From a virus, in IMG/VR virus record IMGVR_UViG_3300047181_000043, positions 1 to 57,838 of that record: 57,838 nucleotides of DNA; one strand, given 5' to 3'. Below the pieces are notes generated by a model that saw nothing but the letters and a program-made list of their open reading frames with translations, made no database searches and was not told where the DNA came from. Each line of letters starts with the position of its first letter. The stretch's first letter is position 1. This document shows, in pieces, positions 1 through 57,838 of this stretch. The position numbers were made by a program, and so were the translations under genes.

Positions 1-108
1 CGTCCCGGAGGTACAGCTTATTAGCTACTACTAACATATGTTTATAATGAATGCGATTCATACGCGATACTAAAGATATCGCATCTTTCTCTTGAAAAAC
101 TGTAATGA

Positions 109-135
109 AAAAGCCTTCCATGTGGGAAGGCTTTT
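109..135 (-). terminator. Intrinsic terminator of the left-end leftward genes
   Basis: Read on the minus strand, an 11-bp stem (AAAAGCCTTCC with GGAAGGCTTTT) closes a short loop and is followed by a T-run. It lies directly after the stop of the last leftward gene (139-312) and closes that unit. Confidence 0.85.
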
Positions 136-138
136 GGT

Positions 139-312
139 TTAACTGAGAAGAGTTACCTGGGCGCTGCCGTAATTATGTTGTTCAATTAATGGATGAGTGA
201 ATCCATCATTGGCATTTAACCGACTGACTTCTAACGGCATTCCTTTGATTCCGCGTTTTGGTGTTTTTTGTAAACGTGGGTCAACTTCTTGATTGCTTTG
301 ATTCTGGAACAT
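139..312 (-). CDS. Hypothetical protein, 57 aa
   Basis: Not recognised. The chosen ATG at 312 has AGGA six bases upstream. A GTG at 360 would give 73 aa and overlaps the stop of the preceding gene, but has no well-spaced ribosome binding site. The product is polar, with several Gln and Asn residues and no obvious membrane segment or motif. It is the last gene of a leftward run (724 to 139) and an intrinsic terminator follows at once, which supports expression of this frame. Confidence 0.5.
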   Translation of the reverse strand: MFQNQSNQEVDPRLQKTPKRGIKGMPLEVSRLNANDGFTHPLIEQHNYGSAQVTLLS

Positions 313-356
313 ATGTGGTCCTGTTTTTTGATAGTTTATAACCACATATGAAATAT

Positions 357-521
357 TCACCTCTTTCTGTCGATTGAGTAGATATCACCATCAAATCGGA
401 TGAGTTTTCCATCGGAATTAATTGAGTTCGCGGATATTTGTATAATCGATTCTGTAATGATCTCGGTTGTTTCATAATTAATTCCACCGTTTCGATCAAA
501 TATAATTATCCAGGTCAGCAT
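357..521 (-). CDS. Hypothetical protein, 54 aa
   Basis: Not recognised. Its ATG at 521 overlaps the end of the upstream gene (the bases ATGCTGA hold both the start and the TGA stop), typical of translational coupling. The product starts MLTWIIIFDRNGG and ends in a basic DRKR, with alternating hydrophobic and polar residues like a small beta-rich domain. This frame is a better choice than a competing frame in the same stretch (475-281) because it fits tightly between its neighbours and has a more protein-like composition. Confidence 0.5.
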   Translation of the reverse strand: MLTWIIIFDRNGGINYETTEIITESIIQISANSINSDGKLIRFDGDIYSIDRKR

Positions 522-724
522 ATCGGATCCAATCCATACGTGATCAATCTTTCATTTGCCAGTTTGAGCTTTTCTTCTAGATCACATGCTGTATATAACA
601 ATGCATAAATAGCACCGTCGCCGGTTTCATCGCGCCAGGACTCACCATGTCGATTACAGGTAAGTTTTGCTGTGGATTCATCAAAGATCCAGTTGTATTT
701 ACCATCTTCTACTTTAATATTCAT
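515..724 (-). CDS. Hypothetical protein, 69 aa
   Basis: Not recognised. I chose the ATG at 724 because GAGGTG lies just upstream; an in-frame ATG at 736 lacks one. The protein begins MNIKVEDGKYNWIFDEST, has isolated Cys and His residues (TCNRHGESW) and a predicted helix near the C-terminus (DLEEKLKLANERL). No catalytic motif is visible. It heads a coupled leftward pair with the 54-aa gene at 357-521, so the products may act together, which is inference from spacing only. Confidence 0.6.
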   Translation of the reverse strand: MNIKVEDGKYNWIFDESTAKLTCNRHGESWRDETGDGAIYALLYTACDLEEKLKLANERLITYGLDPIC

Positions 725-810
725 ACAACACCTCATTTAATTATTTTTATTTAATTGGTTATATCAATCTGATTGAATGTGAATTTTACCTTCATTATCT
801 AGATATACTT

Positions 811-984
811 CTATTTCAGATCCATTAGTGTGTCGTTGTGGTGGATACCGCTTATGGTTGCCGCTAAGAATGGATATGAGCACATTTGGTCATACCCATT
901 TTTATAGGTAGCGTTTTTCTTTGGTTTAACCACTTTTCCCACAATGGATATTAGTTGCTCTATAGTCTGGTATGGTTTACTCAT
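811..984 (-). CDS. Hypothetical protein, 57 aa, possibly frameshifted
   Basis: Not recognised. The ATG at 984 has AAGGA six bases upstream. The first ~40 residues (MSKPYQTIEQLISIVGKVV...) look like a normal coding sequence. The last ~15 (ISGIHHNDTLMDLK) look less natural, while another frame of the same DNA reads on to a TGA at 764-766 with a convincing acidic, beta-like tail (NGSEIEVYLDNEGKIHIQSD). Either one base has been gained or lost near 850-870, or a second small gene overlaps. The start lies 20 bases after the attC-like site at 1005-1066, in the place of the first gene of a new cassette. Confidence 0.5.
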   Translation of the reverse strand: MSKPYQTIEQLISIVGKVVKPKKNATYKNGYDQMCSYPFLAATISGIHHNDTLMDLK

Positions 985-1004
985 TACATATCCTTATTTC
1001 GTAT

Positions 1005-1066
1005 GCCTAACGCTGAGGTCTACTGCAACTCGCATTTGGGGTTGTCAGTAGCACCGTTTGTTAGGC
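1005..1066 (-). repeat. attC-like recombination site A (62 nt)
   Basis: The ends are GCCTAAC and GTTAGGC (7-bp perfect inverted repeat; integron R boxes are RYYYAAC and GTTRRRY). Inside, an unpaired spacer (GCTGA opposite GTTT) is followed by a GGT/ACC box, then a stem CTACTG-CAAC against GTTG-CAGTAG that leaves two single unpaired bases on one strand, and a ~10-nt end loop. This is the layout of an integron attC site: R box, spacer, L box, extrahelical bases, variable loop. The stop of the leftward gene at 1020 lies inside it, as is common for cassettes. Confidence 0.65.
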
Positions 1067-1400
1067 TATGGGTTTCTTTGCAGTCCCTAATTGAGCATAG
1101 GACTTTTGGTGTTTTGTGTTCGTTGTATTCTACCATATCAAACGCTTCCTTTAGTGTTTTGTATGAGTTGATCCAATTCTCAAAAAAGTTCTCATCACAA
1201 ACGCTCCATAATTGTTCGCCAGTCTCATCATTATGATGGACGCAAATAATCATTGGGGTTACTCGCTCCCACATTACCGCTTTACCGCATTTTGAGCACC
1301 ATGTTTCTCTGTAGTTTCGCTCGATCCTTACACTCAGATTTTGGTGATGCTTTCCGTCATGGTGGACTTTTACAATTTCTACTAAACTTCGGCCGCGCAT
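1020..1400 (-). CDS. Hypothetical cassette-like protein with CxxC, 126 aa
   Basis: Not recognised. The ATG at 1400 has GGAGA five bases upstream; an upstream in-frame ATG at 1412 is less well placed. The sequence holds a WCSKCGK knuckle near residue 34, further Cys and His residues (ICVHH, SVCDE, LCSIRDCK), so a small zinc-binding domain is possible. The last ~16 codons run through attC-like site A. Its start lies 15 bases after attC-like site B, so site B, gene and site A form one cassette-like unit read leftward. The function is unknown. Confidence 0.6.
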   Translation of the reverse strand: MRGRSLVEIVKVHHDGKHHQNLSVRIERNYRETWCSKCGKAVMWERVTPMIICVHHNDETGEQLWSVCDENFFENWINSYKTLKEAFDMVEYNEHKTPKVLCSIRDCKETHSLTNGATDNPKCELQ

Positions 1401-1414
1401 TGTATTCTCCATTA

Positions 1415-1446
1415 GCCTAACGCAGAGGTATCACCGTTTGTTAGGC
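1415..1446 (-). repeat. attC-like recombination site B (32 nt, minimal)
   Basis: GCCTAAC and GTTAGGC ends enclose the same inner boxes as site A (GCWGAGGT on one side, ACCGTTT on the other), but the end loop is only ATC. The TAA stop of the leftward gene 1842-1441 is formed by the GCCTAAC end itself. Two sites with identical boxes and very different loop lengths match how attC sites vary. Confidence 0.6.
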
Positions 1447-1842
1447 ATCCTCTTGTTCGTGGGTGTACTCGATCTCATAATCACGCCCATCATCCTTGAA
1501 GATGGAAAAACGAATACCGTCAGAGTTTGGTGTAGCGATATACATAAAATCGTTAGCACCGTGTATCTTCACGCATCGAGGGGAATCCGTATCAGAAACA
1601 GATACAGCAAACACATCATCATCGGGTGAGCATATGCCAACGGACTCAATCAACTTATTGAATTCATCTAGTGTCTGTGATGAGTTATCAAAGAACTCGG
1701 TTAGCTTACCACTAGGAACGCCAACCACAGTAACGTGATGTAAATCTACAAGGGATATATAGACGTGCTTATATTCTCCATCCAATAATCGAGTATCAAC
1801 CCTGTTGTATGTTCCTGTAATGATATTTCCATTGGTTTCCAT
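1441..1842 (-). CDS. Hypothetical cassette-like protein, 133 aa
   Basis: Not recognised. The frame stays open upstream to 2037, but the ATG at 1842 has a strong AAGGAG six bases before it, and the upstream part is the inverted-repeat arm, so I start here (METNGNIITG). The product is acidic with many beta-type stretches (KHVYISLVDLHHVTVVGVPSG, RFSIFKDDGRDYEIEY) and no known motif. The gene is the first after the GTTAGGC of the left arm and its stop lies inside attC-like site B, which is the expected place of a first cassette. Confidence 0.65.
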   Translation of the reverse strand: METNGNIITGTYNRVDTRLLDGEYKHVYISLVDLHHVTVVGVPSGKLTEFFDNSSQTLDEFNKLIESVGICSPDDDVFAVSVSDTDSPRCVKIHGANDFMYIATPNSDGIRFSIFKDDGRDYEIEYTHEQEDA

Positions 1843-1874
1843 TGTTTCTCCTTTCATTTCTTTTCGTTTCGTAT

Positions 1875-2046
1875 GCCTAACATCCAAGTTACCCCCGGAT
1901 TTCACATCCGTGTATCCAGAAGAAACTCGCGTTTTATACGGATAATATAATAAAAATTCAGGATAAAACGTAAATATTTTCCGGATAAGACTAAAGATTC
2001 CCGCTTTATCCAGATCCGGATAATGCGAAAATTGCATGATAAACTA
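1875..2046. repeat. Left arm of ~170-bp imperfect inverted repeat (landing-pad-like)
   Basis: By eye, roughly 80% matched to the reverse complement of 57390-57562. It starts at GCCTAAC (GTTAGGC read outward), then carries a hairpin-forming stretch at 1895-1920. Next come GGATAA boxes at 1940, 1961, 1983 and 2018 and an inverted TTATCC at 2006, spaced 21-23 bp apart for the first four. It ends with GATAAACTA just before the inward gene. Together with the right arm it brackets the whole T4-like core. The single outward GTTAGGC without a mirrored partner is attI-like rather than attC-like. Confidence 0.8.
2038..2046 (+). promoter_or_regulatory. Late-type promoter motif GATAAACTA
   Basis: The 9-mer lies 5 bases before the ATG of the gp25-like gene. 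The same word precedes other structural or unknown genes at 26790, 44835 and, on the minus strand, 26783 and 57398. It resembles the T4 late promoter box TATAAATA. Confidence 0.55.
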
Positions 2047-2051
2047 CCAAT

Positions 2052-2768
2052 ATGTCAGCTTCCATTACATTTACTCCTCAGAAGATTAGGATAGGCAATT
2101 ACCTAAATATTTCGGTTTCAGGAACCACATTAGACACGTCAAATCCGGGAAAGGTGGTTGTATTGGTTAATGGGTTGTACGCCAGGATAGTATCGATTGA
2201 TACAAATAAGTTAATCGTAGTGGTGCCTAAAAAGTCTAGTAATGGAACGGTAAAGGTAATTCTCAAGAATATAACCTATTCAGGGGTTACTTATACAACT
2301 ATAGAATCGACTGATATACTAACCATTGCATATGATGATGTTCAATTTGACAGAACGGCTGTCGCCTCTGGGTTATTCAATCGAGGGCCTAGTAAGGATC
2401 CTATATATAATAAAGATATTACCATTGAAAATTTTTCAATGGTAACTGATGCAAGTTCTCTTATACAGAATGTATATAACATTCTATTAACCGCTCCGAG
2501 TGAACGGTTATTTAACGCGGAATTTGGAAATCCGTTACTTAATGATGTTTTTGCGCTTAACAATCTACCTGGTGAAAATGACACGGTAACATTAAACAAA
2601 CTAAAGAAACTAATAGAGATTCAAGAACCGAGGGTTATTGTGGATGCATCAAAATCTTATGCGTTCTACGATCCAAATTCAAATTCAATGAAGGTTCTTT
2701 TGATTATATTGTTACCAGCGGGAAAAAGTGAGCAGGTGGCTGTTTCACTCAAGGCGCTCGGAAATTAA
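2052..2768 (+). CDS. Baseplate wedge protein, gp25-like, with N-terminal IPT-like domain
   Basis: The C-terminal ~110 residues carry the gp25/GPW pattern: SLIQNVYNILLTAPSERLF followed by NAEFGNPLLNDVFALNN, then a helix and a beta-rich end. T4 gp25 is ~130 aa, so the first ~100 residues are an extra beta-rich domain with the look of an IPT/TIG Ig-like fold (FTPQKIRIGNYLNISVSG). gp25 is part of the wedge that surrounds the hub and helps start sheath assembly. It follows the left arm's late-type motif by 5 bases. Its TAA overlaps the ATG of the next gene, so the two are probably coupled. The wedge role is secure; the extra domain is inference. Confidence 0.8.
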   Translation: MSASITFTPQKIRIGNYLNISVSGTTLDTSNPGKVVVLVNGLYARIVSIDTNKLIVVVPKKSSNGTVKVILKNITYSGVTYTTIESTDILTIAYDDVQFDRTAVASGLFNRGPSKDPIYNKDITIENFSMVTDASSLIQNVYNILLTAPSERLFNAEFGNPLLNDVFALNNLPGENDTVTLNKLKKLIEIQEPRVIVDASKSYAFYDPNSNSMKVLLIILLPAGKSEQVAVSLKALGN

Positions 2769-3700
2769 TGCTTAAACGAAATACTACAGATGGTGAAATC
2801 CGATATTATCAGGATAGTTTGGATAATATTGATGAAATACTACGTGACTTAGGTTGTGTAACTAAGGATGGTAATATTACCAAGTCTTTAAAGTTGCGGA
2901 AGGTTGTGGGTAAATATCAAATCCCAAATTCTAGTTATTATAGTCCGTGTATAGACGTTACATATGAAAATAAGACTGCTAAGATTATTCGGGGTAGTTC
3001 TGATGTATTTCAGTTTACCGGGAATCTTTATGATTTAATTCCACCGATGAAGTGGTTTGGTCGCCTGGTAGATAGTGTAACGATAGATGGACATGAATTT
3101 AGTCCGGATTTTGTAGTTGATGGTGATGTAATAAGAAATGGTCAGGGAATACGAATTGCTGCGGGTACATTTAGAGAATCGGCTGAAACCTCGTCTATGG
3201 CTGCTAATTTTTATATGGGGTGTAATGATTCCCGAGGTGGTGCTGCTCTGCCGCTGTTAAGGGGATATCGGGATTTTATATATAGATTAGGATTTGGTAC
3301 AGAACCTATAGTTGGATTTGCCGATCTTAATGAATATGTATCGAGAATGTCATTGGATAAGGCGTTTAAAGTATCTGGAGCATTGCCTACATGTGATTAT
3401 TTATTGAACTTCTCGGAGATGGGAAGTAAGATGTATTCGAGATTAACTGAGGTGAAATCGAATAAGCAATTCAAATCAGAATTTATTTTTTCAGGAAAAT
3501 GCACCCCATCTGGTTCAAGTGGAATGAACGTTCCATATGTGATTTTTTATCCAGGCCCGATTCAGATTGCTGGCACAAAATTGTTGCAACGGGCATATCA
3601 GATTCAGGAATATAATATAAATATGGCTATCGGATTGTTCAGTACTACTCCACCATTTGTTAAGAATGGGTTAAATTTGTTAGGTAACAAAAAAAGTTAA
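2768..3700 (+). CDS. Hypothetical protein, probable baseplate/tail component, 310 aa
   Basis: Not recognised. It starts on the A of the upstream gene's TAA (TAATG overlap), so it is co-translated with the gp25-like wedge protein and is probably another baseplate or tail component. The sequence is soluble and mixed alpha/beta, with no membrane segment and no enzymatic motif that I can identify. The C-terminal third (YVIFYPGPIQIAGTKLLQRAY) is beta-rich. Base and codon use match the neighbours. Confidence 0.6.
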   Translation: MLKRNTTDGEIRYYQDSLDNIDEILRDLGCVTKDGNITKSLKLRKVVGKYQIPNSSYYSPCIDVTYENKTAKIIRGSSDVFQFTGNLYDLIPPMKWFGRLVDSVTIDGHEFSPDFVVDGDVIRNGQGIRIAAGTFRESAETSSMAANFYMGCNDSRGGAALPLLRGYRDFIYRLGFGTEPIVGFADLNEYVSRMSLDKAFKVSGALPTCDYLLNFSEMGSKMYSRLTEVKSNKQFKSEFIFSGKCTPSGSSGMNVPYVIFYPGPIQIAGTKLLQRAYQIQEYNINMAIGLFSTTPPFVKNGLNLLGNKKS

Positions 3701-3729
3701 TAAATTGCTGTTTTCGGATCAACAAAAAC

Positions 3730-3769
3730 CAATATTGTTAATAGTTAACAATATTGCGCCCAGTGGGCG
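3730..3769 (+). promoter_or_regulatory. Two adjacent hairpins in front of uvsX
   Basis: CAATATTGTTAA and TTAACAATATTG form a perfect 12-bp inverted repeat around TAG (3730-3756). Directly after it, CGCCC and GGGCG pair around AGT (3757-3769). Neither has a T-run. The second ends 11 bases before the uvsX start and one base before its ribosome binding site. It may be an operator, a leader structure or a transcript-end stabiliser for the upstream pair. Confidence 0.5.
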
Positions 3770-3780
3770 AAGGATCAGAT

Positions 3781-5043
3781 ATGGCAAAGAAAAACCAATC
3801 CGCGGAAAGTTCCGCACCATCATATTTTTCATCCCTCAAGAAGATCAAGACCGGAAACGAGCTTGCTGATTCCGGTAAGAAGTTAGTCATCGCCGACTAC
3901 ACTGATACTGGATCTCTTATTCTGAACGTAGGCCTTACGGGAGATCTGACGAAGGGAATTCCTTCCGGAAAGGTTATCATGCTTGCCGGTGAAAAGCAGA
4001 CCGGTAAAACCTTTATTGCCGCTTACTGCTACTGCAGACCGCTACAAAATAAGGGTTACTTTATTTTCTGGATCGATACCGAAAATGCGATGGATGACGA
4101 TCGCTTGGCCGGTTATGGTTTGAATCCTGATGGATTTAGAATTATCAAGGAAAACATCGCCGAACAAGTTCGCTTCCAGGTAAATACAATTCTCGATGAA
4201 ATTGAAGAATTGAAGAAGAAGGATCCAAATCTTAAGGCAGCGATTGTGCTTGATTCCCAGGGACAGATGTCTACCATGAAGGCCGTTTCCGATACTGAAA
4301 AGGGTGAGAAGAAGCAAGATTATACCAAGCAGAAGGAACTCAAGACGTTTTATAATCTGACTACCCATCGCCTGGGTGTATTGGATGTTCCTATGTTGGT
4401 GACTAACCACGTTTATGCAGATGTGAATAATCCATTTGCTGGTAATACTAAGGTTATCAGTGGCGGTGAAGGTGGAATGTTTTCCGCTGAAATTATTTTC
4501 TACTGTCGTAAATTTGCACATAAGGATGGAAAATCTGGTCCGAAGACAGGCATCATTTTTGAAATGACTCTTTTCAAGAATCGTTTCTGTGAAGAAGGCA
4601 AGAAGATCCGTATGTACCTGGATAGAAATACTGGCCCAAATCGTTATTACGGAATTCATCTACTCGCCGAAGAAGCCGGCATTATCGAAGAATGGGATGA
4701 AAAGAAGCATGAAAAGAAGGGACTGAAACTTCCTGAAAAGATTGATAAGAAAGACCGCAAGGCATATGTTATCAAGATCGGAACTGAAGTTGTTAATTGG
4801 AAGGTGGTCTGGGATAAATTTGTATATACTCCAGAAATTACCGATGCTATATCTGAAGATTTACAGCGCTGGTTGGATAAGGCGTTCAAATTGATCAATC
4901 CAATCAACTTTCTCAAGGAAAATCCTGATTATGTTGACGGAATCGATCTTTCCGAAAAGGAAGTTGAGGATGCTGCAGCATATACAGACGAGCTCGAGGT
5001 TGAAGCGGGAAAGAAAGTGGATTCTAAGAAATCTAAGCGATAA
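3781..5043 (+). CDS. uvsX: UvsX/RecA-type recombinase
   Basis: A RecA-family ATPase that would coat single-stranded DNA and drive strand exchange in recombination-dependent replication. Walker A is GEKQTGKT at about residues 70-77. The segment WIDTEN near 100 holds the likely catalytic Glu. Walker B is IVLDS near 155-159. A Gly-rich loop (VISGGEGG) follows in the place of the DNA-binding L2 loop. At 420 aa it is close to T4 UvsX (~390). The ATG at 3781 has AAGGA at good spacing; an in-frame start at 3754 lies in the hairpin region. The C-terminus is acidic then basic. A UvsY-like gene is at 39088-39582. A strong terminator follows. Confidence 0.9.
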   Translation: MAKKNQSAESSAPSYFSSLKKIKTGNELADSGKKLVIADYTDTGSLILNVGLTGDLTKGIPSGKVIMLAGEKQTGKTFIAAYCYCRPLQNKGYFIFWIDTENAMDDDRLAGYGLNPDGFRIIKENIAEQVRFQVNTILDEIEELKKKDPNLKAAIVLDSQGQMSTMKAVSDTEKGEKKQDYTKQKELKTFYNLTTHRLGVLDVPMLVTNHVYADVNNPFAGNTKVISGGEGGMFSAEIIFYCRKFAHKDGKSGPKTGIIFEMTLFKNRFCEEGKKIRMYLDRNTGPNRYYGIHLLAEEAGIIEEWDEKKHEKKGLKLPEKIDKKDRKAYVIKIGTEVVNWKVVWDKFVYTPEITDAISEDLQRWLDKAFKLINPINFLKENPDYVDGIDLSEKEVEDAAAYTDELEVEAGKKVDSKKSKR

Positions 5044-5048
5044 CTATA

Positions 5049-5071
5049 AGGGGGCCTAACGGCCCCTTTTT
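5049..5071 (+). terminator. Intrinsic terminator after uvsX
   Basis: GGGGCC and GGCCCC pair around TAAC and are followed by five T. It starts a few bases after the uvsX stop. Confidence 0.9.
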
Positions 5072-5076
5072 ATTTG

Positions 5077-5089
5077 TTATCTTTGTTAT
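5077..5089 (+). promoter_or_regulatory. Early-type promoter motif (first of two)
   Basis: TTATCTTTGTTAT, identical to the motif in front of the clamp, polymerase, clamp loader and gp47-like genes. It lies 28 bases upstream of a second copy, so the helicase gene may have tandem promoters. Confidence 0.55.
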
Positions 5090-5104
5090 TCATAACATTT
5101 TTAA

Positions 5105-5117
5105 TTATCTTTGTTTT
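5105..5117 (+). promoter_or_regulatory. Early-type promoter motif for helicase gene
   Basis: TTATCTTTGTTTT ends two bases before the ATG at 5120. If TATCTTTG is a -7 type box, the transcript would start at or next to the ATG and be leaderless. No ribosome binding site is seen. Confidence 0.6.
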
Positions 5118-5119
5118 AG

Positions 5120-6871
5120 ATGAACCAAACTGTCCCAAATCCTTTAGCATATCGACCACTGGCCCCGCCTGTCGGCAACTTGCCAATGCAAGTGGGGGTT
5201 CCTGGAATCTCAAGTAATGATATTGCTATGTCATCGTTCATGACTCAGGAAGACATTGTTCTTCGTCATATAATGGCAGATTTTTCGCTACAAAATCGCA
5301 TCGTAGCACATTTGGACCAAGAATTATTTGAATTGGATGATAATAAGCACATATGCTATGCGATTCGAGAATATAATAAAAAGTTCTCTAGGTTTCCGAC
5401 ATATCAGGAAATAAAGCTTACTCTACCCCAGGGATCCGTAGCTTCTTATCATCTTGACCAGGTAATGGCATATCCGATGACAAGCGTGGGGCCGGAATTT
5501 ATTCATCATACCGTGATGAAGTTCTTCAAAACTCGAAGAACCAAACAAATTCTAATCAAAGCCGCCGAAAAGATTCATTCGGATCGTATTGATGATATTG
5601 ATTCCATTGTTCCTGAGCTAGAGAAGGCCCTAGGATTCAATCTTGTCAGTGGGGTAGGCTTCGACCTTATCGATGACTTAAGGACCCTCCTGCTCAAGAT
5701 GAAGGCCATTGCCAATGCCATTCCTTCCGCAATATCGGAACTTAACGCCGCCACCAAGAAGAAAGGCACTCACGGCGGATACTATAAGAAAGCGGTTTCC
5801 CTTTATATGGGTCAACCGAATGTAGGAAAAACTCTATTTCTATGTAATGATGCCGCCCACGCCTTCCGGCTAGGTTATAATGTTCTTTATATTTCACTTG
5901 AAATGGCAGAAGAACTACTTGCCGAACGCGTTATAGCCAATCTATGTAATGTTCCAATCTTTGATGTTGTCGATTATGATGCAGATGATCTTACTGATCG
6001 ATTGAATAAGAACTTTACTGAAGAAAACACTCCAGGTAAGTTCTTTTTTCGTAGGCTTCCTACTACCACAAATCCAGCCGATATCGAACGCTGTATAAAT
6101 GAAATTCTTTTGACCAAGGCCGTCGCCATTGACCTGGTTGTTGTTGATTATCTAGGCATCATGAAGCCACAGAAACGCGCTGGAGTCGATACCAATTCCC
6201 TATATTCTATCGGTAAGGATGTTATTGAACAACTCCGCGATATGGCGGATAGAACAAACACTGCAGTTCTCACCGCATCTCAGATGAATAGAGATGGATA
6301 TGACGAATTGATGGCATCCCTTAAAAACACTGCAGGTTCCGCTGGAATCAACGAGACAGCTGACCTGATTGTAACCATTGCCCGGGATGCTGCGCTTAGA
6401 GAACGTAACATGTTCTTCCATATGATTCTAAAAAATCGATTTGGTGAAAACTGCCAGGTATTCCATTCAGAATTTGAACGAAAATATATGCGAGTCACTG
6501 ACGCAACCCAATCTAGCGTTGATGGATATCATCAAACTCTCGGTGCTAAACAGGTCGATATTAAGAACTTTACCCGAGTGGCTAGTTCTATTCCTGATAT
6601 AAGTGGAAAATCAAAGGAAGAGAAAAAAGAACAGGAACAAAAATATATCGAGAAATTTGGCGGTGCCACTAATCCAGTATATGCTCCCGAACAACACTAT
6701 CCACTAAATCCGGAAATAATCCCAGAGGCCACCAATGCATTTACAGGATTGGTTGCACTTGATATTGACCCGACCCATTCCAACGGACCTATGACTATGG
6801 CTGAAGTTTCCAATATGCCAAATAGATCCCTAGCCGAAGCCGCTGCTAATTTTGGAAGAAATTTCAGATGA
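5120..6871 (+). CDS. Replicative DNA helicase, DnaB/gp41 family
   Basis: A hexameric 5'-3' helicase of the DnaB/T4 gp41 type that unwinds the fork and works with the primase (19641-20798). An N-terminal ~170-residue helical domain precedes the RecA-like motor. Walker A is GQPNVGKT at about 231-238. ISLEMAEE (near 258) is the H1a-type motif. Walker B is VVVDYLG near 340-346. SQMNRDGYDE matches the family's H3 region. At 583 aa it is longer than gp41 (~475) because of a ~25-residue Pro/Gly-rich leader and a ~110-residue polar tail after the motor. The ATG follows the early-type motif directly. The family call is firm. Confidence 0.9.
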   Translation: MNQTVPNPLAYRPLAPPVGNLPMQVGVPGISSNDIAMSSFMTQEDIVLRHIMADFSLQNRIVAHLDQELFELDDNKHICYAIREYNKKFSRFPTYQEIKLTLPQGSVASYHLDQVMAYPMTSVGPEFIHHTVMKFFKTRRTKQILIKAAEKIHSDRIDDIDSIVPELEKALGFNLVSGVGFDLIDDLRTLLLKMKAIANAIPSAISELNAATKKKGTHGGYYKKAVSLYMGQPNVGKTLFLCNDAAHAFRLGYNVLYISLEMAEELLAERVIANLCNVPIFDVVDYDADDLTDRLNKNFTEENTPGKFFFRRLPTTTNPADIERCINEILLTKAVAIDLVVVDYLGIMKPQKRAGVDTNSLYSIGKDVIEQLRDMADRTNTAVLTASQMNRDGYDELMASLKNTAGSAGINETADLIVTIARDAALRERNMFFHMILKNRFGENCQVFHSEFERKYMRVTDATQSSVDGYHQTLGAKQVDIKNFTRVASSIPDISGKSKEEKKEQEQKYIEKFGGATNPVYAPEQHYPLNPEIIPEATNAFTGLVALDIDPTHSNGPMTMAEVSNMPNRSLAEAAANFGRNFR

Positions 6872-6882
6872 AATATTGAAAT

Positions 6883-7290
6883 ATGTTAGTAGTTATGGGA
6901 TTTATAAATAACTACTTTCAACAGGTCCAACAAAAACTCGCCGTTATCCATGATGAAAACGATGAGGCAATCTCCTTGTTCTATCCGGAACCGAAACTTA
7001 AGCGGTTTTCTGAGAAAATTAACAAGGCTATCAAAGAAGTATATGCTGAAAATAATCATCCCGAAATGAGGATGTATTTCATCATTCTATCATTCCATGA
7101 ACTATTTGATTATAATAAATTTGTTAAATCCATGCTGGATGATGAGTTGAAGCGACAGCTCGAATCCGAAATGGCTGCTGATTATCATATCCGAAAGGGA
7201 ATATCAATTCCTAAGAAATCCAAGAAAAAGAAACTTGAAATAGTAGATGTTGAGCCCGAAACACTCACCACCGTCTCCGAGGTGGTATAA
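6883..7290 (+). CDS. Hypothetical protein, 135 aa
   Basis: Not recognised. It follows the helicase by 11 bases and its TAA overlaps the ATG of the methyltransferase gene, so the three genes are probably one unit. The sequence is mainly helical and charged, with a Lys-rich patch (KKSKKKKLE, near residue 115). Start choice is uncertain: ATG at 6883 or ATG at 6895 (MGFINNYF). A helicase-associated factor is possible by position only. Confidence 0.6.
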   Translation: MLVVMGFINNYFQQVQQKLAVIHDENDEAISLFYPEPKLKRFSEKINKAIKEVYAENNHPEMRMYFIILSFHELFDYNKFVKSMLDDELKRQLESEMAADYHIRKGISIPKKSKKKKLEIVDVEPETLTTVSEVV

Positions 7291-7862
7291 TGCAAGCAAC
7301 TCTTAAACATTCGGCTATCAACGCAGGTTGCAATGATATACATCTCGACGGTCACGTAAACATCGATATTGATAAAAACAATAATCCTGAAATCGTATAT
7401 GATGTTACCAAATTAGAAGAAATCATAGAACCGGGAACTATACAGCATATCTATGCTGGCCATTTGTTAGAACATCTTACTAAAGAACAGGGAATGGAAT
7501 TCCTACAGACCTGTAAGAAATTGCTAGTTTCTCATGGAGTTCTTACCGTGGTTGTTCCGGACTGGAGAAAGTGCGCACTGTGTAAATCGCACCAGGAAGC
7601 GGAGAATACAATTCTTGCATACGGTCAACACCTCAGATTATATGATGAGGAAACACTAGAATCCGAACTTAAAAGCGTATTCAGTGAAGTCCACGTTGTA
7701 GATCATAAAAATGTTAAATATACAATACATAAAGACGATCCTCTAGCAACGGCAGCTATTGCGATCAACCATCCAGAATGTGAATGGAAATACGTTTTTA
7801 GGAAATCTGAACATCCCTCTACTGTGGAATGGAAGAAAACCCAACCACATAAGGAAGGGTAA
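7290..7862 (+). CDS. SAM-dependent methyltransferase-like protein, 190 aa
   Basis: It resembles small class I methyltransferases of the type often labelled predicted SAM-dependent methyltransferase. DGHVNIDIDKNN near residue 20 fits the acidic loop that binds the cofactor. The segment AGHLLEHLTKEQGMEFL near 57 and VLTVVVPDW near 85 match the later strands of the Rossmann fold. The Gly-rich motif I is weak (NAGCNDIHLDG), so this may be an N-terminally short or altered enzyme. The substrate is unknown; sugar or DNA-linked methylation is possible. It overlaps the upstream gene by one base. The IS607-type element begins right after it. Confidence 0.6.
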   Translation: MQATLKHSAINAGCNDIHLDGHVNIDIDKNNNPEIVYDVTKLEEIIEPGTIQHIYAGHLLEHLTKEQGMEFLQTCKKLLVSHGVLTVVVPDWRKCALCKSHQEAENTILAYGQHLRLYDEETLESELKSVFSEVHVVDHKNVKYTIHKDDPLATAAIAINHPECEWKYVFRKSEHPSTVEWKKTQPHKEG

Positions 7863-7926
7863 TTGACAGTTGAGAAAATAATTACTACTTTCTACTTCAA
7901 ATTAACTGAATCTAATAACCTGTTTG

Positions 7927-7935
7927 TATAAACTA
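7927..7935 (+). promoter_or_regulatory. Late-type motif TATAAACTA in front of the IS607-type genes
   Basis: It lies 13 bases before the ATG of the small ORF, with a strong AAGGAG between. The match to the phage late-type motif suggests that the element is expressed on the phage schedule. Confidence 0.4.
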
Positions 7936-7948
7936 AAAGGAGAAGAGG

Positions 7949-8131
7949 ATGAAACGCATGAAAGTAGTACGAGTGACAAAGGAAGAGTTCGAGCTTGAGG
8001 ATGGCACCGTCCAGCCCATGATCGTGGATCTGGGCTATGTCCCAACCGTTGAAGAGTTCCAGCAGATGCTGGATGAGTCCTGCAAATTCGCAGGTATCGA
8101 GGTTGAGGAAGACAAAGATGCCAGTAAATGA
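7949..8131 (+). CDS. Small acidic protein preceding tnpA, 60 aa
   Basis: Function not known. A strong AAGGAGAAGAGG lies just before the ATG. The product (MKRMKVVRVTKEEFELEDGT...VPTVEEFQQMLDES) is acidic and has the look of short ORFs that accompany transposons and phage accessory genes. Its last 14 bases overlap the start of tnpA in another frame, so tnpA is probably translated by coupling. It could be a regulator of transposition, which is inference from position. Confidence 0.6.
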   Translation: MKRMKVVRVTKEEFELEDGTVQPMIVDLGYVPTVEEFQQMLDESCKFAGIEVEEDKDASK

Positions 8132-8777
8132 AAATGACAGGATGATACGCATTCGAGAAGCATGCGAGATGCTTGGTGTTCACCAGAACACGTTGCGTAT
8201 GTGGACGGAACAGGGGAAGATCCAAGCATACCGTGGTGAGAACTCTGATCGTGGTCAGAGACGTTACCGTATTGGTGACATCAAAGCACTGCTTGGTATG
8301 AAGCAGTTGGATGCACCAGTTGAAGCACTTCCTGTAGCCATCTACTGTCGTGTGAGTTCACATGACCAGAAAAAACATGGTGACTTAGAGCGACAGAAAG
8401 GAAGGATGCTGGAATTCGCAGTACATAAGAAGTACCACGTCGAGTACATACTGGATGAAGTTGGTTCTGGACTTAATGATAAGCGAAAGAAGCTACATAA
8501 GTTGATGGAACTGGCAGAACAACATAAGATATCCAAAATCATAGTGGAACATAAGGATCGGCTGACTCGTTTCAACTACGAGATCCTTGTCCGTTTCTTC
8601 AACAGCCACGGAGTTTCCGTTGAATATGTGGAAGAAACGCTTGGTGGTACGTTTGAAGCGGAACTGGTGAAGGATCTACTTTCCCTCATCACCGTGTTTT
8701 CAGCGAAGCTGCATGGCAAGCGGAGCAAGGAAAACCGTGAGCGCACTAAGAAGATGAAGGAAGACGGATTGCTATGA
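8118..8777 (+). CDS. tnpA: IS607-family serine recombinase TnpA
   Basis: A transposase of the small serine recombinase class. An N-terminal MerR-like helix-turn-helix (IRIREACEMLGVHQNTLRMW, then RYRIGDIKALLGM) binds DNA. The catalytic domain follows: AIYCRVSS near residue 80 holds the nucleophilic Ser, and EHKDRLTRF near 145 gives the conserved Arg pair. The domain order (HTH first) is typical for IS607. I start at ATG 8118 (MPVNENDR), giving 219 aa, the usual family length; the frame is open further upstream but overlaps the small ORF. The ATGA overlap couples it to tnpB. Confidence 0.9.
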   Translation: MPVNENDRMIRIREACEMLGVHQNTLRMWTEQGKIQAYRGENSDRGQRRYRIGDIKALLGMKQLDAPVEALPVAIYCRVSSHDQKKHGDLERQKGRMLEFAVHKKYHVEYILDEVGSGLNDKRKKLHKLMELAEQHKISKIIVEHKDRLTRFNYEILVRFFNSHGVSVEYVEETLGGTFEAELVKDLLSLITVFSAKLHGKRSKENRERTKKMKEDGLL

Positions 8778-10582
8778 AGCACTTGGACAACTACAGGGAA
8801 ATGGATTCCACCTACTCGGTGGCATTCTTTCCCCACATGTTGTCCAGAAGCAAGAAGCGTGAGATCCTTCGCATGGCGAAGAAGATCCTTGCACTCAGGA
8901 ACGAAATATCAGAAATCGTACAGGGTGACCTGTTAAAGTTCCTGAACATGAGCAAGTTCGAGTTCTTCAACTACTTCAATCCGATCCTATCAGGAAGGAT
9001 CTCCAGTCATTTCATCAAGAAGATCATGGAAGATGTACATGAAGCATACCAGAGAAGATCCGAAGCGATAGATAAGCATATCCAGTTCCAGATAGTAACC
9101 TCATTGACTCCTGTATTCTACAAGCGTAGAACCAAGGACAAACAGGTTGGTGACCTGAAATCAATCACCAGAAAAACCAAGAAGACTGACATATCGATCA
9201 CATTAACCTACCTTGCTCGTTATGGTCATACGGGAACATTGCAGTTCCTTCGTGGCGCAATAGAGAATACAGAGGTCAAGGAAGACAAGACGTGGTTTTA
9301 TCTTAAATTGTTGGACATGTGTGATCGTTATGGATTTGGTAGGTTGATGACACTCGCTATGTCAAAACGTGAGCAAGTATATTCTCGTTACGAGGATCGT
9401 GGTGCTATCTGCTTCAGTTCCCTATCGTTCAAGGGAAGATCAAGAATAACACGTCCTATCGTAGCTCGTTCCTCCAAGAAGAATTCTAGGATCAGTCACT
9501 TCGTTGAGTTGTCATGGGAGTGGTCAGAGACGAAAGGTAAACGGAAGAAATCTGACACGATGTGCATTCCTGTTAAGTATAATGCTAAGTATCACAGGAA
9601 CCTAAAAAGATACAGCAACGGAACAGATACCAGCTATACGGTAGTTGTCCGTGGTAAAGATATTCATGTTGTGCTTACCCGTGATGGTAAAAGGTATGTA
9701 CCACTAGCAGAAATAGAGCAGGAGAAAGTTGTTGGTGCTGATGTGAATCAGAAGCATAACATGCTTTCCTGTAGTGATGGATTCACTGTAGATCATAACA
9801 GAGAATTGATTGATGATCTACAGAAAGAACTACTGAAGATAGATAAGAATCGGGAAGTCCACGACAAGCATCAGAAGCTCATCATCGAAGCCAAGAAGCA
9901 GGAAGCTAGGGATTCCGGTGACAAGTATATCAAGTCCAAGAAAGTTGCATACAAACCTACTCGTAAGGAACTTCGGATAATAGATGCATTGTCACGCAAG
10001 AATACCCACTACCAAGAACAGAAGATTGCAGAAATACTGAATCATATGGTGGCTTGTGGATTCAACCACATCGTCCTTGAGGACTTGGATGGATTCATTG
10101 GTGCGAAAACATATGGTGACACCGAAGGTGGTGTGAATACAGGTCGTCTTGGTAAAGCTCTACAACTTTCATCAATCAAGGATATCATTCTCCACATGGC
10201 AACCAGATACGGTGTTTCCGTGTCTCTAGTGCATAAGGAATATTCATCGAAGCAATGTCCGTTATGTGACTGCATCGATGACCTGAACAGGACATCACAG
10301 GAGAAATTTGTTTGTGTGAGATGTGGTTACAGTGATAACGCTGACCACAACTCATCAGTTAATTTGAAAATCCGGCTTACCTCGACCGTGTTAAGAGGGA
10401 AGTTGCTCACGCAACAGACTACCGGATACAGTGCGTTCTTGCCAAAGAACCTTCCTAGATGGAAGGTGAAGGATGCTCTGGAAAAATATCGTCATGGAAT
10501 GGATCTCGATCCATTCGGAAACTTCGTGGAGCCTAAAGTGGTCAGAAATGACCACTATGAAGTTCTGTTAGGTTTGCAGTGA
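8774..10582 (+). CDS. tnpB: TnpB RNA-guided nuclease, unusually long (602 aa)
   Basis: A TnpB-family protein, the transposon ancestor of Cas12 nucleases, which cuts DNA under the guidance of an RNA from the element's right end. RuvC motifs look intact: VGADVN (Asp) near residue 328, VLEDLDG (Glu) near 435, and DNADHNSSVNL (Asp) near 519, with a zinc ribbon CPLC...CVRCG between the last two. At 602 aa it is well above the common ~400, with a long N-terminal part and a ~75-residue tail after the last RuvC motif. Two perfect hairpins lie in its 3' end (10497-10516 and 10537-10556). It overlaps tnpA by four bases. Confidence 0.9.
   Translation: MKHLDNYREMDSTYSVAFFPHMLSRSKKREILRMAKKILALRNEISEIVQGDLLKFLNMSKFEFFNYFNPILSGRISSHFIKKIMEDVHEAYQRRSEAIDKHIQFQIVTSLTPVFYKRRTKDKQVGDLKSITRKTKKTDISITLTYLARYGHTGTLQFLRGAIENTEVKEDKTWFYLKLLDMCDRYGFGRLMTLAMSKREQVYSRYEDRGAICFSSLSFKGRSRITRPIVARSSKKNSRISHFVELSWEWSETKGKRKKSDTMCIPVKYNAKYHRNLKRYSNGTDTSYTVVVRGKDIHVVLTRDGKRYVPLAEIEQEKVVGADVNQKHNMLSCSDGFTVDHNRELIDDLQKELLKIDKNREVHDKHQKLIIEAKKQEARDSGDKYIKSKKVAYKPTRKELRIIDALSRKNTHYQEQKIAEILNHMVACGFNHIVLEDLDGFIGAKTYGDTEGGVNTGRLGKALQLSSIKDIILHMATRYGVSVSLVHKEYSSKQCPLCDCIDDLNRTSQEKFVCVRCGYSDNADHNSSVNLKIRLTSTVLRGKLLTQQTTGYSAFLPKNLPRWKVKDALEKYRHGMDLDPFGNFVEPKVVRNDHYEVLLGLQ
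10497..10556 (+). ncRNA. Candidate omega-RNA structure inside the tnpB 3' end
   Basis: Two perfect hairpins lie in coding sequence: GAATGGATC pairs with GATCCATTC (10497-10516, 2-nt loop), and AGTGGTCA pairs with TGACCACT around GAAA (10537-10556). TnpB guide RNAs are known to overlap the 3' end of tnpB and to run into the flanking DNA. The 3' limit and guide cannot be set here. Confidence 0.35.
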
Positions 10583-10590
10583 CGGTGATA

Positions 10591-11520
10591 ATGTGTACAT
10601 TCTGTTCAAATACTGTACCGGAGACTGCAATTGAATTACAATATTCCGAAATTCGTAATGAATTCACTTCACCTACCAATATAACGGATCTTTCTATTGT
10701 ATATAGAAAGGTGCCTAGTGGGATGTTTCCTATAGGTGAATTGGGATTTTCGCCTGACCGGTCGGGCTCATATTCCGGATGTACCGGACTTCCTTTTATG
10801 CCACTGATGATATCGAAACGACATGACTGTCCGATTTTATCGCCTGGTGGTGATGAAATAATTCTGGGAACAAACCAATGGATGTTGTTATATAACTTGA
10901 ACTCAGATGTTAATAAGTTAATTAAATCAATTCCCCATATAGAAGATTTCAAATGGCGCTATGGAGCCGATAGCACCATGGTTATATCATATTCAACCGT
11001 TCCTAAAAAATTAATGGATCACTACCCACGGTTCCCGGATAAAAAATTATTTAATATAAATGCGTTCGAAGTATTGCGTATTTGCTACGCTTCCGGTGAA
11101 GAATTGGAATCTTTGTTACATAATTTTGCGTTTAGTAAGATTGAGAGATTAGATGATGATGAACGTATAATATTATGTGACATGGTAGAAGCTAAAATTA
11201 AATTGGAAAAGGATTCAAATATGAAAGACGAAGCGCCTGTCGGCCTTATTATAGATTCATTATCATCGACTCATAAAAATAACGATGCAGAATCTCAAAA
11301 ATATTATTCACCTACGCCTATAGTAACTATTGGAAGTGGTGGGGTGGTTACTTCTTCGGGACCTATCAACAACATTTCTGAAGTGGCGACAGCCGAAACT
11401 GGGGAAGTGGCGACAGCCAGAGATAATATAATAAAAATAATCGATCGCGAGTTAGAACAACTGTCCATAATTCAGATTGTTAATGTGTTAGATAATATAA
11501 TAAAGTTGAAAATAAAATAA
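10591..11520 (+). CDS. Hypothetical protein, 309 aa
   Basis: Not recognised. I choose the ATG at 10591 (MCTFCSNTVPET); the frame is open from 10579, overlapping the tnpB stop. The N-terminal CTFC could bind metal with later Cys/His. The central part is mixed alpha/beta (NQWMLLYNLNSDVNKLIKSIP). The C-terminal third is low in complexity with a repeated EVATAETG/EVATARD pair, encoded by two copies of the ten-base word GGCGACAGCC 24 bases apart, and ends in a helix. The gene lies immediately after the IS607-type element, which may have brought or replaced its original start region. Confidence 0.55.
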   Translation: MCTFCSNTVPETAIELQYSEIRNEFTSPTNITDLSIVYRKVPSGMFPIGELGFSPDRSGSYSGCTGLPFMPLMISKRHDCPILSPGGDEIILGTNQWMLLYNLNSDVNKLIKSIPHIEDFKWRYGADSTMVISYSTVPKKLMDHYPRFPDKKLFNINAFEVLRICYASGEELESLLHNFAFSKIERLDDDERIILCDMVEAKIKLEKDSNMKDEAPVGLIIDSLSSTHKNNDAESQKYYSPTPIVTIGSGGVVTSSGPINNISEVATAETGEVATARDNIIKIIDRELEQLSIIQIVNVLDNIIKLKIK

Positions 11521-11534
11521 AAAAGGAATTACAT

Positions 11535-12593
11535 ATGTCAAAAATACAAGGCATTCCAGATTATAGCGGGGACAGCTTTCCTGACGCGGATTTAAAAACC
11601 GGTGGGAGTCATATTAGTAATATTTCTAATGGAATAAAGTCTGTAGAATCTGAGTTGGATACATTATATCGAACTTCTTTTATTGATGCGTGCACCAATG
11701 AACCTGATAATTTACACATGACCGTTTTGTATGATGAATTTTCTGGATATCATCCATCACTACATGGTGGTAAGTATTATCGCGATACAAAAACTATTGA
11801 ATGTGCGACACAATTTGAAATAGTAGATCCTGATAATAATCTTTCCATCATTGATCCAGAAACCGGTGAGATTTATACACATATTGTAGATTCTGACGGA
11901 ACGCGAATTAAAAGTGAATTAAAAATAAGTGAAAATCCTGGTGCAATTTCGATAATTGAAGAATATCCACAATTTATGGATGAGCAGCTCGCGCTGATCA
12001 AATCATATAAAAATAATGCGTTTAATAAACGAATATTAAAGAAATTGGTTATGGGTAGAAATGGAATGCCTCCACAACATCAGTACATATCCATTTCTGA
12101 TGTTATATTCTGTGGAATTAAATATATATCTGATCATCGATTTGGTAATCATACTGAGTTGTTTGAACAATTACTTGAATTAGGTCGATTATATAAGAAA
12201 TGTAATATTACATCAATGTTATATAATGCAGATAGTACAAACTTTGGTTTTATTTTGAATCGATTAAAATGTCTATTGACATTTAATTTAAATCTCGTGT
12301 GTTGCGATGTCGATGCTGGTGGATTAAATGTATTCAATAAGTTAAATTCCGAGGATATTAGTGAAATTGAATCTTTGCGACGTAAATTACAAACTCCTCT
12401 ACTAGAAATAGTGGACCCTGCTACTCTTGTATTTATACAACAACAACGGGAATTTATGGCAAATCTGCCTATGGAGGGGCCAGGTTCTCCTGGTGATTTA
12501 TTAAAACAACATCAGGAATATATGGAATCGTTGGATATGGCATGTAAATCTAAAGAGTCTGTTTCTCCCAGTGATCTGAATTCAGTCGAATAA
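11535..12593 (+). CDS. Hypothetical protein, 352 aa
   Basis: Not recognised. AAAAGG lies 9 bases before the ATG. It follows the previous gene by 14 bases and is probably co-transcribed. The N-terminus is Gly/Ser-rich and flexible. Residues ~140-260 are helical (NKRILKKLVMGRNGMPPQHQY..., FEQLLELGRLYKKCNIT), and the C-terminal ~80 residues are rich in Gln, Glu and Pro. No motif is seen. AT content at third codon positions is high, unlike the neighbouring reductase gene, so expression demand may differ. Confidence 0.6.
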   Translation: MSKIQGIPDYSGDSFPDADLKTGGSHISNISNGIKSVESELDTLYRTSFIDACTNEPDNLHMTVLYDEFSGYHPSLHGGKYYRDTKTIECATQFEIVDPDNNLSIIDPETGEIYTHIVDSDGTRIKSELKISENPGAISIIEEYPQFMDEQLALIKSYKNNAFNKRILKKLVMGRNGMPPQHQYISISDVIFCGIKYISDHRFGNHTELFEQLLELGRLYKKCNITSMLYNADSTNFGFILNRLKCLLTFNLNLVCCDVDAGGLNVFNKLNSEDISEIESLRRKLQTPLLEIVDPATLVFIQQQREFMANLPMEGPGSPGDLLKQHQEYMESLDMACKSKESVSPSDLNSVE

Positions 12594-12614
12594 TATCTAA
12601 AATAACTAAATCTG

Positions 12615-12638
12615 ATCTATCAACATATGTTGATAGAT
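12615..12638. other. 24-bp perfect palindrome between gene blocks
   Basis: A 10-bp stem (ATCTATCAAC with GTTGATAGAT) closes an ATAT loop, 21 bases after the stop of the 352-aa gene. No proper T-run follows (TGTTAGTATTTT), so it is either a weak terminator or a dimeric-protein binding site. The ~200-base gap to the reductase gene holds only this and the promoter-like region. Confidence 0.5.
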
Positions 12639-12763
12639 TGTTAGTATTTTATTATATTTAAAATAAATTTGTTATTTCGGATAACCAGTTTATCGAGCAG
12701 GTTTTTAATGATAACAATCATAAACCAGATCCACGAAAATCTCACACAAACTAAGATTTTTTG

Positions 12764-12776
12764 TTAACTTTGTTAT
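12764..12776 (+). promoter_or_regulatory. Early-type promoter motif for the reductase gene
   Basis: TTAACTTTGTTAT is one base away from the usual motif. The ATG is 20 bases further, with AAGGAA between, so this transcript would have a short leader with a ribosome binding site. Confidence 0.5.
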
Positions 12777-12796
12777 AGTTTGTACAAGGAAATAAA

Positions 12797-15700
12797 ATGA
12801 CACAACGAAATTCAAATTACCTCCCACTGAAGCTCACCAAAAACGCTATCAAGGTACTCGAAGCGCGATACCTGAAAAAGGTCGAAGGAAAGATCGTAGA
12901 AACCCCAGAAGATTTGTTCTACCGAGTGGCTGACGCCATGGCCAACGTCGATGAAAGATATGGCGCGAGTGCCGAAGAAATCGAAGCACTTCGCGTTAAA
13001 TTCTACAATATGATGGTAGAAGGAAAGTTCATGCCAAATAGCCCCGCACTGATGAACGCGGGAAAGAACAATGGCAACAGCTTCTCTGCATGTATTCACG
13101 GAGATTCACCGGTGTTGACTAACAGTGGTTATGTGCCTATGCGAGAAATATATGACCGGGTGAATTCAGGCGAGACTGTTATTGTATCTAATGGATTTAA
13201 TGAATGGGTCCCTGTATTAGCTGCCATAAATCAAGGTATTAAACCAGTATATAGGATCAATACACGAGCAGGTCGTTATGTAGATTGTACTTTAGATCAT
13301 AAATTCTATACATTCGAGCCAGGAAATAGAGATAATGGTGCATATGAAACCGGAAGCTTTAAATGGGCTCCCATTGGAGAAATTCCTTGTGGTAGGAGGT
13401 TGGCATATGGGATGCAGTCACCAATCGTGGAAGATAATAATGAAATTGATTCGGAGATAGCGTTAGCCGCCTGGATATTAACTGATGGAGGTTGCGGATG
13501 GTACAAGCAATCTAAGGGAACTACAGGGGAGTTTTTTGTTGGTGAAATTCAAGTTATAGATGATCGATCCCTAGATAACGTTATTAATCATATTAACAAG
13601 TTGGGATTTTCATATACACAAAAAGATATTTCAGGTGTGGGTGGAGTAGAACGATTTACTAGAATCAGATCATATGATAGAAAATTAGCTAAGTTTTGTG
13701 AAAAATTTGAGTTATTTAATAGAACTAACACAAAAATAGTGTCTTCCTTAATAAGAAATTCTTCGTATTCAAATAAGAGAGAATTTTTGCGAATCGTATT
13801 TGAAGCAGATGGATGTATAACAGGAACTGGAATAGGATTTCAATCTGTTTCTCAAGTATTAGTTGAAAACATTTCTGAGATGTTAGATTTATTTGGGATT
13901 GCTCATACCATAAATTTCAAAAAAGAACGCCGGGTAGGGAGATTGGATGGTTGGTCAATCCAAATTAATCACACCCGAAGTATCTTATTGTTTAAGGAAA
14001 GAATTGGGTTTATATCTGATCGTAAGCAATTGAAATTATCACAATGGCCGGAAAAGAATCCATATCCAGAAAATATAAAATATGTAGGTAATGAATATTT
14101 AGGTGAAGATGAAGTATTTGATATTCAAACCGCTATAGATGGGAATGGGAGTTTTGTTGTTGATGGTATTATTGTACATAACTGTTTTGTCCTACCTCTC
14201 AATGATTCTATTCGTGATATATTTACAACTGCTTTGAATACCGCCCTTGTACAGAAGGCTGGAGGTGGTACGGGATTTAGCTTCGACAAGCTTCGGCCGA
14301 CAGGCGATTTTATCAATAGCTCCGGTGGAACTACATCAGGTCCTATTTCCTTTTGGAAGGTACTCGCAGAAACTACCAATTCAATTCAGCAAGGATGTTT
14401 TGTAGGATCTACCCTTATTGGAATGCCTGGTCAGAACAAGCAGATCAGAGACATTAAAAAAGGTGATGTTGTCTATTCATATGATACTAATATAGGACAT
14501 GTAGTGTATAAGAAAGCTGCGTGTGATGCGTTCAAGACTAAAGAAAACGCACCCGTTTTTAAACTCTCAACGAATCGAGGACTTGATGTTTTCGTTACAG
14601 AAAATCATCAATTCTTACTTCGTAGTAATGATTACATAGAATTAAAGGATTTAGATTCTCGTTTGCCTATAATGTCCCTACTTCGCCGATTGGACGTTTC
14701 TCAAGTCGATGCCACATACCCAGCACAAACAACTGATGGAATTGATTATTCATTTGTGTCAAATAACTATTTAGATTCTGTATATGACACCGTAGTTGCG
14801 TCAATTGAATTTTCACATCATGAAGATGTGTGGGATTTTGAAGTTGAAGACACTCATAATTTTAGCGTGGTAGGAAATGATGGTGAGGGTATATTTGTAC
14901 ATAATTCCATGCGTCGCGGTGCAAACATGGGTATGATGACCATTACCCATCCTGATATTCTCAAGTTCATCACAGCCAAGCAAGATCTAAGTAAGTTCAC
15001 TAATTACAATATTTCGATCAAGATTCCCGATGCCTGGATGGTCGAGTATAAGAAATGTCCAGATGCTCCACACGTCGCTATTAATTTCCGTACTGGAGAT
15101 CGTTATGTTATTCCAAAGACAGTTCCGATCGAAACATATGAAATCAATGAGTTGATCAGATATGAAGATTATGTAGAGGGTTCTGTTAAAATTTGGACCA
15201 TGCGCGAAATCTTTGGAATCATTATTGATTGTGCTTGGAAAACTGGCGAACCCGGTCTTTTCTTTATTGATAAAGTCAATGAAAAAAATGCAACTCCTCA
15301 CGTTGGTGAAATCGAGGCAAGTAACCCCTGCGGCGAATTACCCTTACTCCCATATGAAGCTTGCAACTTAGGATCGCTAAATATTGCTGCATTTGTTACT
15401 GAAAATGGTCTTGACTGGGAATCCCTCGGACAATATATCAGAACCGCAACATATTTCCTGGATACCGTTATTGACGCGAGTCCTTTCCCAATTCCAGAGA
15501 TCAAGAAGATGTGCGATGAGAATCGCAAGATCGGTTTGGGTTTGATGGGATTTGCTGATGCGATGTTCCTGTTAGGAATCTCCTATAATTCAGATGAAGG
15601 AATTGAGTTCGGTCGCAAATTGATGAAGTTCATTAATGATACTGCACTGGATGAATCTGAATCGATTGCCAAGAAGAAGGGAGTATTCCCTAATTATGTA

Positions 15701-17071
15701 GGATCTCGTTGGGAGACCGAATGGAACCGAACCTTACGTAATGCCGGAGTGACAACAGTTGCCCCAACAGGAACCATTTCAATTATTGCGGATTGTTCTG
15801 GTGGCATCGAGCCAATGTTCTCGCTGGCATTTGAACGTAACGTGTTAAATGGCCAGAAGTTAATCGAAGTGAATAAGATATTTGAGAAGGTTGCTAAGGA
15901 CCGAGGATTTTATTCTCCGGAACTTATGGAACGTTTGGCTAAGGAAGGAACGCTTCAACATATTGATGAAGTTCCTGATGATATCAAGAAAATCTATGTA
16001 TGTTCTCATGATATCGCTCCAGAATGGCATATCCGCATGCAGGCAGCCTTCCAGGAATCCTGTAGTTCTTCCATATCCAAAACAATCAATATGCCCCACA
16101 CGGCCTCCAGAGAGGATGTGGAACAGACTTACTTGATGGCCTGGGAGATGAATTGCAAGGGCATCACGGTATACCGTGACGGTTGTCGCGATATGCAGCC
16201 CATGTCGCTTAAGAAGGAATCTGCCAAGATGGAGATTCCCGAAGCCAAGGAAGAGGCTAAGCATATCGAGGAACAGCAGATCGAATTGCAAAATATTTTC
16301 GTAGGCGTTCCTGAAGGCCAAATCATTTCTGATGTTTCGTTCCCAGATCGTTCCCACTCGGAGACCTATGTTATCCGCGCCGGCAAGAAGGGTTCAAAGA
16401 CGCACAAGAAGATATATACAACCCTAGCATTCGCGGATAAGGATTTGACTCGTCCATTTGCGATGTTTGTTAATTCCAATTCGTTCACCTCGAATGAAGT
16501 CACTGATGAGATTGTGAAGATTCTGAAGGCGCTTGCTAAGGAAAAGCTTTCTGAGGATGCGATCCATGCTTTGCGCGAATCCATGAAGGGCCAGAGTAAG
16601 ATTTCCCAGTTGATCCACATAACATCGGCTGTCGCCACTGTGGGAGTGACTGCGCAAGATATCATAGCAGTTCTTCCACATGAGAACAAGACTGACGAGG
16701 ATCCTGTGGTGACGGCGGACATTATTTCAATTCTTACCAAGCTTGCTGCGGAAAAGGGAATTCGCAAGGAATTGGTAGAGGATCTTGAAAAGAAGTATCG
16801 CAATCAGGTTAACGTGGTCAAGATTGCTCGTTTGATAGGCATGTTGCTTCGTCATAACGTTCGAATCTCGGATGTGGTTGAATCATTCGACCAGGTGCAA
16901 TTCCCAGTTACCTCATTCGTTTTCCAGATCAAGAAGTTGTTATCCAAGTTCATTAAGGATGGCACTGAAGTGACTGGCAAAACAGGATGTCCTGAATGTG
17001 GTGGTAAGATGGTCTACCAAGAAGGGTGTTTGAAATGTGCATCCGGCTGTGGTTGGTCAAAGTGCAAATAA
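12797..17071 (+). CDS. nrdJ: Class II (B12-dependent) ribonucleotide reductase with two inteins
   Basis: The enzyme reduces ribonucleotides to deoxyribonucleotides and would supply phage DNA synthesis without a separate small subunit. The 1424-aa precursor gives an ~890-aa enzyme after removal of two inteins (residues 99-462 and 534-703). [20 protein letters not shown] near residue 840 has the catalytic Cys and Glu and one redox Cys. The extein Cys after intein 1 (NSFSA-CFVLPL) is the partner redox Cys by family comparison. SMRRGANMG follows intein 2. The tail has a zinc-ribbon-like Cys cluster ([15 protein letters not shown], SKCK) typical of class II enzymes. It is a single-gene unit with its own motif and terminator. 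Confidence 0.92.
   Translation: [1424 protein letters not shown]
13091..14182 (+). other. Intein 1 of the reductase, with LAGLIDADG endonuclease
   Basis: 364 residues, starting with Cys ([15 protein letters not shown]) and ending in VDGIIVHN followed by the extein Cys. DHKFYTF is the block B-type segment. [10 protein letters not shown] and [10 protein letters not shown] are the two LAGLIDADG helices of a homing endonuclease. It interrupts the gene exactly before the redox-active Cys of the reductase, a site that the host protein cannot change without losing function. Confidence 0.9.
14396..14905 (+). other. Intein 2 of the reductase, mini-intein
   Basis: 170 residues, from [12 protein letters not shown] to GIFVHN, followed by an extein Ser (SMRRGANMG). 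TENHQFLL gives the block B His. There is no room for an endonuclease, so it can splice but no longer home by itself. Confidence 0.88.
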
Positions 17072-17074
17072 TCG

Positions 17075-17100
17075 AAAGGCTCCGAAAGGAGCCTTTTTTA
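17075..17100 (+). terminator. Intrinsic terminator after the reductase gene
   Basis: AAAGGCTCC and GGAGCCTTT pair around GAAA and run into six T. Confidence 0.92.
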
Positions 17101-17149
17101 TATTTATTTTTAAATTTGTTATTCTGGATGACAAGTTAATGTGAATTAA

Positions 17150-17162
17150 TTATCTTTGTTAC
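17150..17162 (+). promoter_or_regulatory. Early-type promoter motif, directly abutting the ATG at 17163
   Basis: TTATCTTTGTTAC with no gap before the start codon and no ribosome binding site, so a leaderless transcript is likely. TTTGTTATTCTGGAT lies about 30 bases upstream; a similar word lies upstream of the clamp and reductase motifs. Confidence 0.6.
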
Positions 17163-17900
17163 ATGAGAGAAAAATTATTTACAAAACAAGATGTTCAACA
17201 GGAAGTTCTAGAAGCTACTGTTGCGGGTGAAATTGCGGCATTTGGTAAGGCGGAGACCAATATTGAAACCGGTGAGAAGGTAACCGGCGATTATAGGTCC
17301 CTGATGCCTGCCGGCATGTCTACAGAGATGGAGATAGATTCTCCATATTACCAGAAATGGATCGAGGCTAGGCAGCTTCGGAATCCCCTTCTAGGAAAGA
17401 AGTATTTTGAAAAATCCTATGAAGATTGTGTAGATGATAAGGTTCTTGATGACCAGGTAGAACTGACAGGAACTCAGATTACACCTGGCTTGGGTGAAGC
17501 AATTGATAGTGGTGATTTCGATAACTTTATGATTGAGGCTCAAGGGTCTGAAGACATCCAATTGGATGCGATTGATACGCAGGAGCTTATTGACGGATTG
17601 GATAACATTGATGACAAGCTTTTGGATATCAGCATTATCACCAATGTGGTTAACCGTAACCCAGGGCTGTCGCCTGAAGAACTCGCCGAGAAGGCATCGG
17701 TAGCAATGCAAGATTACTACCATAACGCAGAATACAAGACCTTGTTGGATCTTTTCAAAGTTATAAACAAATGCAAGACTCGAATTGAGATTAGCAAGTC
17801 TAGTGAATCTGTAGCGGGAACGCTTGAGTATTACAAGGACATTGCTGATATTGGTTCTGTCTTTACTGGAATAAATTTGAAAAGTTCTGGAAATAACTGA
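17163..17900 (+). CDS. Hypothetical protein upstream of SSB, 245 aa
   Basis: Not recognised. The start abuts the early-type motif, and the gene precedes the SSB gene by 36 bases, so it is probably expressed with replication proteins. The first ~100 residues are mixed (MREKLFTKQDVQQEVLEATVAGEIAAFGK). The middle is very acidic (DFDNFMIEAQGSEDIQLDAIDTQELIDGLDNIDD) and the last ~90 are helical. An SSB- or helicase-associated factor would fit the place, but no similarity to T4 gp59 is evident to me. Confidence 0.65.
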   Translation: MREKLFTKQDVQQEVLEATVAGEIAAFGKAETNIETGEKVTGDYRSLMPAGMSTEMEIDSPYYQKWIEARQLRNPLLGKKYFEKSYEDCVDDKVLDDQVELTGTQITPGLGEAIDSGDFDNFMIEAQGSEDIQLDAIDTQELIDGLDNIDDKLLDISIITNVVNRNPGLSPEELAEKASVAMQDYYHNAEYKTLLDLFKVINKCKTRIEISKSSESVAGTLEYYKDIADIGSVFTGINLKSSGNN

Positions 17901-17936
17901 AAAACGTATTGAAAACATATTGAAAAAGGAGTCATT

Positions 17937-19271
17937 ATGACTAATCAAAATCTCGCTGGTATTCCAGCATCCGCCCAAATGCCTGATTTTAATAACCAGG
18001 TAGAACTCGCCCAAAGATTAATGGGAAATTTCGACAGAGCGCCTAAGGGTGATCGTAAGCCCAAGGAATCCGAAGATCCCCGGTACTGGAAACTTATTTG
18101 TTCCGAAAAGGTTCCTACAAGTCGAGCATTGATTCGACCACTTCCAGATGCAGGTGACGTTAATAAGTTGTTTTCGGTTCCACAGGCTGTCCATAAGCTA
18201 TGGGATGATGCATCTCGAACATTTGTCGAGTTTAAGTGCCGCAAGACCTTGGGACCCAATGAAAAGTGCCTTGGTTGTGAAATGAACATGAAGATGTCTC
18301 GCAATGCCACTCCTGAGCAGAAGAAGGGTTTTATCAAGGAGCGTTATGCGAAGAATAGCTTTATTTCGAATATTTACGTTATCAATGATATTCTTACCCC
18401 AACCAATAACTTCTCGGTTAAATTGTATCGTCATTCTGAAAAGATGGCTAAGACATTGATGTCTCCGATTAGTAAAGAAGGATATAGTGTAGTGGATCCA
18501 AATGCTGGATTTAATGCGGAGGCACAGATTTTCCGTTTCTCCCCACATAATCCATTTGATTCCTATAATTTTATAGTATCTGCTGCGTATGATTATCAGA
18601 AGAAGATGCCTGATTATTTTGGAAATCTAAGCTCTTCTAAGTTTGATCTCTCATGGCACGGTCCTCTAGGAAATACACAGCAGGAAGTTGATGCTATTCT
18701 TTCACAATGTGTTGATTTGACCACCATGTTCTTGTCTGATATTCCAACTGTTGAAGAAACTGGAATTTTGTTCCAGAAGTTCTTGGATGGTGTTGCTCAG
18801 GGTGGATTTGCTCAGCCCGGCGTTCAGGGATATGTACAAGGTGGTCTTGGTGCTCCATCTGCTCCCAACTTTGCCAAACCTGCCGGAGCACCATCGGCGT
18901 CGCCAATGAGCCTTGGTAACCCAACAGGATTCCCACAAACACCAGCACAGCCAATGCCAGCATTCGGAGGATTCCCACAATCCGGTCCTATTCAGGCGCC
19001 TGCGCAAAAACCTCAAGGACAACCAGGGTTTAGCCAAGCTTCTGTTGCTGGGTTTAATGCTCCTGGTCAGCAACAATATCAACCACAAGGATTCCCTCAA
19101 CAGGCAAATCCAATGTTTGGTAACGTTCAGCCCTCTGCGGCGGCATCGGCTCCTCAATATCATGCACCACAGCGTCAGCAAATTAATACATTCGGCCCAA
19201 CTCCTGTAGAACCGGGTCCTGCTCAGAATGAAGTTGAGCCCATCGATGCAGTCGATGATCTTCCATTCTAA
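17937..19271 (+). CDS. Single-stranded DNA-binding protein, gp32-like
   Basis: It coats single-stranded DNA at forks and recombination intermediates. The zinc-binding spacing H86-X14-C101-X9-C111-X2-C114 nearly matches T4 gp32 (H-X12-C-X9-C-X2-C), set in an N-terminal OB-type core of ~290 residues. A ~140-residue Gly/Pro/Gln-rich linker follows, and the protein ends in an acidic tip (DAVDDLPF) of the kind used by SSBs to recruit partners. At 444 aa it is longer than gp32 (301) because of the linker. AAAAAGGAG precedes the ATG, unlike the leaderless replication genes, which fits a protein needed in large amounts. A terminator follows. Confidence 0.85.
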   Translation: MTNQNLAGIPASAQMPDFNNQVELAQRLMGNFDRAPKGDRKPKESEDPRYWKLICSEKVPTSRALIRPLPDAGDVNKLFSVPQAVHKLWDDASRTFVEFKCRKTLGPNEKCLGCEMNMKMSRNATPEQKKGFIKERYAKNSFISNIYVINDILTPTNNFSVKLYRHSEKMAKTLMSPISKEGYSVVDPNAGFNAEAQIFRFSPHNPFDSYNFIVSAAYDYQKKMPDYFGNLSSSKFDLSWHGPLGNTQQEVDAILSQCVDLTTMFLSDIPTVEETGILFQKFLDGVAQGGFAQPGVQGYVQGGLGAPSAPNFAKPAGAPSASPMSLGNPTGFPQTPAQPMPAFGGFPQSGPIQAPAQKPQGQPGFSQASVAGFNAPGQQQYQPQGFPQQANPMFGNVQPSAAASAPQYHAPQRQQINTFGPTPVEPGPAQNEVEPIDAVDDLPF

Positions 19272-19294
19272 GATAACGGATGAAATATATTGTT

Positions 19295-19320
19295 AAGAGG
19301 CGGGAAACCGCCTCTTTTTT
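19295..19320 (+). terminator. Intrinsic terminator after the SSB gene
   Basis: AAGAGGCGG and CCGCCTCTT pair around GAAA and end in a T-run. An ORF is open across it from 19280, which is why I place the next gene's start downstream. Confidence 0.85.
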
Positions 19321-19333
19321 ATTTGGGGAATAT

Positions 19334-19657
19334 ATGCATCGCGATTATATGAAACGTCAACGAGCTATTTTGGTAGATACTTTAAATCGAGTTCTTGATC
19401 AGATCAAGATCAAGTCAAATTGCGCAGATCATTTTCTAAAATCTGAACAGATTGCCAAGGTTAGACGGTATGGGAAGAAGCGATTTAGGGAATTATATAT
19501 TTTTAATAAATATGGAAATCTCTGCGGTCATATGAATGCGTATAGGCTATTGGAATCTGAAGAAGGGGAATTGGACCTATTGAAGCATACCTTCGAAGAA
19601 AAGATTCGTGAAATAGATCAATATTTATTATCTTTGTTAGATGAGCCAGATATCTGA
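19334..19657 (+). CDS. Hypothetical protein, 107 aa
   Basis: Not recognised. An in-frame ATG at 19280 would put the terminator hairpin inside the gene, so I use the ATG at 19334 (MHRDYMKRQ), which has GGGGA six bases upstream. The product is basic in its first 60 residues and helical and acidic toward the end (LESEEGELDLLKHTFEEKIREIDQYLLSLLDE). Its last 17 bases overlap the primase gene, and the primase promoter motif lies inside its coding sequence. Confidence 0.6.
   Translation: MHRDYMKRQRAILVDTLNRVLDQIKIKSNCADHFLKSEQIAKVRRYGKKRFRELYIFNKYGNLCGHMNAYRLLESEEGELDLLKHTFEEKIREIDQYLLSLLDEPDI
19628..19640 (+). promoter_or_regulatory. Early-type promoter motif inside a gene, abutting the primase ATG
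   Basis: TTATCTTTGTTAG lies within the end of the preceding gene and touches the primase start codon. Its conservation inside coding sequence supports function at the DNA level. Confidence 0.55.
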
Positions 19658-20798
19658 AGAATCACTTGAATATGCGGTTCACGCATCTTTAGGTGCATGT
19701 AATTTGAGCGGTGGTGGATCCAAGCCATATAATTTTAGATGTCCAATATGTGGAGATTCTAAGAAGAACCAGTTCAAAAAGCGCGGTTTTGTTCTTCAAA
19801 ACGATGAAGGTTGGACTTATATATGCCATAATGAATGTGGTAGCATGAGTTTTATCAACTTTCTTAAGCAATATCATCCTCAAGTATACCAAGAAATGAT
19901 TTTTAGATCTTTCAGTTCTAAGAAGAAAGGTCCTAGAAAAACACAACCTAAAGAAATAACGGATCCAAACAAGGACCATAAGGCCAATGTATTTAAGCCG
20001 GGCGAACTGATTTCGGTATTAGACCCTACTAATGAAATGGCTATAAAGGGTTTAGAATATTGCCTATCCCGTCAAATTAGAAGAAAGGTATACGAGAAAT
20101 GGTTTGTATGTCTTGAAGATGATAAATTCCATGACAAGTATCCCAATGGCGAATACGTATTAAATGGAAAAGGGTATCCTTCGGGAAACGAATATCATAG
20201 CAGATTAATAATTCCATATTATCGATTTGGTGGATCTTGGGTGCAATTTGATGCCCGAGCGCTGGAAGCGTCTGCATTGCGGTATCGAAATCTCGAGGGA
20301 GCTAAACGCGAATATTATAATGTCGATTGGTTAGATGTAAATCGACCCTTCTTTATGCTTGAAGGTGCAATCAATTCAACATTTATCGAAAACGCGGTTG
20401 CCTTTGGTGGTACTGAACACTTTGATGGTTTTATCCAGGAAAACCCACAAGTGTTAAAAAATGCCAAAAATGGAATCTTGATATTTGATAACGACGATGC
20501 GGGAAAGATAAAATTGCAGAAAGTTATGAAATATGGATTTAGTTGGTTCAATTGGAAATCTATAAAGATTGACCCGGCTGCCGCCTCTGAAGGAAATATT
20601 ATAAAAGATATCAATGATCTAGTCAGATTTGGTAAGGATGTTGAACTAGACGATAAAGGCTATGTAAAAAGCGAGTGGATAAAAAAATATGTTGAAGGAA
20701 CGGGCGCGACTGAAGTCTTGTTTACTTTGCAATACGGGGATATGCAAGGAATGCAACAAAAACGAGTTGAATCAGAACGGTTCCGATTGAACATCTAG
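19641..20798 (+). CDS. DNA primase, gp61-like
   Basis: It makes RNA primers for the lagging strand together with the DnaB-type helicase. The N-terminal zinc finger has C34, C37 (CPICGD) and H63, C66 (CHNEC). A TOPRIM-type catalytic core follows: FFMLEGAINS near residue 235 with the conserved Glu, and ILIFDNDDAG near 275 with the Asp pair. At 385 aa it is close to T4 gp61 (342). The start abuts an early-type motif, with no ribosome binding site. The order upstream of the clamp and polymerase genes fits a replication block. Confidence 0.88.
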   Translation: MSQISEESLEYAVHASLGACNLSGGGSKPYNFRCPICGDSKKNQFKKRGFVLQNDEGWTYICHNECGSMSFINFLKQYHPQVYQEMIFRSFSSKKKGPRKTQPKEITDPNKDHKANVFKPGELISVLDPTNEMAIKGLEYCLSRQIRRKVYEKWFVCLEDDKFHDKYPNGEYVLNGKGYPSGNEYHSRLIIPYYRFGGSWVQFDARALEASALRYRNLEGAKREYYNVDWLDVNRPFFMLEGAINSTFIENAVAFGGTEHFDGFIQENPQVLKNAKNGILIFDNDDAGKIKLQKVMKYGFSWFNWKSIKIDPAAASEGNIIKDINDLVRFGKDVELDDKGYVKSEWIKKYVEGTGATEVLFTLQYGDMQGMQQKRVESERFRLNI

Positions 20799-20808
20799 GA
20801 GTTCACAT

Positions 20809-22002
20809 ATGCCAATGGATAAAAGTAAAAAGAGGCTTATCGAGAGTTTGGGTGCCGGTCCTATTGACCGAAATAAACTTCTCAACGTGGTTAGCCAGAC
20901 ATTGGCTGCGTATGAAGCACCGACTCCAGGTAATATAGACGGAACTGATTTTGAAGGTGATGGTAAGATTCCTAGTGAAATCTCACCTACTAGCGATTAT
21001 TTATTTGCGCCGGCGCTAAAGAAGATCGAAACTCCGACCGTTGAATCGGATGAAGTTGTCGAAGAAGCCTTTCCTGGAGATGTAATAACACCGCCTCCAG
21101 CCAAGGAGAAGAAGAAAAAGTTTTATCCTAAGTGTGAAGATGCGAACATTCGTCGCGCAGCAAAGATGCAAAAGAAGCAAGAAGCTGGAGTTGCTCCGGC
21201 CGCGTATAGAGAATCTTTGTGGAATACACGAACATATGACTATCTTAGCATGGATCTTCCCGCGGTTCATTTTGTTCTTAACCGGGTGGAATCGAGTTAT
21301 TATTATGAAGCGCCTCGTATCGCCCCTACTAAGCTAATTGGAATTCCAGCGTTCGGCAATCCTTGCACGAAGAACGCGTTCGAGCATTTTATGTGGATTC
21401 AGAATAAGATTCGTGAATATCGAGGCAAGGATCCTAAGAATGCACCTGACTGGATTCTTATCAGTCAATCCACATCAATGCTCTCCGATCTTGGTTTGAT
21501 AAAGAGATTGTCTGCCCTGCAGCCTGAAACATGTCTGGCTGGCGCCTTTGGTTTTAACCAAGTTAGAGCTGATGGTAAGTGGTGGAATATTGGTAGTGGT
21601 GATGTTACGCGTGGAAATTATGTTCAGGCCAATATTGAAACTCTTGAATGGGATTACGTACGCGGTAAGGATTTTCATGAATCCGACCGATATCGTACTT
21701 TGATTATTCATGGTCCTTTTATTGCGGTTCGTGGCTCTTTCTTTATGCAATTGGATTTTACTGCTTGTGCTCGTGGATATCAGGGTGGTGGTTATTGGCA
21801 TATGATGGCCGAACTGTCAATGATGTGTGCTGGTCTTGGAAAGAAGGCGGCTACTCTTAAGACACATTCCATGCAATATGACTCAATGAAACCACATATC
21901 GATACGGATACATTCAAGAATGATCATAAGTTCTTTGTTGAAAAGTGGATTGATTATCTCCCTGTTCTGCAGCCGGATACGCTGACAAAGCGGAAATTAT
22001 AA
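20809..22002 (+). CDS. Glycosyltransferase-like protein, 397 aa
   Basis: The N-terminal ~110 residues are polar and probably disordered, with a Lys-rich patch (KEKKKKFYPK). The C-terminal ~270 residues resemble GT-A type sugar transferases: DWILISQSTSMLSDLG, then LAGAFGFNQVRADGKWW, and GPFIAVRGSFFMQLDF, a pattern that in GT2-like proteins precedes the acceptor site. I do not see a clean DxD motif, so the call is tentative. AGGAG lies 7 bases before the ATG. It could act on DNA, virion protein or host surface sugar; related candidates lie at 41561, 53943 and 54995. Confidence 0.4.
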   Translation: MPMDKSKKRLIESLGAGPIDRNKLLNVVSQTLAAYEAPTPGNIDGTDFEGDGKIPSEISPTSDYLFAPALKKIETPTVESDEVVEEAFPGDVITPPPAKEKKKKFYPKCEDANIRRAAKMQKKQEAGVAPAAYRESLWNTRTYDYLSMDLPAVHFVLNRVESSYYYEAPRIAPTKLIGIPAFGNPCTKNAFEHFMWIQNKIREYRGKDPKNAPDWILISQSTSMLSDLGLIKRLSALQPETCLAGAFGFNQVRADGKWWNIGSGDVTRGNYVQANIETLEWDYVRGKDFHESDRYRTLIIHGPFIAVRGSFFMQLDFTACARGYQGGGYWHMMAELSMMCAGLGKKAATLKTHSMQYDSMKPHIDTDTFKNDHKFFVEKWIDYLPVLQPDTLTKRKL

Positions 22003-22023
22003 ACTGATTGTGAGGTTATCACA

Positions 22024-22398
22024 ATGGGTCATTATAAGTTGCAAGGTTTCATGGAGCAGTTCAATCAAATCACGCTTCCTGAAGGTACTGAACAGGCGTC
22101 TCCGTTCTATGGCGAGAAGAAGCCTTCCGCTTCCGGTGCATTGGTAGAATCTGATATTTCGGATGTCAATGCTTGCATAACTAGCATGGCCCCATATCAT
22201 TCCCCCCTGGCTGTCGCCAATGGTAAGGTTACGGGAGGTCTTAGTAAGATGGTAGCACTGTCGGAATGTGAAAATGGCATGAAGCTCCAAGACGCTCCTA
22301 AGGGTTTTGAAGTAACTGATAAGGATATTGCTGAACAGTTCGCACCGACCTTTGGTTATTTTAAGGCCAAGGGAAAGTTCGGTAAGAATAAGGATTAG
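22024..22398 (+). CDS. Hypothetical protein, 124 aa
   Basis: Not recognised. GAGG lies before the ATG, and TATAAACTG (21998) is a weak match to the late-type motif. The protein has no Trp, few charged clusters until the basic end (KAKGKFGKNKD) and several Gly/Ser/Ala-rich stretches. The short distance to the upstream gene (21 bases) and the terminator after it place it at the end of the primase unit. A structural or packaging role is possible but not shown. Confidence 0.55.
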   Translation: MGHYKLQGFMEQFNQITLPEGTEQASPFYGEKKPSASGALVESDISDVNACITSMAPYHSPLAVANGKVTGGLSKMVALSECENGMKLQDAPKGFEVTDKDIAEQFAPTFGYFKAKGKFGKNKD

Positions 22399-22418
22399 GC
22401 CTCATCGGAATGGGACCG

Positions 22419-22448
22419 GGCGTTAGGATAAATCCTAGCGCCTTTTTT
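22419..22448 (+). terminator. Intrinsic terminator
   Basis: GGCGTTAGGAT and ATCCTAGCGCC pair around AA with one mismatch and end in six T. Confidence 0.88.
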
Positions 22449-22479
22449 GTTATCCGGTCACTATTATACAAAAAATTAA

Positions 22480-22492
22480 TTATCTTTGTTAT
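22480..22492 (+). promoter_or_regulatory. Early-type promoter motif abutting the clamp ATG
   Basis: TTATCTTTGTTAT touches the ATG at 22493. TTTGTTATCCGG lies about 30 bases upstream. Confidence 0.6.
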
Positions 22493-23395
22493 ATGAGTGA
22501 AATATACTTTTCTAAAGACTATGTAAATGTGATGGATCGATTTGTCAAAATCCTAGATGGATTAAAGGCAAATGGCCAGAATACTTCACATGCCATGATT
22601 TTCCGTTCTGGTGAAGAATATTATCTATCCAAGATGGGGCTAGATACCTTGGCTTGTGTGAAGGCGACAGCCGATCACGTTAAGTTTGAGTCAGAAGAGT
22701 TGATGTTTACCAATTTGCGAAATTTTATGGATTATCTGGGTTATGTTGAATATCCAGAAAATGAAAAATCCAAGGTGCAAACTACGATGTGTACAACTCG
22801 TGACGGGGCAATTATACCAACTTTCTCATTAAAAGGGAATCGGGTTAAGTATTTTGTTCCATGTGCGGCACCGGTTGTTTTTGAAACTGAATTTGATAAG
22901 ATGATTCCCAGTCCAAAAACCTTTAGTGATTTTCCATTAGTTGCTGAATTTGTGATGGATAAGGATGTGGTTAAGTTAATTACCGATAACATGGGAATGT
23001 TGGGAGTAAATGGAAAGAGTGGTTCCTTATTCGGATTGAAGATTGATGGTGGGATTGAACTGGCTATCCGAGGTGGAAACTCACAGTCATTTTTCTATGA
23101 GTTTGATACTACGAAGGTTCGGATTAATGGTGGTTATAAGAGCATATCTACGGAAACTCAGAAAATAGGATCAAAGTTATTCTCAACTACAGTTTTCAAG
23201 ACCATGCAGCAGTTTCCGGTAGAATGGTATATCCAATTGCGATATATCGAAGAGGATGATCGATTAACATTTAAAGCATTTTCTGATATGGTTCCTGGCA
23301 TAGAGATTATCGTAGGAACTACTGAGAATAACAAAACCCAGGAAATTGAGGGTGATTATGATGTAGTCACCGAGTTGGTTGAAGTGGAAACCTGA
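22493..23395 (+). CDS. Sliding clamp, gp45-like
   Basis: It would ring DNA and tether the polymerase. The two-domain pattern follows T4 gp45: YFSKDYVNVMDRFVKI at the start, then strands ending in KYFVPCAAPVVF, the loop IPSPKTFSDFPLVAEFVMDKDVVKLI (gp45 has a Pro-rich segment and the same helix here), and a second beta-rich half ending FKAFSDMVPGIEIIVGT. At 300 aa it is longer than gp45 (228), mostly by an insertion near residue 75-100 and an acidic tail. Gene order with the polymerase and clamp loader supports the call. It starts directly on an early-type motif. Confidence 0.65.
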   Translation: MSEIYFSKDYVNVMDRFVKILDGLKANGQNTSHAMIFRSGEEYYLSKMGLDTLACVKATADHVKFESEELMFTNLRNFMDYLGYVEYPENEKSKVQTTMCTTRDGAIIPTFSLKGNRVKYFVPCAAPVVFETEFDKMIPSPKTFSDFPLVAEFVMDKDVVKLITDNMGMLGVNGKSGSLFGLKIDGGIELAIRGGNSQSFFYEFDTTKVRINGGYKSISTETQKIGSKLFSTTVFKTMQQFPVEWYIQLRYIEEDDRLTFKAFSDMVPGIEIIVGTTENNKTQEIEGDYDVVTELVEVET

Positions 23396-23402
23396 GTTTC
23401 CT

Positions 23403-23411
23403 TATAAACTC
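23403..23411 (+). promoter_or_regulatory. Late-type motif variant TATAAACTC
   Basis: It lies 20 bases before the ATG at 23431 and shares eight of nine bases with the TATAAACTA form. It may give the next gene a late start separate from the clamp unit. Confidence 0.35.
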
Positions 23412-23430
23412 TTGAAAACTTGGGATCACA

Positions 23431-25014
23431 ATGACAGGACTAACATTTAATCGCGACTCACTTATTGAAGCTATCAGCAAGAAAGCTGTCAAGAACCCTT
23501 CCTCAAAGAATGTGGAAGAAATTAAATCCCTTATCGGTGATGTCAAGAAGCCATCCACCAAGGATTCTAGTGTTATCGACACTACGAAGTGGGGAACGGT
23601 TAAACCTGTCGGTGTGAAACTCGAGTCAATAATTAAAAAGACATCTGCTGCAAATATTGCTACCCGGGCATTGTATGAAGCGGAAAACGCAGCAGTTTCA
23701 AAATCTGGGGCATTCCGACTAATATCAGGAATTGTTGCCGATCGCGGGCATGCAAAGTTTGCATTTAGCCGGCGCGGAGTTCCTGTTAAAGTTGAAATTA
23801 TGTATCCGAATGCAAACGGAATGATTTCGTTGAAGGTCATGGTTGATGGTTCTGAGGATAAGACCACGGAAATCCGCCTGGACGATGAAAGATACATTAA
23901 CAATTTTGGTTCATTCATCATCTCAGTAGTAGATGAAATTCTTGATGAAGCGGGAATGCGGTCCAATATTGGTTCTGGATATGATCCTTATACGGATATT
24001 GCAGGGCAGATTGATGATAGCACTCAAAAGGACGCAACTCCAGTTTCTGCCGCAGGTAATTCAGGTGCGATGCCTATCTGGGTAATGGAATCCAAATTTA
24101 GTAAGGCGTTTGCTTTAGTTGAAGCTGAACAGGGCAAGGATGAGGAAGAGACTCCCACCCCTTCTACGGTTAATGCTGAGACTCCTCCTATTGGGGCAGA
24201 TGAGCTTGGATTTGACCTTTCTACTATGGGTACCGATACTACAGCTCCCGTTGATTCCGGAGCCATTGGCGGCATTCCTGCGGGCGCTGGTGACATGGGT
24301 GATTTGGGTGGACTTGCTGGTTTGGGTGGTAATGATCCATTGAGCACAGGAATGCCCGCTGGTATGCCCGGTACAGGTGCGGTAGAACCATCTGCTCCAG
24401 TAGCTGATGCTCCCACTGTTGATGTTTCCAATGTTTCTAGCTGGAGCCAAGACGCCGTTCGTGGAATGGCTAAGTTGCTGGCTCGCGCCGCATACAACTC
24501 TGCAAAGCGCGGAAACGCTCCTATTCCAAGTGAACGCGATCTACTCAACGGTTCCACTGGATACGTAACTGAAGATTCTAATAAGTTGCGCGATCAATTC
24601 CTTGACGTATATTCGGAACTTAAGGGTGCACAAATGGATGAGAACTTATTCAATAAGTTTGAAACCGCTCTTGCTGATGCATCGATAAATCCAGATAGCT
24701 TTAACGCTTGGCTTCAGGAAAACTTGGATCAGATTCAAGGATCGGTCACTATGGATGATTCGATTGATGAAGATCTATTTAAGGACCAGACTCAGAATTT
24801 TCCCAAAGGTGGTGAAAAGAAGCAGACTGCAGCGCCTAGCGGTAGCGGCGACTTCGATTCTTTCCTATCCAGTTTGGATAATTTTGGTGCAGGTGAAAAG
24901 ACTTCTGATGTTCCTGGAATCACTCCCGAAGAACTTGGCGCAAGTGCTGATATCTTTGGTTTGAAGAAAGAAGCGAAGAAGGTGGAAAAAGAACCTTTGC
25001 CAAATCTTCAATAA
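23431..25014 (+). CDS. Hypothetical protein with disordered middle, 527 aa
   Basis: Not recognised. Residues 1-205 are folded (RLISGIVADRGHAKFAFSRR, then beta strands and a helix). Residues ~205-330 are low in complexity with Gly, Ala, Pro, Thr and Asp (GGIPAGAGDMGDLGGLAGLGG). The last ~200 are helical and acidic with a basic end (KKEAKKVEKEPLPNLQ). The long flexible linker between two domains is reminiscent of virion or scaffold proteins. A weak late-type motif precedes it, though it sits between replication genes. Confidence 0.65.
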   Translation: MTGLTFNRDSLIEAISKKAVKNPSSKNVEEIKSLIGDVKKPSTKDSSVIDTTKWGTVKPVGVKLESIIKKTSAANIATRALYEAENAAVSKSGAFRLISGIVADRGHAKFAFSRRGVPVKVEIMYPNANGMISLKVMVDGSEDKTTEIRLDDERYINNFGSFIISVVDEILDEAGMRSNIGSGYDPYTDIAGQIDDSTQKDATPVSAAGNSGAMPIWVMESKFSKAFALVEAEQGKDEEETPTPSTVNAETPPIGADELGFDLSTMGTDTTAPVDSGAIGGIPAGAGDMGDLGGLAGLGGNDPLSTGMPAGMPGTGAVEPSAPVADAPTVDVSNVSSWSQDAVRGMAKLLARAAYNSAKRGNAPIPSERDLLNGSTGYVTEDSNKLRDQFLDVYSELKGAQMDENLFNKFETALADASINPDSFNAWLQENLDQIQGSVTMDDSIDEDLFKDQTQNFPKGGEKKQTAAPSGSGDFDSFLSSLDNFGAGEKTSDVPGITPEELGASADIFGLKKEAKKVEKEPLPNLQ

Positions 25015-25038
25015 TATTATTATATTTTCGTATAGAAC

Positions 25039-25063
25039 AAAGCCGGATATTTCCGGCTTTTTT
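25039..25063 (+). terminator. Intrinsic terminator
   Basis: AAAGCCGGA and TCCGGCTTT pair around four bases and end in a T-run. Confidence 0.9.
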
Positions 25064-25073
25064 CGTATATGTT

Positions 25074-26276
25074 ATGTACATGGAAAACATTACTAATCTA
25101 CCGACTATACAAAACACAGTTTCAAATACCCCCGTGGTGGTATCCGTATATTCAAGCATCAAAAGCCGCCTGTCATTTCTAGGCGGTATGATTGCGAATC
25201 AAAAGGATGCGGATAAGCAAACTGTGATCATTTCCAGTATGATCCATAAGAATGACAAGGATCAGGAATATAGCTGTCTCCGATTCTGTACATCGGATTT
25301 CGAAATTTTTACTGAAGTTCCTAATCTATCACAATTTAAGAAACCAGTTTTACCTAGCATTGTCGAAGTGAATCTTTACGATCTGATCGCATTTGTTAAT
25401 TCTGATCTGGATGATTCCATTACATTCTTTGTAAATGGTGATGAGTTGATTGTGAGTTCATATTATTCTCCTGAATTGGATATGGACCAGGTGCAGGTAA
25501 GTTTGAAGATCATTCGTAAATATGAGAATATTATAGATCCTGTGGCAGGTGATGTTGAATTTGCTCATATGGACGCTGTAGATTTCTTTATCTTCACTCG
25601 TGATATGAATCTGTTAGGTAGAAATAAGACTGCTGATCTATATGTAAACGGAAATATTCTGATTTTTACTGCGGAATGTACCGGCTTGTATACTAAAGTT
25701 TCTCTGGATAAGAAAGATTATAATTTTTCTCCAGTTCTTAAGCATTACACAGTCCCACATCGTTTGTTTTCTATGTTGGGAATTAGCGATCGAGGAAGCT
25801 CTATCAAAATGATGCTTCGATATAATCGTATAGTTGTTGAAACTGAGGAATATGTATTTAGTGTGCCAGTTACCGAAGTAGTGGCGCCCATAGAAGAACC
25901 GCCTGTCGGCTCGCCTGTCGGCATATTTACAATACTTCGCAAGGTATTTGCTGAGAAGATGTCCTGGTTTGAAGGAATGAATTCACCAAACCCTAGTAAG
26001 AATATTAAGATTTCTAAGTATTCTGATACAGTAGCTGAGTTTGTTGCCGATTATGAAGGTAGATATTCACTATCATTTCTCGTTGCCGGCGCTATAGAAT
26101 TTGAAAATCAATTTGAATTGTACTTGCCTCTATTTGTGAATCTCTTTAAGGATGAACGGATAGATGCAGTTAAGTTTCAGCTATATGATGACGGTTCAAT
26201 TAGGATTGATACTGAAATACCGGGAATGAAAAAGAACATGGTATATAACCATTCTAGGTTTGATGAACATAATTGA
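25074..26276 (+). CDS. Hypothetical beta-rich protein, possibly clamp-like, 400 aa
   Basis: Not firmly recognised. The sequence alternates strands and helices with lengths like those of sliding clamps: VNLYDLIAFVNSDLDDSITF, SSIKMMLRYNRIVVETEEYV, VKFQLYDDGSIRIDTEI. Three such blocks could make a three-domain clamp-like fold, next to the gp45-like gene. I see no polymerase-binding signature. It carries two tandem copies of the ten-base word GCCTGTCGGC, coding for PVGSPVG, in a linker near residue 280. The start could be 25074 or 25080. A terminator lies at its 3' end. Confidence 0.45.
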   Translation: MYMENITNLPTIQNTVSNTPVVVSVYSSIKSRLSFLGGMIANQKDADKQTVIISSMIHKNDKDQEYSCLRFCTSDFEIFTEVPNLSQFKKPVLPSIVEVNLYDLIAFVNSDLDDSITFFVNGDELIVSSYYSPELDMDQVQVSLKIIRKYENIIDPVAGDVEFAHMDAVDFFIFTRDMNLLGRNKTADLYVNGNILIFTAECTGLYTKVSLDKKDYNFSPVLKHYTVPHRLFSMLGISDRGSSIKMMLRYNRIVVETEEYVFSVPVTEVVAPIEEPPVGSPVGIFTILRKVFAEKMSWFEGMNSPNPSKNIKISKYSDTVAEFVADYEGRYSLSFLVAGAIEFENQFELYLPLFVNLFKDERIDAVKFQLYDDGSIRIDTEIPGMKKNMVYNHSRFDEHN

Positions 26277-26280
26277 TCGA

Positions 26281-26751
26281 TTAGCCTTCCGGAGTTTCTT
26301 CGGAAGGCTTTTTGTTAAGCTCGGAATTGATCAAATCTTCTAAAGGATCTGATTCAACCGTAATGTCATTATCTAGAATTGAATCCCAGTCTGGAGAAGC
26401 TTCGAGTCCTTCTTCTGCGTTATCAATAATATTATCGACTTGATTATCTGGATTATTCAATATTTCATCCAATGCGTCCAATTCGGTCTCGAGATTGCCG
26501 ACAGGCTTTACTTCGGGTTGTGAGTTTTCAGAAGATGCGTTTTTAACAATATCTTTAAACTCATCCATGATAAGGATATTTATTGAACCGTCACTGGTTC
26601 TGAATTTTCCGTAAATTTTAGGATTATCCATTTGCATTTGCATCACTTTGTCTGCAGCCTGCTTCCACATATATTCCAGTTGGTTCAGGGACAGTCCTGG
26701 ATATTGTTCTGCCATATCTCGGATGATAAAACTGTGTTTTGAGGATTGCAT
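26281..26751 (-). CDS. Hypothetical acidic protein, 156 aa
   Basis: Not recognised. The first ~75 residues look folded and helical (SFIIRDMAEQYPGLSLNQLEYMWKQAADKVM). The rest is very acidic and Asn-rich (LDALDEILNNPDNQVDNIIDNAEEGLE), probably disordered. AAGG lies before the ATG. It runs leftward, converging on the clamp-like gene, and shares a divergent control region (26752-26820) with the next rightward gene, each side with its own GATAAACTA. A small virion-associated or anti-host protein is possible. Confidence 0.6.
   Translation of the reverse strand: MQSSKHSFIIRDMAEQYPGLSLNQLEYMWKQAADKVMQMQMDNPKIYGKFRTSDGSINILIMDEFKDIVKNASSENSQPEVKPVGNLETELDALDEILNNPDNQVDNIIDNAEEGLEASPDWDSILDNDITVESDPLEDLINSELNKKPSEETPEG
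26283..26313 (+). terminator. Intrinsic terminator of the 25074 gene, inside the convergent gene's end
   Basis: AGCCTTCCG and CGGAAGGCT pair and run into T on the plus strand. The stem also codes for the end of the leftward gene (SEETPEG). Confidence 0.8.
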
Positions 26752-26774
26752 AAATATACCTTATGAATATGCGT

Positions 26775-26783
26775 TAGTTTATC
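26775..26783 (-). promoter_or_regulatory. Late-type motif GATAAACTA, leftward
   Basis: It is read toward the 26751 gene and forms one half of an inverted pair with the rightward copy at 26790. The two copies can also form a hairpin with a 6-base loop. Confidence 0.55.
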
Positions 26784-26789
26784 TTGGGT

Positions 26790-26798
26790 GATAAACTA
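26790..26798 (+). promoter_or_regulatory. Late-type motif GATAAACTA, rightward
   Basis: It lies 22 bases before the ATG at 26821. Back-to-back with the leftward copy, it makes a compact divergent promoter. Confidence 0.55.
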
Positions 26799-26820
26799 GC
26801 GAGTAGTTAAAGGCGGTTTT

Positions 26821-27348
26821 ATGTATAAGAAGGATAATTTACTTTCCCTTAATAGTGGAGTTGATATTTTCTCGCAGATCGAGGATGATATTGTAAACTC
26901 GTCTCCCCACACATTTCAACCGACTAATGAATTTCGTAGTCTGTACAAGCGACAGTCCGGACCAATTACAGAAACTTCATCCGGACCCCAGGATATTCCT
27001 GATGATGAAGGTATTGCTGATATGACCGGAGATTGGGATAAATATAATAAAAAGCCATTTTCAGCTAAAGCAACGCAAGCCCGCCAGGGGGCGACGCAAC
27101 AGGCACGTAATGTCCAGCAAGGTAAAGGACCCGTACTGCCTCCATCTCAACCAGTGCGTCGCCCCCAGACCGAGCAACCCAAGGTTACTATACCACCCAA
27201 TCCATTTACTGAGGCGGTTGGTAGATATAATCAATATTTGTCATCGGAATATAATAAACCTGGACTGACAGAATCACAGAAGAAGACAATCAGCGCAATG
27301 CATAAGGCATTCAACGCGGTTGCTCAAGAAGCGTTAAAAAAGTTATAA
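26821..27348 (+). CDS. Hypothetical Pro/Gln-rich protein, 175 aa
   Basis: Not recognised. The first 125 residues are polar and probably unfolded, with a Gln/Ala/Arg stretch (ATQARQGATQQARNVQQGKG) and a Pro-rich stretch (LPPSQPVRRPQTEQPKVTIPP). The last ~45 form a likely helix pair (QKKTISAMHKAFNAVAQEALKKL). It has its own late-type motif and a terminator, so it is a single-gene unit lying between replication genes, and is probably a virion-associated or DNA-binding protein. Confidence 0.6.
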   Translation: MYKKDNLLSLNSGVDIFSQIEDDIVNSSPHTFQPTNEFRSLYKRQSGPITETSSGPQDIPDDEGIADMTGDWDKYNKKPFSAKATQARQGATQQARNVQQGKGPVLPPSQPVRRPQTEQPKVTIPPNPFTEAVGRYNQYLSSEYNKPGLTESQKKTISAMHKAFNAVAQEALKKL

Positions 27349-27353
27349 TAATT

Positions 27354-27379
27354 AAAAGGTTCCATCCGGGACCTTTTTT
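27354..27379 (+). terminator. Intrinsic terminator
   Basis: AAAAGGTTCC and GGGACCTTTT pair with one wobble around ATCC and end in six T. Confidence 0.88.
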
Positions 27380-27391
27380 CATGTAAAATTA

Positions 27392-27404
27392 TTATCTTTG
27401 TTAT
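27392..27404 (+). promoter_or_regulatory. Early-type promoter motif for the polymerase gene
   Basis: TTATCTTTGTTAT ends two bases before the ATG at 27407, with no ribosome binding site. Confidence 0.6.
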
Positions 27405-27406
27405 TG

Positions 27407-30364
27407 ATGTCAGCTTTACCAACTCAACAAACAACCATTCCCATGTACCGATCTGTCTCGTATGACAGGCGGAAAGGGTTAATGTTTGTATATTATGAAG
27501 ATGGCTCGCGCAATGCCTATAACGTAAAACATTGCCTATATACCCCCAACCAGGGCCAGTACGGGTCACAACGATGCGGAATGCGGGACATCTATGGTAA
27601 GGAGATGTATGTCTCCTACGTAGATGCTAATGAGGAGATGGAGATTAGGCGCCGGCATGAAGGCGCTCGTAATGATATTTCAGAATGTGATGTTGATATA
27701 ACTACGCGATTCTTGCAGCAACACTATGCCGGCATTAAAGAACTAAAGTTTGACAGTAAGAAAATTAACAAGGGCTATATAGATATCGAAGTAGCCGCTC
27801 TGGATAAATTTCCAGTAGCTTCTAGGGCCGACAGGCCTATAAATTGCGTTACCTTTTATTGTACTTATGACGACAAGTATATAGTATATGGACTTAATCG
27901 CGAACTGTCTCCTCAAATGCAACAAAAGTTTGCTGACGAGAATGCCATTTATATTAGCTGCCGAGATGAAGCCACCCTTTTAACTGAGCTATTTACTAGA
28001 ATCGGCAATTCCGATTTGGATATTTTTACAGGTTATAATTCTGACTGGTTTGATATTCCATATTTGGTAAACCGGGCACAAAAACTGGATGTTGATATTC
28101 GTCTGATGTCCCGTCTACCCGGTCAGTATAAATCGGCATATATAAATAAGAATGATGGTAAGTTGATACTTGCTGGCACTGAAATCATTGACTATCTGAC
28201 ACTTTATAAGAAATATTCTCGTTCCGAGCGCGATTCATATAAGTTGGACGCGGTTGGAAAGGATGAAGTAAAGGAACAGAAGGCACCACTGCCTGACGGC
28301 TATCGTTCATATATTAAATATTGGGATGAATTTGCCTTTTATAACTTGAAAGACGTTAAGCTGCTTGTTAAGATTGAAAACAAGAAAAAACTATTTGATA
28401 TGGTTATTGGAACGTGTTCCGAGGCCCGAGTCAAATTCTCAAGTATTTTTTCTGCTAAGCAAATATTAGTTGGATTCATCTTAAATTATCTACATGATAA
28501 GAAGATTGCACTTCCTCCCCTTCGTAGACATGAAGCTAAAACCTTCCCAGGTGCTTATGTTTACTCAGTTCCGGGTCATTATAGATATCTAGTAAATTAC
28601 GATTATCGCTCCATGTATCCATCCATCATGATGGGCGCCAACATTTCTCCTGAAACCAAGGTAGAATATAAGGCAGGATATGAAGTTCCTGCGGATGTTA
28701 AGAATAATCTGGTACAATCTCCTTGGACCGCCGATGGTACGAAACAAGTATTCTATCGCAAGGATATTGTAGGTATTGTTCCTTCCATCACCAAGATTAT
28801 TTTTGATGGAAGAACTGCATTGAAGAAGACGATGCAGCAGATGGAGCGCGAAGGAAAGACAGTAGAAGCTCAGTATTACGATACCAAGCAGAATTCATAT
28901 AAGACGTTTGGTAACTCACTATATGGTTTGTTGGGCATGCCCCATTTCCATTTCTATGATATTGATAATTCCGCCTCGATTACTGGATTTGGCGTGCAGC
29001 TTATTAAGACAACGGTCAAAAAATTAGCTGATTACTTCGAAAATGGGTTACCTAGAGATGATAGGTATTTTAAAACCTTCGATTCCTGGCCAACGATGAA
29101 TGAAAAGTATCGAGGGATTCATGTTGGTATTGATGGCGAATCTTATCAAAACCGAATGAGTCATGGTGATACTGATTCCTTCTTTGTCAAGTATGATGAT
29201 TTATATGCACCATTCGAGGAATTGGCTAGTACCAATTTGGAAACCGTGATATTTGATAAGGGAAAGGTAGTATTTAAGAAGCGGTTCCAATACAAGGATA
29301 AAAAGTCGTTTAAGGAAATTGAAAAGATATGTGCTTCCAACACTCCCGGTTGGGATGATTTGGAAGATGATGTTAGAGATGATAAGGCAACCATCGAATA
29401 TGCAAAACATTTATATGTGGTTGAAAAGGACGCGTGGGATTGTTATTTCGCGGAATCTACTAAATACACTGATGCTATAGTCAATATGACCGAGATCGAT
29501 CGTGCTCGATTGATGTGGGACGGTTGTTTTAAGGATAAAAAGAGTGACGTTCGTATTATCATGAACCGGTTCACATTAACCGATTTCAGTCGTATGCTAG
29601 ATACTTGTATCATGGAAGAAAAACTGGCTGAGATTATGTTGGATTTTTCTAATTATTGGAATTTCTATGAAAACACCTTGTTCTTGAAGCGCGAGAAATG
29701 CATTCTTCAGGCAATTGTGTTGGCTAAGAAAAAATATATCTGCTATATCGAATCAAACGAAGATATCAAAACCCACGAGGCTAAGTTTAAATCCACGGGT
29801 GTTGAAATCGTGCGTTCATCTACTCCAGCATTTACCCGAAAATACATTCTCGACCTGGTTAAAGAAATGGTTAAGAAGATGGATAAGGATGCGGTTCGTA
29901 AGAGATATTTTGAAATCAAAAAAGAATTTTACTCATTGGTGGCAAAGGGTGATGTTGCATCTATCTCATTGCCGTCAGGTGTCAAAAAAGATCCTCCTAT
30001 CTGGAAAGAATACATAAGGTATTCGGACGAAGAAAAGAAGAAGTGGGACTGGCGTATCAAAGTGTCCGCTGTTTGGAACCATTTGATTGAAACGGACGAG
30101 GAACTTAAGAAACTACCTCTCGAGCCGGTGTTTGAATCCTCTAAGGTCAAGTTCTTAAAGGTTAAGGAAAATCGATTTGGACTTACTGCAATTGCATATG
30201 TGGGTACCGAATGTCCTAAGCGCCTGTTTGAATTATTTAGTGTGGACTGGGATATGCAATGGGATAAGACTTTCGGTGAAACTATGGGAAGATTCTTTGA
30301 GGCTGTGGGATGGTCAAAAGAATTTGAACGGGATCAGCGCCACATTATGAAGCGTCTACTTTGA
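27407..30364 (+). CDS. DNA polymerase, family B, gp43-like
   Basis: The replicative polymerase with proofreading. The exonuclease part has YIDIE (near residue 124-128), FTGYNSDWFDIPYL (near 204) and YNLKDVKLL. The polymerase part has YDYRSMYPSI (motif A, near 397), KQNSYKTFGNSLYG (motif B, near 494) and HGDTDSFF (motif C, near 585), with KKKYICY as the later KxY-type motif. At 985 aa it is longer than T4 gp43 (898). The His in HGDTDS replaces the usual Tyr. I start at ATG 27407, because the upstream TTG codons lie in the promoter motif. The C-terminus (RHIMKRLL) could hold the clamp-binding tail. Confidence 0.93.
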   Translation: MSALPTQQTTIPMYRSVSYDRRKGLMFVYYEDGSRNAYNVKHCLYTPNQGQYGSQRCGMRDIYGKEMYVSYVDANEEMEIRRRHEGARNDISECDVDITTRFLQQHYAGIKELKFDSKKINKGYIDIEVAALDKFPVASRADRPINCVTFYCTYDDKYIVYGLNRELSPQMQQKFADENAIYISCRDEATLLTELFTRIGNSDLDIFTGYNSDWFDIPYLVNRAQKLDVDIRLMSRLPGQYKSAYINKNDGKLILAGTEIIDYLTLYKKYSRSERDSYKLDAVGKDEVKEQKAPLPDGYRSYIKYWDEFAFYNLKDVKLLVKIENKKKLFDMVIGTCSEARVKFSSIFSAKQILVGFILNYLHDKKIALPPLRRHEAKTFPGAYVYSVPGHYRYLVNYDYRSMYPSIMMGANISPETKVEYKAGYEVPADVKNNLVQSPWTADGTKQVFYRKDIVGIVPSITKIIFDGRTALKKTMQQMEREGKTVEAQYYDTKQNSYKTFGNSLYGLLGMPHFHFYDIDNSASITGFGVQLIKTTVKKLADYFENGLPRDDRYFKTFDSWPTMNEKYRGIHVGIDGESYQNRMSHGDTDSFFVKYDDLYAPFEELASTNLETVIFDKGKVVFKKRFQYKDKKSFKEIEKICASNTPGWDDLEDDVRDDKATIEYAKHLYVVEKDAWDCYFAESTKYTDAIVNMTEIDRARLMWDGCFKDKKSDVRIIMNRFTLTDFSRMLDTCIMEEKLAEIMLDFSNYWNFYENTLFLKREKCILQAIVLAKKKYICYIESNEDIKTHEAKFKSTGVEIVRSSTPAFTRKYILDLVKEMVKKMDKDAVRKRYFEIKKEFYSLVAKGDVASISLPSGVKKDPPIWKEYIRYSDEEKKKWDWRIKVSAVWNHLIETDEELKKLPLEPVFESSKVKFLKVKENRFGLTAIAYVGTECPKRLFELFSVDWDMQWDKTFGETMGRFFEAVGWSKEFERDQRHIMKRLL

Positions 30365-30721
30365 TGCACCTGCATATGCGCAAGTTCCGTATTGCTTTCC
30401 GCCACCTGAAGCCTGTGTAAATTTTCCTGGTGATTTGTAGAATGGGCGGAAGGTATCACCTGAATACTTTTTAGCAACTGATCTATTCGCTAAATGCACA
30501 ATGTGTTGATTATTTAGTTGTTTTTCTATGCCATTCAATTTTTCATCTTTCTCAAAGTAGTCGGATCCACTACCATCAACAACATTGGATGTTGGCTTTT
30601 CATATTTATCGATGGGAATAACGGAATTTCCAACAGGAACTCCATCGGTTACCATCATGAACTGGTTTCCATTATAATCCGGATTTCCTCCGCTTTCATA
30701 TATAGTGACCAACGCTTCCAT
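30356..30721 (-). CDS. Hypothetical protein, 121 aa
   Basis: Not recognised. The frame is open to 30787, but I start at the ATG at 30721, since the upstream part is the control region of the clamp loader gene. The product is Gly-, Asn- and Ser-rich with short strands (NQFMMVTDGVPVGNSVIPIDKYEKPTSN), perhaps a small secreted-like or virion protein; no signal peptide is seen. Its end overlaps the polymerase end by nine bases, in convergent orientation, so transcription from the two sides would meet here without a terminator. Confidence 0.5.
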   Translation of the reverse strand: MEALVTIYESGGNPDYNGNQFMMVTDGVPVGNSVIPIDKYEKPTSNVVDGSGSDYFEKDEKLNGIEKQLNNQHIVHLANRSVAKKYSGDTFRPFYKSPGKFTQASGGGKQYGTCAYAGASK

Positions 30722-30771
30722 AATTGAGTTTTTAATATTATAACTCAAGTCGCTTTTTTCTAATAAAAATG

Positions 30772-30784
30772 TTATCTTTGTTAT
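30772..30784 (+). promoter_or_regulatory. Early-type promoter motif for the clamp loader
   Basis: TTATCTTTGTTAT, 17 bases before the ATG at 30802, with GAGGT between. This transcript would carry a short leader. Confidence 0.6.
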
Positions 30785-30801
30785 CACTGTAGAGGTAGTT
30801 T

Positions 30802-31833
30802 ATGACTAATGCGTTAGGAAGTATTGCTCCAAGTTCGGAAAAAGCCGTTACCAAGATAGGCGAAGCTGCTCGTATATCCGGAAAGGGTCTTCCTTGGGAC
30901 ATTAAATATGCCCCAACCACCTATCAACAGGTTTTGATTCCTAAGTCGATTAGATCACTTCTGGATGGCTTTATTCAGAATGGCATGCCACATCTTATTT
31001 TTTATTCTAAGAAGCCAGGAACCGCTAAAACGACTGTAGCAAGTCTTATTCCAAAGATAACGGGATCCCAGGTTAGATTTTATAATGCTTCTCGAAAAGC
31101 CGTTCAATCTACTATTGATGAAATTGAAGAATTTGCAAAACAGGCAGGTTCGGCAATAAAGTTCGTTATTTTGGATGAAGCTGACTCTGCAAGAAATGCC
31201 GCCTTTATGGAATCCTTAAGATCGTTGATGACTTCTTTGAATGGTAGAGTAATCTTTATTCTTACCTGTAACGAAGTTCAAAATATTCCTGAACCTATTG
31301 AATCCAGATGTACTAAGGTTAACTTTGATGTTCCAGAAGATCCAAAGAAGCCGCAAGATTCATTAAAGATTCCGCTGTTTAATAGATTGATTGAAATCGC
31401 AACTACAGAAACCACTATCAGTGGTGGAACGTTCGATAAAAAAACTATTGCTGCGATAGCTAAAAAGAATTTCCCTGATGTTAGACATACTCTATTATCA
31501 ATGATGGAAACATTCAATGTCAATGGTGGATCGATTGTTGGCGATCCTGTTGAAGCGGTTAAAACAGATGATGTTAAAGTGATCTGGGCACATCTTGTTG
31601 CAGGTGATCTAGTTGCCGCTAGGCAGCACTTCTATGAACAGGTAAATGAATATTCTGCATTCTTTACAGAAATCCTTGATTATGCACAAACCCAAGTGGT
31701 AGGCGTTAATCTGGCATATGTTACAAGCATCGTGGCGGAACATCAATTTAAGTCGGCATATGATAGAGTGGTCCAAGAATTGAATATTCAGGGCATGTTT
31801 GCTAAGATAATCCTTCGGCTCGCGGGAAAATAA
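30802..31833 (+). CDS. Clamp loader ATPase subunit, gp44-like
   Basis: An AAA+ ATPase that opens the sliding clamp and places it on DNA. Walker A is SKKPGTAKTT at about 69-78, Walker B FVILDEAD at about 121-128, and the arginine-finger motif ESRC at 167-170. The small-subunit-interacting C-terminal helical collar follows. At 343 aa it is near T4 gp44 (319). GAGG precedes the ATG. Its TAA overlaps the ATG of the next gene (TAATG), the layout expected for gp44-gp62, whose products work in a fixed ratio. Confidence 0.88.
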   Translation: MTNALGSIAPSSEKAVTKIGEAARISGKGLPWDIKYAPTTYQQVLIPKSIRSLLDGFIQNGMPHLIFYSKKPGTAKTTVASLIPKITGSQVRFYNASRKAVQSTIDEIEEFAKQAGSAIKFVILDEADSARNAAFMESLRSLMTSLNGRVIFILTCNEVQNIPEPIESRCTKVNFDVPEDPKKPQDSLKIPLFNRLIEIATTETTISGGTFDKKTIAAIAKKNFPDVRHTLLSMMETFNVNGGSIVGDPVEAVKTDDVKVIWAHLVAGDLVAARQHFYEQVNEYSAFFTEILDYAQTQVVGVNLAYVTSIVAEHQFKSAYDRVVQELNIQGMFAKIILRLAGK

Positions 31834-32300
31834 TGGCCAGGTTTGATTGTTTCCGTTTTCTATCTGATAGAAAAGATGGTATAGTCCCGTCAAATGACGA
31901 TATGGATACATTCGACTTGTTTCAAACAAATCGTGCATTTTCCATGAGCGCCAACGATCCTCGTTATAGGGATATAAAAGTAAAGATAGACCTGATCGAT
32001 AAATTCGACGCGCTGTCATTTCATCGATTGGAGAAGAAACACCAATGCATGGCATATACAGCTTTGAATGATATGTTCTGTCAGGGTAGATGGATTTTCC
32101 CTAAAAAGGAAGCGAGTAACCAAACAAAGATATCTGACCTTATAGATAAGTTATGTAAGATATTTGATTGCGGTGACAGTACAGCCCGGGAGTGGTTGCG
32201 ACGCAAACTATACACCCCGGAAGAGATTGATATGATGTATACATACCTTTTCGATAGAGATTCCCTAATAAATAAAAAATCAGGCACCGCTAAAAAGTAA
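31833..32300 (+). CDS. Probable clamp loader small subunit, gp62-like
   Basis: It follows the gp44-like gene with a one-base overlap, as gp62 does in T4. At 155 aa it is a little shorter than gp62 (187). It is mostly helical (ISDLIDKLCKIFDCGDSTAREWLRRKL) and has a basic aromatic stretch (CQGRWIFPKKEA) where gp62 has PRGKRYGKW-like residues. The similarity is weak by eye, and the call rests mainly on gene order. No ATPase motif is present, as expected. Confidence 0.5.
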   Translation: MARFDCFRFLSDRKDGIVPSNDDMDTFDLFQTNRAFSMSANDPRYRDIKVKIDLIDKFDALSFHRLEKKHQCMAYTALNDMFCQGRWIFPKKEASNQTKISDLIDKLCKIFDCGDSTAREWLRRKLYTPEEIDMMYTYLFDRDSLINKKSGTAKK

Positions 32301-32319
32301 TTTTTCTTATATTTCGGAT

Positions 32320-33180
32320 ATGAGCGAAAATTCTTTACTTTTAGCGGTCTCCGGAGGGTCCGATTCCATGTGCATGCTGCATATGTATCGAAACCTACCA
32401 GGCATCCAGGTTGCTCATGTAAATTATAATTTTAGAGATGATTCCATAGAGGATCAGGAACTGGTATTCCACTTTTGTAATAAATACAAAATTCCAGTTC
32501 ATGTAAAAACGATCTCTAAATCCGATATTCCAGCTACAGGATTCGAAGCCTGGGCTCGAGATATTAGATATGACTTTTTTAACAAAATCATGAAATCCGA
32601 AGGAATCTCGAAGCTGGCGACAGCCCATAATAAGAATGATCAAGCAGAAACCGTAATTATGCGGATCATGCGCGGGACCGGATTGAAGGGTCTGCGCGGA
32701 ATTCATAGGGAATCTGATTCGATAATTCGTCCTATTCTGGATATGAATAAGACAGAGGTATACACATACTGTAAAGAACATTCAGTGCCGTATCGGGAAG
32801 ATTCTACTAATTCAGATACAATATATCTTAGAAATAAGATTAGACATACGATGATCCCTCATGTAGATATCGATGCACTGTCTAGAATTGCTGATATTTC
32901 ACAAAAAATATATCCGAAAGTATTAAAATTGTCGCTAGATCGGCTGGCGCCATATGTTAAAGTTTCTGCTAATTTAATTGAAATTGATAGACATGCTACC
33001 CTGGATGAACTGGCATTTTATGGTTTGTCTAAATATTTTGAGAATTGGTTTTCATTATCATCTGAAATCTACCAACAAATCAAATCTGATATGGGTTGTG
33101 ATCGTAGATTTTATATAAATGCAAAAGTAATATGTGACAAGCGTAGCCCTAAACGGATTCGAATTTTCTTTGAACAATAA
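32320..33180 (+). CDS. tilS: tRNA(Ile)-lysidine synthase TilS
   Basis: The family enzyme uses ATP and lysine to convert C34 of tRNA-Ile(CAU) to lysidine, so that the tRNA reads AUA and is charged with isoleucine. The PP-loop SGGSDS is at residues 11-16. GFEAWARDIRYDFF and TAHNKNDQAETVIMRIMRGTGLKGLRG are typical of TilS, and RPILDMNKTEVYTYC and EDSTNSDTIYLRNKIR complete the core. At 286 aa it lacks the C-terminal domain of long bacterial forms. No tRNA gene is visible here, so it would act on host tRNA or on a phage tRNA outside the window. It lies right after the clamp loader pair. Confidence 0.88.
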   Translation: MSENSLLLAVSGGSDSMCMLHMYRNLPGIQVAHVNYNFRDDSIEDQELVFHFCNKYKIPVHVKTISKSDIPATGFEAWARDIRYDFFNKIMKSEGISKLATAHNKNDQAETVIMRIMRGTGLKGLRGIHRESDSIIRPILDMNKTEVYTYCKEHSVPYREDSTNSDTIYLRNKIRHTMIPHVDIDALSRIADISQKIYPKVLKLSLDRLAPYVKVSANLIEIDRHATLDELAFYGLSKYFENWFSLSSEIYQQIKSDMGCDRRFYINAKVICDKRSPKRIRIFFEQ

Positions 33181-33194
33181 TCTATTTTGCATTT

Positions 33195-33434
33195 ATGCAA
33201 GATGAAGAAAATATTTCCGCGGTTTCTGCACTATTAGGAATATCTAGAGATCGAGCACAACAGGCCATAAACGATGGTCTTGATTTAAGCATGTTGTTTG
33301 GTGGGTGGCAGCGTGAGCTAATACGCGATGTAAGCAGCATGGGAACCGAAATAACCGAAAAAGTAGATTATGTACAGGCAGATCTATTATCTGATTTGAA
33401 AAAGATTAGTGAAGAAATCCGCGGACAACAATAA
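33195..33434 (+). CDS. Hypothetical protein, 79 aa
   Basis: Not recognised. It is helical, with a possible UBA-like first third (ISAVSALLGISRDRAQQAINDGLDLSMLF) followed by a charged helix (QADLLSDLKKISEEIRGQ). A palindrome (TTGCATTTATGCAA) lies over its start codon. It follows tilS by 14 bases. A late-type motif lies directly behind the gene. Confidence 0.5.
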   Translation: MQDEENISAVSALLGISRDRAQQAINDGLDLSMLFGGWQRELIRDVSSMGTEITEKVDYVQADLLSDLKKISEEIRGQQ

Positions 33435-33438
33435 ACTA
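33430..33438 (+). promoter_or_regulatory. Late-type motif AATAAACTA
   Basis: It lies 20 bases before the ATG at 33459 and overlaps the stop of the 79-aa gene. Confidence 0.5.
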
Positions 33439-33458
33439 GAAAAAAGTGGAATCCTAAG

Positions 33459-34133
33459 ATGTCGGATAATCGGAAAATAGTTGCGTATTTATCTCTGTTG
33501 CGCGGAGCATATCCAGACTCACTGGCATTGGTTGAAGCACTTGAAGAAGAAATTCAGAAAGTTGTGCCATCGATTACACCAGAAGAGAAGCGGGCGATTC
33601 GCCAATTTCCAATGCAGTATACAAAGCCGATATCCCAATCCCAGGGCGTTGGTGATTGGACTACGCAACTTCATATTTGGGCAGAACAAGGAATTCCTGA
33701 CATTTTGAAGGTATCTCCTCAAATTTTAGCATATAAAAATTCGTTCGGTGATAGTATTATCATGTCATTGGTGGCCGGTGCTACTGGTGCAATTACTGGT
33801 AAAATTGATTATAAATTGATTCGGGATATTTTGGATACTGATATGAGTTATCTTGATAATTCTTCAGATATGAAGGAATTCAATGCGTTGGATGAGACGG
33901 ATATTGAAGGAAAGACCCCAATCGATCATCTAGTAGAAATCGCGTATGGTATAGGTGAATATACCGGCGATACTCCAGACGAAATCCTTAAAAAGATGCT
34001 AAGAAACTTCGCCGAGAACAAATCAAATGATGATCTCGAGTTTTCTGAGCAGGTCGATTCGGTAATTGATACTCATTTGGAAGATCCCATTATAAACAAC
34101 ACAAAACCGGAGATTATCCAAAATGACGCCTGA
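33459..34133 (+). CDS. Hypothetical protein with one FxxFL-type repeat, 224 aa
   Basis: Not recognised. The first 30 residues (RKIVAYLSLLRGAYPDSLALVEALEEEI) match the helical repeat found four times in the next gene, so the two are related by part duplication. A Gly/Ala-rich hydrophobic segment near residue 98-112 (SIIMSLVAGATGAITG) could be a buried helix hairpin. The end is acidic. It overlaps the next gene by 11 bases. A late-type motif precedes it, so a virion or assembly role is likelier than replication. Confidence 0.6.
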   Translation: MSDNRKIVAYLSLLRGAYPDSLALVEALEEEIQKVVPSITPEEKRAIRQFPMQYTKPISQSQGVGDWTTQLHIWAEQGIPDILKVSPQILAYKNSFGDSIIMSLVAGATGAITGKIDYKLIRDILDTDMSYLDNSSDMKEFNALDETDIEGKTPIDHLVEIAYGIGEYTGDTPDEILKKMLRNFAENKSNDDLEFSEQVDSVIDTHLEDPIINNTKPEIIQNDA

Positions 34134-34875
34134 ACAGCAAGAATTCGTAAATTTTATATCAACTCTCGGACAGGCACTCCCAGAAGCGTCAGCTAACAAG
34201 CAGGGTCTTGTCGCATTCCAGGATGAAGTGATATCAATGTTCGAAAATTCAGATCCAGCAATCCAACTTGCAAATAAGGATTTTTATTCATTCCTTACTA
34301 TGCTTGAATCTGAATTGCCTGATGGTAAGAATCGCACCGCAGTTCGCGCAATGATGGAAGATGTCAGTGCTGCCATGGAATTGGTTCCAGTAGAGACTGA
34401 ACAAGAGGTAGATCCTCGGATGATAATTGCAATGACTGCTGCAGGAATTCCCCAGGATCAGATCGAAAAGGTAGTTGCTGAAATGAAAGTAAAGGCTGAA
34501 CAGACGGCAGAAGCACAACCACAAATACTGGAAGAACCCGCGGTCGAAACTCCTGAAGTATCCGTTGAAGTAGAACCGGTTGTGGAATTGGATGAAACCG
34601 CAGTTGAACCTGAATTGCTTGCCGAATCTGCAGATAATGAATTTGCCAACTTCTTGTTGCTACTCGAATCCAAAATTTCGGATGCTGATACTAAGATTAA
34701 GTTATTGACATTAGCTGAAAGTGTTATCGGTACTGATTCCGTAGAACCTACTGATGAAGAGAAGTTCATCGGATTCTTGCAGAATTTACATGAAAATGTA
34801 CAATCTCCTGAATGGAAACTTGTTGCCAAGCGGGCTTTGGCGGGAACCAAGGCTATAGTGGAATCGATGAAGTGA
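34123..34875 (+). CDS. Hypothetical protein with four helical repeats, 250 aa
   Basis: Not recognised. Four ~33-residue units share the pattern (D/E)xFxxFLxxLxxxxxDxxxxxxLxxxxexV: EFVNFISTLGQALPEA, DFYSFLTMLESELPDG, EFANFLLLLESKISDA, KFIGFLQNLHENVQSP. Between units two and three is a long acidic, Val/Pro-rich linker (PAVETPEVSVEVEPVVELDE). It overlaps the upstream gene, which has a fifth unit. A terminator follows. Such alpha repeats often bind other proteins; the partner is unknown. Confidence 0.6.
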   Translation: MTPEQQEFVNFISTLGQALPEASANKQGLVAFQDEVISMFENSDPAIQLANKDFYSFLTMLESELPDGKNRTAVRAMMEDVSAAMELVPVETEQEVDPRMIIAMTAAGIPQDQIEKVVAEMKVKAEQTAEAQPQILEEPAVETPEVSVEVEPVVELDETAVEPELLAESADNEFANFLLLLESKISDADTKIKLLTLAESVIGTDSVEPTDEEKFIGFLQNLHENVQSPEWKLVAKRALAGTKAIVESMK

Positions 34876-34893
34876 TTGATTGAATCAAAAAAG

Positions 34894-34918
34894 AAAGGCG
34901 CCACGCGGCGCCTTTTTT
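34894..34918 (+). terminator. Intrinsic terminator
   Basis: AAAGGCGCC and GGCGCCTTT pair around ACGC and end in six T. The leftward dUTPase gene ends at its 3' edge. Confidence 0.9.
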
Positions 34919-35364
34919 CATTGAATATTTTTGTTATCGTCTTCTGTTTTACTTGCCTTGGAATAATCATTTTCCTGGCGCTTGATATTGACTTCATTCT
35001 TCTTGACATAGATATCATATACTTTGTCCGCATCCATGCCCGCAACCATTGCGAGACTAATCCAGAAATGTAATTGATCGATGATTTCTACTCGAATATT
35101 CTGCATATTCAGTGTGTCCTTTGACCACCACTTCCACAACAATTCATCGCGCAATTCTCGGGATTCATCATCCATTGCGGTCAAAAAATTCAACAGCCAT
35201 TTGTTTGTGTTGGTGTTTGGGCCAATCGCTTCTTCGGATTTACCCTCTTGTATGAGTTGATCTGAAGACAAAATTGATCCATCGATTCCTGTGATTCCTT
35301 TCTTTTGGAATACAAAATCGTTGAGTTTTGCTTGCATTTGGAACAATGATTCGAGCTTATCCAT
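34918..35364 (-). CDS. All-alpha (dimeric) dUTPase, MazG-like superfamily
   Basis: It would hydrolyse dUTP (possibly dCTP as in T4 gp56) and keep uracil out of phage DNA. The motifs are those of the dimeric dUTPase_2 family: KWLLNFLTAMDDESRELRDEL with the metal-binding acidic residues, KWWSK, VEIIDQLHFWISLAM with Glu and Asp of the second helix pair, and KNEVNIKRQENDYSK. At 148 aa it is of the usual short length. It runs leftward from its own early-type motif at 35386-35398, with AAAGGA before the ATG, and so belongs by regulation to the replication class, between late genes. Confidence 0.85.
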   Translation of the reverse strand: MDKLESLFQMQAKLNDFVFQKKGITGIDGSILSSDQLIQEGKSEEAIGPNTNTNKWLLNFLTAMDDESRELRDELLWKWWSKDTLNMQNIRVEIIDQLHFWISLAMVAGMDADKVYDIYVKKNEVNIKRQENDYSKASKTEDDNKNIQ

Positions 35365-35385
35365 ATGATTTCCTTTGTTAACGAT

Positions 35386-35398
35386 CTAACAAAGATAA
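35386..35398 (-). promoter_or_regulatory. Early-type promoter motif for the dUTPase gene
   Basis: TTATCTTTGTTAG on the minus strand, about 21 bases before the ATG at 35364. Confidence 0.6.
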
Positions 35399-35423
35399 TA
35401 AAAAGTATGAAAAGCGGCATTAA

Positions 35424-35432
35424 TATAAACTC
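35424..35432 (+). promoter_or_regulatory. Late-type motif variant TATAAACTC for the sheath gene
   Basis: It lies 27 bases before the sheath ATG, with AAAAGGAG between. It is divergent from the dUTPase promoter. Confidence 0.45.
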
Positions 35433-35459
35433 ATTCAGAAGCGAAAAGGAGTTTCCGAA

Positions 35460-38372
35460 ATGGGTACTAGAAGCGGGCAAGGCGCACCTGGCGTAAAAGA
35501 TGAATTAATTGACAATAGCTCTTATGCTACGGTCCCAAATACCATAATCACTGGTGGTTTTGTCGGATTTGCTCCTCGGGGCGAACTCAATACTATCCTT
35601 GATATTGCAGATACGGGATCTATGGATACGGTTCTTGGTAATGGTTATAACAATCCTAAGTTTAATCAAGCACTATATGGCGCTCGTGCCGTGCTTGAAA
35701 ATGGCGGAGCTGTTCAGTTTATTCGCCCATATGGCGAAACTGTAATAACTGACCATCAAGATCCTAACTATGCAACAAATCAAGAATTAAAAACAGATGC
35801 ATTCATAGTCACCTATGATTGGTCAGTTGGTGCTAAAAACAGCATCGGAATTTCACATTTTGCATCATCGAGATATATTTCCGATGCTGCTTCTTCCGAC
35901 AGCATTTTTGCCGGAACCGAACGTGAAATATTCACCGCTGCTCGAGCATTGGCTGAAAATACAAATAAGAATTTTGCTTTGGATTGTGCATCTGCGGGAA
36001 ATAAGATTCCTCTGTTTGCTATAATGAATACAGATCCAACGGTATCGAACCGTTCTGATCTTGCAGATGTAACAAAGGCAACCTTCGCATTTACATCCAC
36101 TAATGTAACCGCGGGTCAGCAAACTGCAATAGCAATCGACAACGCACCTGCGTTCTTCACGATTGGTGATTCGGTTATCTTCGTTGCCGGAAACGGCGCT
36201 ACGTTGCCATCCAACATTCTTTCAAATGTTGCGTACAAGGTATCACAAGTTACTGGTAATTCGGTAACTATTGATGTGTATACTGTAAGTGCCGGTACTG
36301 GTTCTAGTACGCTTATCAATATTTCAGCAGATGTTACCATAAGCGGTAATGATTATTTGCAAGTTAAGACTGCTGCGGTTGGTACATCTGCACAGTATAC
36401 TCAGGTAATTACTCTTGCCGGTACGCCAACAACAGGTGACCTAGTAACGACACTTAATTCGGATGGATCCTTCACAAACTTCCAATTTATAAAGTTGGGT
36501 GAAAGTGCGGATACTGGGAATTCTCCAGTGCTGATATCTTTGTCTGATTTCAGTTCTTCTGCAGTTATCTCCGGAACGACAACGAGCATTCCAGTTCCTA
36601 GCGCAAACACCGTGTTCTCGATTGGTGATGCTGTGAAAGCTGTGGCTGGTACAGGCACTCTTCCTACAGGAATAACCGCGGGTAATACGTATTTGGTTAC
36701 TGGGGTCACTGCTAGTGCGGTTACTTTGGGCGTGACCACATCCGCTGCAGGAACAGGAACTTGCACACTTTCGAACCTCACCGGTACGGTGCGAAACCTT
36801 AAGTCTGCATTTGTAAATGCTGGTTTTGGTTCTGCTTGGGTTACAAGTGACACTGCAGTCCTTACTGTGACCGTTACTGCAGGTCCTAAAATAGCTAAAA
36901 CCGGAACACCTTCCTTCATATCATCTTCGAATGTAGTTGCGGTTACAGTTGGTACTGCAGCGTTGGTATCAAATAGTGAAACTGCTGAATACATTATCGA
37001 TTCTGATATCGGTCGTTCGTTTGTTGGTAATGGTTTGGCAACTCAGGCTTATATCGATACGAACTTTGATGGTAGCGGCGAACGCGTCTATATTCTGAAC
37101 ACTGCAGGTGTTTCCGTTGCTTCTCATTACGTGTTTGTTAACTACTACTTTGCCGGCACATTGTACAGCTTCGGCGGTACTATTGGTCAACAGGTTGTTA
37201 ATACAAACAATCTATTCATTGGAAACGCAGCAAAGGCTGTGGCTAGTGGATGGCAGTTTGTTCTTAATACAAGCGATGATCTTGCCTATGCGCTAGAAGA
37301 TTCTCAGTTTGATCTGAGCAATTCTGTAAGTGAAGGTCAGATTCGTTCATTGTTCCAGAGCCCTGCATTCAATCCTATTGACCCCGCGGTTGTACAAAAC
37401 GTTATTTGGTCATATGATCCACGTAAGAACGGCACCAGCGCGGTGTTCCAGAACGCTTGGCAGCTCTTCCTGAATAAGGATGTCGGTGATGCGGATGCTC
37501 TGTTTGCTTGCGGTACAGCTATTAGCAATTTGTTTGTTCGCGGTCAGGAAACCATTGATTATAACGTTATGAATGTTATGCTTGATGTCTGTGAAAAGCG
37601 CAAGGATTGCTTCTCAATATTTGATGGTATCGACGAACCTAACGTTAAGAAAGCGTTGATGAAATATTCTGCAATCGGTAGCCAAGGTGACGTTGCTCAT
37701 TGGGGTGCTATTTATGATGGTCGTTCTTTGATGAACGATACCACATATACACAACTGACAGATGTTTCTCTGGTGAAGAGTGTGGAACTTGCTAGAATCA
37801 TCACCTCTAACCGAGCTGGCGGAATCTGGTGGTTGCCTCCTGCAGGTCCTACTGGAACTCTGCAGTATGGTGAAAAGTTCACTCGCTCCTATGGTTACGG
37901 CGCTGCTGATGCTAGTTCTGATATTGCTCTTCTCTATGATAGCAATGTCAATCCTACACGCGTTACTCGTGCCGGCTCTGCCGTTTATGGCGACAAGAGC
38001 ATGCAGAAGCGCGAAACAGCGCTTGATCGAATCCATGTAATCATGTTGATCGCTGGAATTCACAAGCAGTTCAACGCATATCTGGACGGTCAAGTATTCC
38101 GTCTTAATACCCCACAGTTGCGCTCAGAAACACAGTCTACATTACAATCCAGAATCAATTTGATCACTGGCGCAAATCCTGCTGGTCTTTACAGTGGTGT
38201 TGTTATCTGTGATAAGACAAATAATACAGACGCTATAATTGCGGCAAACGAGCTGATTGTCGATCTACAGCTTGTTCCTACTAAGGGAGCAGAGTTCATA
38301 ACTCTCCGCACAACAGTTGAAAAGAACGGCAATAACATGAGCGTCAAGAGCTCGCAAATTATCGGGGGTTAA
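35460..38372 (+). CDS. Tail sheath protein, gp18-like, with tandem Ig-like insertion
   Basis: The contractile sheath subunit. The C-terminal domain (residues ~640-970) has the sheath pattern: ANELIVDLQLVPTKGAEFITLRTTVEKNG, and LDRIHVIMLIAGIHKQFNAYLDG. The N-terminus (GVKDELIDNSS, GGFVGFAPRGE) is also typical. At 970 aa it is far longer than T4 gp18 (659), because of a middle region that holds two similar beta-rich units: FFTIGDSVIFVAGNGATLP... near 232-288 and VFSIGDAVKAVAGTGTLP... near 385-441. These probably decorate the outside of the tail. AAAAGGAG precedes the ATG. The tube gene follows. Confidence 0.9.
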   Translation: MGTRSGQGAPGVKDELIDNSSYATVPNTIITGGFVGFAPRGELNTILDIADTGSMDTVLGNGYNNPKFNQALYGARAVLENGGAVQFIRPYGETVITDHQDPNYATNQELKTDAFIVTYDWSVGAKNSIGISHFASSRYISDAASSDSIFAGTEREIFTAARALAENTNKNFALDCASAGNKIPLFAIMNTDPTVSNRSDLADVTKATFAFTSTNVTAGQQTAIAIDNAPAFFTIGDSVIFVAGNGATLPSNILSNVAYKVSQVTGNSVTIDVYTVSAGTGSSTLINISADVTISGNDYLQVKTAAVGTSAQYTQVITLAGTPTTGDLVTTLNSDGSFTNFQFIKLGESADTGNSPVLISLSDFSSSAVISGTTTSIPVPSANTVFSIGDAVKAVAGTGTLPTGITAGNTYLVTGVTASAVTLGVTTSAAGTGTCTLSNLTGTVRNLKSAFVNAGFGSAWVTSDTAVLTVTVTAGPKIAKTGTPSFISSSNVVAVTVGTAALVSNSETAEYIIDSDIGRSFVGNGLATQAYIDTNFDGSGERVYILNTAGVSVASHYVFVNYYFAGTLYSFGGTIGQQVVNTNNLFIGNAAKAVASGWQFVLNTSDDLAYALEDSQFDLSNSVSEGQIRSLFQSPAFNPIDPAVVQNVIWSYDPRKNGTSAVFQNAWQLFLNKDVGDADALFACGTAISNLFVRGQETIDYNVMNVMLDVCEKRKDCFSIFDGIDEPNVKKALMKYSAIGSQGDVAHWGAIYDGRSLMNDTTYTQLTDVSLVKSVELARIITSNRAGGIWWLPPAGPTGTLQYGEKFTRSYGYGAADASSDIALLYDSNVNPTRVTRAGSAVYGDKSMQKRETALDRIHVIMLIAGIHKQFNAYLDGQVFRLNTPQLRSETQSTLQSRINLITGANPAGLYSGVVICDKTNNTDAIIAANELIVDLQLVPTKGAEFITLRTTVEKNGNNMSVKSSQIIGG

Positions 38373-38374
38373 TA

Positions 38375-39058
38375 ATGGCTGATAATACATCACCAAGCAC
38401 GACAATGTTCTACCAGAGTGGTATCGATACCATTCGGGATCCTGTAAGAAGTACCCGTTGGAGAATGTTCTTCGGAGCAGAGCTATTCAAGGCACTTCCA
38501 ATTAAACCAACTAATGGTACTCCATTTGATGGTGAAGCGGGAACCGACGAAGTTTCTATCCATATCAAGAGTTCCCAGATTCCTGGCGTTCGTATTGATT
38601 TAGATAAAATCTGGTATATGGGATTTCCTTCCAACTACGCAACTAATGTGCAGCTTGAAGGAGATATTCCTGTTGAATTCATTATGACTGAAGACATGCG
38701 TTCATTTGAGCTCGTATATGCTTGGGTAGAATCTGTAATCAATGCCGGCATTCTCGTAAATCCTACAGGCGGCGCCAGCCGTACTGCAGAAGCGGGACGT
38801 GCTCTTGGTTTAGGCACACATAAGGATGCACAGGATAGCGCACACACTGTTGTTCGCAATTCCGGAATTATCAAAACCAATTTGTACAACTGGCATACTG
38901 GTGCTGAAATTCTTACGGTGAATCTGATCAATGCTATCCCAACTAGCATCGATCCTACTTCTCTACAATATCAACAGGGTCAACTTGTATCGTTTAGGAC
39001 TAATATCCATTACGATCGATTCTCACTGTCGATCCCAACTCCATATAGTGCAGGTTAA
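38375..39058 (+). CDS. Tail tube protein, gp19-like
   Basis: Subunit of the inner tail tube. It starts two bases after the sheath stop, the usual gp18-gp19 order. At 227 aa it is slightly longer than gp19 (163). Typical elements are RWRMFFGAELFKALP at the N-terminus, the central strands (EVSIHIKSSQIPGVRIDLDKIWYMG, VEFIMTEDMRSFELVYAWVE) and the closing sheet (EILTVNLINAIPTSIDPTSLQY). A two-way terminator ends the unit. Confidence 0.88.
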   Translation: MADNTSPSTTMFYQSGIDTIRDPVRSTRWRMFFGAELFKALPIKPTNGTPFDGEAGTDEVSIHIKSSQIPGVRIDLDKIWYMGFPSNYATNVQLEGDIPVEFIMTEDMRSFELVYAWVESVINAGILVNPTGGASRTAEAGRALGLGTHKDAQDSAHTVVRNSGIIKTNLYNWHTGAEILTVNLINAIPTSIDPTSLQYQQGQLVSFRTNIHYDRFSLSIPTPYSAG

Positions 39059-39059
39059 T

Positions 39060-39089
39060 AAAAAAGGCGGTTTTAAAACCGCCTTTTTT
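39060..39089. terminator. Bidirectional intrinsic terminator
   Basis: A perfect 15-bp inverted repeat (AAAAAAGGCGGTTTT with AAAACCGCCTTTTTT) has T-runs on both strands and sits between the convergent tube and UvsY-like genes. Confidence 0.93.
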
Positions 39090-39582
39090 AATATATTCCT
39101 TTCTTCATTTTTTCTAGTTCAACTATGGTACGTAGATTATTTGGGATGTACCTACATTGATCTAGAAGATTCTTTAGCCATGCTAGATATGCCTTCTGCT
39201 TGGTAAGATCAGCCTTTGCCTTTGGAACATCACCATAACCATCGATGATGTTTTCCATATCCTTTCCTTTTAGATCATAACCACGATATTCTTTTTGAAT
39301 TAATTCGACAGCCTTGCTTTTTGCCACCGCTACCTTTTCTTCAAGATCAGCGGATACAATTTGTTCATGTAGCATCATGGTATTTATATAATTAAATATT
39401 TTACCCCAGGCATGCTGCATGAGGCGCTGACACTTATCCCAATCTAAAGTGCCATCTTTTTTTATATATTCCGCGCTTTTATTTAGATAGTTTTCAATTT
39501 TTACTAAAGTATCATTGGTGATTACAGATGGCAATGCGGGAAATTCCGGATCGCCTGTCATTATTGGTCCATTTGGTGTCAT
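39088..39582 (-). CDS. UvsY-like recombination mediator, tentative, 164 aa
   Basis: The size and helical content fit T4 UvsY (137 aa), which helps UvsX to replace gp32 on single-stranded DNA. The C-terminal stretch KAYLAWLKNLLDQCRYIPNNLRTIVELEKMKKG resembles the UvsY end, and a middle basic region (KVAVAKSKAVELIQKEYRGYD) is also similar. The similarity is by eye only. Its early-type motif (39613-39625, leftward) puts it with replication and recombination genes. GAGG lies before the ATG. Confidence 0.45.
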   Translation of the reverse strand: MTPNGPIMTGDPEFPALPSVITNDTLVKIENYLNKSAEYIKKDGTLDWDKCQRLMQHAWGKIFNYINTMMLHEQIVSADLEEKVAVAKSKAVELIQKEYRGYDLKGKDMENIIDGYGDVPKAKADLTKQKAYLAWLKNLLDQCRYIPNNLRTIVELEKMKKGIY

Positions 39583-39612
39583 ATCTTGCCTCTGTAATAA
39601 ACATAAGTTCTA

Positions 39613-39625
39613 TATAACAAAGATA
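39613..39625 (-). promoter_or_regulatory. Early-type promoter motif for the UvsY-like gene
   Basis: TTATCTTTGTTAT on the minus strand, 30 bases before the ATG at 39582. Confidence 0.6.
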
Positions 39626-39635
39626 ATTAAAAATT

Positions 39636-40415
39636 ATGGATGATTACAGTGTCATTGAACGAATGCTAGGATTGCCTATCGGCTCTACTAAAGAATTAAA
39701 CCCAGACCAGGCTACGCCGGTCCTGGCTGCCGCCACTTCCAAGCGTTCTATTGAATTAGTTGCTAAGGATAAGCAAGTTGATACTACGCGGGAGAATCTT
39801 ACGTGGGTAGCATCTCTTATATCTGAATTGGGTGAATTGGAATCCGTTATTGCTCAATCTAAGCAAAAAATTGAAAATATAAATATCAAGAAGAACGCTC
39901 CTGAATACTTATTTAGTTTTGATAATTTGGTCGAATTTGATGCTGAGGTGGATTCATTAAATAAGAAGATCAATTCTTCTGAGATCCGAATGGTTGAGAT
40001 CAATAAAGAAATTTCTGTTATAATACCAGATACCAAGCCGGATAACTTACCAGAAATCAAAAAGAATAATGAAATTACCATGGCATTGCTTGAAGAGGAT
40101 CGGATTCGGATCCGCAATGACTCATATGATATTTTCAATATGACCCATGCTATCCTCAAAAAAGTATATTTGGACATGACTAATTCAACCGCGCCCAGTG
40201 ATAAGATGCTGGTGGCGTTTGCCAGGTTATCCGATTCCGCCTCGTCTACGTTGGAACGTCTTAATATGTTAGTTCAAAAATATAGACGTGAAGAGGAGCT
40301 AAGAGGTGCCACGGTAGCCAAACAGATCAATCCTGAAGAAATCGAGATGAGCAATAACGATTTCCTCGCGGTTATCGATGATGCTAGATCCGAAGATGTG
40401 ACTCCTGCTAATTAA
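39636..40415 (+). CDS. Hypothetical coiled-coil protein, possible small terminase, 259 aa
   Basis: Not firmly recognised. The middle has long charged helices (LISELGELESVIAQSKQKIENINIKK, VDSLNKKINSSEIRMVEINKEIS). The last 110 residues (NMTHAILKKVYLDMTNSTAPSDKMLVAFARLSDSASSTLERLNMLVQKY, then acidic) look like T4 gp16, the small terminase: gp16 has the same order of a Met/Ala-rich helix, a Thr/Ser turn, a helix pair and an acidic tail. The large terminase is not in the window. It starts close to the leftward UvsY-like promoter; no clear ribosome binding site is seen. Confidence 0.4.
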   Translation: MDDYSVIERMLGLPIGSTKELNPDQATPVLAAATSKRSIELVAKDKQVDTTRENLTWVASLISELGELESVIAQSKQKIENINIKKNAPEYLFSFDNLVEFDAEVDSLNKKINSSEIRMVEINKEISVIIPDTKPDNLPEIKKNNEITMALLEEDRIRIRNDSYDIFNMTHAILKKVYLDMTNSTAPSDKMLVAFARLSDSASSTLERLNMLVQKYRREEELRGATVAKQINPEEIEMSNNDFLAVIDDARSEDVTPAN

Positions 40416-40440
40416 GTTATCCACAAACCAATAATTTTTA

Positions 40441-40453
40441 TTATCTTTGTTAT
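40441..40453 (+). promoter_or_regulatory. Early-type promoter motif for the gp47-like gene
   Basis: TTATCTTTGTTAT ends one base before the ATG at 40455. Confidence 0.6.
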
Positions 40454-40454
40454 T

Positions 40455-41555
40455 ATGAAAAAAGTAGCAATTATTGGTGATCCCCATTTTGATAGAAAGG
40501 CAGAAAATGCCGTAGTCAAGGAACATATTACCCGTGGACAGAAGGCTTTCTTTGAAAACCTTAAAATCGACCTCGAGTCCCGTGGAATTGATACCTTGAT
40601 TATGACAGGTGATCTATTTGATAACCGCGTCATAGTTGATATTGAAGAAATGGTCCTGGTGCGCAGGATGTTGAAGACCTATTTTTCCAAATTTACCGTA
40701 TATTTGTTATTGGGAAACCATGATTTGTATTATGAAAATAGCTTAGATATTTCAATTCTTGAGATGTTTGAGGATTTGCCTAATATAAAAATTATAATGA
40801 ATTCACCGGAATCCTTTAATATCATGGGCAAAGAATGGTTGATGTGTCCTTGGATATTGAAAGAAAAACATGATGAAATGTTACAATATTTCAATACTCT
40901 TTCAAAGAAAGGTAAAGACCGAGTTATCGTTGGTCATTTCGATACGGTCGATATTCAGATGGAACCTGGCAATATATCGCAATCCGGGTTTTCTGCAGAT
41001 ACTTATATGGCTGCCGCCAGGCTGGTAATCAGTGGGCATTACCATGGTCCTTCTCTTCTAGAAAAAGATAATAGTCGCCTTTTATATGTAGGGACTCCTT
41101 ATCCATTGACATTTATAAATTCTAATCAACGTCATGGATATTGGGTTGTCTCTGAAGATCTGACTACTGAGTTTGTTCCAAACATGTTATCACCGATGTT
41201 TTATACAATTTATGATACTGATAACATTGATAATCTTGATTTCGAAAACTCATTTGTCCGTGCTTATGTGTCGGATACGATGGATAATGCAGATTATTTA
41301 AATTTTCGCACTTTACTGGAAAGTAAAAAGCCTATATTGAAAAAGGTGATCCGATATCGTGGTGCTAAGGCTACGGTCGAATCTGCAAGTCCTGTTTCCC
41401 GGAATGGTGAAAAACTGGTCGGAATGGATACGGTAAGTATAAGTGCGGTGTATATCAATCACTTCAAGGATACTTTACCAAAGCTAAAAACTCACGCGGA
41501 TCCATCTATGGTTATCATGGATCGGGTCCATAAGATTAACTCTACCATTAGGTAA
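40455..41555 (+). CDS. Mre11/SbcD-type nuclease subunit, gp47-like
   Basis: It would process DNA ends for recombination with an Rad50-like gp46 partner. The metallophosphoesterase motifs are in order: GDPHFD (residues 8-13), TGDLFDNR (51-58), GNHD (87-90), GHFD (near 158) and GHYHG (near 195). At 366 aa it is close to T4 gp47 (339). No gp46-like ATPase is found in this window. It starts one base after an early-type motif. The next gene follows at five bases. Confidence 0.87.
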   Translation: MKKVAIIGDPHFDRKAENAVVKEHITRGQKAFFENLKIDLESRGIDTLIMTGDLFDNRVIVDIEEMVLVRRMLKTYFSKFTVYLLLGNHDLYYENSLDISILEMFEDLPNIKIIMNSPESFNIMGKEWLMCPWILKEKHDEMLQYFNTLSKKGKDRVIVGHFDTVDIQMEPGNISQSGFSADTYMAAARLVISGHYHGPSLLEKDNSRLLYVGTPYPLTFINSNQRHGYWVVSEDLTTEFVPNMLSPMFYTIYDTDNIDNLDFENSFVRAYVSDTMDNADYLNFRTLLESKKPILKKVIRYRGAKATVESASPVSRNGEKLVGMDTVSISAVYINHFKDTLPKLKTHADPSMVIMDRVHKINSTIR

Positions 41556-41560
41556 AAAAT

Positions 41561-42931
41561 ATGAATGAATTGAAAAACAGATTTGATTCCGAACTAGGGA
41601 TCACTACTCTGAACGTGTTATATGTTGGGGATGGCGACAGCCATCTGTATCCGGTGCGCGGCGAAGCCATCATTCGACAGATCGCCCAGTTTTACGAACG
41701 CACTACGCCAATTGATTATATCACCACCAGCTCAAAGAGCTTCGCTAAGAAGACATTGGCAGACCTGGGCGATATCAACACTATCTTTATTGATAATGTT
41801 AAGGATTATCGCTCGCTCAAGGCGCTTATTTCCATTGTAAATTCATTGAATGATATTGTTCATCCGGGTTGGCAGGACGAAGCTAAGGCTTTGCCTGAAA
41901 CCGAAGTTGAAGCATTCATGAAGGAACTTGCGAAGGCTCGTTCCACTAAGTTCCGTATTATCTATGCGATCGATGAATTTGTTTGGGATGCTCCTGCTGG
42001 TCGTATGTGCGATTTGCAGACTGTGCAAATTGTTGAAAGCTTTATTGAAATTGCCGATTCCGTCCTGGTGCCAACTGCGGATCTCGCGGATGCGGTAAAG
42101 TATTTCAAGTTTGTTGATGAAGAAAAGGAAATTCATGTAATTCCTTCCATGCTTACCAAGGAAATCGCTCAAGTATATCGTGATTTCACTCGTAAGTGGA
42201 ATTTGAGTTCTACTTCCGCACAGCGCACTCCTCGGGTTCTTATCAAGGGATTGGAGCTTCCTGCCAATGTTCAGGAATTCATTCAGAACCATTTTAAGAA
42301 ATTTGATATTACTATTTGTTCTGTTGGTGAAATTGATGACCACACTGCAGGCCTGATCAATGCTCGTAAGGTCGGTCATATTATGCATTGGGCAAACCCA
42401 AGCGTGAACAAGGCTAACATAGGAACTACATATGCTATGGAACGTGATGTCGGCTATGATTTCGTTATTCTCTGCAAGCCAGATGCGATGGAAGGCAAGA
42501 TGTATGAAATCTGTTCCGGTGATGATGATATTATCTTCTCCGCTTCTTATGGTGCGGTAGTGGTGTGTGGTTGGGACCATCTGGAATTGGGCGCGGATCA
42601 TATTTCCAAGAAGAGCGGAATGCATTTTGGTAAGGATACCGATGCGGTTCAGATCAAGAATATGCTCGAGAGCATGGTGAATTTCTATGATAAGTGGAAT
42701 GCCGCTTATAATGAAGTTCGTCGTTATCTCGAATCCCGAATTTTGGATACAAGCAGCTTTGCCCAATCCGCTTATTACAATCTCATTGCCGGTCCAGAAT
42801 GGACAGCATATGTAGAAAGTAAGACCAACACGGCTCCAGAATCTGTACAGGAAACTGCTGCAGCAGAGCCAATTGCGGATGAAGATATGCCTGAGAATGC
42901 AATCCGTCTACCATTTGGAAAGGAAGGTTAA
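41561..42931 (+). CDS. GT-B-like protein, possible glycosyltransferase, 456 aa
   Basis: The fold looks like a two-domain GT-B (GT4-like) protein. An N-terminal Rossmann-type half (TTLNVLYVGDGDSHLYPVRGE, FRIIYAIDEFVWD) is followed by the linker pattern ADSVLVPTADLADAVKYF, common in GT4 enzymes, and a second half (RVLIKGLELPANVQEFI, GYDFVILCKPDA). The expected sugar-nucleotide Glu motif near the C-terminus is not clear, so it may be altered or inactive. The C-terminal 40 residues are acidic. DNA glucosylation, as in T4, is one possibility; virion glycosylation is another. GC content is higher than in the neighbours. Confidence 0.4.
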   Translation: MNELKNRFDSELGITTLNVLYVGDGDSHLYPVRGEAIIRQIAQFYERTTPIDYITTSSKSFAKKTLADLGDINTIFIDNVKDYRSLKALISIVNSLNDIVHPGWQDEAKALPETEVEAFMKELAKARSTKFRIIYAIDEFVWDAPAGRMCDLQTVQIVESFIEIADSVLVPTADLADAVKYFKFVDEEKEIHVIPSMLTKEIAQVYRDFTRKWNLSSTSAQRTPRVLIKGLELPANVQEFIQNHFKKFDITICSVGEIDDHTAGLINARKVGHIMHWANPSVNKANIGTTYAMERDVGYDFVILCKPDAMEGKMYEICSGDDDIIFSASYGAVVVCGWDHLELGADHISKKSGMHFGKDTDAVQIKNMLESMVNFYDKWNAAYNEVRRYLESRILDTSSFAQSAYYNLIAGPEWTAYVESKTNTAPESVQETAAAEPIADEDMPENAIRLPFGKEG

Positions 42932-42932
42932 T

Positions 42933-43655
42933 ATGGGAATCTTTGCAAAGCGCAATGATCTTAAGGTAGTTGGTCTGTTTGGTCAATCCGGTTCCGGAAA
43001 GACCACCGCGATCAAGGCTGCCGCCGGTTTGTCAAATGGTTGGAATCTTCTTCCATATACCGGAACAATTCGACATCTTTTCATTAAGAATGCGTCGTAT
43101 GTTGAACCTCATAAGCTTATCGAGAAGGCACCTGAAATTCTGGCACAGAACAGCCCTGAAAAAATTGATGCGATCTATGAAGACTACGCTCGTTCGCAGC
43201 GCCAGCTTCTTTGTGATTTTGATTCTGAAGTTTTCAAGGAATGCTTCCAGGGCAAAACCGTAGGTCGTACAGTTCTTTTGGTAGATCGTTCCCCATTTGA
43301 TTTCTATGTATTGACCCTGTGTGGTTTGGATGATCTCAAGGCTACATATAAAAAGGATTTTGGTCCTGCTGTGCTTGATATTGTAAAATCTATCAAGACC
43401 ATCGCTGAACGGGATTCTGAAAACTTCTTTGATGCGATTATCGTATCACATGCCTGGACAGATGATCATTCGCGCACTGTTGATGGTGTGCGTGATTATT
43501 ATTTGTCCGAATTTTATACCGGAACACCTTGGTATTCTCGATTGGATGATGTGGAATTTCGAAAGACAAAGAAATACAATCTTAATAAGGAACTTAACTC
43601 GATCGATTCTCGGGTAGTTGATATTAAGAAGATTGTAGCTGATTTGTTGAAATAA
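42933..43655 (+). CDS. P-loop nucleotide kinase-like protein, 240 aa
   Basis: Walker A is GQSGSGKTT at residues 17-25. VLLVDRSPFDFYVLTLCGLDDL near 115 is the lid and substrate region typical of AAA_28/thymidylate-kinase-like proteins, and IIVSHAWTDDHSRTVDGVRDYY near 175 follows. It could phosphorylate a nucleoside or small ligand, or act on a nucleic acid end. I start at the ATG at 42933 with AAAGGA upstream; the frame is open from 42873, inside the previous gene. It is co-transcribed with the GT-B-like gene. A terminator follows. Confidence 0.6.
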   Translation: MGIFAKRNDLKVVGLFGQSGSGKTTAIKAAAGLSNGWNLLPYTGTIRHLFIKNASYVEPHKLIEKAPEILAQNSPEKIDAIYEDYARSQRQLLCDFDSEVFKECFQGKTVGRTVLLVDRSPFDFYVLTLCGLDDLKATYKKDFGPAVLDIVKSIKTIAERDSENFFDAIIVSHAWTDDHSRTVDGVRDYYLSEFYTGTPWYSRLDDVEFRKTKKYNLNKELNSIDSRVVDIKKIVADLLK

Positions 43656-43675
43656 CCAATTAAATAACTTATACG

Positions 43676-43705
43676 AAAAGGCGAGGATTTTTCCTCGCCT
43701 TTTTT
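43676..43705 (+). terminator. Intrinsic terminator
   Basis: AAAAGGCGAGGA and TCCTCGCCTTTT pair and end in T. Confidence 0.92.
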
Positions 43706-43738
43706 CGCATATATTGGATTTATGAAAATGAGGAACAT

Positions 43739-44680
43739 ATGCCAGCTGAAAAAATAGACCCCGCCACGATCATGAATATGGCTCGTACCATGTCAAACCA
43801 AAATGATGGTAATGTGCAACCTATGGATAATCCGATTTTACAGCAAGTCCAGAGCCAGATCGCCGCAGCTACTGCTGCAGGTTTTAATATTTTGGAAACA
43901 AGCCCGGCTGTCGCCGTTAACCAGGAATCCAATTTTGTTGAAGTTGCCCCTCCACCCAGTGGTGGTAGTTTTTACAAGGGATTTGTTTATGGTCAGCCAT
44001 TGCGAGTTGATGATTTGACACAGATCGAAACCATGGATTCAAATAATTCAGATGATCGCATCAGTGTAATCTTTAGTAGGGCATTGCGTGGCTTGGATCC
44101 CAAGGAAATTCTCCAGGGGGATGAGTTTTATTATATTCACTGGCTTCGCGCAAATACTTTCCCAGGAATGCCGTTTGATAATATGGCATATGAATGCATG
44201 CATTGTCAAAAAGAAGTTATTGATGGGGCCTCGCCATTTGGATTTGCTGAAATGCATCATGTGGTTGCTGATAGAGAAGCTAAAATTGCCGAACTTAAGG
44301 GAAGTGATTGTGCTGAGATTACTATTGGTGGGCGTTCCGGTAAGGTTTTTGTTCGTCGGCGCCGGCATAATTCCCGATTGAAATATCTTCTGAAGCGTGA
44401 TTTTGGTGATATTGGTCAGAAACCAACTGAGGCGGACATGCTTCGGTATGTTACTGCGGTTGTGGTTGATTTTGGTTTTGGTGATATTAAGGATACCATT
44501 ACGTTCATCCGCTCACTGTCTCCGATGGATTATGCGAAGCTCAAGTCTGCGGTAAAACGATATAATTTTGCATCAACTACAATCGTTGATCTGACCTGCC
44601 CATATTGCAAGGAGGTTACCCCGGTTCCGGGGTATACGTTTCCATTCTACGACTTTATTCCCAAAGTATCTTTCTCATGA
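43739..44680 (+). CDS. Baseplate hub assembly protein, gp26-like
   Basis: The C-terminal two-thirds match the T4 gp26-type baseplate protein: GDEFYYIHWLRANTFPGMPF, then a zinc-like pair CMHC with a second CPYC near residue 292, and MDYAKLKSAVKRYNF. The N-terminal ~75 residues are Gln/Ala/Pro-rich and flexible. At 313 aa it is longer than gp26 (208). It begins the tail cassette, upstream of the tape measure gene, which agrees with a hub role. GAGGAA precedes the ATG. Confidence 0.55.
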   Translation: MPAEKIDPATIMNMARTMSNQNDGNVQPMDNPILQQVQSQIAAATAAGFNILETSPAVAVNQESNFVEVAPPPSGGSFYKGFVYGQPLRVDDLTQIETMDSNNSDDRISVIFSRALRGLDPKEILQGDEFYYIHWLRANTFPGMPFDNMAYECMHCQKEVIDGASPFGFAEMHHVVADREAKIAELKGSDCAEITIGGRSGKVFVRRRRHNSRLKYLLKRDFGDIGQKPTEADMLRYVTAVVVDFGFGDIKDTITFIRSLSPMDYAKLKSAVKRYNFASTTIVDLTCPYCKEVTPVPGYTFPFYDFIPKVSFS

Positions 44681-44684
44681 TATA

Positions 44685-44828
44685 ATGGCGGCTAAAAATA
44701 GAATAACATCTAATTCATCTACTTCATATATGGAACTGGGCAGGTTGTTTTTCCCGGAATTCTTGTCTTTACATGATTATGTATTGACTACCATGCAAGA
44801 AAAGATACGAAAAGCAAATTCGACCTAA
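44685..44828 (+). CDS. Small hypothetical protein, 47 aa
   Basis: Not recognised. The ATG at 44685 lies four bases after the gp26-like stop. The product (MAAKNRITSNSSTSYMELGRL...) is basic at the start, then hydrophobic-aromatic (LFFPEFLSLHDYVLTTM) and basic at the end. Its place between a gp26-like gene and the tape measure gene is where T4-like phages carry small assembly helpers, so a tape measure chaperone is possible. No ribosome binding site is clear, so translation may be coupled. Confidence 0.5.
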   Translation: MAAKNRITSNSSTSYMELGRLFFPEFLSLHDYVLTTMQEKIRKANST

Positions 44829-44834
44829 ATCGAA

Positions 44835-44843
44835 GATAAACTA
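44835..44843 (+). promoter_or_regulatory. Late-type motif GATAAACTA for the tape measure gene
   Basis: It ends five bases before the ATG at 44849, the same distance as for the gp25-like gene. Confidence 0.55.
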
Positions 44844-44848
44844 GGACC

Positions 44849-47044
44849 ATGGGTGAAGGTGATTTAAACAATTTTTTGACGCTGACTGGAACGACATTAA
44901 ATGCGTTTCTGAAGGCAAGCGAGGAATCTAGTCGAGGCAATAAGCAGCTATCGGATAGTATTTCTCGTTTAGTTCGTGCGATCGAGGGCGAACGTCAGAA
45001 AAAGCAGATGGATGAAGCGTCCTCCAAATCTAAAACAAAAGATCCCGCGCCTGGAATGCATAAAGATTCTGCGGTTCCTGGACAATTAACAATGCCAACC
45101 GCAGGAGCGGTTTCCAAGATAGAACGCACGGGAACTGAACGCAATCTAGATCTCCTATCAAATAGTCAGCAACGGATGATGACGATTCAAATGAATCAGA
45201 ATCGTCATTTGGAGAACTTAGTTGATTTATATTCAAAGGTTCATCCAGATAAAAGCGGAATCGGAGATTATTGGGTAAATCGCGGTAATAGCGGAGCTGG
45301 TCCTGTATCCGGTTTTACGGGTGGTGCTGTCGAGTTTTTCCGTGGATGGAAGGACAGGGCACAGAATATAAAAGAAGGCGCTCAGAAGGCTTATAACGGC
45401 ATTGGTGAGTTTGGTGAAAATTATGCCGCTGCTCGAATGACTGGATCCAATCAAGTGATGTCAGTTTTGAGGGCTGGCGCCTCCGCGCTACCTGGTGCTA
45501 GTGAAACCAGCATGAATGCTATAAAAAAATATAGCAAGGAGATCAGTAAGGGTCGTCTTAGTTTAAGTGCCACCATAATTCAATTAGAAACTATAGATGA
45601 GGCGTTAAAAGAAAAGCCGGGTAATCCCGATTTGATTGCTGCTAGAAAAACACTAGAAGAATCTCTGATTCAACAAACTGCAAATATTGCACAGAATACG
45701 GAAAAAATGGCTCCGTTGGTAGTTCAGCGTACTCAGCGGTTAAACAAGCAGCTTAATGGTAATATGTTCAAGGGGTTGCCTGAAGGCACTGAACAAATTC
45801 TAAAGACTCGGGCGACTAAGGAAATGTCTGCAGAATCTTTACAAGATATACAATCTGTTAGAAACGCATACTTGCCGCCATCCAATCCAGAACCCTCGGA
45901 AGATAATGATAAAAATCAATCAATGATGGAGCAACGTAAAGTTGATCTAGCTTCCGTGATGGAGTCTGCCTTGGCTCCTAGAGATATAGATATTAAAACC
46001 CCCCAATCTACCGCGGAATCAATTTCAACTTCTAACGAAACGCAGACTGTACCAAGCACAACATCTGCAGTTGATTTGGCAAGTGTAATAGAAAAATCAT
46101 TTAAAGGAATGGCTGCACAGTCTACCGGAGAAACAATTTCTGGAAATTCTATATCTGCGGGTGCCTCCGTTACCAACGAGGCCGGTGATAATGCATTTAC
46201 ATCAGCTCCTATAAATTCCGGAATTGATGAAAATCCAAAAACTGTTGGTGAGGCATTCGGTGCTATATATAATCAGCTCCATAAATTAAATGAAACCGAA
46301 ACTGCAGTTCTGCAAAAAGAAATTCCTAGTGGTGGATCCGGGTCGGGTGGAATACTTAGTGAATTGGGTGATGTTGCGTCGGTAAGTAACTTATTAAGTA
46401 AAGCTAAAAACGTGGCTGGAATTGCTGGAGCTACTGCGCTTGCCGGTGCTGGGATTGCCACGGCAAGTAATGCGGTCGGTGAATATGTAACTCCAGATTC
46501 GATGAAAACGGATTATGAATTGGAAGGACATACCGGAGGCACTAGCGAATTAGTCGGTAAGGGTGTTGGAAAGGGATTTACTAAGGGAGCCGGTAAGCTT
46601 GCTGCTAAAACTGGCGCTAAATTCTTAGGTAAAGAAGTTGCTAAGATGATTCCTGGAGTAGGACTCGTCATGGGTGCTACATATGCTGCCAAGCGTGCTT
46701 GGGATGGTGATTATCTTGGTGCTGCCGGTGAACTCGGATCCGGTGCTCTTAGTATGATACCTGGTGTAGGCACCGCGGCAAGTCTTGGAATCGATGCTGC
46801 GTTGGCGATTAGAGATGCCAGTGGATCTATGAATCCTAAGGGGTCCTCTGTTAATTCACCAACGGCACAAATGACTACAGATCGATACATTGATACAAAA
46901 TCCAGAGAAGCGGACGCAAAAATACAAGCTAATATGATGCGTCAGGTGTATATTGACGCGCTCACGCATCCTAAAGTAATTGAATCACAGAAGATGATTC
47001 AAAACGATTCTTCCGATAAAATTGTGGAAACTCTTAAGAGGTAA
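44849..47044 (+). CDS. Tail tape measure / hub protein, gp29-like
   Basis: It sets tail length and sits in the tube. At 731 aa it is moderately longer than T4 gp29 (590). It is helical in the first 330 residues, low in complexity in the middle, with VDLASVMESAL and VDLASVIEKSF repeated ~40 residues apart. The end has a Gly/Ala-rich hydrophobic stretch (NVAGIAGATALAGAGIATAS, GKEVAKMIPGVGLVMGATYA, GALSMIPGVGTAASLGIDAAL), common in tape measures that pass DNA through the membrane. The neighbours (gp26-like, tube cap) fit. A late-type motif lies five bases before the start. Confidence 0.7.
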   Translation: MGEGDLNNFLTLTGTTLNAFLKASEESSRGNKQLSDSISRLVRAIEGERQKKQMDEASSKSKTKDPAPGMHKDSAVPGQLTMPTAGAVSKIERTGTERNLDLLSNSQQRMMTIQMNQNRHLENLVDLYSKVHPDKSGIGDYWVNRGNSGAGPVSGFTGGAVEFFRGWKDRAQNIKEGAQKAYNGIGEFGENYAAARMTGSNQVMSVLRAGASALPGASETSMNAIKKYSKEISKGRLSLSATIIQLETIDEALKEKPGNPDLIAARKTLEESLIQQTANIAQNTEKMAPLVVQRTQRLNKQLNGNMFKGLPEGTEQILKTRATKEMSAESLQDIQSVRNAYLPPSNPEPSEDNDKNQSMMEQRKVDLASVMESALAPRDIDIKTPQSTAESISTSNETQTVPSTTSAVDLASVIEKSFKGMAAQSTGETISGNSISAGASVTNEAGDNAFTSAPINSGIDENPKTVGEAFGAIYNQLHKLNETETAVLQKEIPSGGSGSGGILSELGDVASVSNLLSKAKNVAGIAGATALAGAGIATASNAVGEYVTPDSMKTDYELEGHTGGTSELVGKGVGKGFTKGAGKLAAKTGAKFLGKEVAKMIPGVGLVMGATYAAKRAWDGDYLGAAGELGSGALSMIPGVGTAASLGIDAALAIRDASGSMNPKGSSVNSPTAQMTTDRYIDTKSREADAKIQANMMRQVYIDALTHPKVIESQKMIQNDSSDKIVETLKR

Positions 47045-47046
47045 TT

Positions 47047-48198
47047 ATGGCCGACGCAAAAAAAACAGAAACAGATACTCGGCTAAGAACTCAACTTAAT
47101 ACGCCGAAAACAAATATTGTTAAAATAGTGACTTTGACTGGTGAACAGCGTGCTCGTTATTTAGGCGGAATACAGCAATTATCAAATAGCACGCGTGAAG
47201 CGTTCTATGATGTTTCGGTCAATTATAAATTGAGAACCTTCTATGGTTTTATTAAGCAGGGTGCTATCCAGGGAATGAAGATAACCCCTAAATGGGTATC
47301 TGATACTACCGGTGGTGGTTTGATGGGATCCATCAAAGATGTTGTCACCGCAACTATCGATCCTAGTGGTGGAGGCGCGGCAAAAATGTTTAATGCTGCG
47401 TCTACCCTGGCAAATGATCTCACCGGCATAAGCATGTCGGTAACCGGGTCTAGTTCGTTAAAACGCTTTACCGGTGTGGATTTGGGTGGATTTAATATTC
47501 AGTGTGGTTGGTCTGTGCGTGAACAACTTGATCAATGTCGAAATGAATTAATGATATTGACTCGAATGGCATATCCGGTACAGGCGGAACAACAGAACAT
47601 ATTAAAGGTGTTGGATGGAGTTGTTAAAAGTTCCGGTAAATTGATAACCGACACAGCTTCTATATTAGGGCCTGTCGGCGCATCCGCTATTTCTGGGGCC
47701 ACTAAGGGAGTTGATGCGATTGTAACAAATGGCGCCAGCGCTATTATGAACATGGCCAACCTTTTTGGAAATAACTTTACCGTAGATCCCATTCCAGTTC
47801 GAGTGATGGTAGGTAATTACATCGATCTCGAGCCATTGGTTATAGATGATGTTTCCGTTTCATTTTCAAAGGAAAACTTTAGAGCGGATGATGGATATGA
47901 TTATCCTTTAACCGTCGATGTTACCATAGCATTCTCATTCTGGCTGACGCCTGCACCAAAGCTTGAATTTATGAAATTCCTTGGTCAAGAAATGTTTGGT
48001 CCTAATGCGGACGCTAAGTTAACTGCGATGTATTCTGAAATATTGGCACAAGATCCAAGCGCGACACCATCAGAAAAAGACAGCAGTAAAACATCAGATG
48101 CTATACAAGCAAACACATTTGCCACCTCAGATAGTGCATTATTGACTAAACCAGGTACGCGGCCGGTAGCGGAGAGCACCAACGTGGTTACTAGATAA
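47047..48198 (+). CDS. Baseplate tail-tube cap protein, gp48/gp54-like
   Basis: The segment PIPVRVMVGNYIDLEPLVIDDVSVSFSKENF followed by YPLTVDVTIAFSFWLTPAPKLEFM is typical of the tube-like beta domain of the T4 baseplate cap proteins that start tube assembly. The N-terminal part (KTNIVKIVTLTGEQRARYLGG) is less clear, and there is a Gly/Ala-rich hydrophobic middle. At 383 aa it is near gp48 (364). It follows the tape measure gene by two bases. The tail (~45 residues) is polar. I cannot tell gp48 from gp54 by eye. Confidence 0.6.
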   Translation: MADAKKTETDTRLRTQLNTPKTNIVKIVTLTGEQRARYLGGIQQLSNSTREAFYDVSVNYKLRTFYGFIKQGAIQGMKITPKWVSDTTGGGLMGSIKDVVTATIDPSGGGAAKMFNAASTLANDLTGISMSVTGSSSLKRFTGVDLGGFNIQCGWSVREQLDQCRNELMILTRMAYPVQAEQQNILKVLDGVVKSSGKLITDTASILGPVGASAISGATKGVDAIVTNGASAIMNMANLFGNNFTVDPIPVRVMVGNYIDLEPLVIDDVSVSFSKENFRADDGYDYPLTVDVTIAFSFWLTPAPKLEFMKFLGQEMFGPNADAKLTAMYSEILAQDPSATPSEKDSSKTSDAIQANTFATSDSALLTKPGTRPVAESTNVVTR

Positions 48199-48206
48199 AG
48201 GATTAT

Positions 48207-48620
48207 ATGTTAACATTTCCACGAATAAAACCATTTAAGTTTGAATATCAAAATCCATATGTGATTCCACAAAAATTTGTGGGTCGGGTAGATTTGATTG
48301 CACACGAGATATATGGATATACTTCATTATATAAGCCATTGGCGGCAGCCAACCATATACGAATGACGTTGGGACACCGTTTGGGAATTCGTCCGATTGG
48401 TGAGGCCATTGAAAAAGATAGGGTATTTCTCGGGGAATCTACAACCTATGTTAGTCAATATATGGAGAACCATATAGAAACTGAATTTGACTGGATGCGA
48501 TACGGAGATATATCGAAAGGTAGTTTTAGTGACGCATATGAAGGCAGACTTCTATTAGTCCCATCATTCCAGTCAGCGAAGGCCTGGATGGATCAGTATA
48601 ATATTGTTGAGGTGAAATAA
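48207..48620 (+). CDS. Baseplate wedge protein, gp53-like
   Basis: The stretch PQKFVGRVDLIAHEIYGYTSLYKPLAAANHIRM has the LysM-like pattern seen in gp53-type wedge proteins (xxDxIAxxxYGxxxLyxxlAxaN). At 137 aa it is shorter than T4 gp53 (196). It lies between the tube-cap and hub genes, the expected region. AAAGGA lies before the ATG. Confidence 0.55.
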   Translation: MLTFPRIKPFKFEYQNPYVIPQKFVGRVDLIAHEIYGYTSLYKPLAAANHIRMTLGHRLGIRPIGEAIEKDRVFLGESTTYVSQYMENHIETEFDWMRYGDISKGSFSDAYEGRLLLVPSFQSAKAWMDQYNIVEVK

Positions 48621-48621
48621 A

Positions 48622-49920
48622 TTGGCCGCTGGTACGATTAGAGACGCGAGTTCGCTCAATATTTTCGTTCAATTTGGAAATGTTACCTTTACTACGGGTG
48701 ATATTATTTATTTTCAATATACTAATCAAATGAATCAACCGCCTAGCGGCCGCTTGATATTAATCGATAGAAACTCAACTACGATGAATACTACTAATTC
48801 GGATAGTGGTACAATTATATTTTCTAAAACAAATGATGGAACCGAGAATAAGGCATCTGGATTAAGTATCCTAGTTACTGGAAATGTCCAGACAAGCAGA
48901 AATGGAACCAATACCATATATGAATTTTCCTGGATTGCCGGAACTAACCAGACCAGCAAAAAGCATTCGTTAGCATTTGTTGGTACAAGTGGTTCGGTAA
49001 TGCAGCAAATATTAAAGAATGTGGATCAGCCACAACTTAATACTAAAATAAACGTGAACCAATTGACCGATTCCCAGGTATGGAGATTTTACTCAAAGAA
49101 TGCGTGGGAACAATTAAGTGCGGTAAGTGATCATTCCATGTTGAAGAACGATTATATCTTCTGGGCATGGGATGAAGTAAACAATCAATTTAGATTAACT
49201 TCAATAAATACCGAGATGGGATCTCATAGTGGATATGCTATTATGCAATCAGATGATTCCAATCAGGCCAATGAGAATTTGATGACTTTTGATAATCCAA
49301 AATATACGGTGTGGAAGTGTAAACGAGTAGCTAAAAATAATAATCTATTTGAAAACCGAGAATTCTTATATCCTAATACCATGTTTGAAGTTGTTGATGG
49401 CACTACGCGTGGTTCGGGTAATGTAGCCGGTGTTTGTTTCGATCAGATCGTTACTGATATTGGTGATAGTAAGATGACTGCAGTAAATTCATTAAAGAGC
49501 GCCGGTGCGGTAGGCCCCGTTGGAAATCACATAGTGAAGCGAGCATTTCCAAACAATACCCACAAGCTATATGATTTTGCCGATGTATATCGAAAATATA
49601 AAATCTCCACATTTTGTAAAAGCCTAACTTTTGATTTGAGTAATGCCATAGGTCCACCAGTAGGATCTTCAATTGAAGTCTTATTGATGCCGGATAATTA
49701 TAACCAGAGCTCGGTAAAGGTTGATATGGATTTTTCTGATAAATATATAATAACAGAAAAAGAAATAATTTTTTCAACAATAGATCAGAATAACTATGGT
49801 AAGGCAATTGCTGCCAATCCGGTATTTACTACTACTTTCCGAGTATCTACAGATAATTTTGACAAACCAGGATTTCCAAATGTTGAAACCGCGGCTAAAC
49901 TACTGAGTAAATTAGCATGA
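48622..49920 (+). CDS. Probable baseplate hub protein, gp27-like position, 432 aa
   Basis: Not firmly recognised by sequence. It starts with TTG, with GAGGTG about 8 bases upstream; there is no ATG near. The N-terminal ~100 residues are beta-rich (FTTGDIIYFQYTN, RLILIDRNSTT). Then follow VMQQILKNVDQPQLN and a helix-sheet mix. The length (432 aa; T4 gp27 is 391) and its place just before the gp5-like spike gene, overlapping it by four bases, fit the hub that holds the spike. Confidence 0.5.
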   Translation: MAAGTIRDASSLNIFVQFGNVTFTTGDIIYFQYTNQMNQPPSGRLILIDRNSTTMNTTNSDSGTIIFSKTNDGTENKASGLSILVTGNVQTSRNGTNTIYEFSWIAGTNQTSKKHSLAFVGTSGSVMQQILKNVDQPQLNTKINVNQLTDSQVWRFYSKNAWEQLSAVSDHSMLKNDYIFWAWDEVNNQFRLTSINTEMGSHSGYAIMQSDDSNQANENLMTFDNPKYTVWKCKRVAKNNNLFENREFLYPNTMFEVVDGTTRGSGNVAGVCFDQIVTDIGDSKMTAVNSLKSAGAVGPVGNHIVKRAFPNNTHKLYDFADVYRKYKISTFCKSLTFDLSNAIGPPVGSSIEVLLMPDNYNQSSVKVDMDFSDKYIITEKEIIFSTIDQNNYGKAIAANPVFTTTFRVSTDNFDKPGFPNVETAAKLLSKLA

Positions 49921-51098
49921 TAAATGATGGATATTTAAATGGAGTTGTGTTTTCTGACGACGTGGATCCGTACAAGGCGGGTGCTGTAAAGGTTCATATC
50001 CCAGGAATTACGGATGGATGGGATTCTTCTCTCCTTCCATATGCATTACCACTATCAGGAGCAACTCATTCGGTGCCTACCAAGGGAACTAACCTGGTAA
50101 TACATCTCGAGGACCATGGTGATCTTAACAAACCTAGATATTCATTTGCATCACAAAACAAAAGCGCTCTACCGGAAGAATACGTAAACAATTATCCAGA
50201 TGTTGCAGTTACTAATCTGGGTGATGATGGATTTAAGATGGTACATAATAGAGCCACCTCTTCTACTACTTGGATTCATCCTAATCAAAGCACCATAACA
50301 TGGGATGGTGTTGGTAAAATGGTATTTGATAATGAGCAGGCATTTGGTAATACCGGCCGCGGTGCGAAGAATAACCAGGGCAATAGAACCCAGCCTGTAT
50401 TAACTGGTGGAACTATAGATATATTTACAGCAAAAGCATTTGGCGCCAGCCAGGGATCATCCTATTTTGCAGTTCCTCATCTGGACAACCCACAACCTAG
50501 CAATGTGAATACGGACACCATTCCTGATGATAATTCGGTTGTCGAACCAGCAACTACCAGATTCATTCTGGATGAAGAAATAGAATTTATACAATCGTCA
50601 AATTACACTAGAAGTGTTGTGTGGAAGGCGGTTAAATTATTCATTACTACATCAAACGCCCAGGATTTTTATTCAGTTTCAAAGAAATGTGCTGATTCGA
50701 ATTCAAAAAAATCATTTCATTATGTTGTAGGAAAAACATATTCTGGATTAAACGCATCATCGGGTCCTAGTAGAAATGCTGATCAGGTAGCCGGTGGTGT
50801 AGAAGGATTGATCCAAACAGTTGATTTAAATCAACAGGCAATGTCCGTTTCTAACGGAACATATAAAGGAAAATCGGTTGATTCAATCTCAATATCGGTT
50901 TGCTTGATCGACGGTTCATCAACCCCATCGCTTACTGGATATAGACCAAACCAATTCCAGATCAAGACTTTGCAGAACATCTACAAGCATATTAAACAAA
51001 ACGTCGGAAATATATCGGTGATATTAATAAACGATATTACAATTCCCGGATTGATATCTTCCGGTATTGATATGGATATAGCAGAGGTTGCTGGATAA
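49917..51098 (+). CDS. Baseplate spike protein, gp5-like, with degenerate amidase-like domain
   Basis: Part of the central spike. The N-terminal OB-fold is clear: NGVVFSDDVDPYKAGAVKVHIPGITDGW, VPTKGTNLVIHLEDHGD. The C-terminal ~160 residues look like an Amidase_2/PGRP fold: KSFHYVVG (first zinc His), GLIQTVDLNQQAMS, SISISVCLIDG, and QIKTLQNIYKHIKQNVG. The second zinc His (GHxD in the family) is replaced by Asn in ILINDITIPG, and no Cys or His follows, so the domain probably binds rather than cuts peptidoglycan. T4 gp5 carries a lysozyme domain in the middle, so this is a different cell-wall module. The start overlaps the previous gene. Confidence 0.65.
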   Translation: MINDGYLNGVVFSDDVDPYKAGAVKVHIPGITDGWDSSLLPYALPLSGATHSVPTKGTNLVIHLEDHGDLNKPRYSFASQNKSALPEEYVNNYPDVAVTNLGDDGFKMVHNRATSSTTWIHPNQSTITWDGVGKMVFDNEQAFGNTGRGAKNNQGNRTQPVLTGGTIDIFTAKAFGASQGSSYFAVPHLDNPQPSNVNTDTIPDDNSVVEPATTRFILDEEIEFIQSSNYTRSVVWKAVKLFITTSNAQDFYSVSKKCADSNSKKSFHYVVGKTYSGLNASSGPSRNADQVAGGVEGLIQTVDLNQQAMSVSNGTYKGKSVDSISISVCLIDGSSTPSLTGYRPNQFQIKTLQNIYKHIKQNVGNISVILINDITIPGLISSGIDMDIAEVAG

Positions 51099-52999
51099 TG
51101 GCCTGTAATGTAAAAGATTTGATTGAAGGTAAAGTTAGTGGCGGGAAGTTTCTCGGCCTAGAAGGCAATTCTGCGGCCCAAGGCGAGCGTTCTACCGGAG
51201 TTTCCGCTGCCATAAACGGCGGAAGCGTTGCAAATCGTGCTGGAGGTCCTGGAATTGGAGCCACTAGTAAGAATTCATCGAATACTGTACCATCTGCTGC
51301 AGGATCTTCCGGTTCTGCGGTTACCTCAGCCACCCCACCATATAACCCTACCTCGCTATCATATTTAGAAAGTGCTGTAAATAATATACGGAATGTTGAC
51401 TGTATTCAAAATGTAAAGAATTTCGTAGGTGTTGGTAAAGGTGGTTATGTTGATTCGGCTGCCGCCATTTACAATAATTATCTTAAAGGTATTGTTGGTG
51501 AAAAATTTCTTCAAGATATTGGGCAGCTAGTAGGATATCAGGATTCCAGTTTTACCATGAAAGACCGGATAATACGTCTGATCTGTGTAAATGTATCATC
51601 TTGGTTCCAAGTATTATCGGCTTTGATAGAACAAGTTCTTAAGATAGTACCTACTATATTTGATAAAATTGATAAGTTGTTGAATAAAGCCATGAGATTG
51701 TTGGCAGAGTTATCTAGTATAATAAGTCAGTGCTTATTGCAGGTATTATCTAATCTGAAAAACCTCGCTAAAAATCTTATAACTGGATTGTTGGATCTCG
51801 AGAGCCTACGAAATGCAATGGCTGAATGTCCATGTATTCTACATATGGTAGCTAAATTATTTGGATGTCCCGATTCATATACTGCGGATGAAGTTATTTC
51901 ATGCCTAACTGAAAAATTTAATGATTTGGTAGGTCCTATTCTGAAAGCTATAGAAAAAGGCTTCCAAGTAATTGTTAAAATGATAGAAGGCATATTTGAA
52001 AGATTGAACGCTACTATCAAGAAAATAATGGATTCGATTTTTGCAGTTCTGCGTTCGTTAATGCGCCAGTATTGCAAGCTGCTATCTAAGAAAATGAATG
52101 TCGATCCCATAGTTAAGATTGCTAAATCTTTTAATATGGAATGCTTGCTGGTATATACCCAGGAAAATGGACCATTAGGTACTAAATATTATGGCATGAA
52201 TGTTTATGATATTATGAATACCTTTACTATTTGGGGAAATTGTATTACCGATATATGTGACTTGTTAGGTCCAAATATTCGTCTGCAGATGAAGCAGTAT
52301 ACCGAAAAACTGCGTCTTAACATACAGTTTTGGGATAATCCATTAACTGCGGATTTATTTACCGTATGTACGCAATCGATGCAATATTCGGCGAGTGATG
52401 TTGGTGTGGATAAATTGCGATCTATATGGAGTGCAGGTAAGCCATCAAAATCGGTAGTTGATAATTTTCATGACTCTATCAAGAATGCGCAGACCGAATT
52501 TTCTAACGCAAATCCACCGGTGACGGACGATCCTACTTATTATCCGGCTACTGCTAATATGATATCACCGGAAGGCGGAACTTCAGATGGCGAACCTAGC
52601 ATATCTGGGATTCAGCCTACATATGGAGTGCTGAGTCATTATCCAAATATATCCGGTGATTTATCTAAGATAGTAGAATCTATGTCCAAGTTCTTTCCTA
52701 CCGATACGTTCTACAGAAAATTCCTAGAAATGAAGGATTGGTTGATGATGTATAAGTCAAGTGCTGAATTATATAATTCAATAACCAAGGCAAGTTCTAA
52801 TTTTATGAACTCTCTATCTAAAGAAGTTAATTTTTCCGGTTTGGTTGGAATTGATCTAACTAAAGATGAACCCTCGCCGGATTATGCAGTATCATCTGAC
52901 CTACATTATTATGATTTTGGCTCGCGCCCAACAATGGAAAATGGCGAGAGCCGTCAGGCATTGTATAAAAAATGGTTTTCTCAAGCGCATATAGCATAA
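51098..52999 (+). CDS. Hypothetical virion protein with long amphipathic helices, 633 aa
   Basis: Not recognised. It overlaps the spike gene by one base (TAATG), so it is probably a tail or baseplate protein. Residues ~1-90 are Gly/Ser/Ala-rich and flexible. Residues ~150-340 form long hydrophobic-amphipathic helices (WFQVLSALIEQVLKIVPTIFDKIDKLLNKAMRLLAELSS, FQVIVKMIEGIFERLNATIKKIMDSIFAVLRSLM), with many Cys (CPCILH, GCPDSY). This could be a membrane-active or helical-bundle part that helps genome entry. The C-terminal 200 residues are mixed. Confidence 0.6.
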   Translation: MACNVKDLIEGKVSGGKFLGLEGNSAAQGERSTGVSAAINGGSVANRAGGPGIGATSKNSSNTVPSAAGSSGSAVTSATPPYNPTSLSYLESAVNNIRNVDCIQNVKNFVGVGKGGYVDSAAAIYNNYLKGIVGEKFLQDIGQLVGYQDSSFTMKDRIIRLICVNVSSWFQVLSALIEQVLKIVPTIFDKIDKLLNKAMRLLAELSSIISQCLLQVLSNLKNLAKNLITGLLDLESLRNAMAECPCILHMVAKLFGCPDSYTADEVISCLTEKFNDLVGPILKAIEKGFQVIVKMIEGIFERLNATIKKIMDSIFAVLRSLMRQYCKLLSKKMNVDPIVKIAKSFNMECLLVYTQENGPLGTKYYGMNVYDIMNTFTIWGNCITDICDLLGPNIRLQMKQYTEKLRLNIQFWDNPLTADLFTVCTQSMQYSASDVGVDKLRSIWSAGKPSKSVVDNFHDSIKNAQTEFSNANPPVTDDPTYYPATANMISPEGGTSDGEPSISGIQPTYGVLSHYPNISGDLSKIVESMSKFFPTDTFYRKFLEMKDWLMMYKSSAELYNSITKASSNFMNSLSKEVNFSGLVGIDLTKDEPSPDYAVSSDLHYYDFGSRPTMENGESRQALYKKWFSQAHIA

Positions 53000-53008
53000 A
53001 CAGGTAAC

Positions 53009-53509
53009 GTGAACTACAAGCAGGACTGTCATAAGGGTGTATACCCAATAACCAATCGGGAAAAATATATAGGTGCTGCCTATCCCGAATTTAAATCTAA
53101 TTGGGAAAAGCGGATATTTTATATGTTAGACACTAACCCATTCGTATTGAAATGGGGATATGAATTTGTTCGCATCAACTATGTCCACCCAGTGACTGGC
53201 AAATTTGCAATATATCTGCCTGATATTTTCTGCCAGGCGAAAACCGAAAGTGGTCGGGTTATGAATTACTTGATCGAAATAAAACCGGCCAAAATGAAAG
53301 AAGCTCCGAAGGAACCAAAACAACCAAAAAGCTTTGAAGCTTCTAGCGGTCCTAAGTATCAAAAATCAATTGCTAGATATAATAGCGAAATGGTTGATTA
53401 TGCTATTAATCGCGCAAAATGGGATGCTGCTGAGCGCTGGTGTCTAACAAATCAAGTTACTTGGATAATACTTACCGAAAATGAAGCAAAGGCGTTATTC
53501 CGAAGTTAA
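53009..53509 (+). CDS. Head completion nuclease, gp4-like
   Basis: T4 gp4 trims or closes filled heads before tail joining. The pattern is clear: YPEFKSNWEKRIFYMLDTNPFVLKWGYEFVRINYVHPVTGK, then YLPDIFCQAK with the catalytic Asp, and YLIEIKPAKM with the Glu-x-Lys of a restriction-endonuclease fold. At 166 aa it is near gp4 (150). It starts with GTG, with AGGTAAC just upstream. It lies ten bases after the 633-aa gene. Confidence 0.72.
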   Translation: MNYKQDCHKGVYPITNREKYIGAAYPEFKSNWEKRIFYMLDTNPFVLKWGYEFVRINYVHPVTGKFAIYLPDIFCQAKTESGRVMNYLIEIKPAKMKEAPKEPKQPKSFEASSGPKYQKSIARYNSEMVDYAINRAKWDAAERWCLTNQVTWIILTENEAKALFRS

Positions 53510-53510
53510 A

Positions 53511-53531
53511 ATTCAAATATCTTATTTGAAT
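53511..53531 (+). promoter_or_regulatory. Start-codon hairpin of the thioredoxin-like gene
   Basis: ATTCAAATA and TATTTGAAT form a perfect 9-bp inverted repeat around TCT, and the ATG at 53530 begins inside the right arm. It could hide the start codon in RNA or bind a dimeric protein on DNA. Confidence 0.35.
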
Positions 53532-53946
53532 GAGTTGTTGCGGCGGAGAGCCATATACCGGTGAAATCTATATACCACTTCCACAGAGATTGGTAGAATA
53601 CGGCCAAACCACGGTCGGATTGGAAGTTATGAATAGATTTCCGAGTACCCGGCTTTGGATATTTTCTTTTATCCAGGACGTGGAAGGATGTTCGTCTTGT
53701 GTAGACGCGTTTACACAAATGATATCATGGTTTCGCAAACGTGATTTTTTGGATAATCCATCGAATAATGTGAAATTCATATATGAAGATAATATTTTAG
53801 GAAATCCTATAGCTAGAGATATAGGTATAGTAAAATCACCAACTCATATCTTTTGCGGTCCTGACGGAACTATACATGATATTGTTCTAGGTACTCCAAA
53901 TGATGAATGGTTGGATCAATATATTTTGCCAAAGTTGGTATCATGA
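53530..53946 (+). CDS. Thioredoxin-like protein, 138 aa
   Basis: The fold signature is visible: strand RLWIFSFIQDVEGCSSCVDAF with a CSSC redox pair near residue 53-56, helix QMISWFRKRDFL, strand KFIYEDNI, the cis-Pro loop SPTHIFCGPDGTI, and a closing helix NDEWLDQYILPKL. It could reduce disulfides, for example of a reductase, but it lies with tail and sugar genes. The N-terminus (MSCCGGEPY) has a further CC pair. It overlaps the next gene by four bases. Confidence 0.6.
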   Translation: MSCCGGEPYTGEIYIPLPQRLVEYGQTTVGLEVMNRFPSTRLWIFSFIQDVEGCSSCVDAFTQMISWFRKRDFLDNPSNNVKFIYEDNILGNPIARDIGIVKSPTHIFCGPDGTIHDIVLGTPNDEWLDQYILPKLVS

Positions 53947-54998
53947 AAAATAATGAAGTTTACATAGTAGGTTATTCACTGGATTCTTGTGTTGCTGCTA
54001 GAAAGTTCGCACAAGAAGGAAATCACGTTTATCATGTTTGTACGGGTCCATTGGGGTACCCACATGATGAAATTGGTGAATTTTTAACTGAGGAAGGGCG
54101 TAAGGTATTACTCACTTATATACCCGGACTGAAGCTAATCCCAGTATTCAATTCGCGCTATCTGTTTGTTCCATATGACTCACTCAAGATGATCAATAAT
54201 AAAAATGGATTGATTAGCTTTCCATTAAACAAATCAAGCTTTGAGACCGCATCAGAACTAGAGCAGATGTGTGCTGTAAATTTAGATGGCTTTGTCTCTG
54301 AAATAGTTGAATCACAAAATCCATCATCCGTAATAAAGAAACACTTTCCTAAATGGATGTATGAGAGTATTGGGAAGGTGATGCTTGGGAATAAGTGGGG
54401 ATTTAAGCAGAATAAGTTGTCCGCTGGCGCGTTTATAAAGGAATTTGGTATAACTTATGGCAAGGATTATAAGAAGTCTAAAATGTTAGGACTTAACGAT
54501 ACCAATAATGGCACCATTTATTATCCATCTGTTTCTTATGCTGATTTGTGTGAACAATTCTTAGATCATCCAAATATTAGCAAGGAAACTCGCAATATTG
54601 AATGGTTGCAAAAAAATATTAATTCGCGAATAAAAGCAAAAGAATATATAGTGATGGATAATCGAATTGATTTTGCGTGTAAGTATATGGCCGGTAAGTT
54701 AGATCGCTCTACTATGTGGTCAGAAACAATAGATCCAAACGCGGCGGAAGAACTAATTGATATGGGAGAGGGTGTGGTTCAGACGCCTATGAAAGATCAT
54801 TGGTGTGTTTCTGTTCAAGGTAAACAGGTAAAGAAAATATTCTCCAAGCCTATAGTATCGATTAATACCCCAGTTCTGGGAGAATTGGCAGATACATTAG
54901 CCAACGAAAAAACATATCAGGAATATCAAGAAATGATTCAATTGTATTCCAGGAAGCACTTATCGTTGCGCAGATTGATAAAAACTGTATTGATATGA
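53943..54998 (+). CDS. UDP-galactopyranose mutase-like protein
   Basis: The family interconverts UDP-galactopyranose and UDP-galactofuranose using FAD. The N-terminal Rossmann segment VYIVGYSLDSCVAARKFAQEGNHVYHV is partly altered (GYSLDS for GxGxxG). Later stretches (PHDEIGEFLTEEGRKVLL, SAGAFIKEFGITYGKDY) and the C-terminal region with DHWCVSVQGKQVKKIFSKP resemble the mutase. At 351 aa it is near the usual 370-390. I start at ATG 53943; the frame is open from 53907. It overlaps the GT2 gene by four bases, so it probably feeds it with sugar. Confidence 0.5.
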   Translation: MKNNEVYIVGYSLDSCVAARKFAQEGNHVYHVCTGPLGYPHDEIGEFLTEEGRKVLLTYIPGLKLIPVFNSRYLFVPYDSLKMINNKNGLISFPLNKSSFETASELEQMCAVNLDGFVSEIVESQNPSSVIKKHFPKWMYESIGKVMLGNKWGFKQNKLSAGAFIKEFGITYGKDYKKSKMLGLNDTNNGTIYYPSVSYADLCEQFLDHPNISKETRNIEWLQKNINSRIKAKEYIVMDNRIDFACKYMAGKLDRSTMWSETIDPNAAEELIDMGEGVVQTPMKDHWCVSVQGKQVKKIFSKPIVSINTPVLGELADTLANEKTYQEYQEMIQLYSRKHLSLRRLIKTVLI

Positions 54999-55855
54999 TC
55001 TCGGTAATTATAATATTACATAACCAATCAAAAAATTTAGATCCGATTTTATTAGGATTGTCTAGACAATCTATATCTGATTTTTCAGTAATTGTAATTG
55101 AAGACCGTCCTACCGAATCAGATCATGCTGAACATTTGTTAGCAATATCAAGTTCTAATATTTCAGACAAAATATTATTACACACATTATCCAATCATCC
55201 ATTAGTTTCTCGTAAAAATCCTGATGGGTCTACATTCCTTGCTCCATATGCTAGAGAAGTTGGGTTGGATATGGCGATTGCGTCGGGAAGCGAGTATTTT
55301 ATATTTATAGATGGTGATTGCATTCCATTGTCAGGTATGATAAGTGGTCACTTGGATTCACTTAAATATAATATTCCAGTTCTTACGTGTGGACGAAGAA
55401 GGGAAAAAAAGTATAGATGGCAGGATATGCGCGAATGCGAACCAGGAATAATGAATTATGGTATTTTTCGCGGAAAAGGAATGCTCGTAAATAATCCAGA
55501 TTTATTGATTAAATCATTATTGGTTTGGTCATGTAATATTGGATTGAATCTGGCTGCGGTGCGCCGTATCCGCGAATTAAATAGGATGTTTACCGGACAC
55601 TCGGATTTATTCTGTCGCCATTTCTGGGGAGCCTGGGGCGGCGAAGACGGCTTTCTAGGAATTCAGGCATGGACAACGCGCACGTATATTAAAATGCTGG
55701 GTGATCCGATGTCTGGAGTTGATCATATAGATCATCCGCGCCCCGCAGAAATATATAATCCAGACCACTCTAAATTTTTATCAGATATTTCTGATAAATT
55801 AAGAAAGTATTTAGTTATAAATCCATTGGATTTGGCATTCTTCACGAATTTTTAG
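54995..55855 (+). CDS. GT2-family glycosyltransferase, 286 aa
   Basis: A GT-A-fold sugar transferase. SVIIILHNQSKNLDPILLGLSRQS at the start, FIDGDCIP near residue 105 (metal-binding DxD type) and WGGEDGFLGIQAW near 227 (the conserved catalytic E-D region) are all typical of GT2. The Pro-rich end (DHIDHPRPAEIYNPDHSKF) is also seen in phage enzymes. It follows the mutase-like gene, which may supply UDP-galactofuranose. The acceptor could be virion protein, DNA or cell surface sugar. Its 3' end overlaps the convergent leftward gene by 14 bases. Confidence 0.78.
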   Translation: MISVIIILHNQSKNLDPILLGLSRQSISDFSVIVIEDRPTESDHAEHLLAISSSNISDKILLHTLSNHPLVSRKNPDGSTFLAPYAREVGLDMAIASGSEYFIFIDGDCIPLSGMISGHLDSLKYNIPVLTCGRRREKKYRWQDMRECEPGIMNYGIFRGKGMLVNNPDLLIKSLLVWSCNIGLNLAAVRRIRELNRMFTGHSDLFCRHFWGAWGGEDGFLGIQAWTTRTYIKMLGDPMSGVDHIDHPRPAEIYNPDHSKFLSDISDKLRKYLVINPLDLAFFTNF

Positions 55856-56732
55856 ATCTGGCTTTTGCCGATGCGGGACTGTCTTCAAATCGATTTATCT
55901 TCAACGCCTTTACTGATCCACTGCCTGACAACATTTCTTTATCACTCATGTTATCACTAATTCCCCGGAAAGTTCCAAATTCTTTAAATGGTTGCTGGAA
56001 TAAATCGGGGCATTCAAATGATACATTATACATCATTTTTTTGGCATCGCTAGATACGAATCTAGGAGATCCTGGATCCTTCAGTACAATAGAATTAAAT
56101 TCGAACACCTGAGTAGGTACCATATCATATGTACCTGAACCCATATTATGGCCTTGAAAGGTGGCCACATAAGCACATAACTTCTGAAATGAAGATGTTG
56201 GCTTCAGTAGCTGCGGAGAAAAGAAGCAGTTAATAAGAGCATTAAAAAATTGATACCATATAAGATCTTTATTTTCGATTACGGTCAGATTTAATAATCC
56301 TGGGCCGGCATGACTTCTAACTAATGGAAATTGTATAGACTTCTCCGTATCAACCGTGTATCCAGTTTCTGTTATAGTCTTTACCGTGGGAACGTCAACA
56401 TGATCAACTACCCATTTCATTTCTACCGAAAATCCCCTGCCTTTATTGTCTTTATTTACATGTCCCGCGATCCAACGATTTAGCATTTCCTTATATATAG
56501 GACGCCCGTTATACTCTTTTGGGATGTTAGTTACCATATCACGAGCAGCATATTTAATTAGCGAATCAACCGCTTTTTGTACATATTCACCATAAAAACC
56601 AACTAGGTATTTATTTCCTACATAGATTGAACCATTAGAATAAAATCCGGAGTTCCATTCTTCTGCAGTCTTGTCTTTTTCAATGGATTTAGTTCCACTG
56701 CTTGCAGCAATTGCTTGTGTAATTTGGCTCAT
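55842..56732 (-). CDS. Hypothetical, probable structural protein, 296 aa
   Basis: Not recognised. The body (residues 20-260) is a mix of helix and strand (GNKYLVGFYGEYVQKAVDSLIKY, FQKLCAYVATFQGHNMGSGTYD), and the ends are polar. It starts two bases after the stop of the 216-aa gene upstream, so the two form a leftward unit with a late-type motif (57390-57398). A tail or neck protein is possible by its late-class promoter. The end overlaps the GT2 gene end in convergent orientation. Confidence 0.6.
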   Translation of the reverse strand: MSQITQAIAASSGTKSIEKDKTAEEWNSGFYSNGSIYVGNKYLVGFYGEYVQKAVDSLIKYAARDMVTNIPKEYNGRPIYKEMLNRWIAGHVNKDNKGRGFSVEMKWVVDHVDVPTVKTITETGYTVDTEKSIQFPLVRSHAGPGLLNLTVIENKDLIWYQFFNALINCFFSPQLLKPTSSFQKLCAYVATFQGHNMGSGTYDMVPTQVFEFNSIVLKDPGSPRFVSSDAKKMMYNVSFECPDLFQQPFKEFGTFRGISDNMSDKEMLSGSGSVKALKINRFEDSPASAKARSKNS

Positions 56733-56734
56733 AT

Positions 56735-57385
56735 TTACGTTTTTCCTGCAGTTGTATCAACGATGCTTGCTGGTGGTGTTGGATAATGTTGTGGTGAATC
56801 TGATCTAAATACATTGCGGAAACTAAATATACAGGACAAAGCAAATGTTTTTATAGAAGGATCTATGAAAGATTCTTCTGGTGTAGTCAGTCCCTGAGGA
56901 AAACATCTATAATATCTAGTTGTTTGATATATTTGATACGTATTGTCGCCGTCTATTATATCAATATATGGTATATACATCAGGCGATTTCTATAAAATC
57001 CATCATTTCCATAAACAAAATCTTTCTTATTTTGGATTGGATATCCATTTGTCTTTCCGCTTTGCACTGTTTGCATATATCTATATAATGCCCACCAATT
57101 TTCATTTCGCGAGTCCGCTATCATATTTATTGTGATAGTTTCGTTTAAATATTCATTATCTTCGGTGATGGGTATGTGAACCCTGGCCTTATAATGATAC
57201 TCTTTTTCATAATTCAATTGAATGTCGGGTGGTCTATACGACGTAATTAACGCGTTTATGGTTTCGCTTGGCGGCGAGTCGGACTGTGAAAATGATACTG
57301 GTAGGGGACCAATTACAATTTTTCCGGTGGCATTATGCCTACGGGTAAGTGAGTGGTCAAGTATAGGTGAAATTGTATCAATCAC
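56735..57385 (-). CDS. Hypothetical, probable structural protein, 216 aa
   Basis: Not recognised. The start is a GTG at 57385, four bases after GATAAACTA in the right arm; there is no suitable ATG or ribosome binding site, so a near-leaderless late transcript is likely. The sequence is beta-rich (GKIVIGPLPVSFSQSDSPP, YHYKARVHIPITEDNEYLNETITINMIA), which is common in tail proteins. It mirrors the gp25-like gene at the left arm: each arm directs one structural unit inward. Confidence 0.6.
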   Translation of the reverse strand: MIDTISPILDHSLTRRHNATGKIVIGPLPVSFSQSDSPPSETINALITSYRPPDIQLNYEKEYHYKARVHIPITEDNEYLNETITINMIADSRNENWWALYRYMQTVQSGKTNGYPIQNKKDFVYGNDGFYRNRLMYIPYIDIIDGDNTYQIYQTTRYYRCFPQGLTTPEESFIDPSIKTFALSCIFSFRNVFRSDSPQHYPTPPASIVDTTAGKT

Positions 57386-57389
57386 ATTC

Positions 57390-57398
57390 TAGTTTATC
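57390..57398 (-). promoter_or_regulatory. Late-type motif GATAAACTA in the right arm
   Basis: Leftward copy, four bases before the GTG at 57385; mirror image of the copy at 2038-2046. Confidence 0.55.
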
Positions 57399-57562
57399 AA
57401 GTCAATTTCGCATTATCCGGATATGGATAAAACGGGAATCTTTAGCCTTATACGGAAAAAACTTTCGTTTTATCCGGATTTTTTATTATATTATCCGCAT
57501 AACGCGAGAGTTTTCTCCTGGATACACGGATGTGAAAACCAGGGGTAACTTGGATGTTAGGC
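57390..57562. repeat. Right arm of the ~170-bp imperfect inverted repeat
   Basis: Mirror of 1875-2046. It ends outward with GTTAGGC (57556-57562). Before this is a hairpin (CTCCTGG with CCAGGGG) whose left-arm counterpart (CTTCTGG with CCGGGGG) keeps pairing by base changes on one side. GGATAA-type boxes are kept, one with a single base change. After the GTTAGGC follow TAATG and GAG, as after attC-like site B on the left. Confidence 0.8.
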
Positions 57563-57578
57563 TAATGCGAGGAACATT

Positions 57579-57770
57579 ATGGACGCAAATCAAGTAGAAA
57601 AATCTCTTAGAACTCTTAGTGAATTACTCATATGCTTTCAATCTTGGGAACCTGAGTCTCGCGTTATGGGTAATGTGAAATCAAGTGACGCATCCGACGC
57701 TATAAGGATTTCAATAAATGCCATAATTAATAGTTACCTTTATTATAAAAATATATGTTATATTGTATAA
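57579..57770 (+). CDS. Hypothetical cassette-like protein, 63 aa
   Basis: Not recognised. GAGGA lies five bases before the ATG, which is 17 bases after the outward GTTAGGC. The product (MDANQVEKSLRTLSELLICFQSWEPESRV...) is helical with an aromatic end (NSYLYYKNICYIV). It points outward, as do the leftward genes at the other end, so it is in the place of a first cassette behind the right arm. Any attC-like site would lie beyond the window. Confidence 0.55.
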   Translation: MDANQVEKSLRTLSELLICFQSWEPESRVMGNVKSSDASDAIRISINAIINSYLYYKNICYIV

Positions 57771-57838
57771 ACTGTTTATATGTGGTGTACTACCACTTGA
57801 AACCTGTACTGCCCGAATAAATGAAGTTATGGACATTA

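Follow-up and report, generated by a model that had tools for sequence, protein, structure and literature searches.

A pair of short palindromic sites near the left end of a phage sequence resemble the attC sites of integrons, and the question that this locus raises is how a T4-like phage might come by gene cassettes. The window, that is, the whole stretch of DNA analysed here, is IMG/VR record IMGVR_UViG_3300047181_000043 (57,838 bases), probably a genome fragment. It encodes a UvsX-like recombinase, a DnaB-type helicase, a primase, a family B DNA polymerase, a clamp loader, a ribonucleotide reductase, a contractile tail sheath, an SbcD-like nuclease and a gp25-like wedge, and so contains the genes that mark a T4-like myovirus (UvsX, helicase, polymerase, clamp loader, sheath and wedge). 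Its polymerase shares only ~27% identity with named phages and 42-44% with a set of IMG/VR contigs that reach 260 kb. The window represents part of the genome of a large, divergent T4-like myovirus, and the core gene matches bear out the preliminary description, which had placed a T4-like core beside the two sites. Among the core genes, the ribonucleotide reductase ORF (12797-17071, 1424 aa) has its matches in separate stretches and possibly carries an intein or other insert. The tail sheath protein (35460-38372, 970 aa) is roughly double the phrog_23 sheath profile in length and matches it end to end with long insertions. The features discussed below are as follows, in window coordinates unless stated.

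1-105, no strand assigned: left end of the contig, within a TnpB-type insertion element; matches positions 13792-13896 of the sister contig G002 with 100% identity
811-984, minus strand: third array gene, 57 aa, after attC A; no attC behind it
1005-1066, minus strand: attC site A, 62 nt, at the end of cassette 2; R'' at 1066-1060, R' at 1011-1005
1011-1420, minus strand: cassette 2, 410 bp unit; ORF 1020-1412, 130 aa, CxxC zinc-ribbon-like
1415-1446, minus strand: attC-like site B, 32 nt, at the end of cassette 1; has both R boxes and GGT/ACC but no inner stem
1421-1880, minus strand: cassette 1, 460 bp from one expected cut point to the next; ORF 1441-1842, 133 aa
1875-2046, minus strand: leader 1, attI-like, ~170 bp, ends in GTTAGGC (1875-1881); the array lies on one side, the gp25-like gene on the other
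2052-2768, plus strand: gp25-like baseplate wedge gene; GPW_gp25 6.6e-5 (below Pfam's cut-off), phrog_261 3.3e-5
57390-57562, plus strand: leader 2, attI-like, in the opposite orientation to leader 1, ends in GTTAGGC (57556-57562)
57579-57770, plus strand: first ORF behind leader 2, 63 aa; the contig ends 68 bp on, before any attC
11260-11426 of G002: third leader copy; four attC sites and small genes behind it

Both sites have perfect 7-bp GCCTAAC/GTTAGGC ends, as the preliminary description had noted. Their inner boxes and spacers, which it called identical, are near-identical, with one base differing per pair (GCTGAGGT vs GCAGAGGT, and likewise GTAGCACCG vs GTATCACCG), and the two sites differ in more than loop length, as site B is without the entire inner stem of A. 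Site A presents RYYYAAC/GTTRRRY R boxes and an inner L stem on a foldable single strand, together with extrahelical bases and a variable terminal structure. The two single unpaired bases reported in its stem are present and recur in the same two places in sites of two further contigs, G002 and G003; its outer arms match attC 3 of G002 and the G003 sites. Site B, lacking these unpaired bases, has both R boxes; it is minimal or decayed, because its L stem is down to three pairs and its loop to 3 bases. Compared with 200 shuffles, A had the better fold in every case on the plus strand (z -4.0) and in 199 cases on the minus strand (z -3.3); the fold of B gave z -2.1. A motif-plus-fold scan of the window returned five matches, four of them A and B on both strands, against a shuffle mean of 0.5. 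Read as attC, both sites have their top strand on the minus strand, in agreement with the leftward gene direction, and the layout of one leftward gene per site with stops inside the sites was correctly described: ORF 1441-1842 stops in B and ORF 1020-1412 in A. Cutting at site A is expected after base 1011. We conclude that A is an attC site of canonical form and B a minimal site, which may be worn down or dead.

The independent test of attC identity is a covariance model, R1, rather than covariation among the sites themselves. R1 describes the R and L stems of 18 bacterial attC sites lying beside integron integrase genes, and its training set held no phage sequence. Run unfiltered on the whole window, it ranked site A first (29.2 bits, E 1.5e-5, minus strand; 13.1 bits on the plus strand) and site B second (19.8 bits, E 0.0041, minus strand; 15.4 bits on the opposite strand), ahead of a best unrelated match at E 0.2; these E-values are rough because calibration was short. 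The covariance-model check that had been proposed for these sites therefore came out in their favour, on the expected strand and with a bacterial-only model. With default Infernal speed filters R1 missed both sites, and a filtered search alone would have been misleading. Three sites each were matched in G002 and G003 (E 7e-7 to 0.015). A lone match inside a gene at 19195-19239 (E 0.2) was rejected as an attC site, and weak matches in two other contigs (G008 and G010; E 0.12-0.24) were left uncounted; Rfam gave no match for A or B. Over nine distinct full-length sites from the window, G002 and G003, 95% of cells were paired and 9 of the 16 stem pairs showed double changes; none of 500 shuffles was as good, and slid controls reached at most 52% paired. 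This covariation lends strong support but does not amount to an independent test, because the sites had been picked beforehand by box and fold and the arms registered by hand. Together, R1, polarity, the unpaired bases, the one-gene-per-site layout and covariation support the integron-cassette reading first proposed from the letters.

Looking for sites beyond the window, as had been suggested, revealed two further carriers. A pattern search for A-like attC found IMGVR_UViG_3300047181_000090 (G002, also L004; 33,969 bases), in which the motif-plus-fold scan placed four canonical attC sites behind a leader. No core gene is common to the window and G002; both match a relative, G001, at different places, and the two may belong to a single genome or come from close relatives. 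A TnpB match lies in the G002 stretch neighbouring the segment shared with the left end of the window. Elsewhere in the window, 8037-10582 is an IS607-type element (a serine resolvase-like IS607 transposase, then a TnpB-family RNA-guided nuclease) with homologues in G001 and G002. G001, the first relative found, was rejected as an array carrier, having no array and motif matches at shuffle level. The second carrier, found by an attC left-arm pattern, is a phage with terminase, portal and RecT-type genes, IMGVR_UViG_3300031918_000110 (G003; 31,358 bases with 127-base end repeats). It has five attC sites in one array, plus a second array, of the same attC subfamily as the window. This subfamily is thus present in two unrelated phages; its exact pattern was absent from 84,980 bacterial and archaeal species genomes. 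Two G003 array starts (L028 and L029, positions 2930 and 20771) share an upstream site of their own, ATATCAYACGC...ATAGTTAGGT, which differs from the window leader and has 17 of 30 bases common to both starts (matched by 6 of 5000 shuffles). One of these two array starts has a tRNA-like stretch upstream.

The cassettes also connect the two phages. Over 67 aa, ORF 1020-1412 shares 43% identity with a cassette gene of G003 that likewise ends in its site and has a related attC beside it, and the first 33 bp past the leader 2 box are 94% identical to a G003 cassette start. The common attC subfamily and the homologous cassette in an unrelated phage suggest, from sequence comparison, that one cassette pool may feed both. 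G003 cassettes include DNA methyltransferase and radical-SAM genes. ORF 1441-1842 belongs to no known family in family scans and has a AAAGGAGAAACA ribosome-binding stretch upstream. The two cassette proteins tested had no phage match, and DNA searches with the arrays against phage and plasmid collections gave nothing useful, one returning only methyltransferase-gene similarity.

Sedentary chromosomal integrons carry an attI site and a promoter at one end, followed by unidirectional one-gene cassettes with an attC site after each, and the array here resembles this layout, its leader standing in the putative place of attI and promoter. They differ from it in having IntI next to attI and, usually, one attI. 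At the head of the window array, a lone GTTAGGC overlooked by the preliminary description closes leader 1, from which the gp25-like gene diverges. Identity is 87.9% between leaders 1 and 2, 85.0% between leader 1 and its G002 counterpart, and 91% between leader 2 and that G002 copy. Through GTTAGG the three copies share 87-96% identity, against 29-33% past it; identity that ends exactly at GTTAGG is the pattern that insertion at an attI-like site would leave. The seventh box base is C, C and T in the three leaders, a difference expected if this base comes with the cassette. Different genes lie behind each of the three copies, and each copy adjoins the start of a different divergent core gene. 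Six bp upstream of GTTAGGC, GGTAAC forms an imperfect inverted box, and the two together make a box of the integrase core type. We infer that the leader is an attI-like docking site; it matched no known attI, and a consensus scan weakly indicated a promoter in it. Each leader also holds several TTATCCGGA-like repeats, partly palindromic, whose core is restricted to the leaders in the window and G002 and which could be integrase or regulator binding sites. Two IMG/VR contigs matched by the leader end GTAACTTGGATGTT (L011 and L012) were chance matches, without leader or array.

An IntI-type recombinase, which the preliminary description had proposed to seek in the phage, was not found in the window, G002 or G003. 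The tyrosine recombinase family PF00589 was matched in 0 of 14 records (these three and 11 DNA-polymerase relatives) and in 14 of 14 control genomes. The available, incomplete sequence thus has no intI of a complete integron, and the window, with A and B 348 bp apart and no PF00589 match, holds a cluster of at least two close attC sites without intI (a CALIN), or a single site if B is discounted. The DNA-polymerase relatives had no leader and, under the filtered model, which is insensitive to weak sites, no arrays; the arrays therefore appear to be a trait of this phage and not of the wider group. Among the relatives there was no before/after pair showing gain of a single cassette. Five other IMG/VR contigs (L035, L037, L039, L040 and L042) carry IntI homologues (43-59%) and attC matches; a link between these genes and this phage group was not established.

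The simplest reading is that the host supplies the enzyme. A and B each end a one-gene cassette, and their array starts at a leader that has a second copy in the window and a third in G002. We put at roughly two in three the probability that this is a T4-like phage with integron cassettes captured at several attI-like leaders by IntI acting in trans. The leader would serve as docking site and promoter, and IntI would most likely come from an integron of the bacterial host. This enzyme would fold the attC bottom strand and insert cassettes at G^TTAGGC of the leader, so that the newest cassettes would adjoin the leader and be expressed from it. Several dispersed leaders would give the phage several capture points.

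Clusters of attC without integrase have been described in virulent phages, with recombination assays (Qi et al. 2023, PMC9892861), in which virulent-phage attC sites were recombined by IntI1 and five of the six tested sites recombined. The CALINs of TJE1, P12002L, PH101 and myovirus MW202573 likewise consist of small phage genes flanked by attC with no integrase, and methyltransferase cassettes occur both in published phage CALINs and in G003 (PMC9892861). The phage here differs from those phages as a divergent T4-like myovirus, and in having one leader at three array starts, whereas the text of that report describes no attI-like leader for those virulent phages (PMC9892861). Copies of attI outside class 1 integrons are noted in that text only for a Shewanella prophage, M16-3, which has two arrays, each from a copy of one attI, much as the arrays here start at copies of one leader; M16-3, however, is inactive, its attI is of the known Shewanella type, and it has an IntI gene (PMC9892861). 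The claim that such arrays are rarely described in lytic-type phages is accordingly weaker than first put: phage attC clusters are published, and the repeated attI-like leaders are what is apparently new. A literature search outside subscription journals and preprints found no report of such leaders in a virulent-type phage.

The alternatives differ in what they ask of the leaders and of the enzyme. Cassettes and leader might be passive cargo, copied from a host integron, with the leader duplicated in the phage and no capture there. The absence of an integrase from the records and the worn-down look of site B favour this account, as does the attribution of phage arrays to off-target homologous or illegitimate recombination by Qi et al. 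(PMC9892861). We nevertheless consider it unlikely: three leaders with three different next genes, and identity that stops at the cut motif, are hard to obtain by duplication alone, and the exact-pattern absence of the attC subfamily from species genomes also speaks against a host source.

Still less probable is an integron integrase encoded in a missing part of the genome, which would make the phage integron self-sufficient. Neither the window (57.8 kb) nor G002 (34.0 kb) is a whole genome, the relatives' contigs span 198-260 kb, and IntI genes do occur on some IMG/VR contigs; yet no tyrosine recombinase appeared in the 11 DNA-polymerase relatives, including 198-260 kb contigs, or in G003 (31 kb, with end repeats and two arrays). 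The relatives say little on this phage's integrase, because they are without arrays. That the repeats are not attC but terminators of transcription, or some other kind of palindrome, lying between small phage genes is highly improbable, even though stem-loops lie at gene ends and attC sites are themselves thought to hold weak terminators (PMC9892861): attC is what the model match, the polarity, the conserved unpaired positions, the R boxes and the strand bias point to, and a terminator scan made no call at A or B in the window.

Capture in trans at attI-like leaders remains our preferred reading. It extends to a more tentative proposal, at slightly less than even odds, of a distributed integron without integrase, in which host IntI would swap cassettes at dispersed leader copies and the pool would be shared with unrelated phages. 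Which way cassettes flow between phages and integrons becomes testable, because the attC subfamily is absent by exact pattern from ~85,000 species genomes and present in two unrelated phages. If capture in trans is correct, a lytic-type phage can gain accessory genes singly by site-specific recombination rather than by chance homologous exchange, and phages have a cassette pool in common. The arrangement read here from DNA suggests that this phage may swap small genes in and out with a recombinase borrowed from its host.
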